NCBI GenBank assembly: GCA_947449535.1
Contig: CANFRP010000003.1
Span: forward strand, 36,780 to 100,779
DNA from: Actinomycetota bacterium
GTDB lineage: Bacteria > Actinomycetota > Actinomycetes > Nanopelagicales > Nanopelagicaceae
DNA: 64,000 nucleotides
Direction of reading: 5' to 3'
Part shown: piece after piece, positions 1 to 64,000 of the stretch
How positions within the stretch are numbered: position 1 is the first letter of the stretch
Layout: each line of letters starts with the position of its first letter
Made by a program: the position numbers and the translations under genes
Notes under the pieces: generated by a model
Database searches by the model: none
What the model saw: the letters and a program-made list of their open reading frames with translations, nothing else
What the model was told of the DNA's origin: nothing

Positions 1-157
1 TCCTGATCAACTCGCACCAGGGGAGCGCAGCGCATCTACCTCCAACCGTAACTTCGAAGGGCGTCAGGGCAAAGGCGGGCGTACTCACCTAGTGAGCCCA
101 CTCGTAGCTGCCGCGACAGCAATTCGCGGAACTCTCTCCTCACCGGCCGATCTCTAA
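1..157 (+). CDS. leuC: 3-isopropylmalate dehydratase large subunit, C-terminal fragment (5' end outside window)
   Basis: Open frame from base 2 translates to [43 protein letters not shown]..., the LeuC C-terminus; stop at 155-157, followed by leuD. Confidence 0.93.
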
Positions 158-167
158 GGGAGCTGAC

Positions 168-767
168 ATGGAAAAATTTATTACTCACACAGGTACTGCA
201 GTTCCTCTACAACGCTCAAACGTTGATACCGATCAGATCATTCCTGCGGTGTACTTAAAGCGCGTCACCAAGAGCGGCTTTGAAGATGGCCTCTTTGGCG
301 CTTGGCGCAACGACCCAGAGTTCGTTTTGAATAAGCCAGAGTTCGCCGGTGCAACAGTTTTGGTTGCAGGCGTGGACTTTGGAACTGGCTCCTCTCGCGA
401 GCACGCCGTCTGGGCCCTACAGAACTATGGTTTTAAGGTAGTTCTCTCCTCCCGCTTTGCCGATATTTTCCGCGGCAACTCTCAGAAGGCCGGACTTCTC
501 ACCGTTGTTTTGCCACAAGAAGAGATCGAGAAGATCTGGGCAGCAGTCGAATCAGATCCAAAGACAGCTATTACCGTCTCTTTGGAAGATAAGACTGTCT
601 CTTATGGATCTACAACAATTCCATTTGTTATCGATGATTACACCCGCTGGCGTTTGATGGAGGGGCTCGATGACATCGGCCTCACGATGAAAAACATCGA
701 TGAAGTCAGTGTTTTTGAAGCCTCACGCGCATCGTTTAAGCCTAAAACTCTTCCAGTTCTCTCTTAA
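168..767 (+). CDS. leuD: 3-isopropylmalate dehydratase small subunit
   Basis: 199 aa; [14 protein letters not shown] and [10 protein letters not shown] motifs. Confidence 0.96.
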
Positions 768-773
768 TTAATT

Positions 774-813
774 CGAAGTTGGGGAACTCTCAACTTCGGA
801 TTTAGAGTTTTTT
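774..813 (+). terminator. Rho-independent terminator after leuD
   Basis: CGAAGTTG-gggaactct-CAACTTCG perfect 8-bp stem, T-run a few nt further on. Confidence 0.6.
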
Positions 814-962
814 ACGCATAAAAAGTGAGTTTTTCGCGATCTTCATCAAAACATTAAATTGCGACACACCGCACCAATTAACGCTACTTATTGTTATGCG
901 CGCGTAGATTTCTTATCACGTTAGGCAAAAGTCTAACTTTTACGCGTAAATAAGGGGATTTA

Positions 963-1424
963 ATGAACAAGGCCCAGTTCATCGCGTTGTTGGCTCCACA
1001 CTTTGACAACAACAAGAAGGAAACAGCTCGCGCTGTAGATATCGTTTTCGACACAATCGTTCGCTCAATTTCAAAGGGCGAAGATGTAATGATTAATGAT
1101 TTCGGTAAGTTTAAGAAGGTTGACCGCGCTGCACGTAAAGGCCGCAACCCATTTACTGGCGAAACCATCCAGATCAAGGCATCAAAGAAGGTTCGCTTCT
1201 TGCCAGCTAAGGCTCTCAAGGAAGTTATCTCAGGCGCACGTAAGCTCGAGGCAGCTCCAAAGCCACCTGTAAAGGCAGCTCCAAAGCCAGCGGCAAAGAA
1301 AGCTGCTCCAAAGAAGGCAGCTAAGAAAGTCGTGAAGAAGGCAGTAAAGAAGGTTGTTAAGAAGGCAGTAAAGAAGTCAGCACCTAAGAAGGCTGTTAAG
1401 AAAGTTGTAAAGAAGAAGAAGTAA
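963..1424 (+). CDS. HU family DNA-binding protein with Lys/Ala-rich histone H1-like C-terminal tail
   Basis: 153 aa; N-terminal HU fold (MNKAQFIALLAPHF...GKFKKVDRAARKGRNPFTGETIQI), C-terminal (A/P/V)KK repeats; RBS AAGGGG. Confidence 0.95.
   Translation: MNKAQFIALLAPHFDNNKKETARAVDIVFDTIVRSISKGEDVMINDFGKFKKVDRAARKGRNPFTGETIQIKASKKVRFLPAKALKEVISGARKLEAAPKPPVKAAPKPAAKKAAPKKAAKKVVKKAVKKVVKKAVKKSAPKKAVKKVVKKKK
1255..1421 (+). repeat. Low-complexity Lys/Ala/Val codon repeats encoding the HU tail
   Basis: Repeated aagaaggcagtaaagaaggttgttaagaag-like units encoding KKAVKKVVKK. Confidence 0.8.
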
Positions 1425-1436
1425 AAATTCTTCAAG

Positions 1437-1468
1437 GGAGGGGGCCAGAAATGGTCCCCTCTTTTTTA
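1437..1468 (+). terminator. Rho-independent terminator after HU gene
   Basis: GAGGGGGCCA-gaaa-TGGTCCCCTC followed by TTTTTT. Confidence 0.85.
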
Positions 1469-1489
1469 TTGCCCGCGTAGGCTGGTGAC

Positions 1490-2296
1490 ATGTCCGAAAT
1501 TTTCGTTGCGCCCACTTATGCGCCGCCCACGGGCAAGCCCCTCGGCTCTAACAAATATTGGAAGTTCGGCACTTCGATCCTCATACCAATTTTATTGGCA
1601 CTCACAAAGCGCGATTGGCGTGGTCGCGAGAATATCCCCGCCAGTGGACCGGCAATCGTTATTTGCAATCACATCTCTTATGTCGACCCATTGGTCTTTG
1701 CTCACTTCCTTTACAAGAGCGGTCGCGCGCCCCGATTTATCGGCAAGGAATCTGTCTTTAAAGTTCCAGTTGTTGGGAAGATTATTAGTGGTTCAGGTCA
1801 GATACCTGTCGCCCGAGAGAGTAAATATGCTGGCCGAGCACTTGAGCACGCCCGGTCGCTGCTGATCTCAGGGCACTGTCTCGGTGTTTACCCGGAAGGC
1901 ACCTTGACTCGAGATCCAGAACTCTGGCCACAAATAGCCAAGACAGGAATTGCGCGAATTGCGATAATGACCAAGGCGCCTGTTATCCCGTGTGCCCAAT
2001 GGGGCGATCAGAACTTAATGCCGCGTTATTCCAACAAGATCGTGCTCTGGAAGCGACATAAAATTTCATTGTGGGCGGGCAAGCCGCTCGATTTCTCTCC
2101 GTGGTACGGCAAGGAAGATGATCAGGAAGCGTTGATTGAAGCTACTGCTTATGCGATGAAAGCGATCACCGATATGTTGGAGCAGATGCGGGGCGAGAAG
2201 CGACCAGAAGTAATTTTTGATCCACATAACTCGGACTTGCCCAGAATTGGTAACTTCATAAAAGCAGAGAAGTTAAAAGGAAAGAAGAAGAAGTGA
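1490..2296 (+). CDS. plsC: 1-acyl-sn-glycerol-3-phosphate acyltransferase
   Basis: 268 aa; NHISYVDP and YPEGTLTRD motifs; TAGGCT 6 nt before ATG. Confidence 0.9.
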   Translation: MSEIFVAPTYAPPTGKPLGSNKYWKFGTSILIPILLALTKRDWRGRENIPASGPAIVICNHISYVDPLVFAHFLYKSGRAPRFIGKESVFKVPVVGKIISGSGQIPVARESKYAGRALEHARSLLISGHCLGVYPEGTLTRDPELWPQIAKTGIARIAIMTKAPVIPCAQWGDQNLMPRYSNKIVLWKRHKISLWAGKPLDFSPWYGKEDDQEALIEATAYAMKAITDMLEQMRGEKRPEVIFDPHNSDLPRIGNFIKAEKLKGKKKK

Positions 2297-3294
2297 TGAA
2301 GCGTGTAACAGTTCTTGGATCAGGCGCTTGGGGTACGACTATGTCGCAAGTCTTATCTGATGCTGGCCAAGAAGTCTTGATCTGGGGTCGCAACTCCGAA
2401 GTTGTGAATGAGATTAATTCAGCACATACCAATAAGAAGTTTCTTGGCGATGTCATCCTCCCCGATAATCTTCGGGCGACCACTGATATTGCCGAAGCTT
2501 TCGCTTTTGGCGAAGCAATAGTTTTGGCGATTCCGGCGCAATCACTCCGCGAAAATTTGGCGAATTGGAAACCAAACTTTCCCAAGCATTTGCCAGTGAT
2601 TAGTACTCTCAAAGGCATTGAAGCGCCCACAAACCTACGAATGTCTGAGGTGGTCGAAGAAGTTCTCGGTATCTCGCTAGAAAATATTGGTCTCATTACT
2701 GGCCCCAATTTGGCCGATGAGTTAATCCAACGTCAGCCTGCGGGCGCATCTGGTGCATCTGCAAATAAAGCCATTTCTGATCTCATCATCGATCTTTTCA
2801 CCACACCTTACTTTCGCGTCTACCCATCTCTAGATCTTGTGGGATGTGAATTGGCAGGAGCAGCTAAGAGCGTTATTGGCATAGCGGTGGGAATTTCCAT
2901 TGGACTTGGACTGGGTGAGAACACGCAAGCAATGATTATTACCCGCGGCCTTTCCGAAGTCGCACGTTTTGGTCGCGCCTATGGCGCTGATCCGTTAACT
3001 TTCTTGGGCCTTGCAGGAATGGGCGATCTAGTTGCTTCATGTGGCTCACCACTTTCGCGCAACCGCACATTTGGTGAACTCATCGGCCGCTCTGGCTCGA
3101 TGGCAGTTGCACAATCTCAAAATGCCAAAACCGTAGAAGGCGCGGCATCGGCGAAGGCAATTCTTGAATTGGCCCACCGGGTTGGCGTTGAAGTTCCGAT
3201 CATCGAAGTCGTCTCGGATGTAGTAAATAATTCGCTTGCCCCAAATGCGGCGATGGAACGTCTCATGACGGTGAGCATGAGAGCGGAGATGTAG
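2296..3294 (+). CDS. gpsA: Glycerol-3-phosphate dehydrogenase [NAD(P)+]
   Basis: GSGAWGTTMSQVLSDAG, GPNLADEL, AGMGDLVASC motifs; ATG overlaps upstream TGA. Confidence 0.95.
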   Translation: MKRVTVLGSGAWGTTMSQVLSDAGQEVLIWGRNSEVVNEINSAHTNKKFLGDVILPDNLRATTDIAEAFAFGEAIVLAIPAQSLRENLANWKPNFPKHLPVISTLKGIEAPTNLRMSEVVEEVLGISLENIGLITGPNLADELIQRQPAGASGASANKAISDLIIDLFTTPYFRVYPSLDLVGCELAGAAKSVIGIAVGISIGLGLGENTQAMIITRGLSEVARFGRAYGADPLTFLGLAGMGDLVASCGSPLSRNRTFGELIGRSGSMAVAQSQNAKTVEGAASAKAILELAHRVGVEVPIIEVVSDVVNNSLAPNAAMERLMTVSMRAEM

Positions 3295-4304
3295 TGGCCA
3301 AAATTAAAGTAGGCATCGTTGCAGGTGGAGCATCGAGCGAGCACGAAGTTTCCTGCATCTCGGCTTCTGGCGTATTAGCAGCGATTGATCGCACAAAATT
3401 CGAGCCGATACTTATTGGAATAACTAAATCAGGACAGTGGGTCTTGCCACCAGTCAATCTCGACCTCTCGGTAAAGGGCGGGGCGCTTCCCACAATTTCT
3501 GATGCACATCCTCACACCTCGCTAAATGCGATAGCGGTGGATCTACTCTTTCCCGTCCTTCATGGAACTTATGGAGAGGATGGTGCTTTTCAAGCCGAAT
3601 GCGAGAAAGCGGGAGTTCGATATGTTGGATCGGGCGTTCAAGCAAGTGCTGACGGAATGGATAAATGGATTTCCAAAGGTATTTTTACCCGCCATGGCCT
3701 AGCGGTAGCTCAGGGGGTAATAATTCATCGCGAATCTATTTCGGAGGATATCGCTGCAGCAAAGAAATTAACTCTTCCCATTTTTGTGAAGCCAGCAAGT
3801 GGTGGATCCAGTCGCGGTACCTCCAAAGTGAAGAATTGGGATCAATTAGAGTCGGCCATAAATGAGGCTTTCGCCTTTGATGAAAAAGTACTGGTAGAGA
3901 GTGGAATCATCGGTAAGGAAGTGGAGTGCGCAGTTCTGGAAGTTGATGGAGCGCCCAAGGCATCTCCCGTCGGTGAGATTCGATTTGTGGGCGGCCATGA
4001 GTTCTATGATTTTGAAGCTAAATATTTGGATAATTCGACGCAATTAATTATTCCGGCGGAGATTCCCGCCGAAGCTGCGACCAACATTCAAGCATCCGCC
4101 ATTGCGGCATTTAATGCACTGGGGTGCAAAGGTCTTGCTCGGGTGGATTTCTTCTACTCAGATAAAGGGGAGATCATCATCAATGAGATCAATACGATGC
4201 CTGGGTTTACCGCAACATCAGCATTCCCCAAGATGTGGTCGGCAGGCGGAGTCAATTACACCGAGTTGATTACACGGCTAATTGAAGAGGCGTTAAATAA
4301 TTAG
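3294..4304 (+). CDS. ddl: D-alanine--D-alanine ligase
   Basis: 336 aa; GGASSEHEVS, LHGTYGEDGAFQ, NEINTMPGFT motifs; GTG start. Confidence 0.96.
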   Translation: MAKIKVGIVAGGASSEHEVSCISASGVLAAIDRTKFEPILIGITKSGQWVLPPVNLDLSVKGGALPTISDAHPHTSLNAIAVDLLFPVLHGTYGEDGAFQAECEKAGVRYVGSGVQASADGMDKWISKGIFTRHGLAVAQGVIIHRESISEDIAAAKKLTLPIFVKPASGGSSRGTSKVKNWDQLESAINEAFAFDEKVLVESGIIGKEVECAVLEVDGAPKASPVGEIRFVGGHEFYDFEAKYLDNSTQLIIPAEIPAEAATNIQASAIAAFNALGCKGLARVDFFYSDKGEIIINEINTMPGFTATSAFPKMWSAGGVNYTELITRLIEEALNN

Positions 4305-4540
4305 AAGGATGATGTAACAGGGCAGGTCAAGGTGCGCGTGATACCTGGCACGGCTTGGACCTTAGAGAGAATTACGCGACCAAAATCCTCCATCGATGGC
4401 GCCTCGGCGCGCATGATGACATCGTATGGACCGGTTACGCCTTCAGCGAGAGTCACGCCAGCTATTGCAGAGATTGCTTGCGAAACACTGGAAGCCTTGC
4501 CGACTTCGGTCTGGATGAGAATGTAGGCCTGTACTGACAT
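4301..4540 (-). CDS. Stand-alone Lrp/AsnC ligand-binding (RAM) domain protein
   Basis: 79 aa; QAYILIQTEVGKASSVSQAISAIAGV...GPYDVIMRAEAPSMEDFGRVI typical of AsnC C-terminal domain. Confidence 0.85.
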   Translation of the reverse strand: MSVQAYILIQTEVGKASSVSQAISAIAGVTLAEGVTGPYDVIMRAEAPSMEDFGRVILSKVQAVPGITRTLTCPVTSSF

Positions 4541-4644
4541 TTTTCGCTCGATTCTTGGACTTAATGTTCTTGAGGCAAGGTTAGCGCCTCTAGAGTTGGC
4601 TGGGAAGTAGTAATTAATTGGACTAAGTTAAAAAAGGGGTAGTG

Positions 4645-5556
4645 ATGGCAACAGAGCGCGAATTACTCGCAGCACTCGCTTCTATTTTCCCCACATCGCA
4701 TTTACCCGTCGGTATCGGCGATGATGCCGCAGTTCTCCAGCGCCCGGATTCATCTTTGGTCGCCTCTGCTGATATGTCAGTGGAGGAGATACATTTTCGA
4801 CGAGACTGGTCATCGCTACATGAGATCGGCGCAAAAATTACAGCGGCCAATCTGGCAGATATTTTTGCAATGGGGGCAACTCCGAAATATCTCTTAGTGA
4901 CGGCTGCGCTTCCCAAGAACTTTTCGGTTTCAGAATTAGAAGAACTCGCTCGAGGAATTAAAGCTGAAGCAGATTTAGTGGGAGCGATCGTCGTTGGTGG
5001 AGATCTCTCCTCATCTGAAAAACTAGTTCTCTCCATTACTGCGCTCGGGGAGGTGGTGAGGCCAGTTCTTCGTTCAGGGGCCAAGATAGGCGACCGGGTT
5101 TATCTATCATCATTAACCGGCGCATCCGCAGCAGGTTTAGCCCAATTAGAGGCGACCAAGGAATGTCACCCAAAATTTATTGCCAAGCATAAGAAACCGA
5201 CGCTTGATTATGAAAGCGCTAAGAATTTTGCCAGCGCGCATTCGATGTGTGATACCAGCGATGGTTTGATTGCAGATCTTGGAGATATCGCTGAGGCATC
5301 TCAAGTGAAAATAGTGGTGGATTACAAAATGTTGGCAGCTGCGCCGGGATTTGCTGAACTACGCGAATGCGCTAACTCCCTTGGTATCGATGTAGCCCAG
5401 TGGATTTTGGGAGGTGGCGAAGATCATCGATTTGTAGCGACATCGGTGGATCCAATTCCGGGAGCCGTGGAGATCGGTTTGGTGAGCAGCGGCCAAGGCG
5501 TGGAGATCCTAAATTTTGACGGAGAGTTGCCTTCGGGCTTCCGCCACTTTAAATAG
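4645..5556 (+). CDS. thiL: Thiamine-monophosphate kinase
   Basis: PVGIGDDAAVL, ANLADIFAMGA, SDGLIADLGDIAEAS motifs. Confidence 0.93.
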   Translation: MATERELLAALASIFPTSHLPVGIGDDAAVLQRPDSSLVASADMSVEEIHFRRDWSSLHEIGAKITAANLADIFAMGATPKYLLVTAALPKNFSVSELEELARGIKAEADLVGAIVVGGDLSSSEKLVLSITALGEVVRPVLRSGAKIGDRVYLSSLTGASAAGLAQLEATKECHPKFIAKHKKPTLDYESAKNFASAHSMCDTSDGLIADLGDIAEASQVKIVVDYKMLAAAPGFAELRECANSLGIDVAQWILGGGEDHRFVATSVDPIPGAVEIGLVSSGQGVEILNFDGELPSGFRHFK

Positions 5557-5561
5557 AAATA

Positions 5562-5596
5562 AAAAAAGACCCGAGAAATTAATCCCGGGCCTTTAT
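5562..5596 (-). terminator. Terminator between thiL and rpmB (minus-strand orientation best)
   Basis: GGCCCGGG-loop-CTCGGGTC followed by T-run on minus strand (aaaaaaa on plus). Confidence 0.7.
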
Positions 5597-5616
5597 GTAA
5601 AAATTAAGAAAATTAC

Positions 5617-5802
5617 TTAGCGAGCGACTTTGCCAGCCTTCAGGCAGGAAGAGCAGACATTCTGGCGCTTAGGTGTTCCACCTACGAGAGTGCGCACGCG
5701 CTGGATATTTGGATTCCAACGGCGGCGAGTCTTGCGCATGGAGTGGGAGACTTTATTGCCGAAGCTAGGTCCTTTTCCGCATACATCGCAGTTTGAGGCC
5801 AT
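5617..5802 (-). CDS. rpmB: 50S ribosomal protein L28
   Basis: 61 aa MASNCDVCGKGPSFGNKVSHSMRKTRRRWNPNIQRVR. Confidence 0.97.
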   Translation of the reverse strand: MASNCDVCGKGPSFGNKVSHSMRKTRRRWNPNIQRVRTLVGGTPKRQNVCSSCLKAGKVAR

Positions 5803-5924
5803 GGTGAACTCCCTTAAATCTTGAAACTGATGAATTTCATCGCGTTAAGCCCCGAAGGTTACCTCCTCACTGGGCTTAAATGCCAATCCACGCTTATGAC
5901 CCCGCAAGCAGGGAAGATAGGCCC

Positions 5925-8141
5925 ATGGCAGATCTAGGCACCTCACTTAAAGCGATCGTGGGGGATCGCACTGCCATTGCCCTGCAGAAAGCCTTTGGTA
6001 TGGCGACAGTCGGCGATCTCCTTCGCCACTATCCGCGCCGACATCTCGTGCGGGGGGAACTGACAGATATCGGCGCGCTCATGGAAGGTGATGAAGTAAC
6101 AGTTCTGGCTGAAATCCAAGCAGTGAAGTTGCGTCATGCAAATGGGCGAAAGATTTTGGAAGCAATCATTGGTGATGGCAAGAACTCGATGTCGATTACT
6201 TTCTTTAACCAAGCTTGGCGCGAGAAAGAATTAAAAGTCGGTCGCTCGGGAATGTTTGCCGGCAAAGTGGGATCCTTTAATAGCAAGCGACAATTGGCTC
6301 ACCCTGATTACCAATTGATTCCCGATGGCGATGATGTCGATGCGGCCATTGCCGAATTCGCAGGAAAATTCATCCCGGTCTATCCCGCCGTCTCCAAAAT
6401 GCCCTCATGGAAAATCGAACAATGCGTCACTTTGGCGCTGGATTCACTCGACGAAATTCCTGATTACCTGCCTACTGCAACGGCGGATGAGTTTGGATAT
6501 CCATCGCTCACCGATGCGCTCACCCATATTCATCAGCCTGAAAGTCGCGAGCAGGCAGAGATTGCGCGGGAGCGATTGACCTTTGATGAGGCGCTACTCC
6601 TGCAATTGGTATTGGGTCAACGTCGCGCAGAAATTCGAGCACAACAAGCAACTCCGAGAGCGATTATCACTGATGGCGTCGTGGCCGCATTCGAAAAACA
6701 ATTGCCTTTTACTTATACCGATGGCCAGAACGAAGTAAATGCTGAAATTGAAGCCGATATGAAAGAGCCACATCCGATGCATCGCTTGCTCCAAGGCGAA
6801 GTCGGATCAGGTAAAACTGTTATTGCACTTCGTGCGATGCTCTCGGTTATTGATTCAGGTGGCCAGGGCGCGCTCTTGGCACCGACTGAAGTGCTTGCTG
6901 GTCAACACTTTCAGACGATTACAAAATTATTGGGGTCACTAGCCGATCATGGAACTTTGCAAGGAGGCGCACTTGGGACTCAAGTTGCACTTTTGACTGG
7001 ATCAATGAGCGCTGCCCAAAAGAAAGAAGTTCTGAGTCGAATTGCTAATGGCCAGGCGGGAATTGTTATTGGCACTCATGCCCTTCTCAGCAGCGGCGTG
7101 GAATTTAAGGATTTAGGGCTAGTGGTGGTCGATGAACAACACCGCTTCGGCGTAGAGCAACGAGATGCGCTTCGTGGAAAAGCAAAGTTGCCGCCCCATC
7201 TCTTAGTGATGACTGCAACCCCAATCCCGCGAACAGTGGCCATGACAATATTTGGTGATCTCGATATCTCCACTTTGCGCCAGCTTCCATCTGGGCGCTC
7301 ACCAATTACTACTCACGTGATTCCGGTAAAAGAAAAACCACATTATTTAGATCGTGCCTGGGCCCGCATTAAAGAAGAAGTGGCAAAGGGACACCAGGCC
7401 TACATCGTGGCTCCCCGGATTGTTGCGGGTGAAGTCGACGATAGAAAAGTGAAGTTGACCGATGCTGATCGCGAGATGGCGAAATTAATGGGCGATAATC
7501 TTGGGGGAGAAGAGCTTTCGGGTGAAGGAATGATGACTTCGGTGGAAGAGCTTGCTCCTGAATTAGCAATGGGAGCGCTGAAAGGAATAAAGATCGCGCC
7601 ATTGCATGGGCGTCAATCATCTGATCTCAAAGAGGAGACGATGAAAGCTTTTACTGAGAAAAAGATTGATGTTTTAGTCTCCACGACCGTGATTGAAGTA
7701 GGTGTGGATGTTCCCAACGCCTCAATGATGGTGATTATGGATGCGGATCGATTTGGCGTGTCACAACTCCATCAGTTGCGTGGTCGAGTTGGACGTGGGT
7801 CTGTACCGGGCTTGTGTTTATTGGTAAGTGGTGCGGCAGAGGATTCTCCTGCTATGGAACGACTAAACGCTGTCGCCTCGACCCTTGATGGATTTGAATT
7901 GTCTCGGATCGACCTTGATCAACGTCGAGAGGGCGATGTTCTCGGACGCGCCCAGTCCGGCACTCGCTCTCATTTGAGATTGCTTCGGGTGTTGCGTGAT
8001 GAGCATTTGATTGAGAAAGCGCAGAGCGTTGCTCGTTCATTTATCGAAGCAGATTTCACTTTGGCTAAATATCCAGAGTTGGCGAAGGAAGTGGGAGCCC
8101 TCAAAGCAGAGGAAAGTGCTGCATTTATGGATAAGGGCTAA
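5925..8141 (+). CDS. recG: ATP-dependent DNA helicase RecG (ORF can extend to 5880)
   Basis: QGEVGSGKTVIALRAML, DEQHRF, ATPIPRT, TTVIEVGVDVPNA, LHQLRGRVGRG motifs. Confidence 0.95.
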   Translation: MADLGTSLKAIVGDRTAIALQKAFGMATVGDLLRHYPRRHLVRGELTDIGALMEGDEVTVLAEIQAVKLRHANGRKILEAIIGDGKNSMSITFFNQAWREKELKVGRSGMFAGKVGSFNSKRQLAHPDYQLIPDGDDVDAAIAEFAGKFIPVYPAVSKMPSWKIEQCVTLALDSLDEIPDYLPTATADEFGYPSLTDALTHIHQPESREQAEIARERLTFDEALLLQLVLGQRRAEIRAQQATPRAIITDGVVAAFEKQLPFTYTDGQNEVNAEIEADMKEPHPMHRLLQGEVGSGKTVIALRAMLSVIDSGGQGALLAPTEVLAGQHFQTITKLLGSLADHGTLQGGALGTQVALLTGSMSAAQKKEVLSRIANGQAGIVIGTHALLSSGVEFKDLGLVVVDEQHRFGVEQRDALRGKAKLPPHLLVMTATPIPRTVAMTIFGDLDISTLRQLPSGRSPITTHVIPVKEKPHYLDRAWARIKEEVAKGHQAYIVAPRIVAGEVDDRKVKLTDADREMAKLMGDNLGGEELSGEGMMTSVEELAPELAMGALKGIKIAPLHGRQSSDLKEETMKAFTEKKIDVLVSTTVIEVGVDVPNASMMVIMDADRFGVSQLHQLRGRVGRGSVPGLCLLVSGAAEDSPAMERLNAVASTLDGFELSRIDLDQRREGDVLGRAQSGTRSHLRLLRVLRDEHLIEKAQSVARSFIEADFTLAKYPELAKEVGALKAEESAAFMDKG

Positions 8142-8150
8142 AATTCATTT

Positions 8151-8726
8151 ATGCGCATTATTGCCGGATCGAGCAAGGGGAAAACACTCTTCTCGCCACC
8201 GCTGACCACACGTCCCACTTCGGATAGAGCGCGGGAAGGACTCTTTTCATCATTGGATTCAGCATTCGGTGGAATGGAAGGTTTGGCATTTCTCGATCTC
8301 TTTGCCGGATCAGGCGCAGTGGGAGTGGAAGCTCTCTCCAGAGGTGGGCGAGAAGTCATCGCCGTAGAACAGCATGCTCCAACTTCTGCAGTAGCGATCA
8401 AGAATTTTGAATTGGTAAATAATCCAGCAGGTAAATTCACTGTTGTTACTGCGCCCGCCGCGCGTTACCTATCAACACCGCATGCCGAAGGTTTCGACAT
8501 AATTTTTATGGATCCTCCTTATGAATTATCAAATGCAGAAATTGAATCAATGTTGCTCAGCATTCACATCAATGGATTGCTGAAGGAGAATGGATTGATA
8601 GCAATCGAACGCCGAAGCAAGGCCTCACCCTTTTCGTGGTCACCCGCATTCGAGCTCGAGAAAGTACGCTCATATGGGCAGGGAAGTATCTTCTACGGCG
8701 GCCGACCTGTTACGGTTTTGCCGTGA
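8151..8726 (+). CDS. rsmD: 16S rRNA (guanine(966)-N(2))-methyltransferase
   Basis: MRIIAGSSKGKTL, RPTSDRAREGLFSSL, LDLFAGSGAVGVEALSRG, FMDPPY. Confidence 0.95.
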   Translation: MRIIAGSSKGKTLFSPPLTTRPTSDRAREGLFSSLDSAFGGMEGLAFLDLFAGSGAVGVEALSRGGREVIAVEQHAPTSAVAIKNFELVNNPAGKFTVVTAPAARYLSTPHAEGFDIIFMDPPYELSNAEIESMLLSIHINGLLKENGLIAIERRSKASPFSWSPAFELEKVRSYGQGSIFYGGRPVTVLP

Positions 8727-9199
8727 AACACGTTCTCTGTCCAGGGTCTTTTGATCCCATCACCTTTGGGCACCTCGACATCATTGAGCGCGCTTCCACC
8801 CTCTTTGATCGCGTGACAATCGCAGTGCTTGTGAATAAAACCAAGAAATCTCTCTTCACCGTGGAGGAGCGGATGGAGATGATCTCTGAAGTAACTCGGC
8901 AATATCCCAATGTAACTGTGGATTCTTGGTCGGGACTTTTGGTGGATTACTGCAAAGCCAATGGAGTCGATGCCATCGTTAAAGGCTTACGTGCTGTCAC
9001 CGACTTTGATTACGAGCTTCAGATGTCACAGATCAATCTTCAGCTCCAAGGTATCGAAACGCTCTTTATGTCGACCGCCCCTGCTCACTCATTCCTTTCC
9101 TCATCCCTCGTTAAAGAAATTGCTAGCCATGGAGGCGATGTCTCCAGTTATATTCCTGCGCCACTACTTGGACGCTTATCCAAGCGTTTAGCTGAATAG
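8723..9199 (+). CDS. coaD: Phosphopantetheine adenylyltransferase (GTG start overlapping rsmD stop)
   Basis: VKHVLCPGSFDPITFGHLDIIERAS...FMSTAPAHSFLSSSLVKEIASHGGDVSSYIP. Confidence 0.95.
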   Translation: MKHVLCPGSFDPITFGHLDIIERASTLFDRVTIAVLVNKTKKSLFTVEERMEMISEVTRQYPNVTVDSWSGLLVDYCKANGVDAIVKGLRAVTDFDYELQMSQINLQLQGIETLFMSTAPAHSFLSSSLVKEIASHGGDVSSYIPAPLLGRLSKRLAE

Positions 9200-9214
9200 A
9201 GATAGAGGTTCATA

Positions 9215-9694
9215 ATGGACGTTATTGAAAATGTACAAGCTGCCATCACCATGGTGGAAGAAGCTCGTGGCGTTCCACTTTCTGCCAGTTGTGTATTGCA
9301 CCGCGGAGAACTTCTAGAAATATTATCGACGGCGCAAAAGTCATTTCCATCTGATTTAGATCGGGCGCAAGAAATTTTACGTAAGTATGACGAGATCATT
9401 GAGGAAGCTCGACAGAACGCGGATGCACAGATTGCGATGGCTCGGGAAGAGGTCGCATCAATGGTTGCTCAGACAGAGATTGTGGCCGCAGCACGTAAAG
9501 AAGCCCAACGCATCTTGGATGAAGTTGAATTAGAAGCAAAGCACCAGCGCGATGAGATCGATTCCTATATTGACTCACGACTTGCGACTCTTGAAGTCAT
9601 TCTCAATAAGACGCTCGATGTTGTTAATCGTGGTCGCGAGAAGCTTGGTGGCGTCGAGACCAAGCACGCACTTTCTGATCTCGCTGACAACTAG
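9215..9694 (+). CDS. Coiled-coil protein, DivIVA/ATP-synthase-b-like, conserved between coaD and yceD
   Basis: 159 aa, long Glu/Arg/Ala helix; position between coaD and DUF177 gene. Confidence 0.65.
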   Translation: MDVIENVQAAITMVEEARGVPLSASCVLHRGELLEILSTAQKSFPSDLDRAQEILRKYDEIIEEARQNADAQIAMAREEVASMVAQTEIVAAARKEAQRILDEVELEAKHQRDEIDSYIDSRLATLEVILNKTLDVVNRGREKLGGVETKHALSDLADN

Positions 9695-9703
9695 TAGTTA
9701 TCG

Positions 9704-10303
9704 ATGAGTCTCACACCATTTATTTATAGCGCCCATGATCTTCCACGGCGCGCAGGGGAAATTCGTCAAGTTTCCTTGGAGATTGATGAACATGAAGAAC
9801 TCGGCTTTGAAGTCTTAGCTATTGCAAAGGATGAGCCCATCGATATCGAGATGACGCTGCAATCAGTCGATGAAGGAGTTCTGGTCACTGCCACAGTGCA
9901 ATCGGTGGCTATTGGCGAATGCGGTCGCTGTCTTGATCCGGTTGAGATTGATGTGGATGAGAAATTCATGGAGCTCTACGAATATGACGTAGATCCTCGA
10001 CAAGCTCGTAAGGCAGATAAGAAAAAGAAGAAGGCAGATAAGCCGGAAGAGCTCTCTGAGGAAGATGATGAAGTGCGCCATATGGTTGGCGAATTAATCG
10101 ACCTCGAAGGTCCTATTCGCGATGCCATCATCCTCAATCTTCCGATTAACCCCCTCTGTAGCGCTGATTGCCTGGGGCTCTGCCCAGAGTGCGGGGCCAA
10201 ATGGAGCGAGCTGCCCGAGGATCATGCTCATGATGTGATCGATGCCCGTTGGGCCGCTCTCCAAGCGCTGAAAGAGTTGAATTTGCCCGAAAACGGGGGA
10301 TGA
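9704..10303 (+). CDS. YceD/DUF177 family protein
   Basis: 199 aa; CGRCLDP, INPLCSADCLGLCPECG; precedes rpmF. Confidence 0.88.
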   Translation: MSLTPFIYSAHDLPRRAGEIRQVSLEIDEHEELGFEVLAIAKDEPIDIEMTLQSVDEGVLVTATVQSVAIGECGRCLDPVEIDVDEKFMELYEYDVDPRQARKADKKKKKADKPEELSEEDDEVRHMVGELIDLEGPIRDAIILNLPINPLCSADCLGLCPECGAKWSELPEDHAHDVIDARWAALQALKELNLPENGG

Positions 10304-10388
10304 GGGATACTTCAACCCTGAAAGCGAGCCCGAGTGGGCTTGTATTTCTTTAATAAGTTAAAGAAATTTTTAGCAAGAGGAGCACATC

Positions 10389-10562
10389 ATGCCGGTCCCA
10401 AAGCGAAAGCTCTCCCGTTCGCGTACCCGCCATCGCCGTAGCTCATGGAAAACAACTGTTGCGCCAATTGCTACTTGCGGTCAGTGCCAGTCACCAAAGC
10501 TCCAACACACAGCGTGCCCAACATGTGGCACCTACAACAGCCGTCAAGTTCTCTCTGTTTAA
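10389..10562 (+). CDS. rpmF: 50S ribosomal protein L32 (57 aa, missing from supplied ORF track)
   Basis: MPVPKRKLSRSRTRHRRSSWKTTVAPIATCGQCQSPKLQHTACPTCGTYNSRQVLSV; RBS AAGAGGAG. Confidence 0.95.
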   Translation: MPVPKRKLSRSRTRHRRSSWKTTVAPIATCGQCQSPKLQHTACPTCGTYNSRQVLSV

Positions 10563-10587
10563 TTAACAGTTAATAAGAGGTATCACT

Positions 10588-11265
10588 CTGTACTCTCGAC
10601 TTAACCAATCACTCGGCGCCACGGTTAAGGATGAGTTACTAGAACTCGCACTTACTCACCGTTCATTTGCTTATGAATCGGGTGGAATTCCCACCAACGA
10701 ACGCTTGGAATTTTTAGGCGATAGCGTTCTCGGGCTCGTTGTTACCGAAGAGCTCTACATCCATTTTCCCGATCTCGACGAATCACGTCTCTCACCACTG
10801 CGTTCTGGCGTAGTAAATATGCGCGCGCTCGCAGATCTCGCTCGCCAACTTCACCTCGGTGAATACCTTCGAATCGGTAAAGGCGAAGAGTCCACTAATG
10901 GGCGCGATAAGAATTCAATACTTGCTGACACTCTGGAAGCCCTAGTGGGAGCAATTTATTTACAACATGGATTTATTAAGACTTCGGAGATTATTCTGGA
11001 ATGGTTCAAGCCACTTATTACTAGCGCTAACGAGCAGGGAATTGGGCTCGATGGAAAGACCGCTCTGCAAGAGCTAGTTGCATCCAAGAGCCTTGGCGCA
11101 CCCGAATATGTAGTTGAAGAATCTGGTCCCGATCACGATAAGAGTTTTACCGCAGTCGCTGTCGTGGCAGGGGAGCGATTTGAGATGGGCCATGGAAAGA
11201 GTAAGCGGGAAGCCGAACAAGCCGCAGCAAAATTGGCATATGAGGTTCTTAACTCTCGAAAGTAG
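10588..11265 (+). CDS. rnc: Ribonuclease III (apparent CTG start; ORF track starts inside the conserved core at 10705)
   Basis: In-frame upstream sequence YSRLNQSLGATVKDELLELALTHRSFAYESGGIPTNERLEFLGDSVL contains the RNase III N-terminal core; AAGAGG 7 nt before CTG; dsRBD at C-terminus. Confidence 0.9.
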   Translation: MYSRLNQSLGATVKDELLELALTHRSFAYESGGIPTNERLEFLGDSVLGLVVTEELYIHFPDLDESRLSPLRSGVVNMRALADLARQLHLGEYLRIGKGEESTNGRDKNSILADTLEALVGAIYLQHGFIKTSEIILEWFKPLITSANEQGIGLDGKTALQELVASKSLGAPEYVVEESGPDHDKSFTAVAVVAGERFEMGHGKSKREAEQAAAKLAYEVLNSRK

Positions 11266-11322
11266 CGCCACACGCCCCTTCGGCAAGTAAATCTGAGCCT
11301 AGATTTCAGATAGGTTCTCCCT

Positions 11323-14300
11323 GTGTATTTGAAAAGTATGACGCTCAAGGGCTTTAAGTCCTTCGCCTCATCGACCACGCTCAATTTCGAGCCTGGCATT
11401 ACCTGCGTCGTCGGCCCTAACGGTTCTGGAAAATCCAACGTGGTCGATGCCCTCTCCTGGGTTATGGGTGAGCAAGGCGCCAAATCGCTACGTGGCGGCA
11501 AGATGGAAGATGTTATTTTCGCTGGAACATCTGGCCGTGCCCCCCTCGGTCGCGCAGAAGTATCTGTGACGATTGATAACACATCAGGTGTTTTGCCGAT
11601 CGATTTCACTGAAGTCACTATCACGCGAATTCTTTTCCGCAATGGCGCATCTGAATATCAACTCAATGGCGACACCACCCGACTACTCGACATTCAAGAA
11701 CTACTCAGCGATAGCGGTATCGGTCGCGAGATGCACGTAATCGTTGGACAAGGCCAGCTCGATGCAATTTTGCTCGCAAATCCAGAGGAGCGTCGGGCAT
11801 TCATCGAAGAAGCTGCTGGAGTTTTGAAGCACCGCAAGCGGAAAGAGAAGGCAATTCGCAAGCTCGATTCGATGCAGGCGAATCTTGCTCGTATTCAAGA
11901 CCTCACCGTTGAACTTCGCCGCCAACTCAAGCCACTCGGCAAGCAAGCTGAAGTTGCTCGTAAAGCTTCTGTCATTCAATCCGATGTTCGTGATTCACGC
12001 TTGCGTATCTTGGCTGATGATCTTTTACAGCTTCGATCTACCCAAGATGCAGAAGTTGCGGATGAGACTTCGCTTCGCCTTCGTCGCGATGAGGTAGAGA
12101 AAGCGCTCAATCAATCACGCGCTCGCGAAGAAGAGATCGACCGAGTCACAGCGGAGGAGAGCCCGCTTCTTGTTGCTGCTCAAGAGAATTACTACAAACT
12201 CACCGCTCAACGGGAAAAATTCCGCGGTGTGCAAAATCTTTCATCAGAGCGTGCCCGGTTCCTCTCGGAAGAGGCGGAAGAAGCGAGATCAAGTGGTCGC
12301 GATCCGGAAGCTATGGAATCGGAAGCAAAGGTATTGCGTGAAGAAGAGCGCGGCCTTGCTAGTGAAGTAACGATCTCCTCAACTGCTCTGTCGGCCCAAT
12401 CAGTTGAGCTCAAAAGAATCGAAGAACAACTTCTACAAGAAGAAAACGCCGTCTCCGCCGCACTTCGCGCAATTGCTGATCAGCGAGAAGGAACTGCCCG
12501 CCAAGAAGGCCATATCAATGGACTTCGCTCTCGCATCGATGCCACAAACGCTGAGACAACTCGTCTGACTAATTCTCGTGATGCAGCGGCCGCAAGACTT
12601 CGATCCTTCCAAGAGGAGTACGCACTTCTCGAAACTCAAATTGCTAGCTTGGATGCATCTGAGCCTGGCCTTGATTCTGAATTTGAAAATGCAAAGAACG
12701 CACTTGCCACAGTAACTGCTGAGCATGTTGCACTTCTTGAAAAGGAGCGAGAAGCAGAGCGCTCCCGATCTGGACTAGAGGCTCGACTTCGCGCACTTCA
12801 AGAATCACTCGAACATCGCGATGGTTCAGAAGCACTTATCGGAGGACGTGGGGGAGTGCAAGTTCGCGGACGTCTCGCCTCATTGATCAACGTCACCAAC
12901 GGTTGGGAAGCTGCAGTAGCAGCAGCGCTCGGACCGCTCTCTGACTCAGTTGTTGTCGCTAGCGTTTCCAATGCAGTTTCTGCTCTCACCATGTTGAAGA
13001 GTGAATCTGCTGGACAATCAGAGATCCTGGTCATTGATCAGAACAATGAAATGGCGCGTTCTAGTCGCACAATTCCAGCTGGATTCACCGCTCTTGCGAG
13101 CTTGGTTTCCTCCACTGAAATCTCATCAGTTATGCAGAACTTGCTCGCAGGTTTTGTGGCTGTTGAAAATTTGCAAGAAGCGCAGCGTGCACTTGAAGCC
13201 GATGCCTCCTGTATTGCGGTCACCCGTGATGGAGATGTCCTCAGTCGAATTCGCGTTCGCGGTGGCTCTACCGGCAATAATTCTGCGATCGAAATCTCTG
13301 CCATGGTGGAGAAAGCACAAACCCAACTCAATGAAATTATTGTTACCTGCGATCGTTTAAAGTTCGAGCTTGTTCGTGCAGAAGAAGAGATGAACTCCCG
13401 TAAGAACACCTACGAAATAGCGCTCTCCAAGCTCAATGACTCTGATGCAAAGATGTCTGGCCTGGCCGAACAGATGGCTGTCGCCGGACAAAATGTGAAG
13501 AGCGCGCAAGCAGAAGTAGATCGCGTGACCGCATCGCTCACAGAAGCGACAGAACAACGCGCCAATGATGAGCGGGATTTATCTGCCGCGATTGCCCAAT
13601 TTGAATCGCAACAAGAGCCAACAGAGCCAGATCTCACACATCTGGAAGACCTTCGCTCAAAAGTCTCTGCTGCCCGTTCGCTGGAAGTTGAAGCGCGACT
13701 TGAACTTCGCACTTTAGAAGAGCGCCTGACAGCACTTGCAGCTCGCGCACTATCACTGGAGCAATCAGCAATTCATGAACGCGAATCAGCTACACGCGCA
13801 GTCTCTCGGCGGGAACAACGCGCCGTGGCCGCCCTTACCGCTCAAGCTGTGGCAGATGCCGCTTATGAAGCACTCATTCAAATTGAAGTCTCAATCTCTA
13901 AAGCAGCAGCAGAACGCGAGCGACTAGAAATTTCACGTTCTGATCGTGAAGGCGAAATTCTCTCCGTCCGCGCCAGGGCGCGTGAGCTCACAACCGAACT
14001 TGATGCACTGACCTCTAGCGTTCACCGCGATGAGATTGCTCGCGCAGAACAACGCCTACGGATCGAGCAACTTGAAGTTCGCGCAGTTGAAGAATTGGGC
14101 GTCGATGTCGCCACGCTCGTCAATGAATACGGCCCATCAAATGATGTCCCAACATTTGTTGAAGATGAGGAAGGTAATTTTGTTCCTGGCGAATTGATTC
14201 CTTATCGCCGCGATCAGCAAGAGAAGCGTCTGGCACAAGCAGAGCGCTCACTAGTTCTTCTCGGCAAGATCAACCCACTCGCACTCGAGGAATACACCTC

Positions 14301-14871
14301 ACTTGAAGAGCGTCTGCGTTACTTGGCTGAGCAGCTTGAAGATCTCAAGAAAACCAAGCGCGATCTGCTCGACATCATTAAAGAAGTTGACGACAAAGTG
14401 CAACAGATCTTCAAAGATGCCTATGACGATGTTGCGCGCGAGTTCGAAACCATCTTTGCGCGTCTCTTCCCAGGTGGCGATGGCCGCTTGATCATGACCA
14501 ACCCAGAAGATTTGATGAACGCTGGCGTTGATGTGGAAGCACGTCCACCAGGAAAGCGCGTTAAGCGATTGTCACTTCTCTCCGGTGGCGAGCGTTCACT
14601 CGTTGCAGTTGCACTCCTCGTAGCCATCTTTAAAGCTCGTCCAAGTCCGTTCTATGTAATGGATGAAGTGGAAGCGGCGCTCGATGACTCAAACCTCAGC
14701 CGCCTACTTGGAGTATTTGAAGAACTGCGCGAGAAGTCTCAGCTGATCGTTATTACTCACCAAAAGCGCACCATGGAGATTGCAGATGCGCTTTATGGCG
14801 TCACGATGCGCGGAGATGGAGTATCAGAAGTGATCTCTCAGCGTCTGCGCGACACCGAAACTGTCTCCTAA
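11323..14871 (+). CDS. smc: Chromosome segregation protein SMC
   Basis: 1182 aa; MYLKSMTLKGFKSFASST, GPNGSGKSNVVDALSWVMGEQ, hinge, LLSGGERSLVAVALL, DEVEAALDDSN. Confidence 0.97.
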   Translation: MYLKSMTLKGFKSFASSTTLNFEPGITCVVGPNGSGKSNVVDALSWVMGEQGAKSLRGGKMEDVIFAGTSGRAPLGRAEVSVTIDNTSGVLPIDFTEVTITRILFRNGASEYQLNGDTTRLLDIQELLSDSGIGREMHVIVGQGQLDAILLANPEERRAFIEEAAGVLKHRKRKEKAIRKLDSMQANLARIQDLTVELRRQLKPLGKQAEVARKASVIQSDVRDSRLRILADDLLQLRSTQDAEVADETSLRLRRDEVEKALNQSRAREEEIDRVTAEESPLLVAAQENYYKLTAQREKFRGVQNLSSERARFLSEEAEEARSSGRDPEAMESEAKVLREEERGLASEVTISSTALSAQSVELKRIEEQLLQEENAVSAALRAIADQREGTARQEGHINGLRSRIDATNAETTRLTNSRDAAAARLRSFQEEYALLETQIASLDASEPGLDSEFENAKNALATVTAEHVALLEKEREAERSRSGLEARLRALQESLEHRDGSEALIGGRGGVQVRGRLASLINVTNGWEAAVAAALGPLSDSVVVASVSNAVSALTMLKSESAGQSEILVIDQNNEMARSSRTIPAGFTALASLVSSTEISSVMQNLLAGFVAVENLQEAQRALEADASCIAVTRDGDVLSRIRVRGGSTGNNSAIEISAMVEKAQTQLNEIIVTCDRLKFELVRAEEEMNSRKNTYEIALSKLNDSDAKMSGLAEQMAVAGQNVKSAQAEVDRVTASLTEATEQRANDERDLSAAIAQFESQQEPTEPDLTHLEDLRSKVSAARSLEVEARLELRTLEERLTALAARALSLEQSAIHERESATRAVSRREQRAVAALTAQAVADAAYEALIQIEVSISKAAAERERLEISRSDREGEILSVRARARELTTELDALTSSVHRDEIARAEQRLRIEQLEVRAVEELGVDVATLVNEYGPSNDVPTFVEDEEGNFVPGELIPYRRDQQEKRLAQAERSLVLLGKINPLALEEYTSLEERLRYLAEQLEDLKKTKRDLLDIIKEVDDKVQQIFKDAYDDVAREFETIFARLFPGGDGRLIMTNPEDLMNAGVDVEARPPGKRVKRLSLLSGGERSLVAVALLVAIFKARPSPFYVMDEVEAALDDSNLSRLLGVFEELREKSQLIVITHQKRTMEIADALYGVTMRGDGVSEVISQRLRDTETVS

Positions 14872-14885
14872 TTTAGCGATCTCTA

Positions 14886-15725
14886 ATGGCGCTCTTTAGC
14901 AAACTCTTCTCCAAACTCCGCGGTGGGTCACCGTCATCTGCGGATTGGGAAGAGATTGAACGCTCATTGATTGAATCTGATTTAGGTGCAACAAATTCCG
15001 CCGAAATTATTGCGTTGGCCAAGAAAGTAAAAGCAGATGAGATTGAGCAATCTGTTTCTGAAGCACTCACGGGTTGGTTGAGCCGCGCTCCTCGATCTTT
15101 GGCATCGCACCCCGAGCGGATCACCACGGTATTGGTTGTCGGCGTTAATGGCACTGGCAAGACAACATCCTCTGCCAAATTAGTCTCACTGTTGAAATCC
15201 CAAAATAGGAAGATTGTTTTAGGTGCAGCTGATACTTTTCGCGCGGCGGCGATTGAACAATTACAGACCTGGGGTGAACGCCTAGATGTTCCGGTTGTTG
15301 CAGGAGTGGCGAATGGAGATCCGGCATCGGTTGCATTTGACGCAGCGACAAAGGCAAAGGGCGATGGCGCTGATTATTTAATTATTGATACAGCAGGGCG
15401 ACTGCATACAAAATCAGGGCTAATGGATGAGCTCGGAAAAGTTCGCCGAGTGATTGAAAAAGTAACTCCAGTCGATGAAGTTCTCCTCGTTGTCGATGCC
15501 ACCACGGGTCAAAATGGAATTGCGCAAGCGAAAACCTTTATTGAAAGTGTGGCCGTCACTGGTCTGATCCTGACCAAAATGGATGGCTCGGCCAAGGGCG
15601 GTATTGCTCTCGCCATTGAGCGCGAGACTGGCCTGCCCGTGAAATTTGTGGGCACCGGGGAGGGCGCAGGGGATTTTGCCCCCTTCGATTCCACCGCCTA
15701 CGTGAATGGCTTAACACAGTCTTAA
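14886..15725 (+). CDS. ftsY: Signal recognition particle receptor FtsY
   Basis: GVNGTGKTTSSAKL, DTFRAAAIEQLQTW, DTAGRLHTKSGLMDEL, TKMDGSAKGG. Confidence 0.95.
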   Translation: MALFSKLFSKLRGGSPSSADWEEIERSLIESDLGATNSAEIIALAKKVKADEIEQSVSEALTGWLSRAPRSLASHPERITTVLVVGVNGTGKTTSSAKLVSLLKSQNRKIVLGAADTFRAAAIEQLQTWGERLDVPVVAGVANGDPASVAFDAATKAKGDGADYLIIDTAGRLHTKSGLMDELGKVRRVIEKVTPVDEVLLVVDATTGQNGIAQAKTFIESVAVTGLILTKMDGSAKGGIALAIERETGLPVKFVGTGEGAGDFAPFDSTAYVNGLTQS

Positions 15726-15863
15726 CACAACGCCCCAAAGTGTGACCTGACCGAAATACTTCCCTCGATCACCTGTAACTCCGCCTAGAGAAGGTTCACC
15801 TATCTCAATGGGGAGAGTTCGACTTATCTTGAACTAAATACTTGAACTCAATTGGAGTAAATA

Positions 15864-17476
<1,613 letters not shown>

Positions 17477-17492
17477 TCAGTAGGCTTAAAAC

Positions 17493-19754
17493 ATGGGGAC
17501 CCGAGAGCGACGTGAACGTTCTGATCTGAACGATCGCGAACTCTCGGGTCTTTTTCATGCAGCCATTAGCTCGCATGTGGAGAATGTAGATTCGATCGCG
17601 CTTGCAGCAGTAGGCGGCTATGGCCGTGGTGAATTATCTCCGGGCTCAGATCTAGATCTCCTCATCATTCATGATGGCAGTACCAGTGCCGAAAAACTTC
17701 AAGAATTTGTCAACGCACTTCTCTACCCATTGTGGGATGCGGGCAAGGCGGTTGATCATTCTGTTCGAACTCGCGCAGAGACACGTGAAATTGCGGATGA
17801 AGATATTCGAGTACTACAGGGTTTGCTCGATATTCGATATATCGCCGGAAACCAAGATTTGGTCGCAGCTGTCGGCGATGATGCTTTAGAAGATTGGCGT
17901 AAGAACTACAAACGAAATCTTCCGAAGTTGCGAGCATCTGTCCAAGAACGAGCTGCGCGATCTGGCGAACTTGCATTCCTCTTGGAGCCCGACCTCAAAG
18001 AGGCGCGAGGTGGATTGCGCGATGTACATGCCCTGCGAGCGATTGCCACAAGTGGCGTTGTCTCCGTTGCGTTAGATCGAGTGGCGCGTGCTGAATTAGT
18101 ACTCTCCAACGTTCGAGATGCACTTCACGATCAGACTGGCCGCAACCGGGATCAATTATTACTACCTGAACAAGATCGGGTTGCTGCTCTCTTAGATTAT
18201 TCAGATGCTGATGCCTTAATGCTCGATGTAGCCAAAGCAGCTCGCTCGGTGGATTACGTAATGGATCTGACATGGAACAGAATTGATGAAGGTAAGCCTC
18301 GTTCCTTTTTTAAGCGAGAGAAATCCGAAGTTGTCGGCAAAGGGCTCGTGACTAGTGGGCGAGAAGTTGAAATTGCAGATGAACATGAGATCGCCAATGA
18401 TCCCGGTCTTGGATTGCGCGCAGCAGCGATCGCTGCCCAAAAAGGGTTGCCAATCTCGATTGAGAGTTGTATCGCTTTGGCCGAGAATTTCTCTCCGATC
18501 GCGGTGCCATGGCCGCGACAGTCTCGGGAAGATCTCGTTGCATTGATCGGTGCCGGATCTTCAATGATTCGAGTTTTTGAAGCGTTGGACCAAGAGAGCT
18601 TGATCGCAAAGTGGATTCCTGAATGGGAGCATGTTCGATTTTTGCCACAGCGCAATGTTCTCCATCGCCATACTGTGGATCGCCATATGTTAGAGACGGC
18701 TGTTCGAGCCTCGCTTCTCACACGTACCGTTCATCGCCCCGACCTCCTCCTGATTGCAGCTCTACTTCACGATATAGGCAAAGGATTTCCCAATAAGGAT
18801 CACTCTGAATATGGCGAGGAGTTGATTGCTTCGGTAGGAGAACGATTGGGATTTTCTTCAGCTGATACTGCGACCCTGGCACTTTTAGTGAAACACCATC
18901 TCTTACTCTCCTCGGTTGCCACGCGTCGTGATCTTGATGATCCAGAAACCATAAATTTTGTGGTGGGTGCCATTGATTCACCGGAAACTTTAGAAATATT
19001 GCATGCCCTCTCCATCGCTGATGGGGAAGCAACCGGGCGAGCTGCATGGAGTGATTGGAAAGCCGGTCTGGTTTCAGATCTGGTGAGTAGATGTCTGGCA
19101 GCAATGTCGGGCATCAAGCCTGCGTCCAAGCCCGAATTGACCGAGGAGCAATTGCGAAAGCTATCCACCAAAGAATTAGATGTTTCGATTACTCCGGGGG
19201 AGAGTACATATGAAATTGAAATTCTCGCACCTGATCAAGTAGGGCTACTGGCAGCTGTAGCTGGCGTCTTTAGTATTTCCCGAATGGATGTCCGTTCTGC
19301 TCGAACGCGAACTCACCAAGATTTTGTTCTGATGAAATGGAATGTGGCGCTCGACGCTAATGCACCGCTGCCTGAACGTGATCGCTTTATTGAACTTCTC
19401 AAAAAAGCACTGGATGGCGAAATTGACTTAAATCGAAAAATTGATGATCGCATTGATACCTATCGCAAATATCCTGGCATTCCGGTCCCGCCGCCTGTGG
19501 TTACGGCGACAAATGACATAGCCACCAAAGCAACCGTTATTGAAGTTCGGATGCATGATCGTCCGGGCGTTCTCTATACGGTGGCAAAAGCAATCACTCG
19601 ATTTGGCGTAGATATTAATTCCGCGATCGTTGCGACTTTAGGCGCAGAAGCATTTGATACTTTGTATGTGAGTGATCTCAATGGGGAAGCCCTGGATGAA
19701 GGGCGCGCGAAACTCCTAGCGGCCCAAGTCGAAAAGTTTTTATTGACCCAGTAG
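17493..19754 (+). CDS. glnD: [Protein-PII] uridylyl/adenylyltransferase
   Basis: GGYGRGELSPGSDLDLL nucleotidyltransferase motif, HDIGKG HD domain, two C-terminal ACT domains. Confidence 0.94.
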   Translation: MGTRERRERSDLNDRELSGLFHAAISSHVENVDSIALAAVGGYGRGELSPGSDLDLLIIHDGSTSAEKLQEFVNALLYPLWDAGKAVDHSVRTRAETREIADEDIRVLQGLLDIRYIAGNQDLVAAVGDDALEDWRKNYKRNLPKLRASVQERAARSGELAFLLEPDLKEARGGLRDVHALRAIATSGVVSVALDRVARAELVLSNVRDALHDQTGRNRDQLLLPEQDRVAALLDYSDADALMLDVAKAARSVDYVMDLTWNRIDEGKPRSFFKREKSEVVGKGLVTSGREVEIADEHEIANDPGLGLRAAAIAAQKGLPISIESCIALAENFSPIAVPWPRQSREDLVALIGAGSSMIRVFEALDQESLIAKWIPEWEHVRFLPQRNVLHRHTVDRHMLETAVRASLLTRTVHRPDLLLIAALLHDIGKGFPNKDHSEYGEELIASVGERLGFSSADTATLALLVKHHLLLSSVATRRDLDDPETINFVVGAIDSPETLEILHALSIADGEATGRAAWSDWKAGLVSDLVSRCLAAMSGIKPASKPELTEEQLRKLSTKELDVSITPGESTYEIEILAPDQVGLLAAVAGVFSISRMDVRSARTRTHQDFVLMKWNVALDANAPLPERDRFIELLKKALDGEIDLNRKIDDRIDTYRKYPGIPVPPPVVTATNDIATKATVIEVRMHDRPGVLYTVAKAITRFGVDINSAIVATLGAEAFDTLYVSDLNGEALDEGRAKLLAAQVEKFLLTQ

Positions 19755-19763
19755 CCTTGCCGC

Positions 19764-21227
19764 GTGTTCGACTCCCTCTCCGCCAAGTTTGCTAGCGCAT
19801 TCACCTCTCTGCGTGGGCGCGGGCGAATTAAGGCGAGCGACCTCGATGAGATTCTCGGCGAAATTCGCGCTGCGCTCCTTGATTCAGATGTAGCTATTTC
19901 AGTAGCCGATGGATTTATTGCCCGCATCAAAGATCGAGTTTCACCAACGTTGGATGAAATTAATAAGAGTACAAATCCATCGCAATCCATTTTTACGGTC
20001 GTTAACGAAGAGTTAGTCGCAATTCTTGGCGGGAGTGCCCGCCGAATTAGATTGGCGAAGAAGCCACCTACCGTCATTCTCCTTACTGGACTTCAAGGTG
20101 CAGGTAAGACAACTCTTGCCGGCAAGCTCGCCAAATATTTAAAGGATCAAGGCAACACTCCACTTCTCATTGCTTCAGATCTCCAGCGCCCAAATGCGGT
20201 CACGCAATTACAAGTTGTAGGTAAGTCTGTGGGAGTTCCAGTCTTTGCTCCCGAAGCGGGCAATGGAGTTGGCGATCCAGTACGTGTTGCAAAAGATGGC
20301 TTGAAATTCGCGGAAGATAAATTGCATAACATCGTCATTGTCGATACCGCAGGTCGCCTCGGTATTGATGCAGAGATGATGCAACAAGTTATCCGGATTC
20401 GAGATGCAGTTTCACCGGATGAAATTCTCTTTGTTGTGGATGCAATGATTGGCCAAGATGCGGTGCGCACTGCTCAGGCATTTAATGAAGGCGTGGGCTT
20501 TGATGCGGTAGTTCTCACAAAACTCGATGGCGATGCCCGCGGTGGCGCAGCGCTCTCCATCACTGAAATCACCGGCAAGCCAATTATGTTTGCCTCAACT
20601 GGCGAGAAACTTGGCGATTTTGATCTCTTCTATCCCGATCGAATGGCCTCTCGAATTCTTGGTCTTGGTGATGTCCAGACCTTAGCCGAACAAGCCAAGA
20701 ACGCTTTTGATGGAGATGCGGCAGAGAAGTTAGAGAAGAAGTTTGCGAGCGGGGAGGATTTCACGCTCGATGATTTCCTTGAGCAATTACAAGCGATGAA
20801 AAAAATGGGCTCTATGACCAAGTTGCTCGGAATGCTTCCAGGAGCAAATTCAGGGGCCATGAAGAAACAGATTGATTCCTTTGATGATGCCGAACTTGTT
20901 CGCACTCAGGCCATTGTTCAATCGATGACTCCAGCCGAGCGATCTAATACAAATTTATTGAATGGATCTCGTCGTGCGCGCATTGCACAGGGAAGTGGCC
21001 GCCAAGTCTCAGAAGTGAATTCATTGGTCGAGCGCTTTACTGGCGCCCAGAAGATGATGAAAGCGATGCGATCAGGTAAAGGAATGCCAGGGGGAATGCA
21101 GTTGCCGCCAGGTATGGCCCTTCCGGGAGGTATGCCAAATATGGGTGCTCCTTCTCCAAAAATTGCGCCTCCGAAGAAGAAATCTCGCTCCGGAAATCCT
21201 GCCAAACGGGCAGTTGAAGAGAGCTAA
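19764..21227 (+). CDS. ffh: Signal recognition particle protein
   Basis: GLQGAGKTTLAGKLA, DLQRPNAVTQL, DTAGRLGIDAEMM, Met-rich C-terminal M domain; GTG start. Confidence 0.96.
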   Translation: MFDSLSAKFASAFTSLRGRGRIKASDLDEILGEIRAALLDSDVAISVADGFIARIKDRVSPTLDEINKSTNPSQSIFTVVNEELVAILGGSARRIRLAKKPPTVILLTGLQGAGKTTLAGKLAKYLKDQGNTPLLIASDLQRPNAVTQLQVVGKSVGVPVFAPEAGNGVGDPVRVAKDGLKFAEDKLHNIVIVDTAGRLGIDAEMMQQVIRIRDAVSPDEILFVVDAMIGQDAVRTAQAFNEGVGFDAVVLTKLDGDARGGAALSITEITGKPIMFASTGEKLGDFDLFYPDRMASRILGLGDVQTLAEQAKNAFDGDAAEKLEKKFASGEDFTLDDFLEQLQAMKKMGSMTKLLGMLPGANSGAMKKQIDSFDDAELVRTQAIVQSMTPAERSNTNLLNGSRRARIAQGSGRQVSEVNSLVERFTGAQKMMKAMRSGKGMPGGMQLPPGMALPGGMPNMGAPSPKIAPPKKKSRSGNPAKRAVEES

Positions 21228-21386
21228 TCTCCCAATTTGGGATCGAGGCTTCAAGATGGCAAGATTGGCCTCCTGTCTAGGGGCCCTCTACCCCTTAGCC
21301 CAGACCCATAAACAATGGAATGACCGATAAGCAACGCTCCCACTGTTGTGAATTAGTTAGACCGAACATTCAAGGAGAAAGCCTTC

Positions 21387-21935
21387 GTGGCCGTAAAAAT
21401 TAAACTCATGCGTCTCGGCAAGATTCGCACACCTCATTACCGTATCGTCGTTGCAGATGCTCGCGTAGCTCGTAACGGTCGCGCAATTGAAGAGATCGGT
21501 CGTTACTCACCAATCTCAGAGCCTTCATTTATTGAAGTTAACTCAGATCGCGCGCAGTACTGGCTCGGCGTTGGTGCACAACCAACCGAAGCCGTTGAGG
21601 CGCTATTTAAGATCACCGGTGACTGGCAGAAAGCTAAGGGCCTTCCAGGAACTGAAGGAACATTGAAGAAGATCGCACCAAAGGTTGATAAGCGCGTTGC
21701 ATACGAAGCTGCAGTCAAAGATGCGATGAATGAGCCAGCAGATGGCGCCACAACAATGAAGAAGAAGGCTGCAGATAAGTTAGCTGCAAAGGCCAACCCA
21801 GTTGTTGAAGAGGCTGTTGTTGAGACACCAGTAGCAGAGGCACCAGTTGCTGAAGTTGTTGAAGAAGCAGCTCCAGAAGCCGCAGTTGAAGCACCAGTTG
21901 CTGACGCTGTCGCCGAAGAAAGCGCAGCTGAATAA
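21387..21935 (+). CDS. rpsP: 30S ribosomal protein S16 with acidic Ala/Val/Pro/Glu C-terminal extension
   Basis: [42 protein letters not shown]. Confidence 0.96.
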
Positions 21936-21937
21936 TT

Positions 21938-22177
21938 ATGATCGATGAGGCGCTCGAACACCTCGTCAAAGGCATCGTCGATAATCCAGAAGATGTTGTG
22001 ATCACGGAGAAGAACCATCGCCGTGGTACCACTCTTGAAGTACGGGTTAATCCAGATGACATCGGCAAAGTTATCGGCCGCAATGGTCGCACTGCACGTG
22101 CACTTCGCACAGTTGTAAGCGCGCTCGCTGGTCGCTCAATTCGCGTAGATCTCATCGAGGCCGACGAGGCTCGTTAA
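21938..22177 (+). CDS. KH-domain RNA-binding protein (KhpA type)
   Basis: 79 aa; VRVNPDDIGKVIGRNGRTARALRTVVSA. Confidence 0.92.
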   Translation: MIDEALEHLVKGIVDNPEDVVITEKNHRRGTTLEVRVNPDDIGKVIGRNGRTARALRTVVSALAGRSIRVDLIEADEAR

Positions 22178-22179
22178 TA

Positions 22180-22710
22180 ATGCTCTTGACCGTCGCTCGT
22201 ATTGGGCGCGCTCACGGAGTACTCGGTGAAGCGACTATTGAAGTTCGCACCGATATGCCAGAAGAAAGATTCTTTATCGGCTCTGTCCTTGCGACGGAGC
22301 CGGTTTCTTTTGGTCCGCTGACGGTTACCTCGGTACGAAACCACAATGGAATTCTCTTGCTCGGCTTTCAGGGCTATGAAGATCGCAATGCGATTGAAAA
22401 ACTGCGCGACGTGCTTCTCGTTGCTGATGTAAATATCGATGAAGAATTTGAGGATGAGGACGATTATCACGTCCAACAATTAATTGGCTGTTCCGTAGTC
22501 ACAACTTCAGGTGAGGCAGTCGGCACCGTAAAGGATGTCGTCAACCTTCCCGGGCAAGATCTCTTGGCTGTGGATTACCAGGGCCGCGAAATTCTCATTC
22601 CTTTTGTGTTGGAAATAGTTCCTGAAGTACTTCTCAAAGAGAAGAAGATTATTATCGACCCGCCAGCAGGACTTTTATCTGAGAGTGAGGAGGAGAGCGA
22701 TGGCCAATAA
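22180..22710 (+). CDS. rimM: 16S rRNA processing protein RimM
   Basis: [44 protein letters not shown]. Confidence 0.93.
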
Positions 22711-23416
22711 ATTCGATGTCATCTCCATCTTCCCTGAGTACATGTCCCCACTTGCCTTATCTCTCATTGGGAAAGCGACCAAGGCCGGACTGGTTGATAT
22801 TGCCGTCCATGATCTTCGCGATCAAGCCACGGATGTTCACCACACTGTAGATGACACTCCTTATGGCGGCGGCGCGGGAATGGTGATGATGCCCGAGCCA
22901 TGGGGCGCGGCAATTGATCAAGTCGTCTCCAACGCCCCGAATCGAACCCATGATTTAGTCATTCTCACTCCTGCTGGTGAGAAGTTCTCGCAAGCAATGG
23001 CGGAGGAGCTAACTACCTGCGAACATATTATTTTTGCTTGTGGGCGTTATGAGGGAATTGATATTCGCATAACTGATTACTACAAATCCCAACCAAATTT
23101 TCGAGTTCGGGAAATCTCCATCGGCGATTATGTTCTCAATGGGGGAGAAGTTGCGACCCTGGCCATTATGGAAGCGATCATTCGTTTGATCCCTGGAGTT
23201 ATTGGGAACCCGGCATCTTTAGATGAAGAGTCACATTCTCTGGAATCTGAAGCAGGCTTACTTGTGGAATATCCGAGCTATACAAAACCAGCTGAATGGC
23301 GTGGATTAGGCGTTCCCGAAGTCTTGCTTTCTGGTAACCATGCCGCAATTGCCAAGTGGCGTCGAGATGAAGCGATCAAACGCACGGAGAAACTGCGAGA
23401 TCTAACTCGCGAGTAA
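22700..23416 (+). CDS. trmD: tRNA (guanine-N1)-methyltransferase
   Basis: [47 protein letters not shown]. Confidence 0.96.
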
Positions 23417-23482
23417 CCCACCCGCATGGGGTACCTTCCTCACCAGTACCACTTAGTGCTGGGATAGAAATAGGGAGTTCTC

Positions 23483-24472
23483 GTGGAGCCAATTGATCCA
23501 AAGATTCAATCTCGGCTCATCCGCGATCTTGAACCCGTTGTTGCAAAAGAGCTAAATCGCCACATCGCTACCACCAAAGATTGGTATCCCCACGAGTATG
23601 TCCCGTGGTCTGAAGGTCGCACTTTTGCCGGTCCGCTTAATGGTGATGCGTGGGAGGCGAAAGATTCCAAACTAACTTCTGTTGCGCAAGATTCCTTAGT
23701 TCTCAATTTAATGACTGAAGATAATTTGCCGAGCTATCACACGGAGATTGCAATCTCTATGGGCAGAGATGGCGCGTGGGGAAATTGGATTGGACGCTGG
23801 ACCGCTGAAGAAGCTCGGCACTCCATTGTTCTCCGCGATTATTTAATGGCCACTCGAGGAGTGGATCCCAACGAATTAGAAGATTTGCGTATGGAGCATA
23901 TGCAGGTCGGATATCAGACTCCGTATGAGAACGATATGTTGCATACCGTTGCCTACGTTTCTTTCCAAGAACTGGCTACTCGAATTTCTCACCGCAATAC
24001 AGGAAAGATTTCGAATGATCCCATTGCCGAGGCGATGCTAACTCGCGTCGCCCTCGATGAGAACCTGCATATGCTTTTCTACCGAAATCTTCTTGGCGCC
24101 GCTATTGAGCTCGAGCCCAATGCTGCACTTCGTGCAATTACTGATGTAGTCACCAACTTCCAGATGCCCGGAGCGGGTATGCCAGGTTGGGGACGTAAGT
24201 CAGTGCAGATTGCGCTGGCCGGAATTTATGATCTGCAATTGCACCTGGAAGATGTCGTCAATCCAGTACTTCGTGCGTGGGATGTCTTTAATATCGAAGG
24301 CTTAGATGCCAACGGTGAAAAAGCTCGCCTGGAACTCGCCGCATTCTTAGCAAACGCTGAAGTAGAAGTGGCACGCTTTAACGAAAAGCGTGATTCATAC
24401 TTTGATCGATTAGCTGCTCGCGGGCAAGATCCCATCAGACTTAAGACTCTGGCTGACCGAAAAGGCGAATAA
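23483..24472 (+). CDS. Acyl-[acyl-carrier-protein] desaturase (ferritin-like type 2)
   Basis: 329 aa; WTAEEARHSIVLRDYL and ALDENLHMLFYRN di-iron motifs. Confidence 0.88.
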   Translation: MEPIDPKIQSRLIRDLEPVVAKELNRHIATTKDWYPHEYVPWSEGRTFAGPLNGDAWEAKDSKLTSVAQDSLVLNLMTEDNLPSYHTEIAISMGRDGAWGNWIGRWTAEEARHSIVLRDYLMATRGVDPNELEDLRMEHMQVGYQTPYENDMLHTVAYVSFQELATRISHRNTGKISNDPIAEAMLTRVALDENLHMLFYRNLLGAAIELEPNAALRAITDVVTNFQMPGAGMPGWGRKSVQIALAGIYDLQLHLEDVVNPVLRAWDVFNIEGLDANGEKARLELAAFLANAEVEVARFNEKRDSYFDRLAARGQDPIRLKTLADRKGE

Positions 24473-24553
24473 ATTCGCTAAGCGGGAATATTCTCGACAC
24501 GCCGAATGTTGATTAGGCAGTTGGGGTAGTTATAAGACACTATCCGCCCTATA

Positions 24554-24572
24554 GCCACAGATTTTCTGTGGC
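24554..24572 (+). promoter_or_regulatory. 7-bp hairpin in leader of the DUF4193 gene
   Basis: GCCACAG-ATTTT-CTGTGGC. Confidence 0.5.
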
Positions 24573-24598
24573 AGAAGATATTTGTTGGAGGAGGTGCC

Positions 24599-24895
24599 AT
24601 GGCTACTGATTACGACACACCGCGAAAAACGGATGAAGAGTTACACGAAGAATCTCTTGAAGAGCTCAAAGCTCGCCGCGCAGATGCGCAATCAGGTTCT
24701 GTTGATATAGATGAAGAAGATGCGGCCGAGAGCCTCGAACTCCCAGGCGCTGATTTATCTGGGGAAGAACTCACTGTCCGCGTTGTACCAAAGCAGCACG
24801 ATGAATTTACTTGCTCTCGTTGCTTCCTGGTTCATCACAGCACTCAACTTGCAAAGGGCGAGGGCGCAAAGGCAGTCTGCAAAGATTGCGCATAG
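24599..24895 (+). CDS. DUF4193 family protein with C-terminal CxxC...CxxC zinc ribbon
   Basis: 98 aa; MATDYDTPRKTDEE...DEFTCSRCFLVHHSTQLAKG...VCKDCA; RBS GGAGGAGG. Confidence 0.88.
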   Translation: MATDYDTPRKTDEELHEESLEELKARRADAQSGSVDIDEEDAAESLELPGADLSGEELTVRVVPKQHDEFTCSRCFLVHHSTQLAKGEGAKAVCKDCA

Positions 24896-24905
24896 TAATA
24901 ATTAA

Positions 24906-25397
24906 TTAATGTTCTGAGGCGCTCTCCACAAAGAGCGCCTTTTTTAATTCCTCGGGGCGTTTGCTACTTATTAGCCAGTACGGAGTCGGATCTTTTGGGT
25001 CGCGCTGATTCATAGATATTCCCGTTGTCACCCAAAATCTAATGCTGATAAAAGCTGCGGGATCTCCATCGGCCCCTCGGATGCGTTTCATGGACTGTGG
25101 ATCGAGCACGCGGAAGTTATGAATGTGGGCTCTCGGGATGGAAGCTTTTCCAACGATCAGCCAACCTTTGGTAACGGTAATTACCAGGGCTGAACTTCGC
25201 TCCAACACAACGAGTGCGAGGAGTTGGACAATTGAAATAGCAATAGTCAGAGTTGGGTCAGTTGCAGCCCATACCGCCAGACTGAGTGAGCCAGTCAGAA
25301 ATATGCAGAATGCCCATAACCAGATTGGCCAGATCAATTTCTCTTGGTAGATCGGGGCGCCGTAATCAGTCCCACTCGTGCCACGCGCTCTACTCAT
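24906..25397 (-). CDS. DUF3093 family membrane protein
   Basis: MSRARGTSGTDYGAPIYQEKLIWPIWLWAFCIFLTGSLSLAVWA...; ATG 7 nt after TACCGT; next to dut/DUF4193. Confidence 0.8.
   Translation of the reverse strand: MSRARGTSGTDYGAPIYQEKLIWPIWLWAFCIFLTGSLSLAVWAATDPTLTIAISIVQLLALVVLERSSALVITVTKGWLIVGKASIPRAHIHNFRVLDPQSMKRIRGADGDPAAFISIRFWVTTGISMNQRDPKDPTPYWLISSKRPEELKKALFVESASEH
24917..24945 (+). terminator. Terminator of the DUF4193 gene, embedded in the 3' end of the convergent DUF3093 CDS
   Basis: AGGCGCTCT-ccacaa-AGAGCGCCT-TTTTT, perfect 9-bp stem. Confidence 0.9.
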
Positions 25398-25443
25398 AAG
25401 TAGAACGGTACTTGAGATCCATCCGAGAGTTATCCTTTGCACT

Positions 25444-26028
25444 GTGAGTCGCATCCCAAGCACCGTACCGCCGCAAGGCGCAGAAGTGCCTCCTCGTCAC
25501 CCAATGGCTCCTGAATCTGGAACGCAGATTCCATCTCACTTTGGACATTGTTTTGGTTGCGGAGAATTACATCCGACTGGACTTCATATCGTTGCGCATG
25601 TTGGTGAAGGCCAGAACATCACCGCAGTATTTACAGTCACCGAAAATCATCAAGGCGCGCCTGGATTGGCGCACGGTGGATTACTCGCACTTGCCTTTGA
25701 CGAAGCGCTCGGAAAATTGATGTGGTTGATTCGCTCTCCTGGCGTCACTGCGCGACTGGAGACCGATTTCTTGCTGCCCGTTCCGATTGGTAGCACGCTC
25801 TATATCTCCGCGGAAATTACCGGACAAGTGAATCGCAAAGTTTTTTGTTCGGCCGTGGGTCGCTTAGATTCCATCGATGGACCAATTGCCGTCCGCGCAT
25901 CTGCTCTTTACATCATTGTTCCGATGAAGCACTTCATGGAGAATGCACCGAAGGCATATATCGATCACGTGACAGCCCATCCCGAGCTACTCGCATTTGT
26001 CGATCCTGATTTCGAGATTAATCCATAA
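25444..26028 (+). CDS. PaaI-type hotdog thioesterase
   Basis: HFGHCFGCGELHPTGLHI..., APGLAHGGLLALAFDEALG; GTG 7 nt after TATCCT. Confidence 0.85.
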   Translation: MSRIPSTVPPQGAEVPPRHPMAPESGTQIPSHFGHCFGCGELHPTGLHIVAHVGEGQNITAVFTVTENHQGAPGLAHGGLLALAFDEALGKLMWLIRSPGVTARLETDFLLPVPIGSTLYISAEITGQVNRKVFCSAVGRLDSIDGPIAVRASALYIIVPMKHFMENAPKAYIDHVTAHPELLAFVDPDFEINP

Positions 26029-26480
26029 TGGCAGATCTTCAAGTACTCATTACCCGGCTGGATCCATCAGTTCCGATGCCGAGTTACGCCAAGCCTGGTG
26101 ATGCTGGAGCGGATCTGGCTACTCGGGTTGATATCACTCTTCAGCCAGGGGAGAGAGCGCTTGTGCCAACCGGAATTTCTATCGCGCTTCCAAATGGATA
26201 TGCCGCTTTTGTTCATCCACGTTCCGGTTTAGCAATTAAACATGGAGTGTCGATGGTTAATACTCCAGGAACAGTCGATGCAGCATTTCGTGGAGAACTA
26301 CAAGTAATTCTTATAAATCATGATCGGACCGAGCCGATCTCCTTCAAGAAAGGCGATCGCGTTGCTCAGCTAGTCATTCAAAAGGTAGAGCGAGCAAACT
26401 TTGTCGAAGTGCGCTCACTTCCAGGAACGGAACGTGGAAGTGGTGGATTTGGTTCTTCTGGGTTGGGAGCAAAGCAATGA
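26028..26480 (+). CDS. dut: Deoxyuridine 5'-triphosphate nucleotidohydrolase
   Basis: GDAGADLATR, PRSGLAIKHGVSMVNTPGTVD, GSGGFGSSG. Confidence 0.96.
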   Translation: MADLQVLITRLDPSVPMPSYAKPGDAGADLATRVDITLQPGERALVPTGISIALPNGYAAFVHPRSGLAIKHGVSMVNTPGTVDAAFRGELQVILINHDRTEPISFKKGDRVAQLVIQKVERANFVEVRSLPGTERGSGGFGSSGLGAKQ

Positions 26481-27100
26481 GCTATGAAGGACATCACGAT
26501 GATCGCGCAAAAATTATGGATGCACTCGGCGGAAAGCGGGGGCTGATTGACTCCGGCCTTCCCTCCATCATCTTCTTAGTTGCATTTAACATCACCAACA
26601 ATCTCAATAGATCTATCCTCGCAGCGATCATCACCTCCGCGCTCTTTACAATTTTGCGCTTGGCGCGCAGAGAGACTATTCAACATGCCATTTCGGGACT
26701 CATCGGAATAATTATTTGTGCATGGATCGCTAGGCGTTCTGGTAAAGCCGCAGATTTCTATCTATTCGGGCTTTACAAAAATGCTGCATATGGAGCTGCT
26801 TACGCCCTGGCGAATATTGTTAAGTGGCCTCTCATCGGAATTATGTTGGGACCGATTTTGGGAGAAAATTTTGAATGGCGAAAGAACCCGGCGAGATTGG
26901 CGGCATACCGTCAAGCAGGATGGATTTGGATGGGGCTATTTCTCATTCGGGTAGCAATCCAATATCCGCTCTGGAAGACAAATCATTTAAATTGGCTAGG
27001 AAGTGTAAATATCGTTCTCGGATACCCACTCTTTATCTTCGCAGCGTGGATCACTTGGCTAATTTTAAAGCGCGTTCCGACCGTTAAAGCAGGCGATTAA
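26477..27100 (+). CDS. DUF3159 family membrane protein
   Basis: 207 aa, several TM helices; MDALGGKRGLIDSGLPSIIFLVAFNIT. Confidence 0.8.
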   Translation: MSYEGHHDDRAKIMDALGGKRGLIDSGLPSIIFLVAFNITNNLNRSILAAIITSALFTILRLARRETIQHAISGLIGIIICAWIARRSGKAADFYLFGLYKNAAYGAAYALANIVKWPLIGIMLGPILGENFEWRKNPARLAAYRQAGWIWMGLFLIRVAIQYPLWKTNHLNWLGSVNIVLGYPLFIFAAWITWLILKRVPTVKAGD

Positions 27101-27756
27101 TCAGTTACAAAGCATTTCTTTAGTTGCTCTTCAGCTACTGCAGTAGCAATAAAGAGGAGTTCATCTCCAGCTGAGAAAACATCGTGTGGTGCAGGAGTAA
27201 TAACATGGCCATCGCGCACTATCGCAGCCAACGTGGCGTCATCGGGAAGAGTGATTTCCTCGACAGTACGACCGCATGCTTTGGCGCCGTCGGGGAGAGT
27301 TACTTCTACAAGACTTGCTTCGCCTTTGCGTAGCGAGAAGAGTCGAACGACATCACCTACTGAGACCGCTTCTTCTACGATCGCCGCAATAATGCGAGGA
27401 GTAGAAACTGCCACATCGACGCCCCATGATTGATCAAAGAGCCATTCATTCTTTGGATGATTAACCCGAGCAACGACGCGGGGAACTCCATATTCTGTCT
27501 TTGCCAAGAGAGAGGCTACGAGGTTGACTTTGTCATCACCTGTGGCCGCAATTAATACCTGGCAGGAATCGAGCTTGGCATTATCGAGTGAAGAGATCTC
27601 GCATCCATCGGCCATGAGCCATTCAGCATTAGGCACGCTCTCCATTTTGAGCGCCTTTGGGTCGCGATCAATTAAGAGCACATGATGAGAGTTGCCAAGA
27701 AGTTCGCGGGCGATAGCACGACCAACATTTCCAGCACCGATAATGGCGATCTTCAT
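27097..27756 (-). CDS. TrkA family potassium uptake protein
   Basis: MKIAIIGAGNVGRAIARELLGNSHHVLLID; TrkA-N and TrkA-C. Confidence 0.92.
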   Translation of the reverse strand: MKIAIIGAGNVGRAIARELLGNSHHVLLIDRDPKALKMESVPNAEWLMADGCEISSLDNAKLDSCQVLIAATGDDKVNLVASLLAKTEYGVPRVVARVNHPKNEWLFDQSWGVDVAVSTPRIIAAIVEEAVSVGDVVRLFSLRKGEASLVEVTLPDGAKACGRTVEEITLPDDATLAAIVRDGHVITPAPHDVFSAGDELLFIATAVAEEQLKKCFVTD

Positions 27757-27759
27757 GAA

Positions 27760-28422
27760 TTACGCCTCTTCCGGTGATTTAGCCAGCGCAGCTTGAACAT
27801 TTGCGAGCTCTGAATCCATCACCATTACGTGTACCAGATCGCCCTCTTGGAGCACGGTGTTGTGATTTGGGATCATTCCTTCGCCCAGCCGAGTAATGAA
27901 TGCAAGGCGAGCGTTGGTGTTCTCTTGAATGGAATGTGCAGGTTGGCCAAACCAGCCATGATGAAGATGGACCTCTGCAAGTGACACTACGCCACTGGCA
28001 TCTCGCCACTCGGTTCGCGCGCCATCCGGTGCAAGGCGACGAATAATCTGATCTGTGGTCCAAAGAACTGTAGCCACTGTCGGGATTCCTAGGCGCTGAT
28101 AAATTTCGGCGCGAGCAGGATCATAAATTCTGGCGACAACATTTTGAATTCCATATGTTTCGCGAGCAACGCGAGCAGCCAAGATGTTGGAGTTATCTCC
28201 ATTTGAGACTGCGGCAAAAGCATCTGCACGTTCAATTCCCGCTTCGAGCAAAGTATCGCGGTCGAATCCAACTCCAGCGATGGTGTTTCCTTTGAAATCA
28301 GCGCCTAAGCGGCGAAAAGCTTCACGAGTTTGGTCGATAACAGAGACTGAATGGCCGGCAGCTTCTAGATCGATAGCGAGACCCGATCCAACGCGACCAC
28401 AACCCATGATGACTACGTGCAC
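27760..28422 (-). CDS. TrkA family potassium uptake protein
   Basis: MHVVIMGCGRVGSGLAIDLEAAGHSVSVID; paired with downstream TrkA; GTG 6 nt after TAGGCT. Confidence 0.92.
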   Translation of the reverse strand: MHVVIMGCGRVGSGLAIDLEAAGHSVSVIDQTREAFRRLGADFKGNTIAGVGFDRDTLLEAGIERADAFAAVSNGDNSNILAARVARETYGIQNVVARIYDPARAEIYQRLGIPTVATVLWTTDQIIRRLAPDGARTEWRDASGVVSLAEVHLHHGWFGQPAHSIQENTNARLAFITRLGEGMIPNHNTVLQEGDLVHVMVMDSELANVQAALAKSPEEA

Positions 28423-28462
28423 ATGTAAAGCCTACCGCCAAAATTGCCATAGGGTTGCGCTT

Positions 28463-29653
28463 ATGGAACCAATATCTCGCGTCAACTTTACAGTCGGTCA
28501 GCGATTAACAGTAGATATCGGTCCGGTAGCGCACGGGGGACATTTTGTCGCCCGCCACGAAGGTCAAGTTATTTTTGTTCGCCATGGAATTACTGGCGAG
28601 AAATGCCTCGTAGAAATTACCCACGTGACCTCAAAAATGGCGCGTGCTGATGTTGTTGAAGTTATCAAGGCCTCGGAGCATCGGGTAAAGGCCCCCTGTA
28701 AATATGCAGCTCCAAATGGATGCGGCGGATGCGATTTCCAACATGTGGAGATAAATCATCAACGTGAATTAAAGCGCCAAATAATTATCGAGCAATTTTC
28801 TCGCCTGGCAAAGATGGCGATCGACCTGGATGTTGTCGGAGTCGAGCCAGCTGATGGACTTCACTGGCGCACGCGAATGGATTTTGCGATCGGTCCAAAC
28901 GGCAAACCAGGGTTATTTTCTTCTCGCTCCAATGAAGTGACCGAAATAGATAAGTGCCTAATTGCGGTAAAGCAGATGGATAACCCCGCATTTTTTGAGC
29001 GCACCTGGAAGGGCGATGACCGCCTCGAAGTCGCCGTATCAAGTGCTGGTGAAATGAATCTATCTCGTGGCGGCCGGAGTATTTCTGGACCAACCCAATT
29101 GCACGAAACTGTAAATGGATTTGAGTATCAGATCTCGCCAACATCTTTCTGGCAGAGCCACACCAAGGCTCCGGAAACTTTAATGAAACTTGTCATGGAT
29201 TTACTCGCGCTTCGCATCGGTGACCATGTCTGCGATCTCTATGGCGGAGTGGGCTTATTTACTGCTCCCATGGCGCAAGATGTGGGCATTGGCGGAAAAG
29301 TTCACCTGATCGAATCAAGTCATCGCGCAACGCAAGATGCACTTAAAATTTTCGATAAAGAGAAGCAAGTAGAAATTCATTCCGCACGAGTCGAGCAAGC
29401 ACTTCCTCGTATCAAAAAAATCGATGTAATTCTCTTGGACCCACCTCGCACTGGCGCTGGCGAAATGGTTGTGAAGACTATGGTCGCAGCCAAACCGCGC
29501 ACGATTGTTTATGTCTCCTGCGATCCTGCCTCCTTGGCACGCGATGCACGCCTGCTAGAAGATGCCGGATATCACCTAGATCACATGGTTGGCTTCGACC
29601 TCTTCCCGATGACCCAGCATGTGGAGTGTGTGGCCCGCTTTACCCGTAGTTAA
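28463..29653 (+). CDS. TRAM-domain class I SAM-dependent RNA methyltransferase (TrmA/RlmD family)
   Basis: APNGCGGCDFQH Fe-S cysteine motif, DLYGGVGLFTAPMA, LLDPPRTGAG, VYVSCDPASLARD. Confidence 0.93.
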   Translation: MEPISRVNFTVGQRLTVDIGPVAHGGHFVARHEGQVIFVRHGITGEKCLVEITHVTSKMARADVVEVIKASEHRVKAPCKYAAPNGCGGCDFQHVEINHQRELKRQIIIEQFSRLAKMAIDLDVVGVEPADGLHWRTRMDFAIGPNGKPGLFSSRSNEVTEIDKCLIAVKQMDNPAFFERTWKGDDRLEVAVSSAGEMNLSRGGRSISGPTQLHETVNGFEYQISPTSFWQSHTKAPETLMKLVMDLLALRIGDHVCDLYGGVGLFTAPMAQDVGIGGKVHLIESSHRATQDALKIFDKEKQVEIHSARVEQALPRIKKIDVILLDPPRTGAGEMVVKTMVAAKPRTIVYVSCDPASLARDARLLEDAGYHLDHMVGFDLFPMTQHVECVARFTRS

Positions 29654-29662
29654 GATACGGGC

Positions 29663-32317
29663 ATGAGCAATAACTCCTTCAACGCAAAGACCACACTTGA
29701 AGCTGGTGGAAAGTCGTATGAGATTTTCGACATCACTCAACTTGAAGGAGCGGCTTCACTTCCCTTTAGTTTGAAAGTATTGCTCGAGAATTTACTCCGC
29801 ACCGAAGATGGCGCGAATATCACCGCCGAACAGATCAGAGCGCTTGCCTCATGGAATCCAGATGCGCAGCCTGATACCGAAATTCAATTCACACCCGCCC
29901 GTGTCATCATGCAGGACTTCACTGGCGTTCCGTGCATCGTCGATTTAGCCACTATGCGCGAGGCGATTGTGGACCTTGGGGGAGACCCGGCGAAAGTAAA
30001 TCCATTGGCTCCAGCAGAGCTCGTGATCGACCACTCTGTTATTGCCGATGTTTTTGGCACAAAGACTTCTTTTGAAGAGAACACCGATATTGAATACAGC
30101 CGAAATAAAGAGCGCTATCGCTTCCTTCGTTGGGGACAAGGCGCTTTTGATGAATTTAAAGTTGTTCCACCTGGTACTGGAATTGTTCACCAAGTAAATA
30201 TTGAATATCTCGCTCGGGTAGTTATGACTCGGGTGGTTGATGGTGTTCATCGCGCTTATCCAGACACAGTTGTTGGTACTGATTCGCACACCACCATGGT
30301 CAATGGACTAGGAGTGCTTGGTTGGGGAGTAGGCGGAATCGAAGCGGAGGCAGCTCTTCTTGGTCAGCCAGTCTCGATGTTGATCCCTCGGGTTGTCGGT
30401 TTCAAGCTCAAAGGTCAGCTACCTGTTGGCACAACTGCGACAGATCTTGCACTGACCATCACTGAAATGTTGCGAAAGCATGGAGTGGTCGGAAAATTTG
30501 TTGAATTTTATGGCCCCGGAGTTACTGCAGTTCCAATGGCAAACCGCGCGACGATCGGCAATATGTCACCGGAGTACGGCTCCACGTGTGCCATCTTCCC
30601 TATCGATGAAGAGACTCTGCGCTACTTGGCTCTCACCGGTCGTACCGATGCCGAACTCGAATTAGTGGAGAAGTATGCAAAGCGCATTGGACTCTGGCAC
30701 GACTCTGCACTCGAGCCACGCTTCTCAGAACATTTAGAACTAGATCTTGCAACAGTTGTTCCATCTATCTCTGGACCAAAGCGCCCACAAGATCGCATCT
30801 CACTTGTAGATGCCAAAGCGTCTTACGAGAAGATCGTTCCGACATATTACTCAGACAAAACCGCGAACTCCGCCGTCGATATCACTCTCAACGGCAAAGC
30901 GACATCAGTCTCCAATGGCGCAGTTGTTATTGCATCCATCACTTCGTGTACTAATACTTCCAATCCCAGCGTCATGATCGGCGCAGCACTCCTTGCCAAG
31001 AAGGCAGTGGAGAAGGGCCTCACCAGTAAGCCGTGGGTAAAGACCACGTTGGCTCCTGGTTCAAAAGTTGTCACTGATTATTACGACAAATCAGGTTTGA
31101 CAACCTACATGGAGCAACTCGGCTTTAATCTCGTCGGTTATGGCTGTGTGACATGTATTGGTAACTCTGGCCCGCTACCGCTGGAAATTAGCAAAGCGGT
31201 CAATGAGAATGATTTAGCAGTAACTGCAGTTCTCTCCGGCAACCGTAACTTCGAAGGTCGGATCAGCCCAGATGTGAAGATGAACTACCTCGCATCGCCG
31301 CCTCTTGTCGTGGCTTACGCACTTGCCGGCACCATGGATCATGATTTTGAGAGCGATTCATTGGGTAATGATAAAGATGGCAATCCAGTGTTCCTTCGAG
31401 ATATCTGGCCATCTGCTTCTGAGATTCAGAGTGTTATCGACTCTTCAATTTCTTCTGAGATGTTCACAAAAGATTATGCATCAGTCTTTGAAGGCGATCA
31501 CCGCTGGAAGTCATTGGATACGCCCACCGGAAAGACATTTGATTGGGAAGCCGATTCCACCTATGTTCGCAAACCACCGTACTTCGATGGCATGCCTCGC
31601 AATCCAGAAGCTGTCAAAGATATTCATGCTGCACGTGTCATGGCAATCCTTGGTGATTCAGTCACCACTGACCACATTTCTCCAGCCGGAAATATCAAAG
31701 CGGATTCACCAGCCGGTAAATATTTATCAGAGCATGGAATTGAACGAATTGATTTCAATTCATATGGATCTCGACGCGGCAATCATGAGGTAATGATTCG
31801 TGGAACTTTTGCCAACATCCGATTGAAGAATTTATTGCTGGATGGCGTAGAAGGTGGATTCACTCGTAACTTCCTCGCCAATGGCGAACAATCAACAATT
31901 TATGATGCATCGATGGCTTACCAAGCAGCAGGAATTCCACTCGTAATTTTGGCGGGTAAAGAGTATGGCTCTGGATCTTCACGTGACTGGGCGGCCAAGG
32001 GAACTGCGCTCCTTGGAGTGCGAGCAGTAATTGCTGAATCATTCGAACGTATCCATCGCTCCAATTTGATTGGCATGGGAGTCCTTCCCTTGCAATTTGC
32101 TCCAGGAACCAACGCGCAATCACTTGGGATAATGGGCGATGAAGTATTTGAAATCACTGGAATTGAGGCGCTCAATACTGGAGGAACGCCTAAGACCGTA
32201 AAGGTAAGTGCGGGAGCGATCTCCTTTGACGCCATCGTGCGTATTGATACTCCGGGTGAGGCCGATTACTACCGCCATGGCGGAATCATGCAATACGTGC
32301 TTCGCTCTCTCCTCTAG
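29663..32317 (+). CDS. acnA: Aconitate hydratase
   Basis: 884 aa; [50 protein letters not shown]. Confidence 0.97.
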
Positions 32318-32326
32318 AATATAAGT

Positions 32327-34261
32327 ATGTTGGAATCCATCGGCGGACCAGAAGATCTTCGCGATCTCTCGTATGAGAAGCTGGAATCGCTGGCTGCTGA
32401 GATCCGCACATTTCTCATTGAGAAAGTTTCAAAGAGCGGCGGACATTTAGGCCCCAATCTCGGAGTTGTTGAATTAACAATTGCCATGCATCGCGTCTTT
32501 GAATCTCCGCATGATGTGCTTTTGTATGACACCGGGCATCAGAGTTATGTGCATAAGATTTTGACCGGCCGCAGCGAGGGCTTCGACTTACTTCGCCAAC
32601 GTGGGGGTTTAGCCGGGTATCCCAATCGCTCCGAGAGCATCCACGACGTTATTGAAAATTCCCATGCATCTACCGCGCTCTCATGGGCCGATGGAATTGC
32701 TAAAGCATTTGCAGTGAAGGGCGAAAGAGATCGGACCGTTGCTTGTTTGGTCGGCGATGGTGCGCTTACTGGTGGAATGTCGTGGGAAGCGCTAAATAAT
32801 ATTGCTTCATCAGATGACCTTCGCTTGGTAATTATTGTGAATGATAACGAACGTTCATATTCACCGACCATTGGCGGGCTTGCCACTTATTTAACAACGC
32901 TTCGAGCAACCAGTGGTTATGAGAATTTCTTGCAATGGGGCAAAGGCGTGCTCGAGCGCACACCACTTGTGGGAGCGCCAATTTATGAAACTTTGCATGG
33001 AATGAAGAAGGGAATTAAGGACATTGTTGCTCCGCAAGGAATGTTTGAAGACCTTGGCCTTAAATACCTGGGACCAGTAGATGGCCACGATATCGAAGCA
33101 GTAGAGAAGGCGCTCACTGCCGCAAAGAATTTTCAGGCTCCAGTCCTTGTCCATGTCATTACTGAAAAGGGTCGCGGCCACGCACCAGCGGTAAACGATG
33201 AAGCCGAGAAATTCCACGCAGTTGGCGTGGTAGATCCCGAAACAGGTATTCCATTATCTAAATCCGCAACTTCATGGACCAGCATTTTCTCTGACGAGCT
33301 CGTAAAGATTGGCCATAAGCGAAGCGATGTAGTTGCGATTACTGCAGCAATGCTTGGCCCTACGGGGTTGGAAGCATTTAAGAGTGAATTTCCTACCCGT
33401 ACCTTCGATGTAGGAATCGCCGAGCAACATGCAGCTACCAGCGCTGCCGGCATGGCTTTTGCCGGCCTGCACCCCGTTCTCGCTATTTATTCCACTTTCC
33501 TTAATCGTGCATTCGATCAATTACTTCTAGATATTGCGCTTCACAAAGCAGGAGTTACCTTTGTTCTCGATCGCGCCGGTGTTACTGGTGATGATGGACC
33601 TTCCCATCACGGTATTTGGGATCTAGCTGTATCGGGAATAGTTCCTACCTTGCATGTAGCAGCACCTCGCGACGGTGCTCGGTTGCGCGAAACTCTCAAC
33701 GAAGCAGTTGAAATTAGCGATGCCCCATCGCTAATTCGTTTCCCTAAGGGCGCAGTCCTCGAAGAGATTCCCGCTTTTGAACGGCGCGATGGAATCGATG
33801 TCTTATATCGTGGCGAGAGCGCAGATGTCCTTTTGGTAAGTGTTGGAGCGATGGCGGCGATAGCAGTCGAAGCGGCATCACAGGCCTATCGTGAAGGCGT
33901 CGGAGTTACCGTTATCGATCCTCGGTGGGTAAAGCCTCTACCTAAATCACTTGTGACTATGGCCCAGCGTTATAAGAGCGTAGTTGTAATTGAAGATGGA
34001 ATTAAGCATGGTGGAATCGCAAGCACAATTTCAGAGATGTTCCGTGAAGAAGGACTAAATGTTCCTATTCATTCGATTGGCGTTCCACTCAGATTTATTG
34101 AGCATTCTAAGCGCAGCGAAATTCTGAGCGATCTTGGAATTACCGCTCAAAACATTACTCGCGAATTAGTTGCGTGGAGTTCAGATCTCAAAGGCCTGAA
34201 CTTTATGGAAGAGAAGCAATCCCAGCAGGATGGAAGCGCTTCGAATTCACAGACTCGCTAA
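32327..34261 (+). CDS. dxs: 1-deoxy-D-xylulose-5-phosphate synthase
   Basis: [66 protein letters not shown]. Confidence 0.97.
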
Positions 34262-36311
34262 ATCCTTCGCGATCTAAGTAAGGCAAGATTCCGCCAAGAT
34301 GCATTGGCCATCCACATCCCAACAACATACAGAGATCAATCTCAGCAGCTGTGGCGACGACTCCTTCATCAAGCATCATCGCCGCTTCACTCGCTAGTGC
34401 GGTCAAAGCGCGGATTCGGACTTCATCCGATGTGCTGGTCTTGTTGCCTTGCTTAAGTTGCGCCAGGGCAGCAGGGTTTGCAATAACTTTTCCTGCATCA
34501 TCTTTGATGTAGAAAGTGCGGATCCCTTCGGCGACGAAGGCTTGCATGGTGGGCGAGATGCGATAGCGCTCTCCCAAATTATTGTGAAGCGTCTGCGAGA
34601 CATGGAGTGCAACACCAGGCCCAACTAGACCTAAGAGCTCGAGTGAAGTCATCGGCAAGCCCAGCGGCTTCATCGCGGCATCGGCGATTTCTGGCGGAGT
34701 TCCCTCATCGATCGCATCGGTAATTTCGCCCATGAATCGAGTAAGCAAGCGGTTGACGACAAAGGCAGGTGAATCCTTGACGATGACCATGGTCTTCTTC
34801 AACTCTTTACCGACTGCCACCGCTGTTGCTGTGGTTGCATCATCAGTGGCTGGTGTGCGCGCAATCTCCAGCAGTGGCATAACTGCCACCGGATTGAAGA
34901 AATGGAAACCAATGACGCGCTCCGGATGCTTGAGCCCCTCTGACATCTTGGTGACCGAGAGAGATGAGGTATTGGTTGCAAGAACGCACTCCTCGCCAAC
35001 AATTGTCTCGAGCTCCTTAAAGAGAACTTGCTTCAGCTCTAATTCCTCAAAGATCGCTTCGATCACAAAATTGGCATCGGCAAAAACTTTCTTATCCGTA
35101 CTTCCGGTAAGAATCGCCTTGAGTCGAACCGCGGTTTCCGGAGTCATACGGCCCTTCTCCACCAATTTATCGAGTTCGCTATGGATATATCCAATTCCCT
35201 TATCCACGCGAGCTTGATCCAAGTCGGTGATAACTACCGGACATTTGAGATTGCGCAACAAAATCAGTGCGAGTTGAGATGCCATAAGCCCAGCACCGAC
35301 GACACCGACCTTGGTCACTTTACGAGCAAGTGCTGGCTTAGGAGCGCCTTCAACTTTCTTGCGCTTCTTCTGAATCAAATTAAAGGCATAGAGCGAGGCG
35401 CGCAGGGGATCACTCATGACCAGATCGGCAAGTGCAATGTCTTCTGCATCGAAGCCTTGGCTATGAGTATTGGTGCGAGAAGCGGCAATTAATTCAAGTG
35501 CGAGCTTAGGTGAGGTGATATCTGCGCCGCCATATTTCTTTGCAACTGCGGCCTTGCCAGTGGCAAGTGCTTTTGCCCAAGCTGCATCATCCTTAGTGTG
35601 ATCTACCCGTTCGATCTTTCGGGAACCATTGAGGATAGATGCAACAAATTTGACAGAGTTTTCAAGGAAATCGGAAGGAATGAAAACCTCATCGACAACG
35701 CCAAGTGATTTGGCATCTTTCGCTTTTAACATGGTGTTGTTATTGAGCGGATTTTGAATAATGACTTGAACTGCATTCTCTGGTCCGATCATGCGAGGCA
35801 GGAGAGTGGCACCGCCCCAACCCGGAAGGAGTCCAAGAAATACTTCCGGCAATCCGACCATGGCAGTTGAAGACAAAGTTCGGTAATGACAATGCAAACC
35901 AACTTCTAGCCCACCACCTAAAGCAAGCCCATTAATAAATGCGAAGGTTGGTTTCTTACTTTCGGCTAAGCGCCGAAAGGCATCATGGCCTAATTTGCCA
36001 ATCGCCAATGCCTGAGATCGATCTTGCAAGAATGCGAGCGCAGAGAGATCTGCGCCGGCTGCAAAGATAAATGGTTTACCGGTAATCGCGATAGCAACGG
36101 CATCGCTATTTTCTGCCTCAGTGATTGCATTATTGAGCAGGCCCACTGATTGAGGCCCAAAGGTGTTGGGGCGATTGTGATCCATCCCGTTATCAAGGGT
36201 GATCAATGCCAATGAGCCCTTATGGCCAAATGCAGCAAGATCCACCATGCGCACAAGTGCTTGCGTGATTACTTCTTCTGGCGCACCTTCGGGAAGTTTG
36301 ATATCGCTCAT
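34203..36311 (-). CDS. fadB: 3-hydroxyacyl-CoA dehydrogenase / enoyl-CoA hydratase fusion (FadB/FadJ type)
   Basis: 702 aa; crotonase domain, [17 protein letters not shown] Rossmann, [16 protein letters not shown]. Confidence 0.93.
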
Positions 36312-36313
36312 GG

Positions 36314-37519
36314 CTATTTAACCTTTCCGGTGAAATGAGGGTTCTCCCAAATAATCGTTCCGCCCATTCCAAGCCCGATACACATCGTGGTGATTCCGTA
36401 TTGAACTTCTGGGTGCGCTTCAAAACCACGAGCAAGATTTAGTATCAATCGCACTCCCGATGAAGCTAGGGGATGGCCGACCGCAATCGCGCCGCCGTAG
36501 ATATTTACTCGCTCATCATCATCGGCTATGCCAAAGTGATCAAGGAAAGAGAGAACTTGAATAGCAAAAGCCTCGTTAACTTCAAAGAGGCCAATATCCT
36601 CGATGCCCAGACCTGCTTTCGCCAGCGCTTTGATGGTGGATGGCACAGGTCCGTATCCCATGATCTCGGGTTCTACGCCGGCAAATGCAAAAGCAACCAT
36701 CGTTGCTTTGATAGGAAGGCCTAGTTCCTTTGCTCGCTCTTCACTGGCCAGTATTGCGGCAGTGGCGCCATCGTTGAGGCCGGCAGCATTTCCCGCAGTA
36801 ACGCGACCAGCGGGGCGAAAGGGAGTTTTGAGAGCCGCAAGTGCTTCTAGGGTTGTGCCCGGGCGAGGAGGTTCATCAACTGTTGCAACGCTCCAACCTA
36901 ATTCCGGAGTGCGAACAGCGACCGGAATTAAATCGCGTTGAATATTTCCGGCAGCATATGCAGCGGCGGTCTTAGCTTGTGATGCAAGCGCGTATTTATC
37001 GGCTCGCTCCTTGGTGAGATGCGGAAATTTATCGTGCAAACGTTCGGCAGTAGCGCCCATCGCTAACGCATCTGCATCAACAATCTTCTCGGCTAAATAT
37101 CTTGGGTTGGGATCCATAAGATCGCCCATCGGATGGTTTCCCATATGTTCAACCCCACCGGCAATTGCTATGTCATATTGACCCATCGCAATTGCGCTAC
37201 CAACAGTGGTAACTGCAGTGAGTGCGCCTGCGCACCAACGATCGATTGAGTAACCGGGAACGGTATTGGGAATTCCTGCGAGCAGCGAAACACTTCGACC
37301 GATATTCATTCCTTGATCGCCCACTTGCGTCGCCGCAGCGATTGCCACATCATCAATTTGATCAAGTGGGAGTGATGGATTTCGCTCGAGCAGACCTCTT
37401 AGCGCGCGAACCATGATGTCATCGGCTCGGGTGCCCTGATAGAGCGAGCCCGCCTTTCCAAAAGGGGTACGCACTGCATCGACTAGAACAACGGAGGTGA
37501 GTTTTTTATCGGTAGCCAT
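36314..37519 (-). CDS. fadA: Acetyl-CoA acyltransferase (thiolase)
   Basis: DAVRTPFGKAGS, RWCAGALTAV, NEAFAIQ, GGAIAVGHPLASSG, CIGLGMGG. Confidence 0.95.
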   Translation of the reverse strand: MATDKKLTSVVLVDAVRTPFGKAGSLYQGTRADDIMVRALRGLLERNPSLPLDQIDDVAIAAATQVGDQGMNIGRSVSLLAGIPNTVPGYSIDRWCAGALTAVTTVGSAIAMGQYDIAIAGGVEHMGNHPMGDLMDPNPRYLAEKIVDADALAMGATAERLHDKFPHLTKERADKYALASQAKTAAAYAAGNIQRDLIPVAVRTPELGWSVATVDEPPRPGTTLEALAALKTPFRPAGRVTAGNAAGLNDGATAAILASEERAKELGLPIKATMVAFAFAGVEPEIMGYGPVPSTIKALAKAGLGIEDIGLFEVNEAFAIQVLSFLDHFGIADDDERVNIYGGAIAVGHPLASSGVRLILNLARGFEAHPEVQYGITTMCIGLGMGGTIIWENPHFTGKVK

Positions 37520-37573
37520 GCTTCAAAGGTTACTGGTCGGTAGCCTTTTTTAGGTAGTCGACAGGGAGTTTAT

Positions 37574-38386
37574 TTAGGCAGGAAGTAGTTCTTTGCGCGC
37601 TTTGGCTGGGGCTAGATATGGAGGGATGACGAGAGCTAGGTAGGCAACCCAGATAATGAATTGAAGCCAGGTAGCCGTGGTGTTGATACCGATAGTTCCA
37701 GAGAGAATGGTGGTTATGGCAGTTGGTGCATGCGACCAATCCCAGATCAGGGCGTGGGCCCCAGGAAGGGCGCCGAAATCTTGGAACTCCATGACGGCAT
37801 GTTGGAGAACTCCAGCCGCAACGATGATCAGAGCAGTTCCGGTAATGGCGAAGAATTTGCTGATATTAATTTTGATGCTTCGGCGGTAGAGAGCGATGCC
37901 GAGAATAATTGCTGCGAGTAATCCCAATACAAGTCCGATTAATGGACGCGAATTATCATGAACAGTTTTGGCATTAGTAAAGAGAAAGAGCGAGGTTTCG
38001 AGACCCTCGCGAACAACTGCAAAAAAAGCAGTTAAAATCAAGGCAATTTTGCCCATAGGAAGTGCTTGCTCCATCTTGCCGTGGATGTTTTCTCGAAGGC
38101 CTCGAGCGTTATTTTTCATCCAGAAAACCATCCACGTCACAAGCGATACCGCAGCAAGTGAGGTAGTTCCAGCAAAGATTTGTTCACCGCGCGGGGAGAG
38201 TTGGGCCGAGGTGAAGGAGAGAAAAGCTCCGAAAGCTAGCGAGGTAATCGCAGCGAGTGCGACACCGCTCCAGACCAAAGCTAAAGATCTGCGATGGTTG
38301 GATCGAACGACGAAGGCAACCAAGATGCCAATTATCAGCGAGGCCTCCAGGCCTTCGCGAAGGGCGATCAGAAAGTTGCTGAGCAT
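37574..38386 (-). CDS. efeU: FTR1 family iron permease
   Basis: 270 aa; ALREGLEASLIIGIL and VVREGLETSLFLF REGLE motifs. Confidence 0.93.
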   Translation of the reverse strand: MLSNFLIALREGLEASLIIGILVAFVVRSNHRRSLALVWSGVALAAITSLAFGAFLSFTSAQLSPRGEQIFAGTTSLAAVSLVTWMVFWMKNNARGLRENIHGKMEQALPMGKIALILTAFFAVVREGLETSLFLFTNAKTVHDNSRPLIGLVLGLLAAIILGIALYRRSIKINISKFFAITGTALIIVAAGVLQHAVMEFQDFGALPGAHALIWDWSHAPTAITTILSGTIGINTTATWLQFIIWVAYLALVIPPYLAPAKARKELLPA

Positions 38387-38414
38387 GAGACGAGCCTAAG
38401 GTGCTGGCCGCTAT

Positions 38415-38438
38415 TTACGCAACTCAAACGTTGCGTAA
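38415..38438. promoter_or_regulatory. Inverted repeat over predicted -35 region of efeU (operator candidate; could alternatively be a weak rnd terminator)
   Basis: TTACGCAAC-TCAAAC-GTTGCGTAA perfect 9-bp arms; predicted efeU -10 TAGGCT at 38393-38398. Confidence 0.55.
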
Positions 38439-38444
38439 TTCCTA

Positions 38445-39731
38445 TCACTCGGCAGCAGGCTCTTCCTCGATGACTTCAGGAATTACTACAGGCTCGGTCT
38501 GCAGGAGGGCGAGGGCGAGAGCTGGGGCCAATAGAGCGGTCTGCCATGGCCGCGCGCCCATCTTGGCGAGAAAATCGCTGGAGTAGCTCTCTAAATCATC
38601 GGCCACGGGCGGCGTCGCCCAGCACAGGCGTCTGATCAATTCCGGGGAGATCAAATTCTCGGCCGGCAATTCATTGGTAGAGGCGATATCTAGAACTGCG
38701 GCTCGGGCATGAGTCAGGCGCGCATGAGCAGGTGGATTTCGTTCCGGCCAAATTTTAGGAGGTGGAAGTGCATCGCTTTTGAGGCGAACCTCGGGAAGCT
38801 CTGAATCAGGAAGAGCGATCGCTGCAATCATGATTTCGTGCCACTTCTTTGTTGGTGGGTTAACCACGCGTGAGCGACGAGAAATAATTTTAGTAAGAGC
38901 AGTGACATCAGCCGGGCGTTTGGTAGCAATTTCTACAAGTGCTTCATCGTTAAAGACTCGGCCTGGTGAGATGTCCAGATGCTTGGCATATTCATCGCGA
39001 GCAATCCAGAGATCACGAATGATGGCCAGGGTTTGGCGATCGCGAACTTTATGCATTCCTGATGTACGACGCCATGGATCAACTCGGGGCGGATTTGGGG
39101 GAGCGGTAAGAATTGCTTGAAAATCCTGCATGGCCCAGGTCAACTTACCTTTACTTTCCAATAATTCTTCAACTTTATCGCGCAGGTCAATTAACACTTC
39201 GACATCGAGGGCAGCGTAATTAAGCCACTCATGGCGTAATGGCCGGATCGACCAATCCACGGCGCTATGTTCTTTGGCAAGTGAGAGACCAAGTAGTAAT
39301 TCGGTGAGCGCCCCTAGCCCCACGCGCTCGCAACCTGCGATACGACCACCAAGCTCTGTGTCAAAAAGAATCTGGGGTTGAAGTCCCACTTCGCGTAAGC
39401 AAGGTAGATCTTGCGTACTGGCATGGATAATCCATTCAACTTGCGCAAATGATTTGCTCATTTCATCCCAGAGTGGTGTTTGGCCAATCGCCACCGGATC
39501 AATAAGGTGCAGTCCGCCGCCATTTCGCTTTATTTGAATGAGGTAGGCGCGTTGGGAATATTTATATCCTGAAGCTCGCTCGGCATCGATCGCGATCGGT
39601 CCAGATCCGGCCTTCATTTGATCGAGTACTTCTTGTAATCCTTTTTCATCGACAACTAATTCGGGAACTCCATGTTCTGGAGCGAGCAGGGGGGTGGCAA
39701 CAGGTTCTTCCTGCGGAATTAACTCAGTCAT
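38445..39731 (-). CDS. rnd: Ribonuclease D (3'-5' exonuclease plus HRDC)
   Basis: IAIDAERASGYKYSQRAYLIQI, DTELGGRIAG, YAALDVEVLIDLRDKV, HRDC-like region. Confidence 0.92.
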   Translation of the reverse strand: MTELIPQEEPVATPLLAPEHGVPELVVDEKGLQEVLDQMKAGSGPIAIDAERASGYKYSQRAYLIQIKRNGGGLHLIDPVAIGQTPLWDEMSKSFAQVEWIIHASTQDLPCLREVGLQPQILFDTELGGRIAGCERVGLGALTELLLGLSLAKEHSAVDWSIRPLRHEWLNYAALDVEVLIDLRDKVEELLESKGKLTWAMQDFQAILTAPPNPPRVDPWRRTSGMHKVRDRQTLAIIRDLWIARDEYAKHLDISPGRVFNDEALVEIATKRPADVTALTKIISRRSRVVNPPTKKWHEIMIAAIALPDSELPEVRLKSDALPPPKIWPERNPPAHARLTHARAAVLDIASTNELPAENLISPELIRRLCWATPPVADDLESYSSDFLAKMGARPWQTALLAPALALALLQTEPVVIPEVIEEEPAAE

Positions 39732-39734
39732 GAT

Positions 39735-40277
39735 TTAGCGCTTTGGGGTTAATTGTGTAACGCCTTCTGGGATCGGGGCCAGGCCGGAGGTAAGTTCAAG
39801 GAGTTCAATCCACGCACGAACATGATCGGCAATATTTTCCCCATCAACCGGCGTCCATGATGCTCGCACTTCTAATTCTGAATCTTCATCGCGATTCTCC
39901 AACGTTCCAAATGAGGCGCTAGATACGCGAGTGACTGTTCCGCTTGGTGCGACAAATGTGCAACCACTCTTCTCGAGTGATTCCATCAGCCAAGTCCAGC
40001 CTAAATCTGTGAGTAGTGGATCGGTCGCCATATCTGTATCGATTGCTGCCCGAACAAAAGTAACGCAGCGAAAATTACCCGACCAACCATCTTGACCTTC
40101 TGGATCATGAAGCAATACAAAACGTCCAGTCGCTGCATCTTCTAATACATCAGCTGTGAGTGCTAGAGAGAAGGGAGCTAATTTCTGTGGGGCGGGAACT
40201 TCTTCTAAGAGAACTTCGGCCCGGGTTTTGATGGAGCGAATCTCTTCGATAATTTCATCAAAGCTCTTTTCGCGCAT
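39735..40277 (-). CDS. DUF3000 family protein
   Basis: 180 aa, upstream of rnd as in many actinobacteria; GRFVLLHDPEGQDGWSGNFRCVTFVRA. Confidence 0.8.
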   Translation of the reverse strand: MREKSFDEIIEEIRSIKTRAEVLLEEVPAPQKLAPFSLALTADVLEDAATGRFVLLHDPEGQDGWSGNFRCVTFVRAAIDTDMATDPLLTDLGWTWLMESLEKSGCTFVAPSGTVTRVSSASFGTLENRDEDSELEVRASWTPVDGENIADHVRAWIELLELTSGLAPIPEGVTQLTPKR

Positions 40278-40340
40278 TGATTAAGGATAAAGCCCATGCC
40301 TTCTCATTCGATGGAGGCGCGAGTGGTTAGACTCTGCCAA

Positions 40341-41177
40341 ATGTCAGCACTGCTCGCACTGGTATCTAGCGTTCTTTGGGGAACAGCCGATTTTCTTGGC
40401 GGATTGCTCACTAAGCGATTTAAAGCAGTAGCAGTTACGGGAGCTTCGCAAGCTTTTGGATTGCTCACCGCGATTATTCTGGTGATAGCCACCGGTGGAT
40501 TCTTAAAGCCAAATCTTCATTGGAATGGTTTCTTCCTACCTGGCGTTGCTGCAGGCTTTCTCGGATTCTTTGGATTGATGTCTTACTACTCAGGTCTTGC
40601 AACGGGTCGCATGGGTGTTGTGGCCCCCGTGAGTTCACTCTCCGCTGTAATTCCATTAATTTATTCATTTTCTATTGGTGAGCATCCTCGCTCGTTGCAA
40701 ATCGCTGGAATGATTGTTGCGCTGCTTGGCGCTTTCTGTGCATCAGGTCCAGAAATTACCCAAGGCCTTCCAATAAAGCCAACACTCTTTGGATTGGGAG
40801 CAGCACTGGGCTTTGGAGGGGCACTTGTATTTATGGCAAAGGGCTCGAAAGTTGATTCATTGATGACAATGACATCAATGCGTTTCGCCACAGTTTCTAT
40901 TTGCGCCTTACTTGCCCTTCGCTTTCGAAGTGTGGGTGGATTTAAGAAAAATGACTTGCTCTTACTCATAACAATTGGATCGGTAGATTTTCTGGCAAAT
41001 TACTTATTAGGAATTGCCACTACTAAAGGGCTCATCTCCATCGCCATGGTTCTCGGCTCCCTTTTCCCAATAGTTACCGTCTTGCTAGCTTTTCACTTTC
41101 TCAGTGAACGGCTTCATAAAGTGCAATATTTGGGAGTCGTATTAGCGGTAACGGGCGTTGCGCTTATTTCTTTGTGA
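40341..41177 (+). CDS. DMT/EamA family transporter (ORF can extend to 40296)
   Basis: MSALLALVSSVLWGTADFLGG...; about 10 TM; ATG 7 nt after TAGACT. Confidence 0.88.
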   Translation: MSALLALVSSVLWGTADFLGGLLTKRFKAVAVTGASQAFGLLTAIILVIATGGFLKPNLHWNGFFLPGVAAGFLGFFGLMSYYSGLATGRMGVVAPVSSLSAVIPLIYSFSIGEHPRSLQIAGMIVALLGAFCASGPEITQGLPIKPTLFGLGAALGFGGALVFMAKGSKVDSLMTMTSMRFATVSICALLALRFRSVGGFKKNDLLLLITIGSVDFLANYLLGIATTKGLISIAMVLGSLFPIVTVLLAFHFLSERLHKVQYLGVVLAVTGVALISL

Positions 41178-41652
41178 AGTAGAGAAATTTTTCGCCGGCG
41201 ATGGTTTCGGAATTAGAAAGTGTCAGTGATTTTGTCATTTCTTCTAGGTTGATAAATCCGCCATCACCCTCAATATCGGTATGCGTGATGTAGAGGCCAT
41301 CGATCAGAGAAGCTTTCAGCAAGTCGGATAATAAGTGAGCGCCACCTTCGATGAGAATATTGCTAAATCCGCGCTGAGCAATTTCTTTCAGAGATTCAAC
41401 GGGTGAAAGCGAAAGTACGATTGCGGGAGAGATGCCGGCAAGGACGTGACTGCATACAAAAAGTGGCACGGGGGTATTTTGATAGGGCTCTGATCGGTAG
41501 CTCTCGCCGCCAATTAATATGCAATCCGCCCAACTGCGAATTTCGTGAAAACGAGCGCGATCGGCGCCAGAGGAGAGGCCGTGAGATCGACCAACCAAAG
41601 TAGTAGCTCCATTGGCTCCGACAACGAGGTTGGCTTTAACGGTGAGGCTCAC
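41164..41652 (-). CDS. RibD C-terminal/dihydrofolate reductase-like pyrimidine reductase
   Basis: 162 aa; GANGATTLVGRSHGLSSGADRARFHEIRSWADCILIGG, NILIEGGAHLLSDLL. Confidence 0.85.
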   Translation of the reverse strand: MSLTVKANLVVGANGATTLVGRSHGLSSGADRARFHEIRSWADCILIGGESYRSEPYQNTPVPLFVCSHVLAGISPAIVLSLSPVESLKEIAQRGFSNILIEGGAHLLSDLLKASLIDGLYITHTDIEGDGGFINLEEMTKSLTLSNSETIAGEKFLYFTKK

Positions 41653-41714
41653 GTGGGAAGGCTAGCGGAAGATGCGCAAGCTCCAATGTCAGTGGTGGCT
41701 TCTACAGTTCTTTC

Positions 41715-41888
41715 ATGATCATCGATTGCGATTCCTGTTCCATGCGCGATATTGCCTGTGGCGATTGCGTTCTTACTGTGATGTTGGAGCTCTCTCCAGC
41801 ACCTACCGAGCTCTCAGAGCCTGCCACTGCCGCACTCTCACTTCTCGCCGAGAAAGGCCTTGTTCCGCCGCTCCGATACGCCCAATAA
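41715..41888 (+). CDS. Small conserved cysteine-rich protein, 57 aa (missing from supplied ORF track)
   Basis: MIIDCDSCSMRDIACGDCVLTVMLELSPAPTELSEPATAALSLLAEKGLVPPLRYAQ; TACAGT 6 nt before ATG; upstream of NlpC/P60 gene. Confidence 0.82.
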   Translation: MIIDCDSCSMRDIACGDCVLTVMLELSPAPTELSEPATAALSLLAEKGLVPPLRYAQ

Positions 41889-41979
41889 ATGGATTTACGC
41901 GTAACTAGGTCGATATTCACAGCGGGATAAGGCTCGTCTGGCTTGATGAAGAGTCAAATGGCTAGTTAGCCTTCTCCAG

Positions 41980-43011
41980 ATGTTACCGATGAGAACTCCC
42001 CGCTCTCTCCCGATCGCGATTCTCGCGACGGCTTTAGTGGTGACCTTAATTCCATCTGCAATAGCTGCGCCCAACCTCAATGAAGTGCGAGCGCGAGTCC
42101 AATCGCTCCAAGAAGATGCAGCCGCAGCCGGCGAAGCGGCCCAACAGGCCCAAGTTCAATTAAATACTCTTACCCGCACCCTCGCCACAGTGCAGCAATC
42201 TGCCGCCACCGAAGCGAAGGCAGTTGATAGCTACAAGAAGTCACTAGGAGCAATTGCTCGGGAGCAATACATGAGTGGTGGCATGAGCCAGAGCATGGAG
42301 CTCATCTTCTCTTCAGATCCAAAACTATTTCTTAGCGCATCCGGTTCCTTAGAAGCAGTCACCCGTAAGAAAGCGCTCTCGCTTCGTAAATATGCAGTGG
42401 CCAAGCAACGTCTGACTGCGACTTCACTCACCGTTAATGACAAGTTGGCCCTAGTGAAAGCGGCAGCAGCTAAGTACAAAGCTCAACAAGCGGCAGCACA
42501 ATCAAAATTAGCAGAAGCCAAAGCCCTGCTTGCCACGCTCTCTAAAGCAGAGCAAGCCCGCCTTGCTGCGCTGAATGATGCGCAAGAAAATGCCGATCAA
42601 GCGGCATCTGTTGCGGCGGCAAAGAAATTAAATTTTGGTTCTGGTCGTGGCGCCTCGGCACTTCGCTTTTCTATCAAGCAAATTGGTGATCGTTATGTCT
42701 TTGGCGCTGCCGGTCCAACCTATTGGGATTGCAGTGGATTAACAATGCGGGCATTCGCAACTGCTGGAGTATCACTTCCACACTCTGCCGCAGCTCAGTC
42801 GCGATACGGTCGCGCTGTCTCTTATTCACAGATGCAGCCAGGTGATTTAGTCTTTTTCAATCACGGTGGGCGTAGTTACATTAGCCACGTAGGAATTTAT
42901 TTGGGGGGAGGGCGCATGGTTGATGCCCCTCGTCCAGGTTCTCGTGTAAAAGTACAAGAGTTCAGTCACTCTTTCGGAAGTCTGCGCTTCTATAGTGCCC
43001 GCCGCATCTAG
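41980..43011 (+). CDS. Secreted NlpC/P60 peptidoglycan endopeptidase with N-terminal coiled coil (RipA-like)
   Basis: Signal peptide, coiled coil, YWDCSGLTMRAF, GDLVFFNHGG...ISHVGIYLGGGRMVDAP. Confidence 0.93.
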   Translation: MLPMRTPRSLPIAILATALVVTLIPSAIAAPNLNEVRARVQSLQEDAAAAGEAAQQAQVQLNTLTRTLATVQQSAATEAKAVDSYKKSLGAIAREQYMSGGMSQSMELIFSSDPKLFLSASGSLEAVTRKKALSLRKYAVAKQRLTATSLTVNDKLALVKAAAAKYKAQQAAAQSKLAEAKALLATLSKAEQARLAALNDAQENADQAASVAAAKKLNFGSGRGASALRFSIKQIGDRYVFGAAGPTYWDCSGLTMRAFATAGVSLPHSAAAQSRYGRAVSYSQMQPGDLVFFNHGGRSYISHVGIYLGGGRMVDAPRPGSRVKVQEFSHSFGSLRFYSARRI

Positions 43012-44158
43012 CACTCGCTCGATTCTTCTCGTCACCAACGACTTAGGTCCGCGCGCTGGAGGTATCGAAACTTTTATTCTTGGCCTTCTGAACTATGTCG
43101 ATGGCAAAGATCTCGTAATTTATACATCCTCAGAGGTAGATGCCGCCGAAGATTTGGCATTTGATCGCGCGCTCGGCGAAAAGCACGGAGTAGTTGTTAT
43201 TCGCGATAAAGCCAAGGTGTTATTGCCGACTCCTCGAGTGCGGCGAAATCTCATCAATGCGATGAAGAAATATGGCTCCAATACGGTTTGGTTTGGCGCA
43301 GCAGCCCCCTTAGCGTGGGTGGCGCCCGCACTTCGCAAGGCAGGAGCTACTCGCATAGTGGGTCTCACCCATGGCCATGAAGTCTGGTGGTCAAGAGTCT
43401 TTCCTTTCACGCTGGCAATGCGACGAATCGGCAATGGCGTTGATGTCCTGACATACCTGGGGAATTTCACCCGCGATGCGATGCGACCGGCGGTAGGTGA
43501 AAAAGTTGAGCTGATACATATTGCTCCGGGAATCTCGGTCGATCACTTCACTCCTGGCGCAAAGCCGAATGATTTATTAGCTAAATATGATTTAGTGGGC
43601 AAGAGAGTAATCATCAGTGTTGGTCGCTTGGTTCACCGTAAAGGACAAGATCGCCTGGTTGAAGCCCTTCCACTTATTTTGCAGGCCGTACCTGAAACCG
43701 TTCTGGTTTTCGTGGGTACCGGCCCGCATAAGAAATTTATTGAGAAATTAGCAAAGAAGCTCGGTGTAACAGATTCGATTCGCTTTATTGGGCGAGTGCA
43801 GTTCGATGAATTACCTCGACATATTCGGATGGGTGAGATATTTGCGATGCCATCTCGTTCGCGCTTCTTTGGTCTAGAAGTAGAAGGTCTAGGGATCGTG
43901 TATCTGGAGGCAAGTGCGTGCGGATTACCCGTCATTGCTGGGAATTCTGGCGGTGCGCCAGATGCACTCATTCCCGGTGAGACTGGATTAGTTGTGGACG
44001 GAAATGACATTAATGACATTGCCGCTGCTGCAATCGTGCTGCTTCGTAATCCCGAGAAATCAGAATCGATGGGTCGCGCGGGACGGCAATTGGCCGAGCG
44101 GGAATGGAATTGGGATTTATGGGGCAAGCGTTTTGCTGCCTTGTTAAATAAGTCCTGA
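42995..44158 (+). CDS. GT4 family glycosyltransferase (PimB-like)
   Basis: TNDLGPRAGGIETFILGLL, VGRLVHRKGQDRLVEAL, FGLEVEGLGIVYLEASACGLPVIAGNSGGAPDAL; GTG start. Confidence 0.9.
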   Translation: MPAASSTRSILLVTNDLGPRAGGIETFILGLLNYVDGKDLVIYTSSEVDAAEDLAFDRALGEKHGVVVIRDKAKVLLPTPRVRRNLINAMKKYGSNTVWFGAAAPLAWVAPALRKAGATRIVGLTHGHEVWWSRVFPFTLAMRRIGNGVDVLTYLGNFTRDAMRPAVGEKVELIHIAPGISVDHFTPGAKPNDLLAKYDLVGKRVIISVGRLVHRKGQDRLVEALPLILQAVPETVLVFVGTGPHKKFIEKLAKKLGVTDSIRFIGRVQFDELPRHIRMGEIFAMPSRSRFFGLEVEGLGIVYLEASACGLPVIAGNSGGAPDALIPGETGLVVDGNDINDIAAAAIVLLRNPEKSESMGRAGRQLAEREWNWDLWGKRFAALLNKS

Positions 44159-44557
44159 TTTCTTAGCTCGATCGATCGCTTCTAATCGATTGCGAGCATC
44201 TAATTTTCGGTAGAGAGACCTCAAGTGAGTCTTTATTGTCGCTTGAGATACAAATAGCGCCGACGCAATTTCTTTAATCGGCTCACCAAGTTCTAATCGC
44301 GATAACAATTGGGATTCTTTTGGTGAGAGTGAAGCGCGCACCATCTCTCTTTTGCTAGTCGGGTCGGAGTTATTTCGAAGCACGAAGGCGAGATCAAAAG
44401 CTAGCTCTTGGGCACTTTCGTTGTGTGGAAAATCGGGATCGAGATAATCACTCACACGACATTGGAGTGCGCGAAGAAAATTACGCCTAGTGGGCTCTAG
44501 TTTCTCGTCACCGAGAAGTTGATCCAGCTCTATTTGCGATGTGTGCAGGTTGAGCAT
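44144..44557 (-). CDS. LuxR-type HTH regulator without receiver domain
   Basis: LSPKESQLLSRLELGEPIKEIASALFVSQATIKTHLRSLYRKLDARNRLEAIDRAKKSG. Confidence 0.88.
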   Translation of the reverse strand: MLNLHTSQIELDQLLGDEKLEPTRRNFLRALQCRVSDYLDPDFPHNESAQELAFDLAFVLRNNSDPTSKREMVRASLSPKESQLLSRLELGEPIKEIASALFVSQATIKTHLRSLYRKLDARNRLEAIDRAKKSGLI

Positions 44558-46350
44558 TAATTAACAGAGCTATAGAGCGCTGTGATTTCAGAGGCAAACT
44601 CTTGCGCTACCACATGGCGTTTGACTGACATCTTTGCGGTGAGGTGGCCACCTGCAATAGTGAAATCAACGGGCAAGATGGTGAATTTACGAATGGATTC
44701 CGCGCGGCTTACCGCTTTATTAGCATCGTCAATAGCAGTTTGAATCACTGAAATGAGAGTGGGGTCATTTGCCAGTTCTGAGACGCTTGCCCCTTCTTTC
44801 TTATTGGCAATTGCCCAGCCTTTGAGAGCATCTGGATCTATTGTCACAAGGGCGGCAATAAATGGCTGGTTATCGCCGACGACCATGCACTGACTAACAA
44901 GTGGATGTGATCGGACGCGATCTTCTAGGACTGCCGGTGCAACATTCTTTCCACCTGAGGTAACGATCAATTCCTTCTTGCGACCGACAATGCTCAAGAA
45001 GCCATTGTCATCGATTGCGCCGAGATCGCCCGAACGGAAGTAGCCATCTTCGGTGAAGACTTCGCGATTTGCTTGGTCGTTCTGCCAATAGCCGCTCATG
45101 ACAATTGCACCCTTGATGAGAACTTCGCCATCTTCTGCGATCTTTACCGTGGTGCCGGGTAGTGGTCGACCTACGGACCCAACTCGCTGAGCAGTTGTTA
45201 AATTAAGAGTTGCACCTGCAGTTGTTTCAGTGAGGCCGTAACCTTCAAGAATATTGATGCCGGCGCCACGATAAAAGTGGCCAAGGCGCGCACCCAGTGG
45301 TGCACCACCAGAGATTGCAGCTTCCACTTGACCGCCCATTGCATGACGAATCTTGGAATAAACCAATTTGTCGAAAATTCCATGTTTGATGCGAAGCGCT
45401 GGTGAGATTCGGCCACGATCTGACGCTTCACTATAAGCAATTGCGATATCTGCTGCCTTGCGGAAAATTTTTCCTTTACCAGCAGCATCGGCTTTTGCTT
45501 CCGCGCCGTTGTAAATCTTTTCAAAGATGCGAGGTACTGCGAGTACAAATGTAGGTTTGAAGGATGCTAGATCTTGTTGGAGCCGGGCAATGTCGCCGCA
45601 ATGTGCCATGTGAAGTCCGGCCGTAATCGCGCCGACTTGAACCATGCGACCAAAGACGTGAGCGATCGGCAAAAAGAGGAGAGTAGATCCGCCGGGCTTA
45701 AGAAAGAGATCACTTGCGCCTTGAACAACATTTCCACACTCGGAGAGGAAGTTGCCGTGCGTGAGAGATACACCTTTTGGTTTTCCGGTTGTTCCTGATG
45801 TGTAAATCAAAGTTGCGAGTGAATCTGGAGTAAGAGATGTTCGGCGATCATTTATTTGATCGTCGGAGATATTCTTTCCGCCATTTGTAAGATGCAAAAG
45901 TGCATCTTCGGTGATCGTCCAGATAGTTTTGCATTGTCCAGACATTGCTGGTTGAACAACATCTCGCAGTGCAGGGGTTTCAACAATGATCGCGACAGCA
46001 GATGAATCAGAGAGAATCCATTCCACCTGCTCTGTGCTGGAGGTTTCATAAATGGGGACAGTGACTGCGCCAGCAAACCAAATTGCAAAATCGAGAACAG
46101 TCCATTCATAACGAGTCTTTGCCATCAAAGCGACGCGATCGCCAGCGCCAATACCTGCTGCAATTAAACCTTTGGCAGCGCAACGAATCTCTTCCTCAAA
46201 TTCGCGGGCAGTTACTGGCTGCCATCCATCTCCCACCGGGCGAGAGACAACAACTCGCTCAGGTTCAAACCAAGCACGCTCAGCAATCAGGTTGGTGAGA
46301 TTTCCGGCAGTTGCGGGAGGGACAAGGGCGGGAACGCTGTAGAGATCCAT
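44557..46350 (-). CDS. fadD: Long-chain acyl-CoA synthetase
   Basis: LIYTSGTTGKPKGVSLTHGN, GYGLTETTAGATLN, AMP-binding fold. Confidence 0.94.
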   Translation of the reverse strand: MDLYSVPALVPPATAGNLTNLIAERAWFEPERVVVSRPVGDGWQPVTAREFEEEIRCAAKGLIAAGIGAGDRVALMAKTRYEWTVLDFAIWFAGAVTVPIYETSSTEQVEWILSDSSAVAIIVETPALRDVVQPAMSGQCKTIWTITEDALLHLTNGGKNISDDQINDRRTSLTPDSLATLIYTSGTTGKPKGVSLTHGNFLSECGNVVQGASDLFLKPGGSTLLFLPIAHVFGRMVQVGAITAGLHMAHCGDIARLQQDLASFKPTFVLAVPRIFEKIYNGAEAKADAAGKGKIFRKAADIAIAYSEASDRGRISPALRIKHGIFDKLVYSKIRHAMGGQVEAAISGGAPLGARLGHFYRGAGINILEGYGLTETTAGATLNLTTAQRVGSVGRPLPGTTVKIAEDGEVLIKGAIVMSGYWQNDQANREVFTEDGYFRSGDLGAIDDNGFLSIVGRKKELIVTSGGKNVAPAVLEDRVRSHPLVSQCMVVGDNQPFIAALVTIDPDALKGWAIANKKEGASVSELANDPTLISVIQTAIDDANKAVSRAESIRKFTILPVDFTIAGGHLTAKMSVKRHVVAQEFASEITALYSSVN

Positions 46351-46466
46351 GGCGCAACGCTAGCCCTTAGGGGAGCGCATTTGCTAGTACTTGGGCTTGA
46401 TGGTCATGGTGGTTGCCAGAGGTTTTTAGATGATTCAAGGGGATATTAAACGGGTAATCTTGCGCC

Positions 46467-46904
46467 ATGTCTGATGCATCCAAAAAAACAGTAACTGTCG
46501 AAGCCTCTCTCTCAGAAGTCCGAGAGCTCCTCTTCAATCTCGAGGGATATCCCTCCTGGTCCACAGCGATCAAGTCTGCTTCGGTCGAAGAGCGAGATGG
46601 TGAAGGTCGCCCCATTAAGGTGAAGTCTTCGATTGATGCCGGTGTAATGAAAGATCGAGTCACTTTGGATTATGACTGGAGCGCAGCACCAGAGCACCTA
46701 TCGTTTTCATTGGATGATGCCGATCTCCTTACAGAAATGTCAGGCTCATTTACTACAAAAGATAATGGCGATGACACCACAGATGTCACTTACGAATTAA
46801 CGGTTGCACTATCTATGCCAGTCCCCGCCATGATGCTTCAGAAAGCGGAGATGGCAACCATTGAATTAGCGCTCTCTCAATTGAAGAAGACGCTCGAAGG
46901 ATAA
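46467..46904 (+). CDS. SRPBCC family protein
   Basis: 145 aa polyketide cyclase/START-like fold; VREL LFNLEGYPSWSTAIKSA. Confidence 0.8.
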   Translation: MSDASKKTVTVEASLSEVRELLFNLEGYPSWSTAIKSASVEERDGEGRPIKVKSSIDAGVMKDRVTLDYDWSAAPEHLSFSLDDADLLTEMSGSFTTKDNGDDTTDVTYELTVALSMPVPAMMLQKAEMATIELALSQLKKTLEG

Positions 46905-46907
46905 ATT

Positions 46908-47864
46908 TTGAGCACTTCAGAAAATTTAAGTATTGGAGTCGATGTAGGCGGCACAAAGGTGCTGGGTGGCGTTGTCGATGAAAACGGGAAAATTCTTTAT
47001 AGCTCACGACGTGATACCCCTAAAGAGGGAGGTTCTGCGCTAACTCAAACCATCGCCGATGTTGTCATTGAGTTGCATACAAAACACCCGGTTAAATCTG
47101 TCGGAATTTCTGCTGCGGGCTTTGTCTCCTCAGATCGTCAAACAATGTTGGCCACGCCAAATATTTCTGGTTGGAATGGGGTCAACCTCGATCAAGAACT
47201 TTCTGCCCTTACCGGGCTTGATGTTGATATTGAGAATGATGCGAATGCCGCTGCTTGGGGCGAAGCAAAATATGGTTCAGGACGTGGCGAAGACCATCTC
47301 ATGATGTTGACTATTGGCACTGGTATTGGCGGGGGAATTGTCGTCAATGGTGGTCTCTATCGTGGTGCTTTTGGAACTGCTGCAGAATTTGGCCACTTGC
47401 GCGTTCTGCCCGAAGGACATTTGTGTGGATGTGGTGCACGTGGCTGCTTTGAACAATATGCATCCGGAAATGCACTGATGCGCCATGCTCGTGAAGCGAT
47501 TAGCGCATCACCTGATATGGCATTTAATTTATTGGCTCGCGGTGATGGCACCGTAAATGGTTTGACCGGAAAACACATCACGGAAGCTGCTCGGGAAGAA
47601 GATCCGATTGCACTTGCCGCGTTTAATACCACCGGCCAATGGCTGGGCGCAGGGATCGCATCGCTCTGCGTTCTCCTGGATCCCGCCTGCGTAATTATTG
47701 GTGGCGGAGTCATCGATGCCGGAGAAATACTTTTGGCACCCACTCGCTCAGCAGTGGAACGTTATATGCCATTTTATGGAAAACATCCGATGCCACGAAT
47801 TATTGCGGCAGAGCTAGGAAATGATGCCGGACTTATCGGCGTTGCCGATCTTGCTCGTCGCTAA
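46908..47864 (+). CDS. ROK family glucokinase (TTG start)
   Basis: IGVDVGGTKVLGGVVDENG, NDANAAAWGEA, GTGIGGGIVVNGGLYRGAFGTAAEFGHLRV, CGCGARGCFEQYASG. Confidence 0.93.
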   Translation: MSTSENLSIGVDVGGTKVLGGVVDENGKILYSSRRDTPKEGGSALTQTIADVVIELHTKHPVKSVGISAAGFVSSDRQTMLATPNISGWNGVNLDQELSALTGLDVDIENDANAAAWGEAKYGSGRGEDHLMMLTIGTGIGGGIVVNGGLYRGAFGTAAEFGHLRVLPEGHLCGCGARGCFEQYASGNALMRHAREAISASPDMAFNLLARGDGTVNGLTGKHITEAAREEDPIALAAFNTTGQWLGAGIASLCVLLDPACVIIGGGVIDAGEILLAPTRSAVERYMPFYGKHPMPRIIAAELGNDAGLIGVADLARR

Positions 47865-48754
47865 TCCCGCTTAAAGAATTTTCTCCACCACGGGGCCGCT
47901 GAAACTACCGGCTCCATATCGAGTGTGGCGATTATTGATTCAAACTCTGCATTGATGAGATCCTGCTCATCGCTCACTTCTAACTCCCGAGAAATCTCAC
48001 CAGTGAGAACGTCATCGATAAAGCGGGCTGATTCTTCAAAGAGAAATTCAGCATCATAATCAAGGGCAACATTATGAAATGATTTCTCAAATATCACTTC
48101 CCGGATATCCATCGAAAAGACATTATCGATAATTGTTTCGCTACAGAGCGGGCTTACGACATGGTCGTTGAGTGAATAGGAAACCATGAGCGGAAGATCG
48201 ACAAGATAAAGATCCTCTTCTACTCGTCGCCATAGCTTTTGCAGTGAGGCAAGGGCGCGCAAAGGCAATCGCTCATAGCCATGTTTCGGCGGATTGGGCT
48301 TTGCCACATCGGAAGTACCTGCCTTGACCGATGGGATGATGCGGGAGAGAAGCGGCACTAGCCAAAATATTTTGCGTTCATCATAAATCGAGGGGTTGAC
48401 CAAGATAGTTCCAGAAATCTCACTTCCTCGAAGTTGGGAGAGATGCAGTGCTAGCGCGCCACCTGCAGAAAACCCTGCAACGAAAACTTGGTCACATTGG
48501 GATTTCAGTTTTACAAAAGAATCTTCGACACTTCGATACCAATCCTGCCAAGTGGTTGAGTTGAGATCACTCCATGTTGTTCCGTGCCCTGCGATTCGAG
48601 GCGCACTTACTGTGAAACCTTCGTTATGGAGAAAGTGTGCCCAGGGAGCGATGGATGCAGGTGATCCAGTAAAGCCGTGAAGGATTAAGACACCTGTGCG
48701 ATCGCCAGAAAGTTCTAAACTCTCCGAGTTGGGTATATCTCCTGCCTCATTCAC
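47861..48754 (-). CDS. Alpha/beta hydrolase (carboxylesterase/lipase)
   Basis: GVLILHGFTGSPAS, VFVAGFSAGGALALHLS. Confidence 0.9.
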   Translation of the reverse strand: MNEAGDIPNSESLELSGDRTGVLILHGFTGSPASIAPWAHFLHNEGFTVSAPRIAGHGTTWSDLNSTTWQDWYRSVEDSFVKLKSQCDQVFVAGFSAGGALALHLSQLRGSEISGTILVNPSIYDERKIFWLVPLLSRIIPSVKAGTSDVAKPNPPKHGYERLPLRALASLQKLWRRVEEDLYLVDLPLMVSYSLNDHVVSPLCSETIIDNVFSMDIREVIFEKSFHNVALDYDAEFLFEESARFIDDVLTGEISRELEVSDEQDLINAEFESIIATLDMEPVVSAAPWWRKFFKRD

Positions 48755-48833
48755 GCTCAGATGGTGTCATATGGGGGAGATAACCCCTAAATTATGACCC
48801 TAGGCATTTCGCGAGAGATAGAAGGAGGGTGTG

Positions 48834-49556
48834 ATGGTCTACCAGGCGTTGAAATCATTCTTGATCCCCATCCTGACACTGCTCTTTCGCCCGAAGGTCA
48901 CCGGACTTCGCAATGTCCCACAGAGCGGACCAGTCATCATCGCCTCCAATCACCTTTCCTTTAGTGATTCGATCTTCATGCCGCTTGTAGTGCCTCGCAA
49001 AGTGACCTTCTTGGCTAAGAGTGAATATTTCACCTCGCCTGGGATTAAAGGGTTTATTAAGAAGCTAACTTTTATTGCACTCGGACAAGTCCCCGTCGAT
49101 AGATCCGGTGGACGGCGTAGCGAACAAGCTCTACTCACAGGTCTCGATCTCTTGGCTTCAGGGGATTGCATTGGAATTTATCCAGAAGGTACCCGCTCGC
49201 CCGATGGACGCCTCTACAAAGGTCGCACAGGAATTGCGCGCCTTGCCATTGAATCTGGCGCAGCCATTGTTCCGGTTGCTATGTTTAACACGGCAGAAAT
49301 CCAACCTACCGGACAAGTTGTTCCCAATGTACGTCGGGTCGAGATGATCTTTGGAGAGCCGCTCTACTATGACGGTGATTCCAATGACCTGAAATTCTTA
49401 CGTACGGTGACTGATGAGATCATGGTAAAAATTCAAGAGCTCTCCAAGCAGGAGTATGTAGATATGTATGCCTCAGAAGCCAAGATCGAGATCATGGCTA
49501 AATTGCGCGAAGAGCGTAAAGCATCAGGTGATGGAGAGCGAAAGAAAAAGAAGTAG
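48834..49556 (+). CDS. 1-acyl-glycerol-3-phosphate acyltransferase-like protein (second PlsC paralogue)
   Basis: SNHLSFSDSIFMP, YPEGTRSPDGRLYKGRTGIARLA; RBS GAAGGAGGG. Confidence 0.9.
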   Translation: MVYQALKSFLIPILTLLFRPKVTGLRNVPQSGPVIIASNHLSFSDSIFMPLVVPRKVTFLAKSEYFTSPGIKGFIKKLTFIALGQVPVDRSGGRRSEQALLTGLDLLASGDCIGIYPEGTRSPDGRLYKGRTGIARLAIESGAAIVPVAMFNTAEIQPTGQVVPNVRRVEMIFGEPLYYDGDSNDLKFLRTVTDEIMVKIQELSKQEYVDMYASEAKIEIMAKLREERKASGDGERKKKK

Positions 49557-49561
49557 CGGTA

Positions 49562-50266
49562 CTACTCGTTACCCAGTAATTCGCGACGATTAGAAATATA
49601 ACGACACTGTTCGCAATTATCTTTGCTAGGCGGAACAGAATCCGATATGACTCCAATAAATTCATTTAATCGAGTCTGAAGCGCTTCTGGATTTCGTTCG
49701 ATCGGATACCACGAACACTTAAGCTCCATGCCGAAGTTACCGGAAGAAGCACCACGAATCTTTACTGGTGACCAAACGAGAAGTCCCAATGATGAAATCT
49801 TCTTGGGCTCTCCCTTTGCGGGATTTTCAAGAGCTAAGGCATATGCCTCGAGTTGAGGGGAGTAGAAGCCACTCTTATCGTTATCACGGGCTTGGAATTT
49901 GCAATCAATTACGCCATAGGTGCCATCAGGAAATTCCATCACCAAGTCATATTTGCCGCGGATAGCAAATTTTGTCTCCACGCCATCGACGATGATTGGC
50001 TTTGATTGCACGAAACCTGCGTGGCTATGGACTTTTCCTTCTGGCAGCGCCGGGTGCATATCTGCCGTGGTCTTTCCAATGTAGGAAAGTTCTTGCATAT
50101 CAGCTAGGTCAGCCACCAGTGGCATAAAGAGTGGAGCTTTTACTTGGTGGTTGTAATACAACCAGAGACAGCGGTGGCAGCCATCCCACGAGAAGGTGAG
50201 ATCGCTGGGGCTGATGAATTCGCGTGCACCAGCGGTAGTTGTTTGCATTTTCTTTTCGTAAGCCAT
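49562..50266 (-). CDS. PD-(D/E)XK nuclease-like protein (Cas4/RecB-type) with N- and C-terminal CxxC pairs
   Basis: SWDGCHRCLWLYYNH; IRGKYDLVMEFPDGTYGVIDCKFQA; YSPQLEAYALALE; NCEQCRYISNRREL. Confidence 0.72.
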   Translation of the reverse strand: MAYEKKMQTTTAGAREFISPSDLTFSWDGCHRCLWLYYNHQVKAPLFMPLVADLADMQELSYIGKTTADMHPALPEGKVHSHAGFVQSKPIIVDGVETKFAIRGKYDLVMEFPDGTYGVIDCKFQARDNDKSGFYSPQLEAYALALENPAKGEPKKISSLGLLVWSPVKIRGASSGNFGMELKCSWYPIERNPEALQTRLNEFIGVISDSVPPSKDNCEQCRYISNRRELLGNE

Positions 50267-50375
50267 GTCAGACCACTTTCATGAGCGTTGCTTAGGCAAC
50301 CTATATTCGGAATTAACTAGATGGCCTAATTCTGCCTCGCCCTACTGACATTTACGTGGAAGGTAGATTGAAGAA

Positions 50376-51026
50376 CTAGCGGTGTCGCAGGGCGTTGACG
50401 ATGGTAAAGAGTCCCAGCAGGATCATGACGCTTCCGCCAATGCGGCGAAGAATGACCAGGCGCTTGATTTCTGTGGAGAGCCAGTTGCGAATCGTCCCAG
50501 CAAGTACGCCCCAGCTGCCATCAGAGAAGAAGGCGAGGAAGGAGAAGATTGCTCCCATAAAGATCAATTGTTGAGTGATATGTCCTTGTGGGCGATCGAC
50601 GAATGCCGGCAGGATCGCGGCGAAGAAGACCATTCCCTTGGGGTTTAATGCGCCAACCCAGAAGCCGTCATAGGCAGATTTCCATTTGCTCGGACGAATG
50701 TCACCTTGGTTAGTCATATCGCTTGCGTGAATCGAGCTGTGTTTGATTGCATCAATTCCCATATAGACCAGATAAAGCCCACCCAATATTTGAACAGTGA
50801 TGTAAGCAATCTTGGAATGCTGGATAACTGGTCCAAGGCCTAGCGCCACAGCAATCGACAATGCGAAGGCGCCGAGAACATTTCCAGCAACCGTCGCAAC
50901 AGCCGTGGCGCGACCCCACGCAATTGCCCGTGCGATGACAAAGAGAACGCTGGGACCAGGGGCCAAAATGATGATCATGGCCGCGACGACGTATTCCCAG
51001 ATGCGAGAGGGGATTACGAAGGTCAT
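50376..51026 (-). CDS. LysE/RhtB family amino-acid exporter
   Basis: APGPSVLFVIARAIAWGRATAVATVAGNVLGAF, GALNPKGMVFFAAILPAFV. Confidence 0.92.
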   Translation of the reverse strand: MTFVIPSRIWEYVVAAMIIILAPGPSVLFVIARAIAWGRATAVATVAGNVLGAFALSIAVALGLGPVIQHSKIAYITVQILGGLYLVYMGIDAIKHSSIHASDMTNQGDIRPSKWKSAYDGFWVGALNPKGMVFFAAILPAFVDRPQGHITQQLIFMGAIFSFLAFFSDGSWGVLAGTIRNWLSTEIKRLVILRRIGGSVMILLGLFTIVNALRHR

Positions 51027-51048
51027 GGTTTAACTATAGAGAAATAGA

Positions 51049-51081
51049 AAAGCGGGCGAGGTGATTTACCCCGCCCGCTTT
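51049..51081 (-). terminator. Terminator downstream of uracil permease
   Basis: AAAAGCGGGCG...CGCCCGCTTTT strong stem with flanking A/T runs. Confidence 0.85.
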
Positions 51082-51092
51082 TCGAGTATTGA

Positions 51093-52355
51093 TTACTTAT
51101 TAGTTCCGGCCATCTTGGAGATCCAGGTAAGTAAGTGATATCCAACGAGGGTCAAAACGGTGGCGTTGATGATTCCCTCGAATACGTAGTTACCAGATTT
51201 CCAGGTGAGATTGATGATGCCCACAATTACCGCTGTAGAGGCGATAAATAGGTTGATCGGATTGCCGAAATCGACTTTGGATTCAATCCAAATTCGAGCT
51301 CCAAGAACTCCGATCATTCCATAGAGAACGATTCCGGCTCCACCTAGAACGCCGGAAGGAGTAGCTGCAAGGACTGCGCCAAGCTTTGGACTGAGCGAAA
51401 GGACGATCGCTCCAATCGCAGCCACAAGATAAGCAGCGGTTGAGTAGACCTTTGTTGCTGCCATAGTGCCGATATTTTCAGCATAGGTAGTTGTACCTGA
51501 TCCACCACCCGCACCGGCGAGCACGGTAGCAACACCGTCAGCGACCAATGCATCTCCGACGACATCATCGAGGTTGCGCCCAGTCATTGCCGCAACAGCT
51601 TTAACGTGACCCACGTTTTCCGCGATCAAGACAAGCACAACTGGGATGAAGAGAATTATCGCCGAGGTCTTAAATGCAGGTGAATGGAATTCAGGTGACC
51701 CAAACCATTTTGCTGCGGTAATCGCATCGCGATGCTTCTGATCGATATTTCCCATTCCCCATGCCGCGAGATATCCGACGACGAGACCCAGGACGATAGA
51801 GATTCGAGCGATGAAGCCCTTAAACAAAACAGCGAAGAGGGCGATTGCTCCAATTGTGATGAGTGCTGCCTTGCGGCCCGCATTGAAATTGTCGTTCGCT
51901 ACATGAGCGAGGTTAAATCCAATGACCATAACAATTGTTCCGGTAACAACCGGGGGCATCATCTTGTCGATCCATGACAATCCAATTGCCTTAACTACAA
52001 AGCCGACAATGGCGAGCAGGACGCCAGTGACGATTAAGCCACCGAGAGCGTTTGCCATTCCGTGCTCTTTATCCGATGTCATAGCCGCACCGATCGGAGC
52101 CAGGAAGGCAAACGATGAACCGAGGTAGGACGGCAACTTATTTCGAGTAATCAACAAGAAGAGGATCGTGCCAACTCCCGAGAAGAAGAGTGTGGTCGAG
52201 GCCGGGAAGCCAGTGATGGTTGGAACCAAGAATGTGGCACCAAACATGGCGGCGATATGTTGGAGGCCAGTGCCGATTGTGCGGGGCCAGGAGAGGCGTT
52301 CGTCAGGGGCGATGACTCCGCCCGAGGTATTTACTTTCCAGCTTAAGAGGCTCAT
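51093..52355 (-). CDS. Uracil/xanthine permease (NCS2 family)
   Basis: 420 aa; GLQHIAAMFGATFLVPTITGFPASTTLFFSGVGT, GGSGTTTYAENIGTMAATKVYS. Confidence 0.94.
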   Translation of the reverse strand: MSLLSWKVNTSGGVIAPDERLSWPRTIGTGLQHIAAMFGATFLVPTITGFPASTTLFFSGVGTILFLLITRNKLPSYLGSSFAFLAPIGAAMTSDKEHGMANALGGLIVTGVLLAIVGFVVKAIGLSWIDKMMPPVVTGTIVMVIGFNLAHVANDNFNAGRKAALITIGAIALFAVLFKGFIARISIVLGLVVGYLAAWGMGNIDQKHRDAITAAKWFGSPEFHSPAFKTSAIILFIPVVLVLIAENVGHVKAVAAMTGRNLDDVVGDALVADGVATVLAGAGGGSGTTTYAENIGTMAATKVYSTAAYLVAAIGAIVLSLSPKLGAVLAATPSGVLGGAGIVLYGMIGVLGARIWIESKVDFGNPINLFIASTAVIVGIINLTWKSGNYVFEGIINATVLTLVGYHLLTWISKMAGTNK

Positions 52356-52543
52356 CTATGAGACCTTCCGGTAGGAGGGCTCGTGAGTGGCGCTGGGGGA
52401 GCACGAGTACTGGCAAGACCAGTCGAGATATAAGGGTAAAGGTGAGGTCGGCCACAATAAGGAGCAAATGCCCCGACACGCGAGGGGTCTTTAAAGGCGA
52501 GAAGTTGCCTCTGGGGCCAATATCGACTTGAATATCGCCACGA

Positions 52544-52564
52544 TATATCGAATCGATATATCAC
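52544..52564. promoter_or_regulatory. Palindromic operator candidate upstream of padR-ino1
   Basis: GATATATCGA-A-TCGATATATC, perfect 10-bp arms. Confidence 0.75.
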
Positions 52565-52604
52565 CTGAGCATAAATTGGGCTCAGCAACCGAGAGGAGAA
52601 GACC

Positions 52605-53159
52605 ATGCGCACTACTCGTAGTGAAGCTCTGGAATTCGCACTACTCGGACTTCTCGACCAAGGAGCGCTCCACGGGTACGAGCTTCGCAAGCGTTTGATT
52701 GCGATCTACGGACCATTTAGAGCTCTCTCCTTTTCAGTGCTCTACCCCCAACTCCGACGCATGCTTGAGGCCGGAATCATCGAGGAATCAGAAGTTGAAC
52801 TCGTTGGCCGTGCATCAAAGAGCAAGCGCTCGCGAATTGTTTATGTACTGACATCTAAGGGCCGCGCCCGTTTTGATGAAATGACTCAAAGCGCCGGACC
52901 AGATTCATGGGATGACGAAAGTTTTGAAGTTCGCTTCGCTTTCTTCGGTCCAACTCCGCAAAAGAACCGCGTGGCCATTTTGGAAGGTCGACTTCGTCGC
53001 CTCTCCGAGAAAGCTGCAATCTTGCGCAACGAACTAGAGAAAGCACCAGCAGGAATCGATAAGTACTTAAGTGAATGGCGTCGTCATTCATTGGAATCTT
53101 CCGAGCGAGAGATCGTTTGGTTAGAAGAAATGCTAAATACCGAAAGGAAATCCTCGTGA
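52605..53159 (+). CDS. PadR family transcriptional regulator
   Basis: [51 protein letters not shown]. Confidence 0.94.
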
Positions 53160-54250
53160 CCACATCATCAAAGGGCGACATCCGCGTAGCGATCATCGGC
53201 ATCGGAAATTGTGCCAACTCGCTAATTCAGGGTGTTACTTACTACAAAGATGCTAAGCCAGATGTAGAGATCCCTGGCCTTATGCACGCAGTTCTCGGCG
53301 GATATCACATCTCTGATGTGAAGTTCGTAGCTGCCTTCGACGTCGACGCAAAGAAGGTCGGCCTAGATATGGCAGACGCTATGTGGGCGAGCGAAAACAA
53401 CACCATCAAGTTTGCTGATGTTGCAAAGACCGGAATCAAGGTTCTTCGCGGACACACACTAGATGGCCTAGGCCGTTACTACCGCGAGACCATTGAAGAA
53501 TCAAAGGATGCTCCAGTAGATATCGTTGCGACTCTCAAGGCAGAGAAGGTCGACGTTTTGATCTGTTACTTGCCAGTGGGTTCTGAAGAAGCTGCGAAGT
53601 ACTACGCGCAGTGTGCAATCGATGCAGGTGTTGCATTCGTCAACGCTCTTCCAGTCTTCATAGCATCTGATCCAGTATGGGCAGATAAGTTCACCAAGGC
53701 AGGCGTCCCCATCGTTGGCGATGACATCAAGTCACAGGTCGGTGCAACAATCACACACCGCATCATGGCGAAGTTGTTCCAGGATCGTGGCGTTCACCTA
53801 GATCGCACCTACCAGCTCAACGTTGGTGGAAACATGGACTTCAAGAACATGTTGGAGCGCGATCGTCTTGAGTCAAAGAAGATCTCAAAGACCCAATCTG
53901 TAACTTCACAGCTCGACCACGACATGGGTGCAAAGAATGTTCACATCGGACCTTCTGATTACATTCCATGGCTCGATGACCGCAAGTGGGCATATGTCCG
54001 CCTCGAAGGTCGCGCATTCGGCGACGTTCCACTAAACCTTGAATACAAGCTCGAAGTTTGGGATTCACCAAACTCAGCCGGTGTGATCATCGATGCGCTT
54101 CGTTGCGCAAAGATCGCCCTCGATCGCAAGATCGGTGGCCCATTGCTCTCACCTTCAAGCTACTTCATGAAGTCGCCACCGGTTCAGTACACCGATGAGC
54201 AGGCTCATAACAAGGTGGAAGAGTTCATTGCTGGTTCGCTCGAGCGTTAA
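53156..54250 (+). CDS. ino1: Inositol-3-phosphate synthase (GTG start overlapping padR stop)
   Basis: [66 protein letters not shown]. Confidence 0.95.
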
Positions 54251-54266
54251 TCGCTGATTAGTGAGT

Positions 54267-54304
54267 AAAGGCCCCTGGTTCTTCATAGAGCTGGGGGCCT
54301 TTTC
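54267..54304 (+). terminator. Rho-independent terminator after ino1
   Basis: AAAGGCCCC-TGGTTCTTCATAGAGCTG-GGGGCCTTTT. Confidence 0.88.
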
Positions 54305-54354
54305 ATTGGGAAAAGCGTTATCAATTCGTTATCTCTCTTGAGCCTAGAACCCGT

Positions 54355-54368
54355 TGACATCGTTGTCA
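54355..54368 (+). promoter_or_regulatory. LacI-type operator candidate, copy 1 (overlaps a TTGACA -35 candidate at 54354-54359)
   Basis: TGACATCGTTGTCA. Confidence 0.82.
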
Positions 54369-54386
54369 GGCTTGGCTTTGATTCTC

Positions 54387-54400
54387 TGACATCGTTGTCA
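54387..54400 (+). promoter_or_regulatory. LacI-type operator candidate, copy 2
   Basis: TGACATCGTTGTCA, identical to copy 1, 32 bp away. Confidence 0.82.
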
Positions 54401-54485
54401 TGGAGCGTTCATACGCGACAGAAGGCGAAGACAGGGCTCATCGGGGGCGCCTGGTAAGTAATACGTTCTGGAAGGAACTTATTTA

Positions 54486-55475
54486 ATGATCTCATCAAAG
54501 AAGAGCCGCGCGCTCATCGCATTGGCAGCTGCCGGTGCACTTGTTGCTGGTATTTCAGCAACATCAGCTCGCGCTGCAGATAAAATCACAATCGCATTCG
54601 TCATGGGTGCAGAGTCAGATCCATTCTTCCAAGCTATGAAGGTTGGCGCTGAAGCAGAAGCTAAGGCAGAAGGCGTAACCCTCATCTGGCAGGGAGACCC
54701 ATCACAGTATTCACCAGCAACACAGATTCCAATTGCTGATCAGGTTTTGGCACAGAAGCCATCTGGTCTCGTATTGATTCCTACAGATCCAGTAGCACTT
54801 CAGAACACAGTTACCAAGGCGAACGCTGCAAAGATCCCAGTAGTAAACGTTGATACACACGTTAACGATCTTTCAAAGGTTGTTTCATTCATCACCGGCG
54901 ACAACGCTGATGGCGGCGCAAAGGCTGCAGATGCAATGGCTAAGGCAATCGGATACAAGAAGGGCGGAAGCTACCAAGTGGCTGTCGGCCTTACTTCAGC
55001 AACAGCAACAACAAACGTTGCTCGCCTTGATGGTTTCTCAAAGGCAGTTGCTAAGAAGTACCCAGGTATCAAGATTGTTGACAAGGCATACTCACAGTCA
55101 CAACCAGCAGTTGCTAACACAAACGTTAACAACTGGTTGACCAAGTACCCAAAGCTCAACGGTATCTTCGCAATTGACGGAACCAACGCTGATGGCGCAT
55201 CTGCTGCTATCCAGGCTAAGGGACTTTCAGGCAAGGTAGCTCTCGTTGGCTACGATGCTTACGCAAAGAACGTTGCATTGATCAAGTCAGGCGTCATCAC
55301 AGCTCTTGTTGCACAAGATCCAGCTGCTGAAGCCAAGCTTGCTATCAAGACACTCGTTGAGTTCATCAAGACCGGAAAGACAGCGACTGCTAAGAACGTA
55401 GTTATCCCTAACTTCGTAATCAGCAAGTCAACTTCAGCTGCAGATGTAGCTAAGTACACATACGTACAGAAGTAA
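54486..55475 (+). CDS. Sugar ABC transporter substrate-binding protein (RbsB/periplasmic-binding type)
   Basis: Signal peptide; IAFVMGAESDPFFQAMKVGAEAEAKAEGVTLIWQG, LVLIPTDPVALQNTVTKA. Confidence 0.92.
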   Translation: MISSKKSRALIALAAAGALVAGISATSARAADKITIAFVMGAESDPFFQAMKVGAEAEAKAEGVTLIWQGDPSQYSPATQIPIADQVLAQKPSGLVLIPTDPVALQNTVTKANAAKIPVVNVDTHVNDLSKVVSFITGDNADGGAKAADAMAKAIGYKKGGSYQVAVGLTSATATTNVARLDGFSKAVAKKYPGIKIVDKAYSQSQPAVANTNVNNWLTKYPKLNGIFAIDGTNADGASAAIQAKGLSGKVALVGYDAYAKNVALIKSGVITALVAQDPAAEAKLAIKTLVEFIKTGKTATAKNVVIPNFVISKSTSAADVAKYTYVQK

Positions 55476-55501
55476 TACGCACTAAGTAATCTATATTTCG
55501 G

Positions 55502-55528
55502 CCGGCGGGATCTACACTTTCTCGCCGG
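55502..55528 (+). promoter_or_regulatory. Intercistronic stem-loop between binding protein and permease genes
   Basis: CCGGCGGG-atctacacttt-CTCGCCGG (one G-U pair). Confidence 0.6.
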
Positions 55529-55569
55529 TTGAAATATTTCAGCAGCCCTCGTCTAAGGAGCATCGCCGC

Positions 55570-56538
55570 ATGAAAGAAGTACGCGAACTGTTCAAGAATC
55601 AGCAATTTATTCTTGTTCTCGTGTTGGCCGCGATGATTGCCTTCTTTACTTTCAAGAATCCGATTTTCTTCACTAATGACGTCTTCGCCAATATCGTCTC
55701 CGACTGGGCTCCAGTCGTATTGATGGCGGTTGGCCAGACCTATGTAATTATTTCCGGTGGAATTGATCTCTCAGTGGGATCTACCGTCGGACTTTCTGGA
55801 ATCGCCGCGGCTTTTGCAATGCGCGCAATGACTCAACATTCGGTCAATCAAGATCTCACACTTGCGGTTGGTACATTAATTGCTCTTGCCGTCGGTATTG
55901 CCATTGGACTTGTGAATGCATTTCTCATCAATAAAGCTCGAATCGTTCCATTCGTAGCGACACTTGCAACGCTAGGTGCAGCGCGTGGACTTTGTATCGT
56001 CACCACAGGTGGCGGTCCCGTGGGTGAGGGCCCACAAAAGGGATTCAAATACAGCGTCGCGTGGCTTGGACCTTTCAACACCCCCGCACTCATGGTTGTG
56101 GTTATCGTGATCGTTGCGGGCCTTTTTATGCATAAAGCGAAGTTCGGCCGCTACAACTACGCGATCGGTTCAAATACTTTCGCTGCTCGCGGTGCTGGAA
56201 TTAACGTCAAGCGACACCTCACCAAGGTATATGTACTATCTGGAGCGCTCTCAGGATTAGCGGGAATGTATTTCTACATCCGCCTCGGTTCCGGTTCGCC
56301 AAGTTCTGGCGCGAGCGGGGAATTGATGGCGATCGCTGCAGTAGTAATCGGTGGCACTTCTTTAGCAGGAGGAACTGGTCGCATGTCAGGAACAGTTATC
56401 GGCGCCCTGATTCTTACTACCGTGACCAGTGGTTTGATCATTATTGGAGTGGCTCCAAACTGGAAGGATGTCGTTGTGGCAGTCCTGATTGCGGGCGCGG
56501 TATTTACTCAAGGTCTTCGTACTTGGACAAAGGATTGA
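55570..56538 (+). CDS. Sugar ABC transporter permease (RbsC-like)
   Basis: VLMAVGQTYVIISGGIDLSVGSTVGLSG, IAAVVIGGTSLAGGTGRMSGTVIGALI. Confidence 0.93.
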   Translation: MKEVRELFKNQQFILVLVLAAMIAFFTFKNPIFFTNDVFANIVSDWAPVVLMAVGQTYVIISGGIDLSVGSTVGLSGIAAAFAMRAMTQHSVNQDLTLAVGTLIALAVGIAIGLVNAFLINKARIVPFVATLATLGAARGLCIVTTGGGPVGEGPQKGFKYSVAWLGPFNTPALMVVVIVIVAGLFMHKAKFGRYNYAIGSNTFAARGAGINVKRHLTKVYVLSGALSGLAGMYFYIRLGSGSPSSGASGELMAIAAVVIGGTSLAGGTGRMSGTVIGALILTTVTSGLIIIGVAPNWKDVVVAVLIAGAVFTQGLRTWTKD

Positions 56539-56542
56539 GCAA

Positions 56543-57298
56543 ATGACGATTCCACTTTATGAAGTACGTAATATTTCTAAAAAATACGGCTCTGTTGTTG
56601 CGCTCGATAATGTCAGTCTCCAGATTCATGCAGGTGAAGTAATCGGCCTAGTCGGTGATAACGGGGCTGGAAAGTCAACATTGGTAAAGGCGCTCTCCGG
56701 AGCTCACCAGCCAACCTCTGGTGAGATGTATCTAGAAGGTGAATTGCGTTCGTGGAAATCTCCCCATGATGCCCTCGAAGCTGGAATCGAAACTCTCTAC
56801 CAGGACTCAGGTCTTGCACCTGACCTTTCGGTGAGTGCAAATGTTTTCTTAGGTCGCGAAATTACTTCTCCAGGAATTCTGGGGAAGATGGGCTTCCTTG
56901 CCCAGAAGAAGATGGATCACCAGGCTCACGCTGATCTCGAAGCAGTAGGTATCGCTGTTCCCGCTTCAAATCGCTCGGTTTCACAACTTTCTGGTGGTCA
57001 ACGTCAAGCCGTAGCAATCGGACGCGCAGTTGCTTGGGCCTCAAAAGTAATTATTTTAGATGAGCCGACCAATCACTTGGGAGCTCGCCAAGCAGGGGAA
57101 GTTCTCCAAATCATCAAGCGCGCAAAGCAACGTGGCCTCGGAGTAATTTTTATCTCTCACACCCTGCCGCACGTACTAGAAGTAACTGATCGAATTGTCG
57201 TTCTTCGCCTTGGAAAAGTTGTTGCTGACGCGCCAACCTCGACATTTGATGCAGAAAAGCTCCTAGGAACAATCACCGGCCTTATCGAAACTGCATAA
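56543..57298 (+). CDS. Sugar ABC transporter ATP-binding protein, single nucleotide-binding domain
   Basis: GLVGDNGAGKSTLVKALSG, QLSGGQRQAVAIGRAV, VIILDEPTNHLG; 251 aa. Confidence 0.93.
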   Translation: MTIPLYEVRNISKKYGSVVALDNVSLQIHAGEVIGLVGDNGAGKSTLVKALSGAHQPTSGEMYLEGELRSWKSPHDALEAGIETLYQDSGLAPDLSVSANVFLGREITSPGILGKMGFLAQKKMDHQAHADLEAVGIAVPASNRSVSQLSGGQRQAVAIGRAVAWASKVIILDEPTNHLGARQAGEVLQIIKRAKQRGLGVIFISHTLPHVLEVTDRIVVLRLGKVVADAPTSTFDAEKLLGTITGLIETA

Positions 57299-57306
57299 TT
57301 ACAGAT

Positions 57307-58341
57307 ATGAGTATCACTAACGGGTCGCCCCGCCCGCGGGCAACCATGCGCGAAGTAGCCGAGTTATCCGGCACGAGCCTTAAAACGGTCTCTCGAGTCA
57401 TCAACAACGAGGGCTATGTATCGGAAGAATTGGTTAAGCGAGTTCATGATGCCGCTGAAAAACTTGAATATCGTCCGAATTTTTCGGCTGGTGCGCTGCG
57501 TCGCAATGATGGAAAGACGAAAACGATTGGGCTATTGCTCGAAAATATTTCTAACCCGTTCTCGTCTGGCCTTCATCGCTCCATCGAAGAAGTCGCGCGC
57601 AAACGTGGAGTAGTCGTATTTGCCGGATCATTGGATGAAGATGAAGAGCGGGAGCGCGAACTCACGGAAGCGTTTATTGCTCGCCGAGTCGATGGGCTAA
57701 TTATCGTTCCGACGGGTGGAGACCAGAGCTACTTATTGCCAGAGCGCAAAGCGGGTACCGCGCTTCTCTTTATCGACCGCCCACCAGCAAAGTTCCAAGG
57801 CGATGTTGTCGTATCGACCAATAAAGAGGGTGCGCGTCAGGCAACGGCACATCTAATTACCTATGGCCATAAGCGGATTGCCTACATTGGTGATTATGCA
57901 ACTATTACTACTGGCGCTGAGCGCTTATCTGGATATCGCCAAGCGCTTGCGGAAGCCGGAATTCGCGTTGAAGATGAACTCATCTTGCAAGGTTTTCACA
58001 ACTCGGAGGATGCCGAGATAGCAGTTAAAGAACTATTTGCTCGTAAGAATCCACCAACTGCAATATTTGCGAGTCAGAACTTGGTCACGATGGGCGCCAT
58101 TCGTGCACTTCGTCGATTAAAACTTCAACACAAAATCGCTCTGGTTGGCTTCGATGATATTGCAGAAGCCGATCTCCTCGATCCACCGGTAACTTTAGTC
58201 ACCCAAGATGTCTTTGCGATGGGTGCAACCGCGGCCGAACTTCTCTTTCAGCGACTCGATGGGGATGACTCACCATTTCACCATTTAGAAATTGAAACAA
58301 CATTGACGATACGTGGCTCTGGCGAAATTCGTCCAGAATAG
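57307..58341 (+). CDS. LacI family transcriptional regulator
   Basis: ATMREVAELSGTSLKTVSRVINNEGYVSEELVKRVHDAAEKLEYRPN; sugar-binding domain. Confidence 0.95.
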   Translation: MSITNGSPRPRATMREVAELSGTSLKTVSRVINNEGYVSEELVKRVHDAAEKLEYRPNFSAGALRRNDGKTKTIGLLLENISNPFSSGLHRSIEEVARKRGVVVFAGSLDEDEERERELTEAFIARRVDGLIIVPTGGDQSYLLPERKAGTALLFIDRPPAKFQGDVVVSTNKEGARQATAHLITYGHKRIAYIGDYATITTGAERLSGYRQALAEAGIRVEDELILQGFHNSEDAEIAVKELFARKNPPTAIFASQNLVTMGAIRALRRLKLQHKIALVGFDDIAEADLLDPPVTLVTQDVFAMGATAAELLFQRLDGDDSPFHHLEIETTLTIRGSGEIRPE

Positions 58342-58355
58342 GAATTAGAGAAAGT

Positions 58356-58388
58356 AAAGGCCCTCCTGACATTGTCAGGAGGGCCTTT
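58356..58388. terminator. Bidirectional terminator between lacI-type gene and convergent membrane-protein gene
   Basis: AAAGGCCCTCCTGACA-T-TGTCAGGAGGGCCTTT, perfect 16-bp arms. Confidence 0.9.
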
Positions 58389-58410
58389 CCCCTCACGGAG
58401 AGATGAGGCT

Positions 58411-59007
58411 TTAGATCTCGGAGTCTGTAGCTGCTCTACGTAAATGAGCGAAACCGAGAAACGCTAGGAGCAAGAAGAGCAATCCGCCGGCATAGGACAC
58501 GTAGCTTGCGATTATTGCGATCTTTCCGAGTGTTCCAAAAGCGTATGAGAATCCAAGTAATCCACGGAGTGTGTCACCCATAAATAGAGCGGTACGTTGT
58601 CCGCCGAGCATTCCCACTTTGCCTTGTAGAGCCTTATCGTCTGGAGTTGCCTTTAACTGAGCAGAAGCTGTCTGAAATTCACTTGATACTTCTTCATAAG
58701 TTTTTCCGGCAGCAATTCCATTCATATGAACGGCGATGTAGTGATTAGCAAAGACGTTGGCTTGATCGCCAGTTGTCATTTTCATACCAGCATATTTCAA
58801 CATTGCTTCGCGATCTGCTGCTGGAAGTGCCTTAAGTGATCCAGCATCTGCTGCTGGGAATTCAATCTTTTGCTGGGACAACTGACTTTTCACTTCATTG
58901 TTGGCGAAAGAGCCACCCCAAGAAAGTAGCGCTCCAGCTGAAATCAAGACTGCTGCCAAAATAAGGCCGATTACGCTGGCGATCTTGTCGAATTGTTTTC
59001 TGTTCAT
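58411..59007 (-). CDS. Conserved hypothetical membrane protein with N- and C-terminal TM segments
   Basis: 198 aa; IASVIGLILAAVLISAGALLSWGGSF...IAIIASYVSYAGGLLFLLLAFLGF; RBS AGGAGAG. Confidence 0.8.
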   Translation of the reverse strand: MNRKQFDKIASVIGLILAAVLISAGALLSWGGSFANNEVKSQLSQQKIEFPAADAGSLKALPAADREAMLKYAGMKMTTGDQANVFANHYIAVHMNGIAAGKTYEEVSSEFQTASAQLKATPDDKALQGKVGMLGGQRTALFMGDTLRGLLGFSYAFGTLGKIAIIASYVSYAGGLLFLLLAFLGFAHLRRAATDSEI

Positions 59008-59029
59008 TTTGACTCTCCTAAAAATGTTT

Positions 59030-59042
59030 CCCGAATTTCGGG
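59030..59042. promoter_or_regulatory. Palindrome upstream of membrane-protein gene
   Basis: CCCGAA-T-TTCGGG. Confidence 0.45.
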
Positions 59043-59051
59043 TACAGCAGA

Positions 59052-59068
59052 AGCATGCACTGCATGCT
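59052..59068. promoter_or_regulatory. Second palindrome upstream of membrane-protein gene
   Basis: AGCATGC-ACT-GCATGCT. Confidence 0.5.
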
Positions 59069-59180
59069 GTGAGTCAAAGGTGAAAAAGGCGAGTGCCAGC
59101 CCTAACTAGGCCGTAATGGATCAGTTGGTAGTGCTAGCCCTTAGATGCGGATCACAGAGAACGCGGTAAAACTGCGTTAT

Positions 59181-59561
59181 TTATTCGACATGCTTGTTGC
59201 AAAAGGATTTTCCATCTGGTCCTATTTCAATATGGCTACAAGGTATTCCCAATTTGTCGAAGGATCCATCGCCAAATTGTGATCGATAGGCCAGTGCGAG
59301 TAGGACTCTAATATTTGTGTCGGCGTCAGACTTAATTCCAAATGCACGGGCCATTCGGGAGACAGTATTTTCGATAACTTTTTCGGTATGTGCGGTCTCA
59401 TGGGCGATAGCAGAATTCGATTTGCCGTCACACATGTGCTCAGCGACCAGATGTTCAAATGGGGTCAACTCACGAGACAAAATTCGAATATCCAAGTGGC
59501 TCTCCATTCCGCTTGCCGGGTCTACTTGCCCTATTGTGCCCTCAAATGAGTAGCGAAGCAC
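59181..59561 (-). CDS. LuxR-type HTH protein with C-terminal Cys/His-rich tail
   Basis: LTPFEHLVAEHMCDGKSNSAIAHETAHTEKVIENTVSRMARAFGIKS; tail IPCSHIEIGPDGKSFCNKHVE. Confidence 0.75.
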   Translation of the reverse strand: MLRYSFEGTIGQVDPASGMESHLDIRILSRELTPFEHLVAEHMCDGKSNSAIAHETAHTEKVIENTVSRMARAFGIKSDADTNIRVLLALAYRSQFGDGSFDKLGIPCSHIEIGPDGKSFCNKHVE

Positions 59562-59588
59562 ACCATTGCCATTAGTAGACTCCCATCT

Positions 59589-60356
59589 ATGAATTCAGCG
59601 CTTGATGGTTTTACAGATGTATTGGTAGATCAAGAGGGCCCTATCTTGGTCCTGACGCTCAATAGACCAGAGAAGAAGAACGCGCTCACTCCTGGCATGT
59701 ATTCAATCCTCGCAAAATCCTTACGAGAAGCGAGCGGAGATTTTGGGGTTCGGGTTGTCATCATCCGTGGGGCAGGTTCTGCCCTCACTGGTGGAAATGA
59801 CATTATGGATTTTCTCAACACTCCACCGACTGGTCCAGAATCCCCAGTGTTTGATTTTCTCTACGCCCTCCATGATTTTCCTAAACCTTTGATTATCGCT
59901 CTCCACGGAAACGCCGTAGGAATTGGCACCACGATGTTGTTGCATGCAGATCTTGTCTATTCGGCTCCGGATGCAAAACTCTCCATGCCATTTGTCTCAC
60001 TCGGACTTGTTCCTGAGGCAGGATCAAGCCTGCTCTTTCCAAAGCTCGTTGGCCATCTCAAAGCCTCTGAAATATTTTTAACAGGTCGCTCTTTCGGTGC
60101 GGAGGAGGCAAAGGAGATGGGATTAGTCAATGAAATAGTTGCTGACCCTTACTCTCGTGCTTTAGAGATTGCCCGCGAGATATCAGAGCAACCTCCGACG
60201 GCAGTCGTTAACACCAAGGCGCTACTCAAGAGCGGAGTTCATCAGGCAGTGTCCATGGTGATGGAAGCAGAAGGCGAGTTATTTAGAATTGCACTGGATT
60301 CGGATGAAGCCAAATCTGCATTTATGAATTTCCTAGCAAAGAAAACTAAGAAGTAA
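59589..60356 (+). CDS. Enoyl-CoA hydratase/isomerase family protein
   Basis: LTLNRPEKKNALTPGMYSIL, IIRGAGSALTGGNDIMDF, KPLIIALHGNAVGIGTTMLLHADLVYS. Confidence 0.92.
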   Translation: MNSALDGFTDVLVDQEGPILVLTLNRPEKKNALTPGMYSILAKSLREASGDFGVRVVIIRGAGSALTGGNDIMDFLNTPPTGPESPVFDFLYALHDFPKPLIIALHGNAVGIGTTMLLHADLVYSAPDAKLSMPFVSLGLVPEAGSSLLFPKLVGHLKASEIFLTGRSFGAEEAKEMGLVNEIVADPYSRALEIAREISEQPPTAVVNTKALLKSGVHQAVSMVMEAEGELFRIALDSDEAKSAFMNFLAKKTKK

Positions 60357-60365
60357 GGCGGAACA

Positions 60366-61196
60366 ATGTCACTCAAAGATAAGCGGATCTTTATTACCGG
60401 TGGCTCGCGAGGCATTGGACTTGCGATTGCGCTTCGAGCAGCAGCCGATGGCGCGAAAGTTGCGATCGCAGCCAAAACAACCGATCCGCACCCATCACTT
60501 CCGGGAACAATTTTTACAGCAGCAGAAGAGATTCGCGCTGCCGGGGGAGAGGCGCTTCCGATTCAATGCGACATCCGTGATGAGGCACAGATCGAGGCTG
60601 CTATCGCCCAGACGGTGGAAGCGTTTGGTGGAATCGATATTTTGATTAACAATGCCAGCGCAATCAATTTGACCCCAACTGAAAAAACACCCGCCAAGCG
60701 ATTTGATTTGATGTTCGATGTGAACGTCCGTGGAACCTACCTAACATCGCAAGCTGCGATCCCACACCTTCGCAAGAGCGCCGAGGCAGGACGCAATCCA
60801 CATATCTTGACTCTATCCCCGCCACTCTCCATGAAATCCAAATGGTTTAAGCCCCACCTTGCCTACACAATGGCAAAGTATGGGATGAGCATGTGTGTTT
60901 TAGGTATGGCCGATGAATTTAAGCGAGATGGGATCGCTGTTAATGCTTTGTGGCCTCGCACCGCAATTGATACCGCCGCGCTTGCAATGATTCCTGGGGT
61001 GGATACCGACTTCTGCCGCAAGCCAGAGATCCTGTCTGATACTGCCTACATCATCCTCAATCGCCCTTCGAAAGAGTGCACCGGAAACTTCTTTGTTGAC
61101 GACGAAGTTTTAGCCAGCGAAGGTATTACAGATCTAGAGAAGTATTCAGTCAAGCCAGGAACAACTGATTTCTTGTTGGACTTCTTCCTCGACTAA
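60366..61196 (+). CDS. Short-chain dehydrogenase (HSDL2-like SDR)
   Basis: ITGGSRGIGLAIALRAA, DILINNASAI, YTMAKYGMSM. Confidence 0.93.
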   Translation: MSLKDKRIFITGGSRGIGLAIALRAAADGAKVAIAAKTTDPHPSLPGTIFTAAEEIRAAGGEALPIQCDIRDEAQIEAAIAQTVEAFGGIDILINNASAINLTPTEKTPAKRFDLMFDVNVRGTYLTSQAAIPHLRKSAEAGRNPHILTLSPPLSMKSKWFKPHLAYTMAKYGMSMCVLGMADEFKRDGIAVNALWPRTAIDTAALAMIPGVDTDFCRKPEILSDTAYIILNRPSKECTGNFFVDDEVLASEGITDLEKYSVKPGTTDFLLDFFLD

Positions 61197-61200
61197 GAGA

Positions 61201-62346
61201 TTAAATCTCGATCGATTTATGTTGGTGCTCAGTTTCAGCAATGCCTGAGGAATAGCGCTCTTCGTAGCGGCCGTATTTCCAGACTATGACTGAGACCACC
61301 CAAGTAAGGAAGAACGAAGCCACGATGAAATAACCAATGCGATTGAGTTCAATGCTGGCAATGAATTTAAACGGTTGATATTTACCAATTGAAGTTTTGT
61401 CGGCAAGAACACCGACGAGCTCAATTGTTCCGATAAAGAGGGCAACAAAGATTGAGATAGAAGTCGTGGTGAGGTTGTAATAAATTTTACGAAGTGGAGA
61501 AGTGAAAGCCCAGGCATATGCCTTGGTCATGAAAATTCCATCGAGCGCATCCATCATTGACATTCCGGCAGCAAAAATGATGGGCAGCGCAATAATCGCA
61601 AGTGGCGGGAGAACACCACCAGCCGTGCCGATAGCGGCTGTAGCTGAAAGTCCCAACAGCCCAACTTCGGTGGCGGTATCAAAGCCCAGTCCGAAGAGAA
61701 CGCCGATGGGGTAGAGCTGCCACGAGTGATCGAAACCCTTTTTGAAAAATCCACGAAAAATTCGATTCATCAAGCCGCGTTCATTCAAGAGTTGTTGGAG
61801 ATGCTCGTGGGAGAACTTTCCGCTCTTGGCTTGTCGCCAAACTTTTATGATTCCGACCAGAATTACTAAGTTAAGTATGCCTACTAGATAAAGGAAGAAG
61901 GCAGAGACCGATGCACCAATAATTCCGCCGGTCTCGCCAAAATTTGATTGGAATTTTGCGGCGGATTTTGCAGCGAACGCGATTGCAACCGAGAGGCCGA
62001 GAACAATGGTGGAGTGACCTAGCGAGAAGAAAAGCCCCAGCGCTAATGGTTTCTTCTGTTTAGCAAGCATGAGTCGAGTTGTGTCATCGATGGCCGAAAT
62101 ATGGTCAGCATCGAAAGCGTGACGTAATCCAAATGAGTATGCGAGCGCACCGGCGCCGGCGTAGACCAAAGTGTGTTGACCGTTCATCAGGTTGTGGAAC
62201 TCGGGCTTGGAGTTATAGTGAATAAATAGTCCCCACCCAATGATGTGGAGCGCCACCACTGTGCCAATGACGCCAAAAAGCGCAGGCAATTCATCACGTT
62301 CAAAGCGCAAATGTTCGCGTAAACGTGGTTTGGTGGGTGAACTCAT
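61201..62346 (-). CDS. HoxN/HupN/NixA family nickel/cobalt transporter
   Basis: RHAFDADHISAIDDTTR, FSLGHSTIVLGLSVAIA, LFGLGFDTATEVGLLG signatures. Confidence 0.94.
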   Translation of the reverse strand: MSSPTKPRLREHLRFERDELPALFGVIGTVVALHIIGWGLFIHYNSKPEFHNLMNGQHTLVYAGAGALAYSFGLRHAFDADHISAIDDTTRLMLAKQKKPLALGLFFSLGHSTIVLGLSVAIAFAAKSAAKFQSNFGETGGIIGASVSAFFLYLVGILNLVILVGIIKVWRQAKSGKFSHEHLQQLLNERGLMNRIFRGFFKKGFDHSWQLYPIGVLFGLGFDTATEVGLLGLSATAAIGTAGGVLPPLAIIALPIIFAAGMSMMDALDGIFMTKAYAWAFTSPLRKIYYNLTTTSISIFVALFIGTIELVGVLADKTSIGKYQPFKFIASIELNRIGYFIVASFFLTWVVSVIVWKYGRYEERYSSGIAETEHQHKSIEI

Positions 62347-62358
62347 TGCCCGATCTTA

Positions 62359-62375
62359 TTGCAAATGATTTGCAA
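62359..62375. promoter_or_regulatory. Nur-like (nickel uptake regulator, Fur family) operator candidate
   Basis: TTGCAA-ATGAT-TTGCAA, palindrome TTGCAAAT-G-ATTTGCAA, 13 nt upstream of the Ni/Co transporter start codon. Confidence 0.8.
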
Positions 62376-62414
62376 AAGAGCTCCCAATACGCGGGTAGGC
62401 CTTATATTGCGACC

Positions 62415-62924
62415 ATGAAACGAATCACAGCTCTAGCCCTGATATTCACGAGCGTTCTTCTCGCGCCTGCTTCTGCACATACGACTTTGGTTTCAGCAAA
62501 TCCCGCTGTTGATTCCTTCATTGAGGCGTGGCCGACTTCGATCGAACTCACCTTTGCCGAACCGCTTGCAACTATTTCTGGTTCATCCTCAAATTTCATT
62601 ACGGTCACAAATGCGGCAGCCGTGGAATTGAATTATGGCGAGATTGTTTTCAACGGTGCAAAGGTAACCGTGCCCGTGAAGGAGAATTTAGTTCCAGGGC
62701 CCGTGCTGATCTCTTATCGAGTATCGGCCCAAGATGGGCATGTGGTGGAAGGCCAATACGCCATTAATTTTAGGACTTCCAAGCCTTCAGTCATCGCCCC
62801 CAAAGGGGGAGAGAATGGAAATGGCGAAGAGGGTGGCAATCTCCTTGTTACAGGAGCCACCACCCTCTTAGTTGTATTGGCTTTACTCTTTGGTATTTGG
62901 GCATACCGCAAGCGAAAGAGTTAG
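62415..62924 (+). CDS. CopC domain copper resistance protein with C-terminal TM anchor
   Basis: Signal peptide; AHTTLVSANPAVDSFIEAWPTSIELTFAEPL...VISYRVSAQDGHVVEGQYAINF. Confidence 0.92.
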   Translation: MKRITALALIFTSVLLAPASAHTTLVSANPAVDSFIEAWPTSIELTFAEPLATISGSSSNFITVTNAAAVELNYGEIVFNGAKVTVPVKENLVPGPVLISYRVSAQDGHVVEGQYAINFRTSKPSVIAPKGGENGNGEEGGNLLVTGATTLLVVLALLFGIWAYRKRKS

Positions 62925-64000
62925 TGAACAACAACTCCTTCAGATTCAGAAAGTGAACCCTTTCCGACATTGATCATTACGGCGGTTACTAGCGCTGCAA
63001 GGAATAAGAATCCCGCACCATAAATAAATGTGGTGGAGAAGCCGTGTACGGCTGCGACGGGATCTTGTGCAGTGACGTTATGGCTCTGGGCATATGCCGC
63101 AGTCGATGAGATTGCCAGGGTATTGAGCAGGGCAGCACCCAGTGATCCGCCGATCTGCTGGCTGGTATTAAGAACGGCACTTGCTACTCCAGCGTCGTGT
63201 TCACCTGAATTATGAAGTCCGGTGCTAGCCGTAGGAATAAAGAAGAGTGCGAGTCCTGACGACATCACAAGTAGCGCAGGCAAGATCGCCGTGGCGTATG
63301 AGGATGTCGGAGTGATCCGGGAAAGGTAGAGAAGTCCAATTCCGCCAGCGATGAGACCTGTGACGAGCAATGGGCGAGGACCAACCTTAGGTAGAAGTTG
63401 TGAAGCAACTCCCGCAAAGACAATCACACCAGCAGAGAATGGCAAGAATGCAAAGCCTGCGCGTAATGAGGAGTAACCCAAGAAAGTTTGCATATAGATA
63501 CTCAAGAACAAGAACATCGCAAAGAGACCAGTACCAACGAGGATCGATGAAATATATGAACCACCACGGTTGCGCTCAGTAAGAACACGAAGTGGCAATA
63601 ATGGATTCTTTACCTTTGATTCGAGGATTAAGAATGCGGCAAGGAAGATCGCTGCGAAAATAAAGTAGCGATATGTAGCTGAGTTACCCCAACCATGCCC
63701 TACTGCTTGGCTAAATCCATAGACAAGCGAAAGTAGGCCAAGGGTTACGGTGATTGCGCCAGGGATGTCATAGCTACGATCTCCGGGAGCTTTAGATTCG
63801 TGAATAAATGGGATTGCGAGAAGTACCGCGATAATCGCAATTGGAACGTTGACGCCCAAGCACCAACGCCAGTTGGCATATTCAGTGAGAGTTCCACCAA
63901 GAATCAGACCAATGGCAGCGCCACCTCCGGAAATTGCGCCATAGACACCAAATGCACGTGCCCGCTCTTTGGGAAGCGTGAATGTGACGTTGATGAGTGA
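62921..64000 (-). CDS. MFS drug exporter (EmrB/QacA, DHA2 type), 5' end beyond window
   Basis: Open frame continues past 63859 to window edge: ...RARAFGVYGAISGGGAAIGLILGGTLTEYANWRWCLGVNVPIAI... Confidence 0.93.
   Translation of the reverse strand, partial: SLINVTFTLPKERARAFGVYGAISGGGAAIGLILGGTLTEYANWRWCLGVNVPIAIIAVLLAIPFIHESKAPGDRSYDIPGAITVTLGLLSLVYGFSQAVGHGWGNSATYRYFIFAAIFLAAFLILESKVKNPLLPLRVLTERNRGGSYISSILVGTGLFAMFLFLSIYMQTFLGYSSLRAGFAFLPFSAGVIVFAGVASQLLPKVGPRPLLVTGLIAGGIGLLYLSRITPTSSYATAILPALLVMSSGLALFFIPTASTGLHNSGEHDAGVASAVLNTSQQIGGSLGAALLNTLAISSTAAYAQSHNVTAQDPVAAVHGFSTTFIYGAGFLFLAALVTAVMINVGKGSLSESEGVVVH

Follow-up and report, generated by a model that had tools for sequence, protein, structure and literature searches.

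The DNA analysed here is a 64-kb stretch, hereafter called the window, of the genome of a Nanopelagicales-type freshwater actinobacterium (G000; 1.455 Mb, 94% complete). It carries a permease gene and a divergent gene for a CopC-domain protein, separated by a 68-nt intergenic region that contains a 17-bp palindrome (Table 1). The permease scores 281 bits (E-value 1.4e-83, cut-off 27.7) with the NicO model PF03824 and 335.7, above the cut-off of 333.05, with TIGR00802 (HoxN/HupN/NixA subfamily). Its score with the nickel-specific NicT equivalog NF052500, 432.8 bits, is 17 short of the cut-off of 450, and its nickel specificity is therefore read from the operator and the Ni-superoxide dismutase (Ni-SOD) gene described below, which favour nickel rather than cobalt as the likely substrate. 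Relatives with 72–85% identity come mostly from uncultured actinobacterial MAGs, among them one assigned to Candidatus Nanopelagicaceae and one to Candidatus Nanopelagicales. The CopC-domain protein has, by inspection, a signal peptide and a C-terminal anchor. Convergent with copC, and overlapping its end by four bases, is an EmrB/DHA2-type MFS efflux gene (62921-64000, minus strand) that is truncated at the window edge.

Table 1. Features of the permease-copC locus (window coordinates)
Feature	Position	Strand	Evidence
NicO/NicT-family nickel permease, 381 aa	61201..62346	-	PF03824, TIGR00802 and NF052500 scores
Permease -10 hexamer TAAGAT; adjoins the box, leaderless layout	62353..62358	-	sequence; all 16 orthologues have TAnnnT here
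Nur box, predicted 17-bp palindromic operator, TTGCAAATGATTTGCAA	62359..62375	.	exact, unique in the window, conserved in orthologues
Candidate -10 hexamer TATATT of copC, 6 nt 5' of the ATG	62403..62408	+	sequence; inference
Divergent CopC-domain protein, 169 aa	62415..62924	+	PF04234, 1.1e-13

The palindrome TTGCAAATGATTTGCAA, TTGCAA-ATGAT-TTGCAA, matches the published consensus for Nur, tTGCaa-N5-ttGCAA (PMC3919588), at all 12 fixed positions. No other site in the window fits TTGCAA-N5-TTGCAA exactly, the next best having two mismatches; the perfect inverted repeat and the consensus fit described in an earlier note on this DNA thus both stand. On the permease side, reading leftwards, the box is followed by TAAGAT (62358-62353), by the six nucleotides CGGGCA and by the ATG at 62346, in agreement with the earlier placing of TAAGAT 6 nt before the start codon and of the box against the -10. 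The distances then reported were right to within one base: the gap is 12 nt, not 13, to the permease ATG, and 39 nt, not 40, to the copC ATG. The box, which adjoins the TAAGAT of a predicted NicO/NicT promoter, therefore has the position required of a Nur box, which overlaps or adjoins the promoter of a gene for nickel uptake or SOD.

Conservation of the box, proposed earlier as a check, was assessed in 16 orthologous permease promoters, that of the window included, by scoring the 120 nt 5' of each start for its best site. A score of at least 9/12 was obtained in 16/16 of these promoters, which are related and so are not independent samples, and a score of at least 10/12 in 13/16; among dinucleotide shuffles the same scores were reached in 10% and 1.5%, respectively. 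Mean pairwise identity was 81% within the box, a value inflated because the box was found through its resemblance to the consensus, and 70% and 75% in the six bases before and after it, which are less inflated, though anchoring on the box aligns them; farther out it was about 29% on either side. The sequence TAnnnT directly follows the box in all 16 promoters, with the start codon 5–6 nt later, and TGCAG directly precedes it in most orthologues. Such promoters would thus have a TTGCAG-like -35 and a -10 with the 17-bp operator as their spacer; the permease promoter of the window is without such a -35. In several genomes of Streptomyces, Kitasatospora and other actinobacteria, NicO genes are preceded by similar sites, so such control is probably not limited to freshwater lineages. 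One permease outside the lake lineage, that of Kineosporia sp. R_H_3 (L015, NZ_MWLL01000017.1), is 76% identical to the window's, is nearer to the lake lineage than most other actinobacterial ones and has the same box and leaderless layout; here the permease gene and its operator may possibly have been transferred together horizontally.

The window holds no regulator gene, as had been noted before. A search of the genome for a Nur/Fur homologue, also suggested then, detected one Fur-family protein, encoded on another contig (C9:31586-31996). Among solved structures it matches 3EYY, the Nur protein of S. coelicolor (ScNur), most closely (E-value 1.1e-42), with weaker matches to PerR (1.1e-16, the next best), to Fur proteins and to M. 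tuberculosis Zur (3.1e-12). By this similarity search the C9 protein appears to have its nearest relative in ScNur rather than in Fur, Zur or PerR. Since the genome is 94% complete, a Zur or a Fur may have been overlooked. Residues H33, H70, H72, H88, H90 and H126 of ScNur are kept in the C9 protein and in 28 aligned relatives, H72 providing no independent test in the latter because they were chosen with a motif that contains it. Histidines 70, 72 and 126 make up the proposed Ni-site of ScNur, and histidines 33, 86, 88 and 90 its four-His M-site. Positions 33, 88 and 90 of the M-site are conserved, and H86 is replaced by Asp in the C9 protein and by Glu, Leu or another residue in the relatives. 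A nickel site built from three histidines is described for Nur (PMC7055735). Directly downstream of the nur-like gene lies a YgfZ-family gene (TIGR03317, above cut-off); nur of S. coelicolor is likewise co-located with ygfZ (PMC4531530).

Some sites were also seen near nur itself. A degenerate Nur-box-like sequence, TTGCAAATAATTAGCCT (L009:2379-2395, minus strand), lies 5' of the small gene that precedes nur on C9. Four genomes, G021, G025 and G030 among them, have 9–10/12 sites at a similar place before the small gene upstream of nur, and G007 has an 11/12 site directly before nur. Most other genomes have no comparable site before nur, and these sites hint only faintly that nur might be autoregulated.

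Nickel enzymes such as Ni-SOD and urease had been named as places near which to look for further sites. Urease was not found in this genome, the family giving one weak match (G031). A Ni-SOD gene is present at G000:C25:16647-17006 (L180:8600-9016; TIGR02753, above cut-off), beside a divergent small gene (L180:8118-8498) whose product weakly resembles the Ni-SOD maturation protease, below cut-off. On C25, the sodN contig, a search for the strict palindrome, TGCRAATNATTYGCA, that allowed up to two mismatches found nothing. Ni-SOD was detected in 34/37 family genomes, the three without a match (G002, G017 and G024) being 58–72% complete. None of the 37 yielded an Fe/Mn-SOD in a search that was positive in 12/14 control genomes, and 61 family genomes searched for Cu/Zn-SOD gave no match. 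Ni-SOD is the sole SOD found in these family genomes. Since no sodF was found, the regulon appears to have only nickel uptake left, and perhaps nur.

The transporter gene varies across the family. Seven of the 37 genomes have the NicT type found in the window, 17 have a second NicO type (about 46% identical to the window's NicT type), seven have a CbiM/NikM-type gene, and one (G005) has a NicO gene that is cut by the contig end and preceded by the box. In five no transporter was detected, and four of these are 60–78% complete; none of the 37 has two types. A site is nevertheless kept before all three. At the second-type NicO loci it scores at least 9/12 in 14/14 of those scored and at least 10/12 in 13/14, lies at a greater distance from the start codon and at several loci precedes a Shine-Dalgarno-like stretch. 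The CbiM/NikM (ECF) loci of the family have the site in 7/7 cases, with 10–12 of 12 positions matched, and 6/7 repeat the NicT layout of box, -10, N6 and start; counting NicT and ECF genes together, nothing separates the operator from the -10 in 22/23. Across the 37 family genomes there are 22 occurrences of the strict palindrome TGCRAATNATTYGCA, of which 16 precede a NicT, NicO or CbiM/NikM transporter gene, and its reversed control occurs 0 times in 60 genomes. One genome, G034 (98% complete), has Ni-SOD and a Nur relative, and neither a NicO nor a CbiM/NikM gene was found in it; another nickel importer is therefore expected there.

A few further sites were considered as targets and set aside. 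The second exact match to the loose pattern TTGCAA-N5-TTGCAA in the genome (C21:10546) follows a tRNA terminator, with an azoreductase gene about 100 nt further on, and is without the AT-N-AT core; it was taken as chance. The second strict palindrome of the genome (L183:1501-1515; G000:C2:17327-17341) lies 107 nt upstream of cysK, within the 3' end of an ORF, and in G025 and G036 too a strict site is present, about 210 nt from a cysK start. The closest cysK orthologues (85–89% identity) have only 9/12 sites, elsewhere, and cysK was dropped because they do not clearly share the site. The strict site on G019:C78 is inside a coding sequence.

In all likelihood the palindrome is where Nur, a nickel-dependent repressor of the Fur family, binds, and as its operator it would control nickel uptake. 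The earlier note had read it in this way, and a Nur-like regulator, a conserved box and Ni-SOD have now all been found. Could it instead be a Zur operator, with the permease or copC in a zinc regulon? Actinobacterial Zur boxes have an ATGAT-like centre. In addition, the box can be written TGCAAAT-N-ATTTGCA, a 7-1-7 palindrome of the form reported for the Zur boxes of some bacteria (PMC6103462) and bound by a Fur-family dimer, and several relatives possess a second, distant Fur-family protein. However, the only Fur-family protein found in the genome (94% complete) is Nur-like, with no Zur or Zur-like paralogue detected; the arms of the box are TGC/GCA, as in the Nur consensus; and the family genes behind the strict site encode NicO and CbiM/NikM-type transporters, nickel-type targets that set this box apart from Zur boxes. 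Zinc control is accordingly improbable.

A different target for the box has about as little to recommend it. The start of copC lies 38–40 nt from the box in 5/6 loci with a divergent copC, a near-constant spacing that would suit an operator serving mainly copC, and hence copper handling, or one governing both divergent genes equally. Yet the even spacing may merely reflect two compact leaderless promoters placed back to back, and with respect to copC the box spans -56 to -40, which places it upstream of the core promoter. Moreover, the box is present at seven or more permease loci (L010, L011, L012, L014, L016, L019 and L020) with no copC match in the DNA examined, so the permease is the constant partner of the site, and it also precedes CbiM/NikM and second-type NicO genes. 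I therefore regard a role centred on copC, or divided evenly between the two genes, as unlikely. That the palindrome arose by chance and has no function is scarcely credible. Under a first-order Markov model 0.33 exact matches are expected genome-wide, and the match at C21:10546 does look random; against this, the expectation is 0.015 for the window and falls to 1.5e-5 for the 68 nt between the two genes, and the box is kept before orthologues whose outer flanks have diverged to the identity given above.

A Nur operator at this place suggests a simple mechanism. When nickel is ample, Ni2+-Nur would bind the 17-bp box, which occupies the place of the promoter spacer against the -10; bound Nur would block RNA polymerase and nickel import would be switched off. 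When nickel is scarce, Nur would release the box and the permease would be made, the imported nickel presumably serving mainly to supply Ni-SOD. Steric blocking is the natural reading because the operator abuts the -10. Binding, the sign of the regulation, the identity of the metal and the mode of blocking are all argued by analogy with Streptomyces (PMC3919588, PMC7055735).

In S. coelicolor, Ni2+-Nur represses sodF and nikABCDE. The present system shares with that regulon the consensus box, a close Nur relative with a ygfZ neighbour, a nickel-uptake target and Ni-SOD. It differs in that the target is a NicO/NicT permease rather than nikABCDE, in that no sodF was found, hence no inverse SOD switch, and in that a leaderless promoter has its -10 directly against the operator, the boxes of the family having an AT-N-AT core in common. 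Several transporter types are also predicted to be under one regulator in the case of NikR (PMC2667541). Here, as for NikR-controlled NiCoT and NikMNQO, different transporters come under one regulator, with nickel-dependent repression of uptake predicted. The regulator in the present case is of the Fur family, unlike that of the NikR systems, and the NikR operator sequence is unrelated to the Nur box.

The regulon type, Nur, is thus a known one, and the added interest lies in the apparent dependence of a sole SOD on nickel and in an operator that stays fixed under exchanged transporters. Searches of open-licence literature for nickel or SOD regulation in the freshwater Nanopelagicales group found no relevant earlier report. 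One proposal, towards which I lean slightly, is that the Nur regulon of these bacteria has shrunk to about one job, guarding nickel import for their only SOD, and that the operator, in most cases doubling as the spacer of a leaderless promoter, has remained fixed while the transporter was exchanged among the NicT, second NicO and CbiM/NikM ECF types. One operator and promoter layout under different transporters offers a test case for regulatory sites that outlive the genes they control, and the operator predicts the substrate of transporters otherwise annotated just as Ni/Co. Freshwater actinobacteria of the Nanopelagicales group are abundant in lakes. Their genomes appear to be nickel-dependent for superoxide defence, and a defined nickel operator would mark nickel limitation at the sequence level, in a form readable in lake metatranscriptomes.
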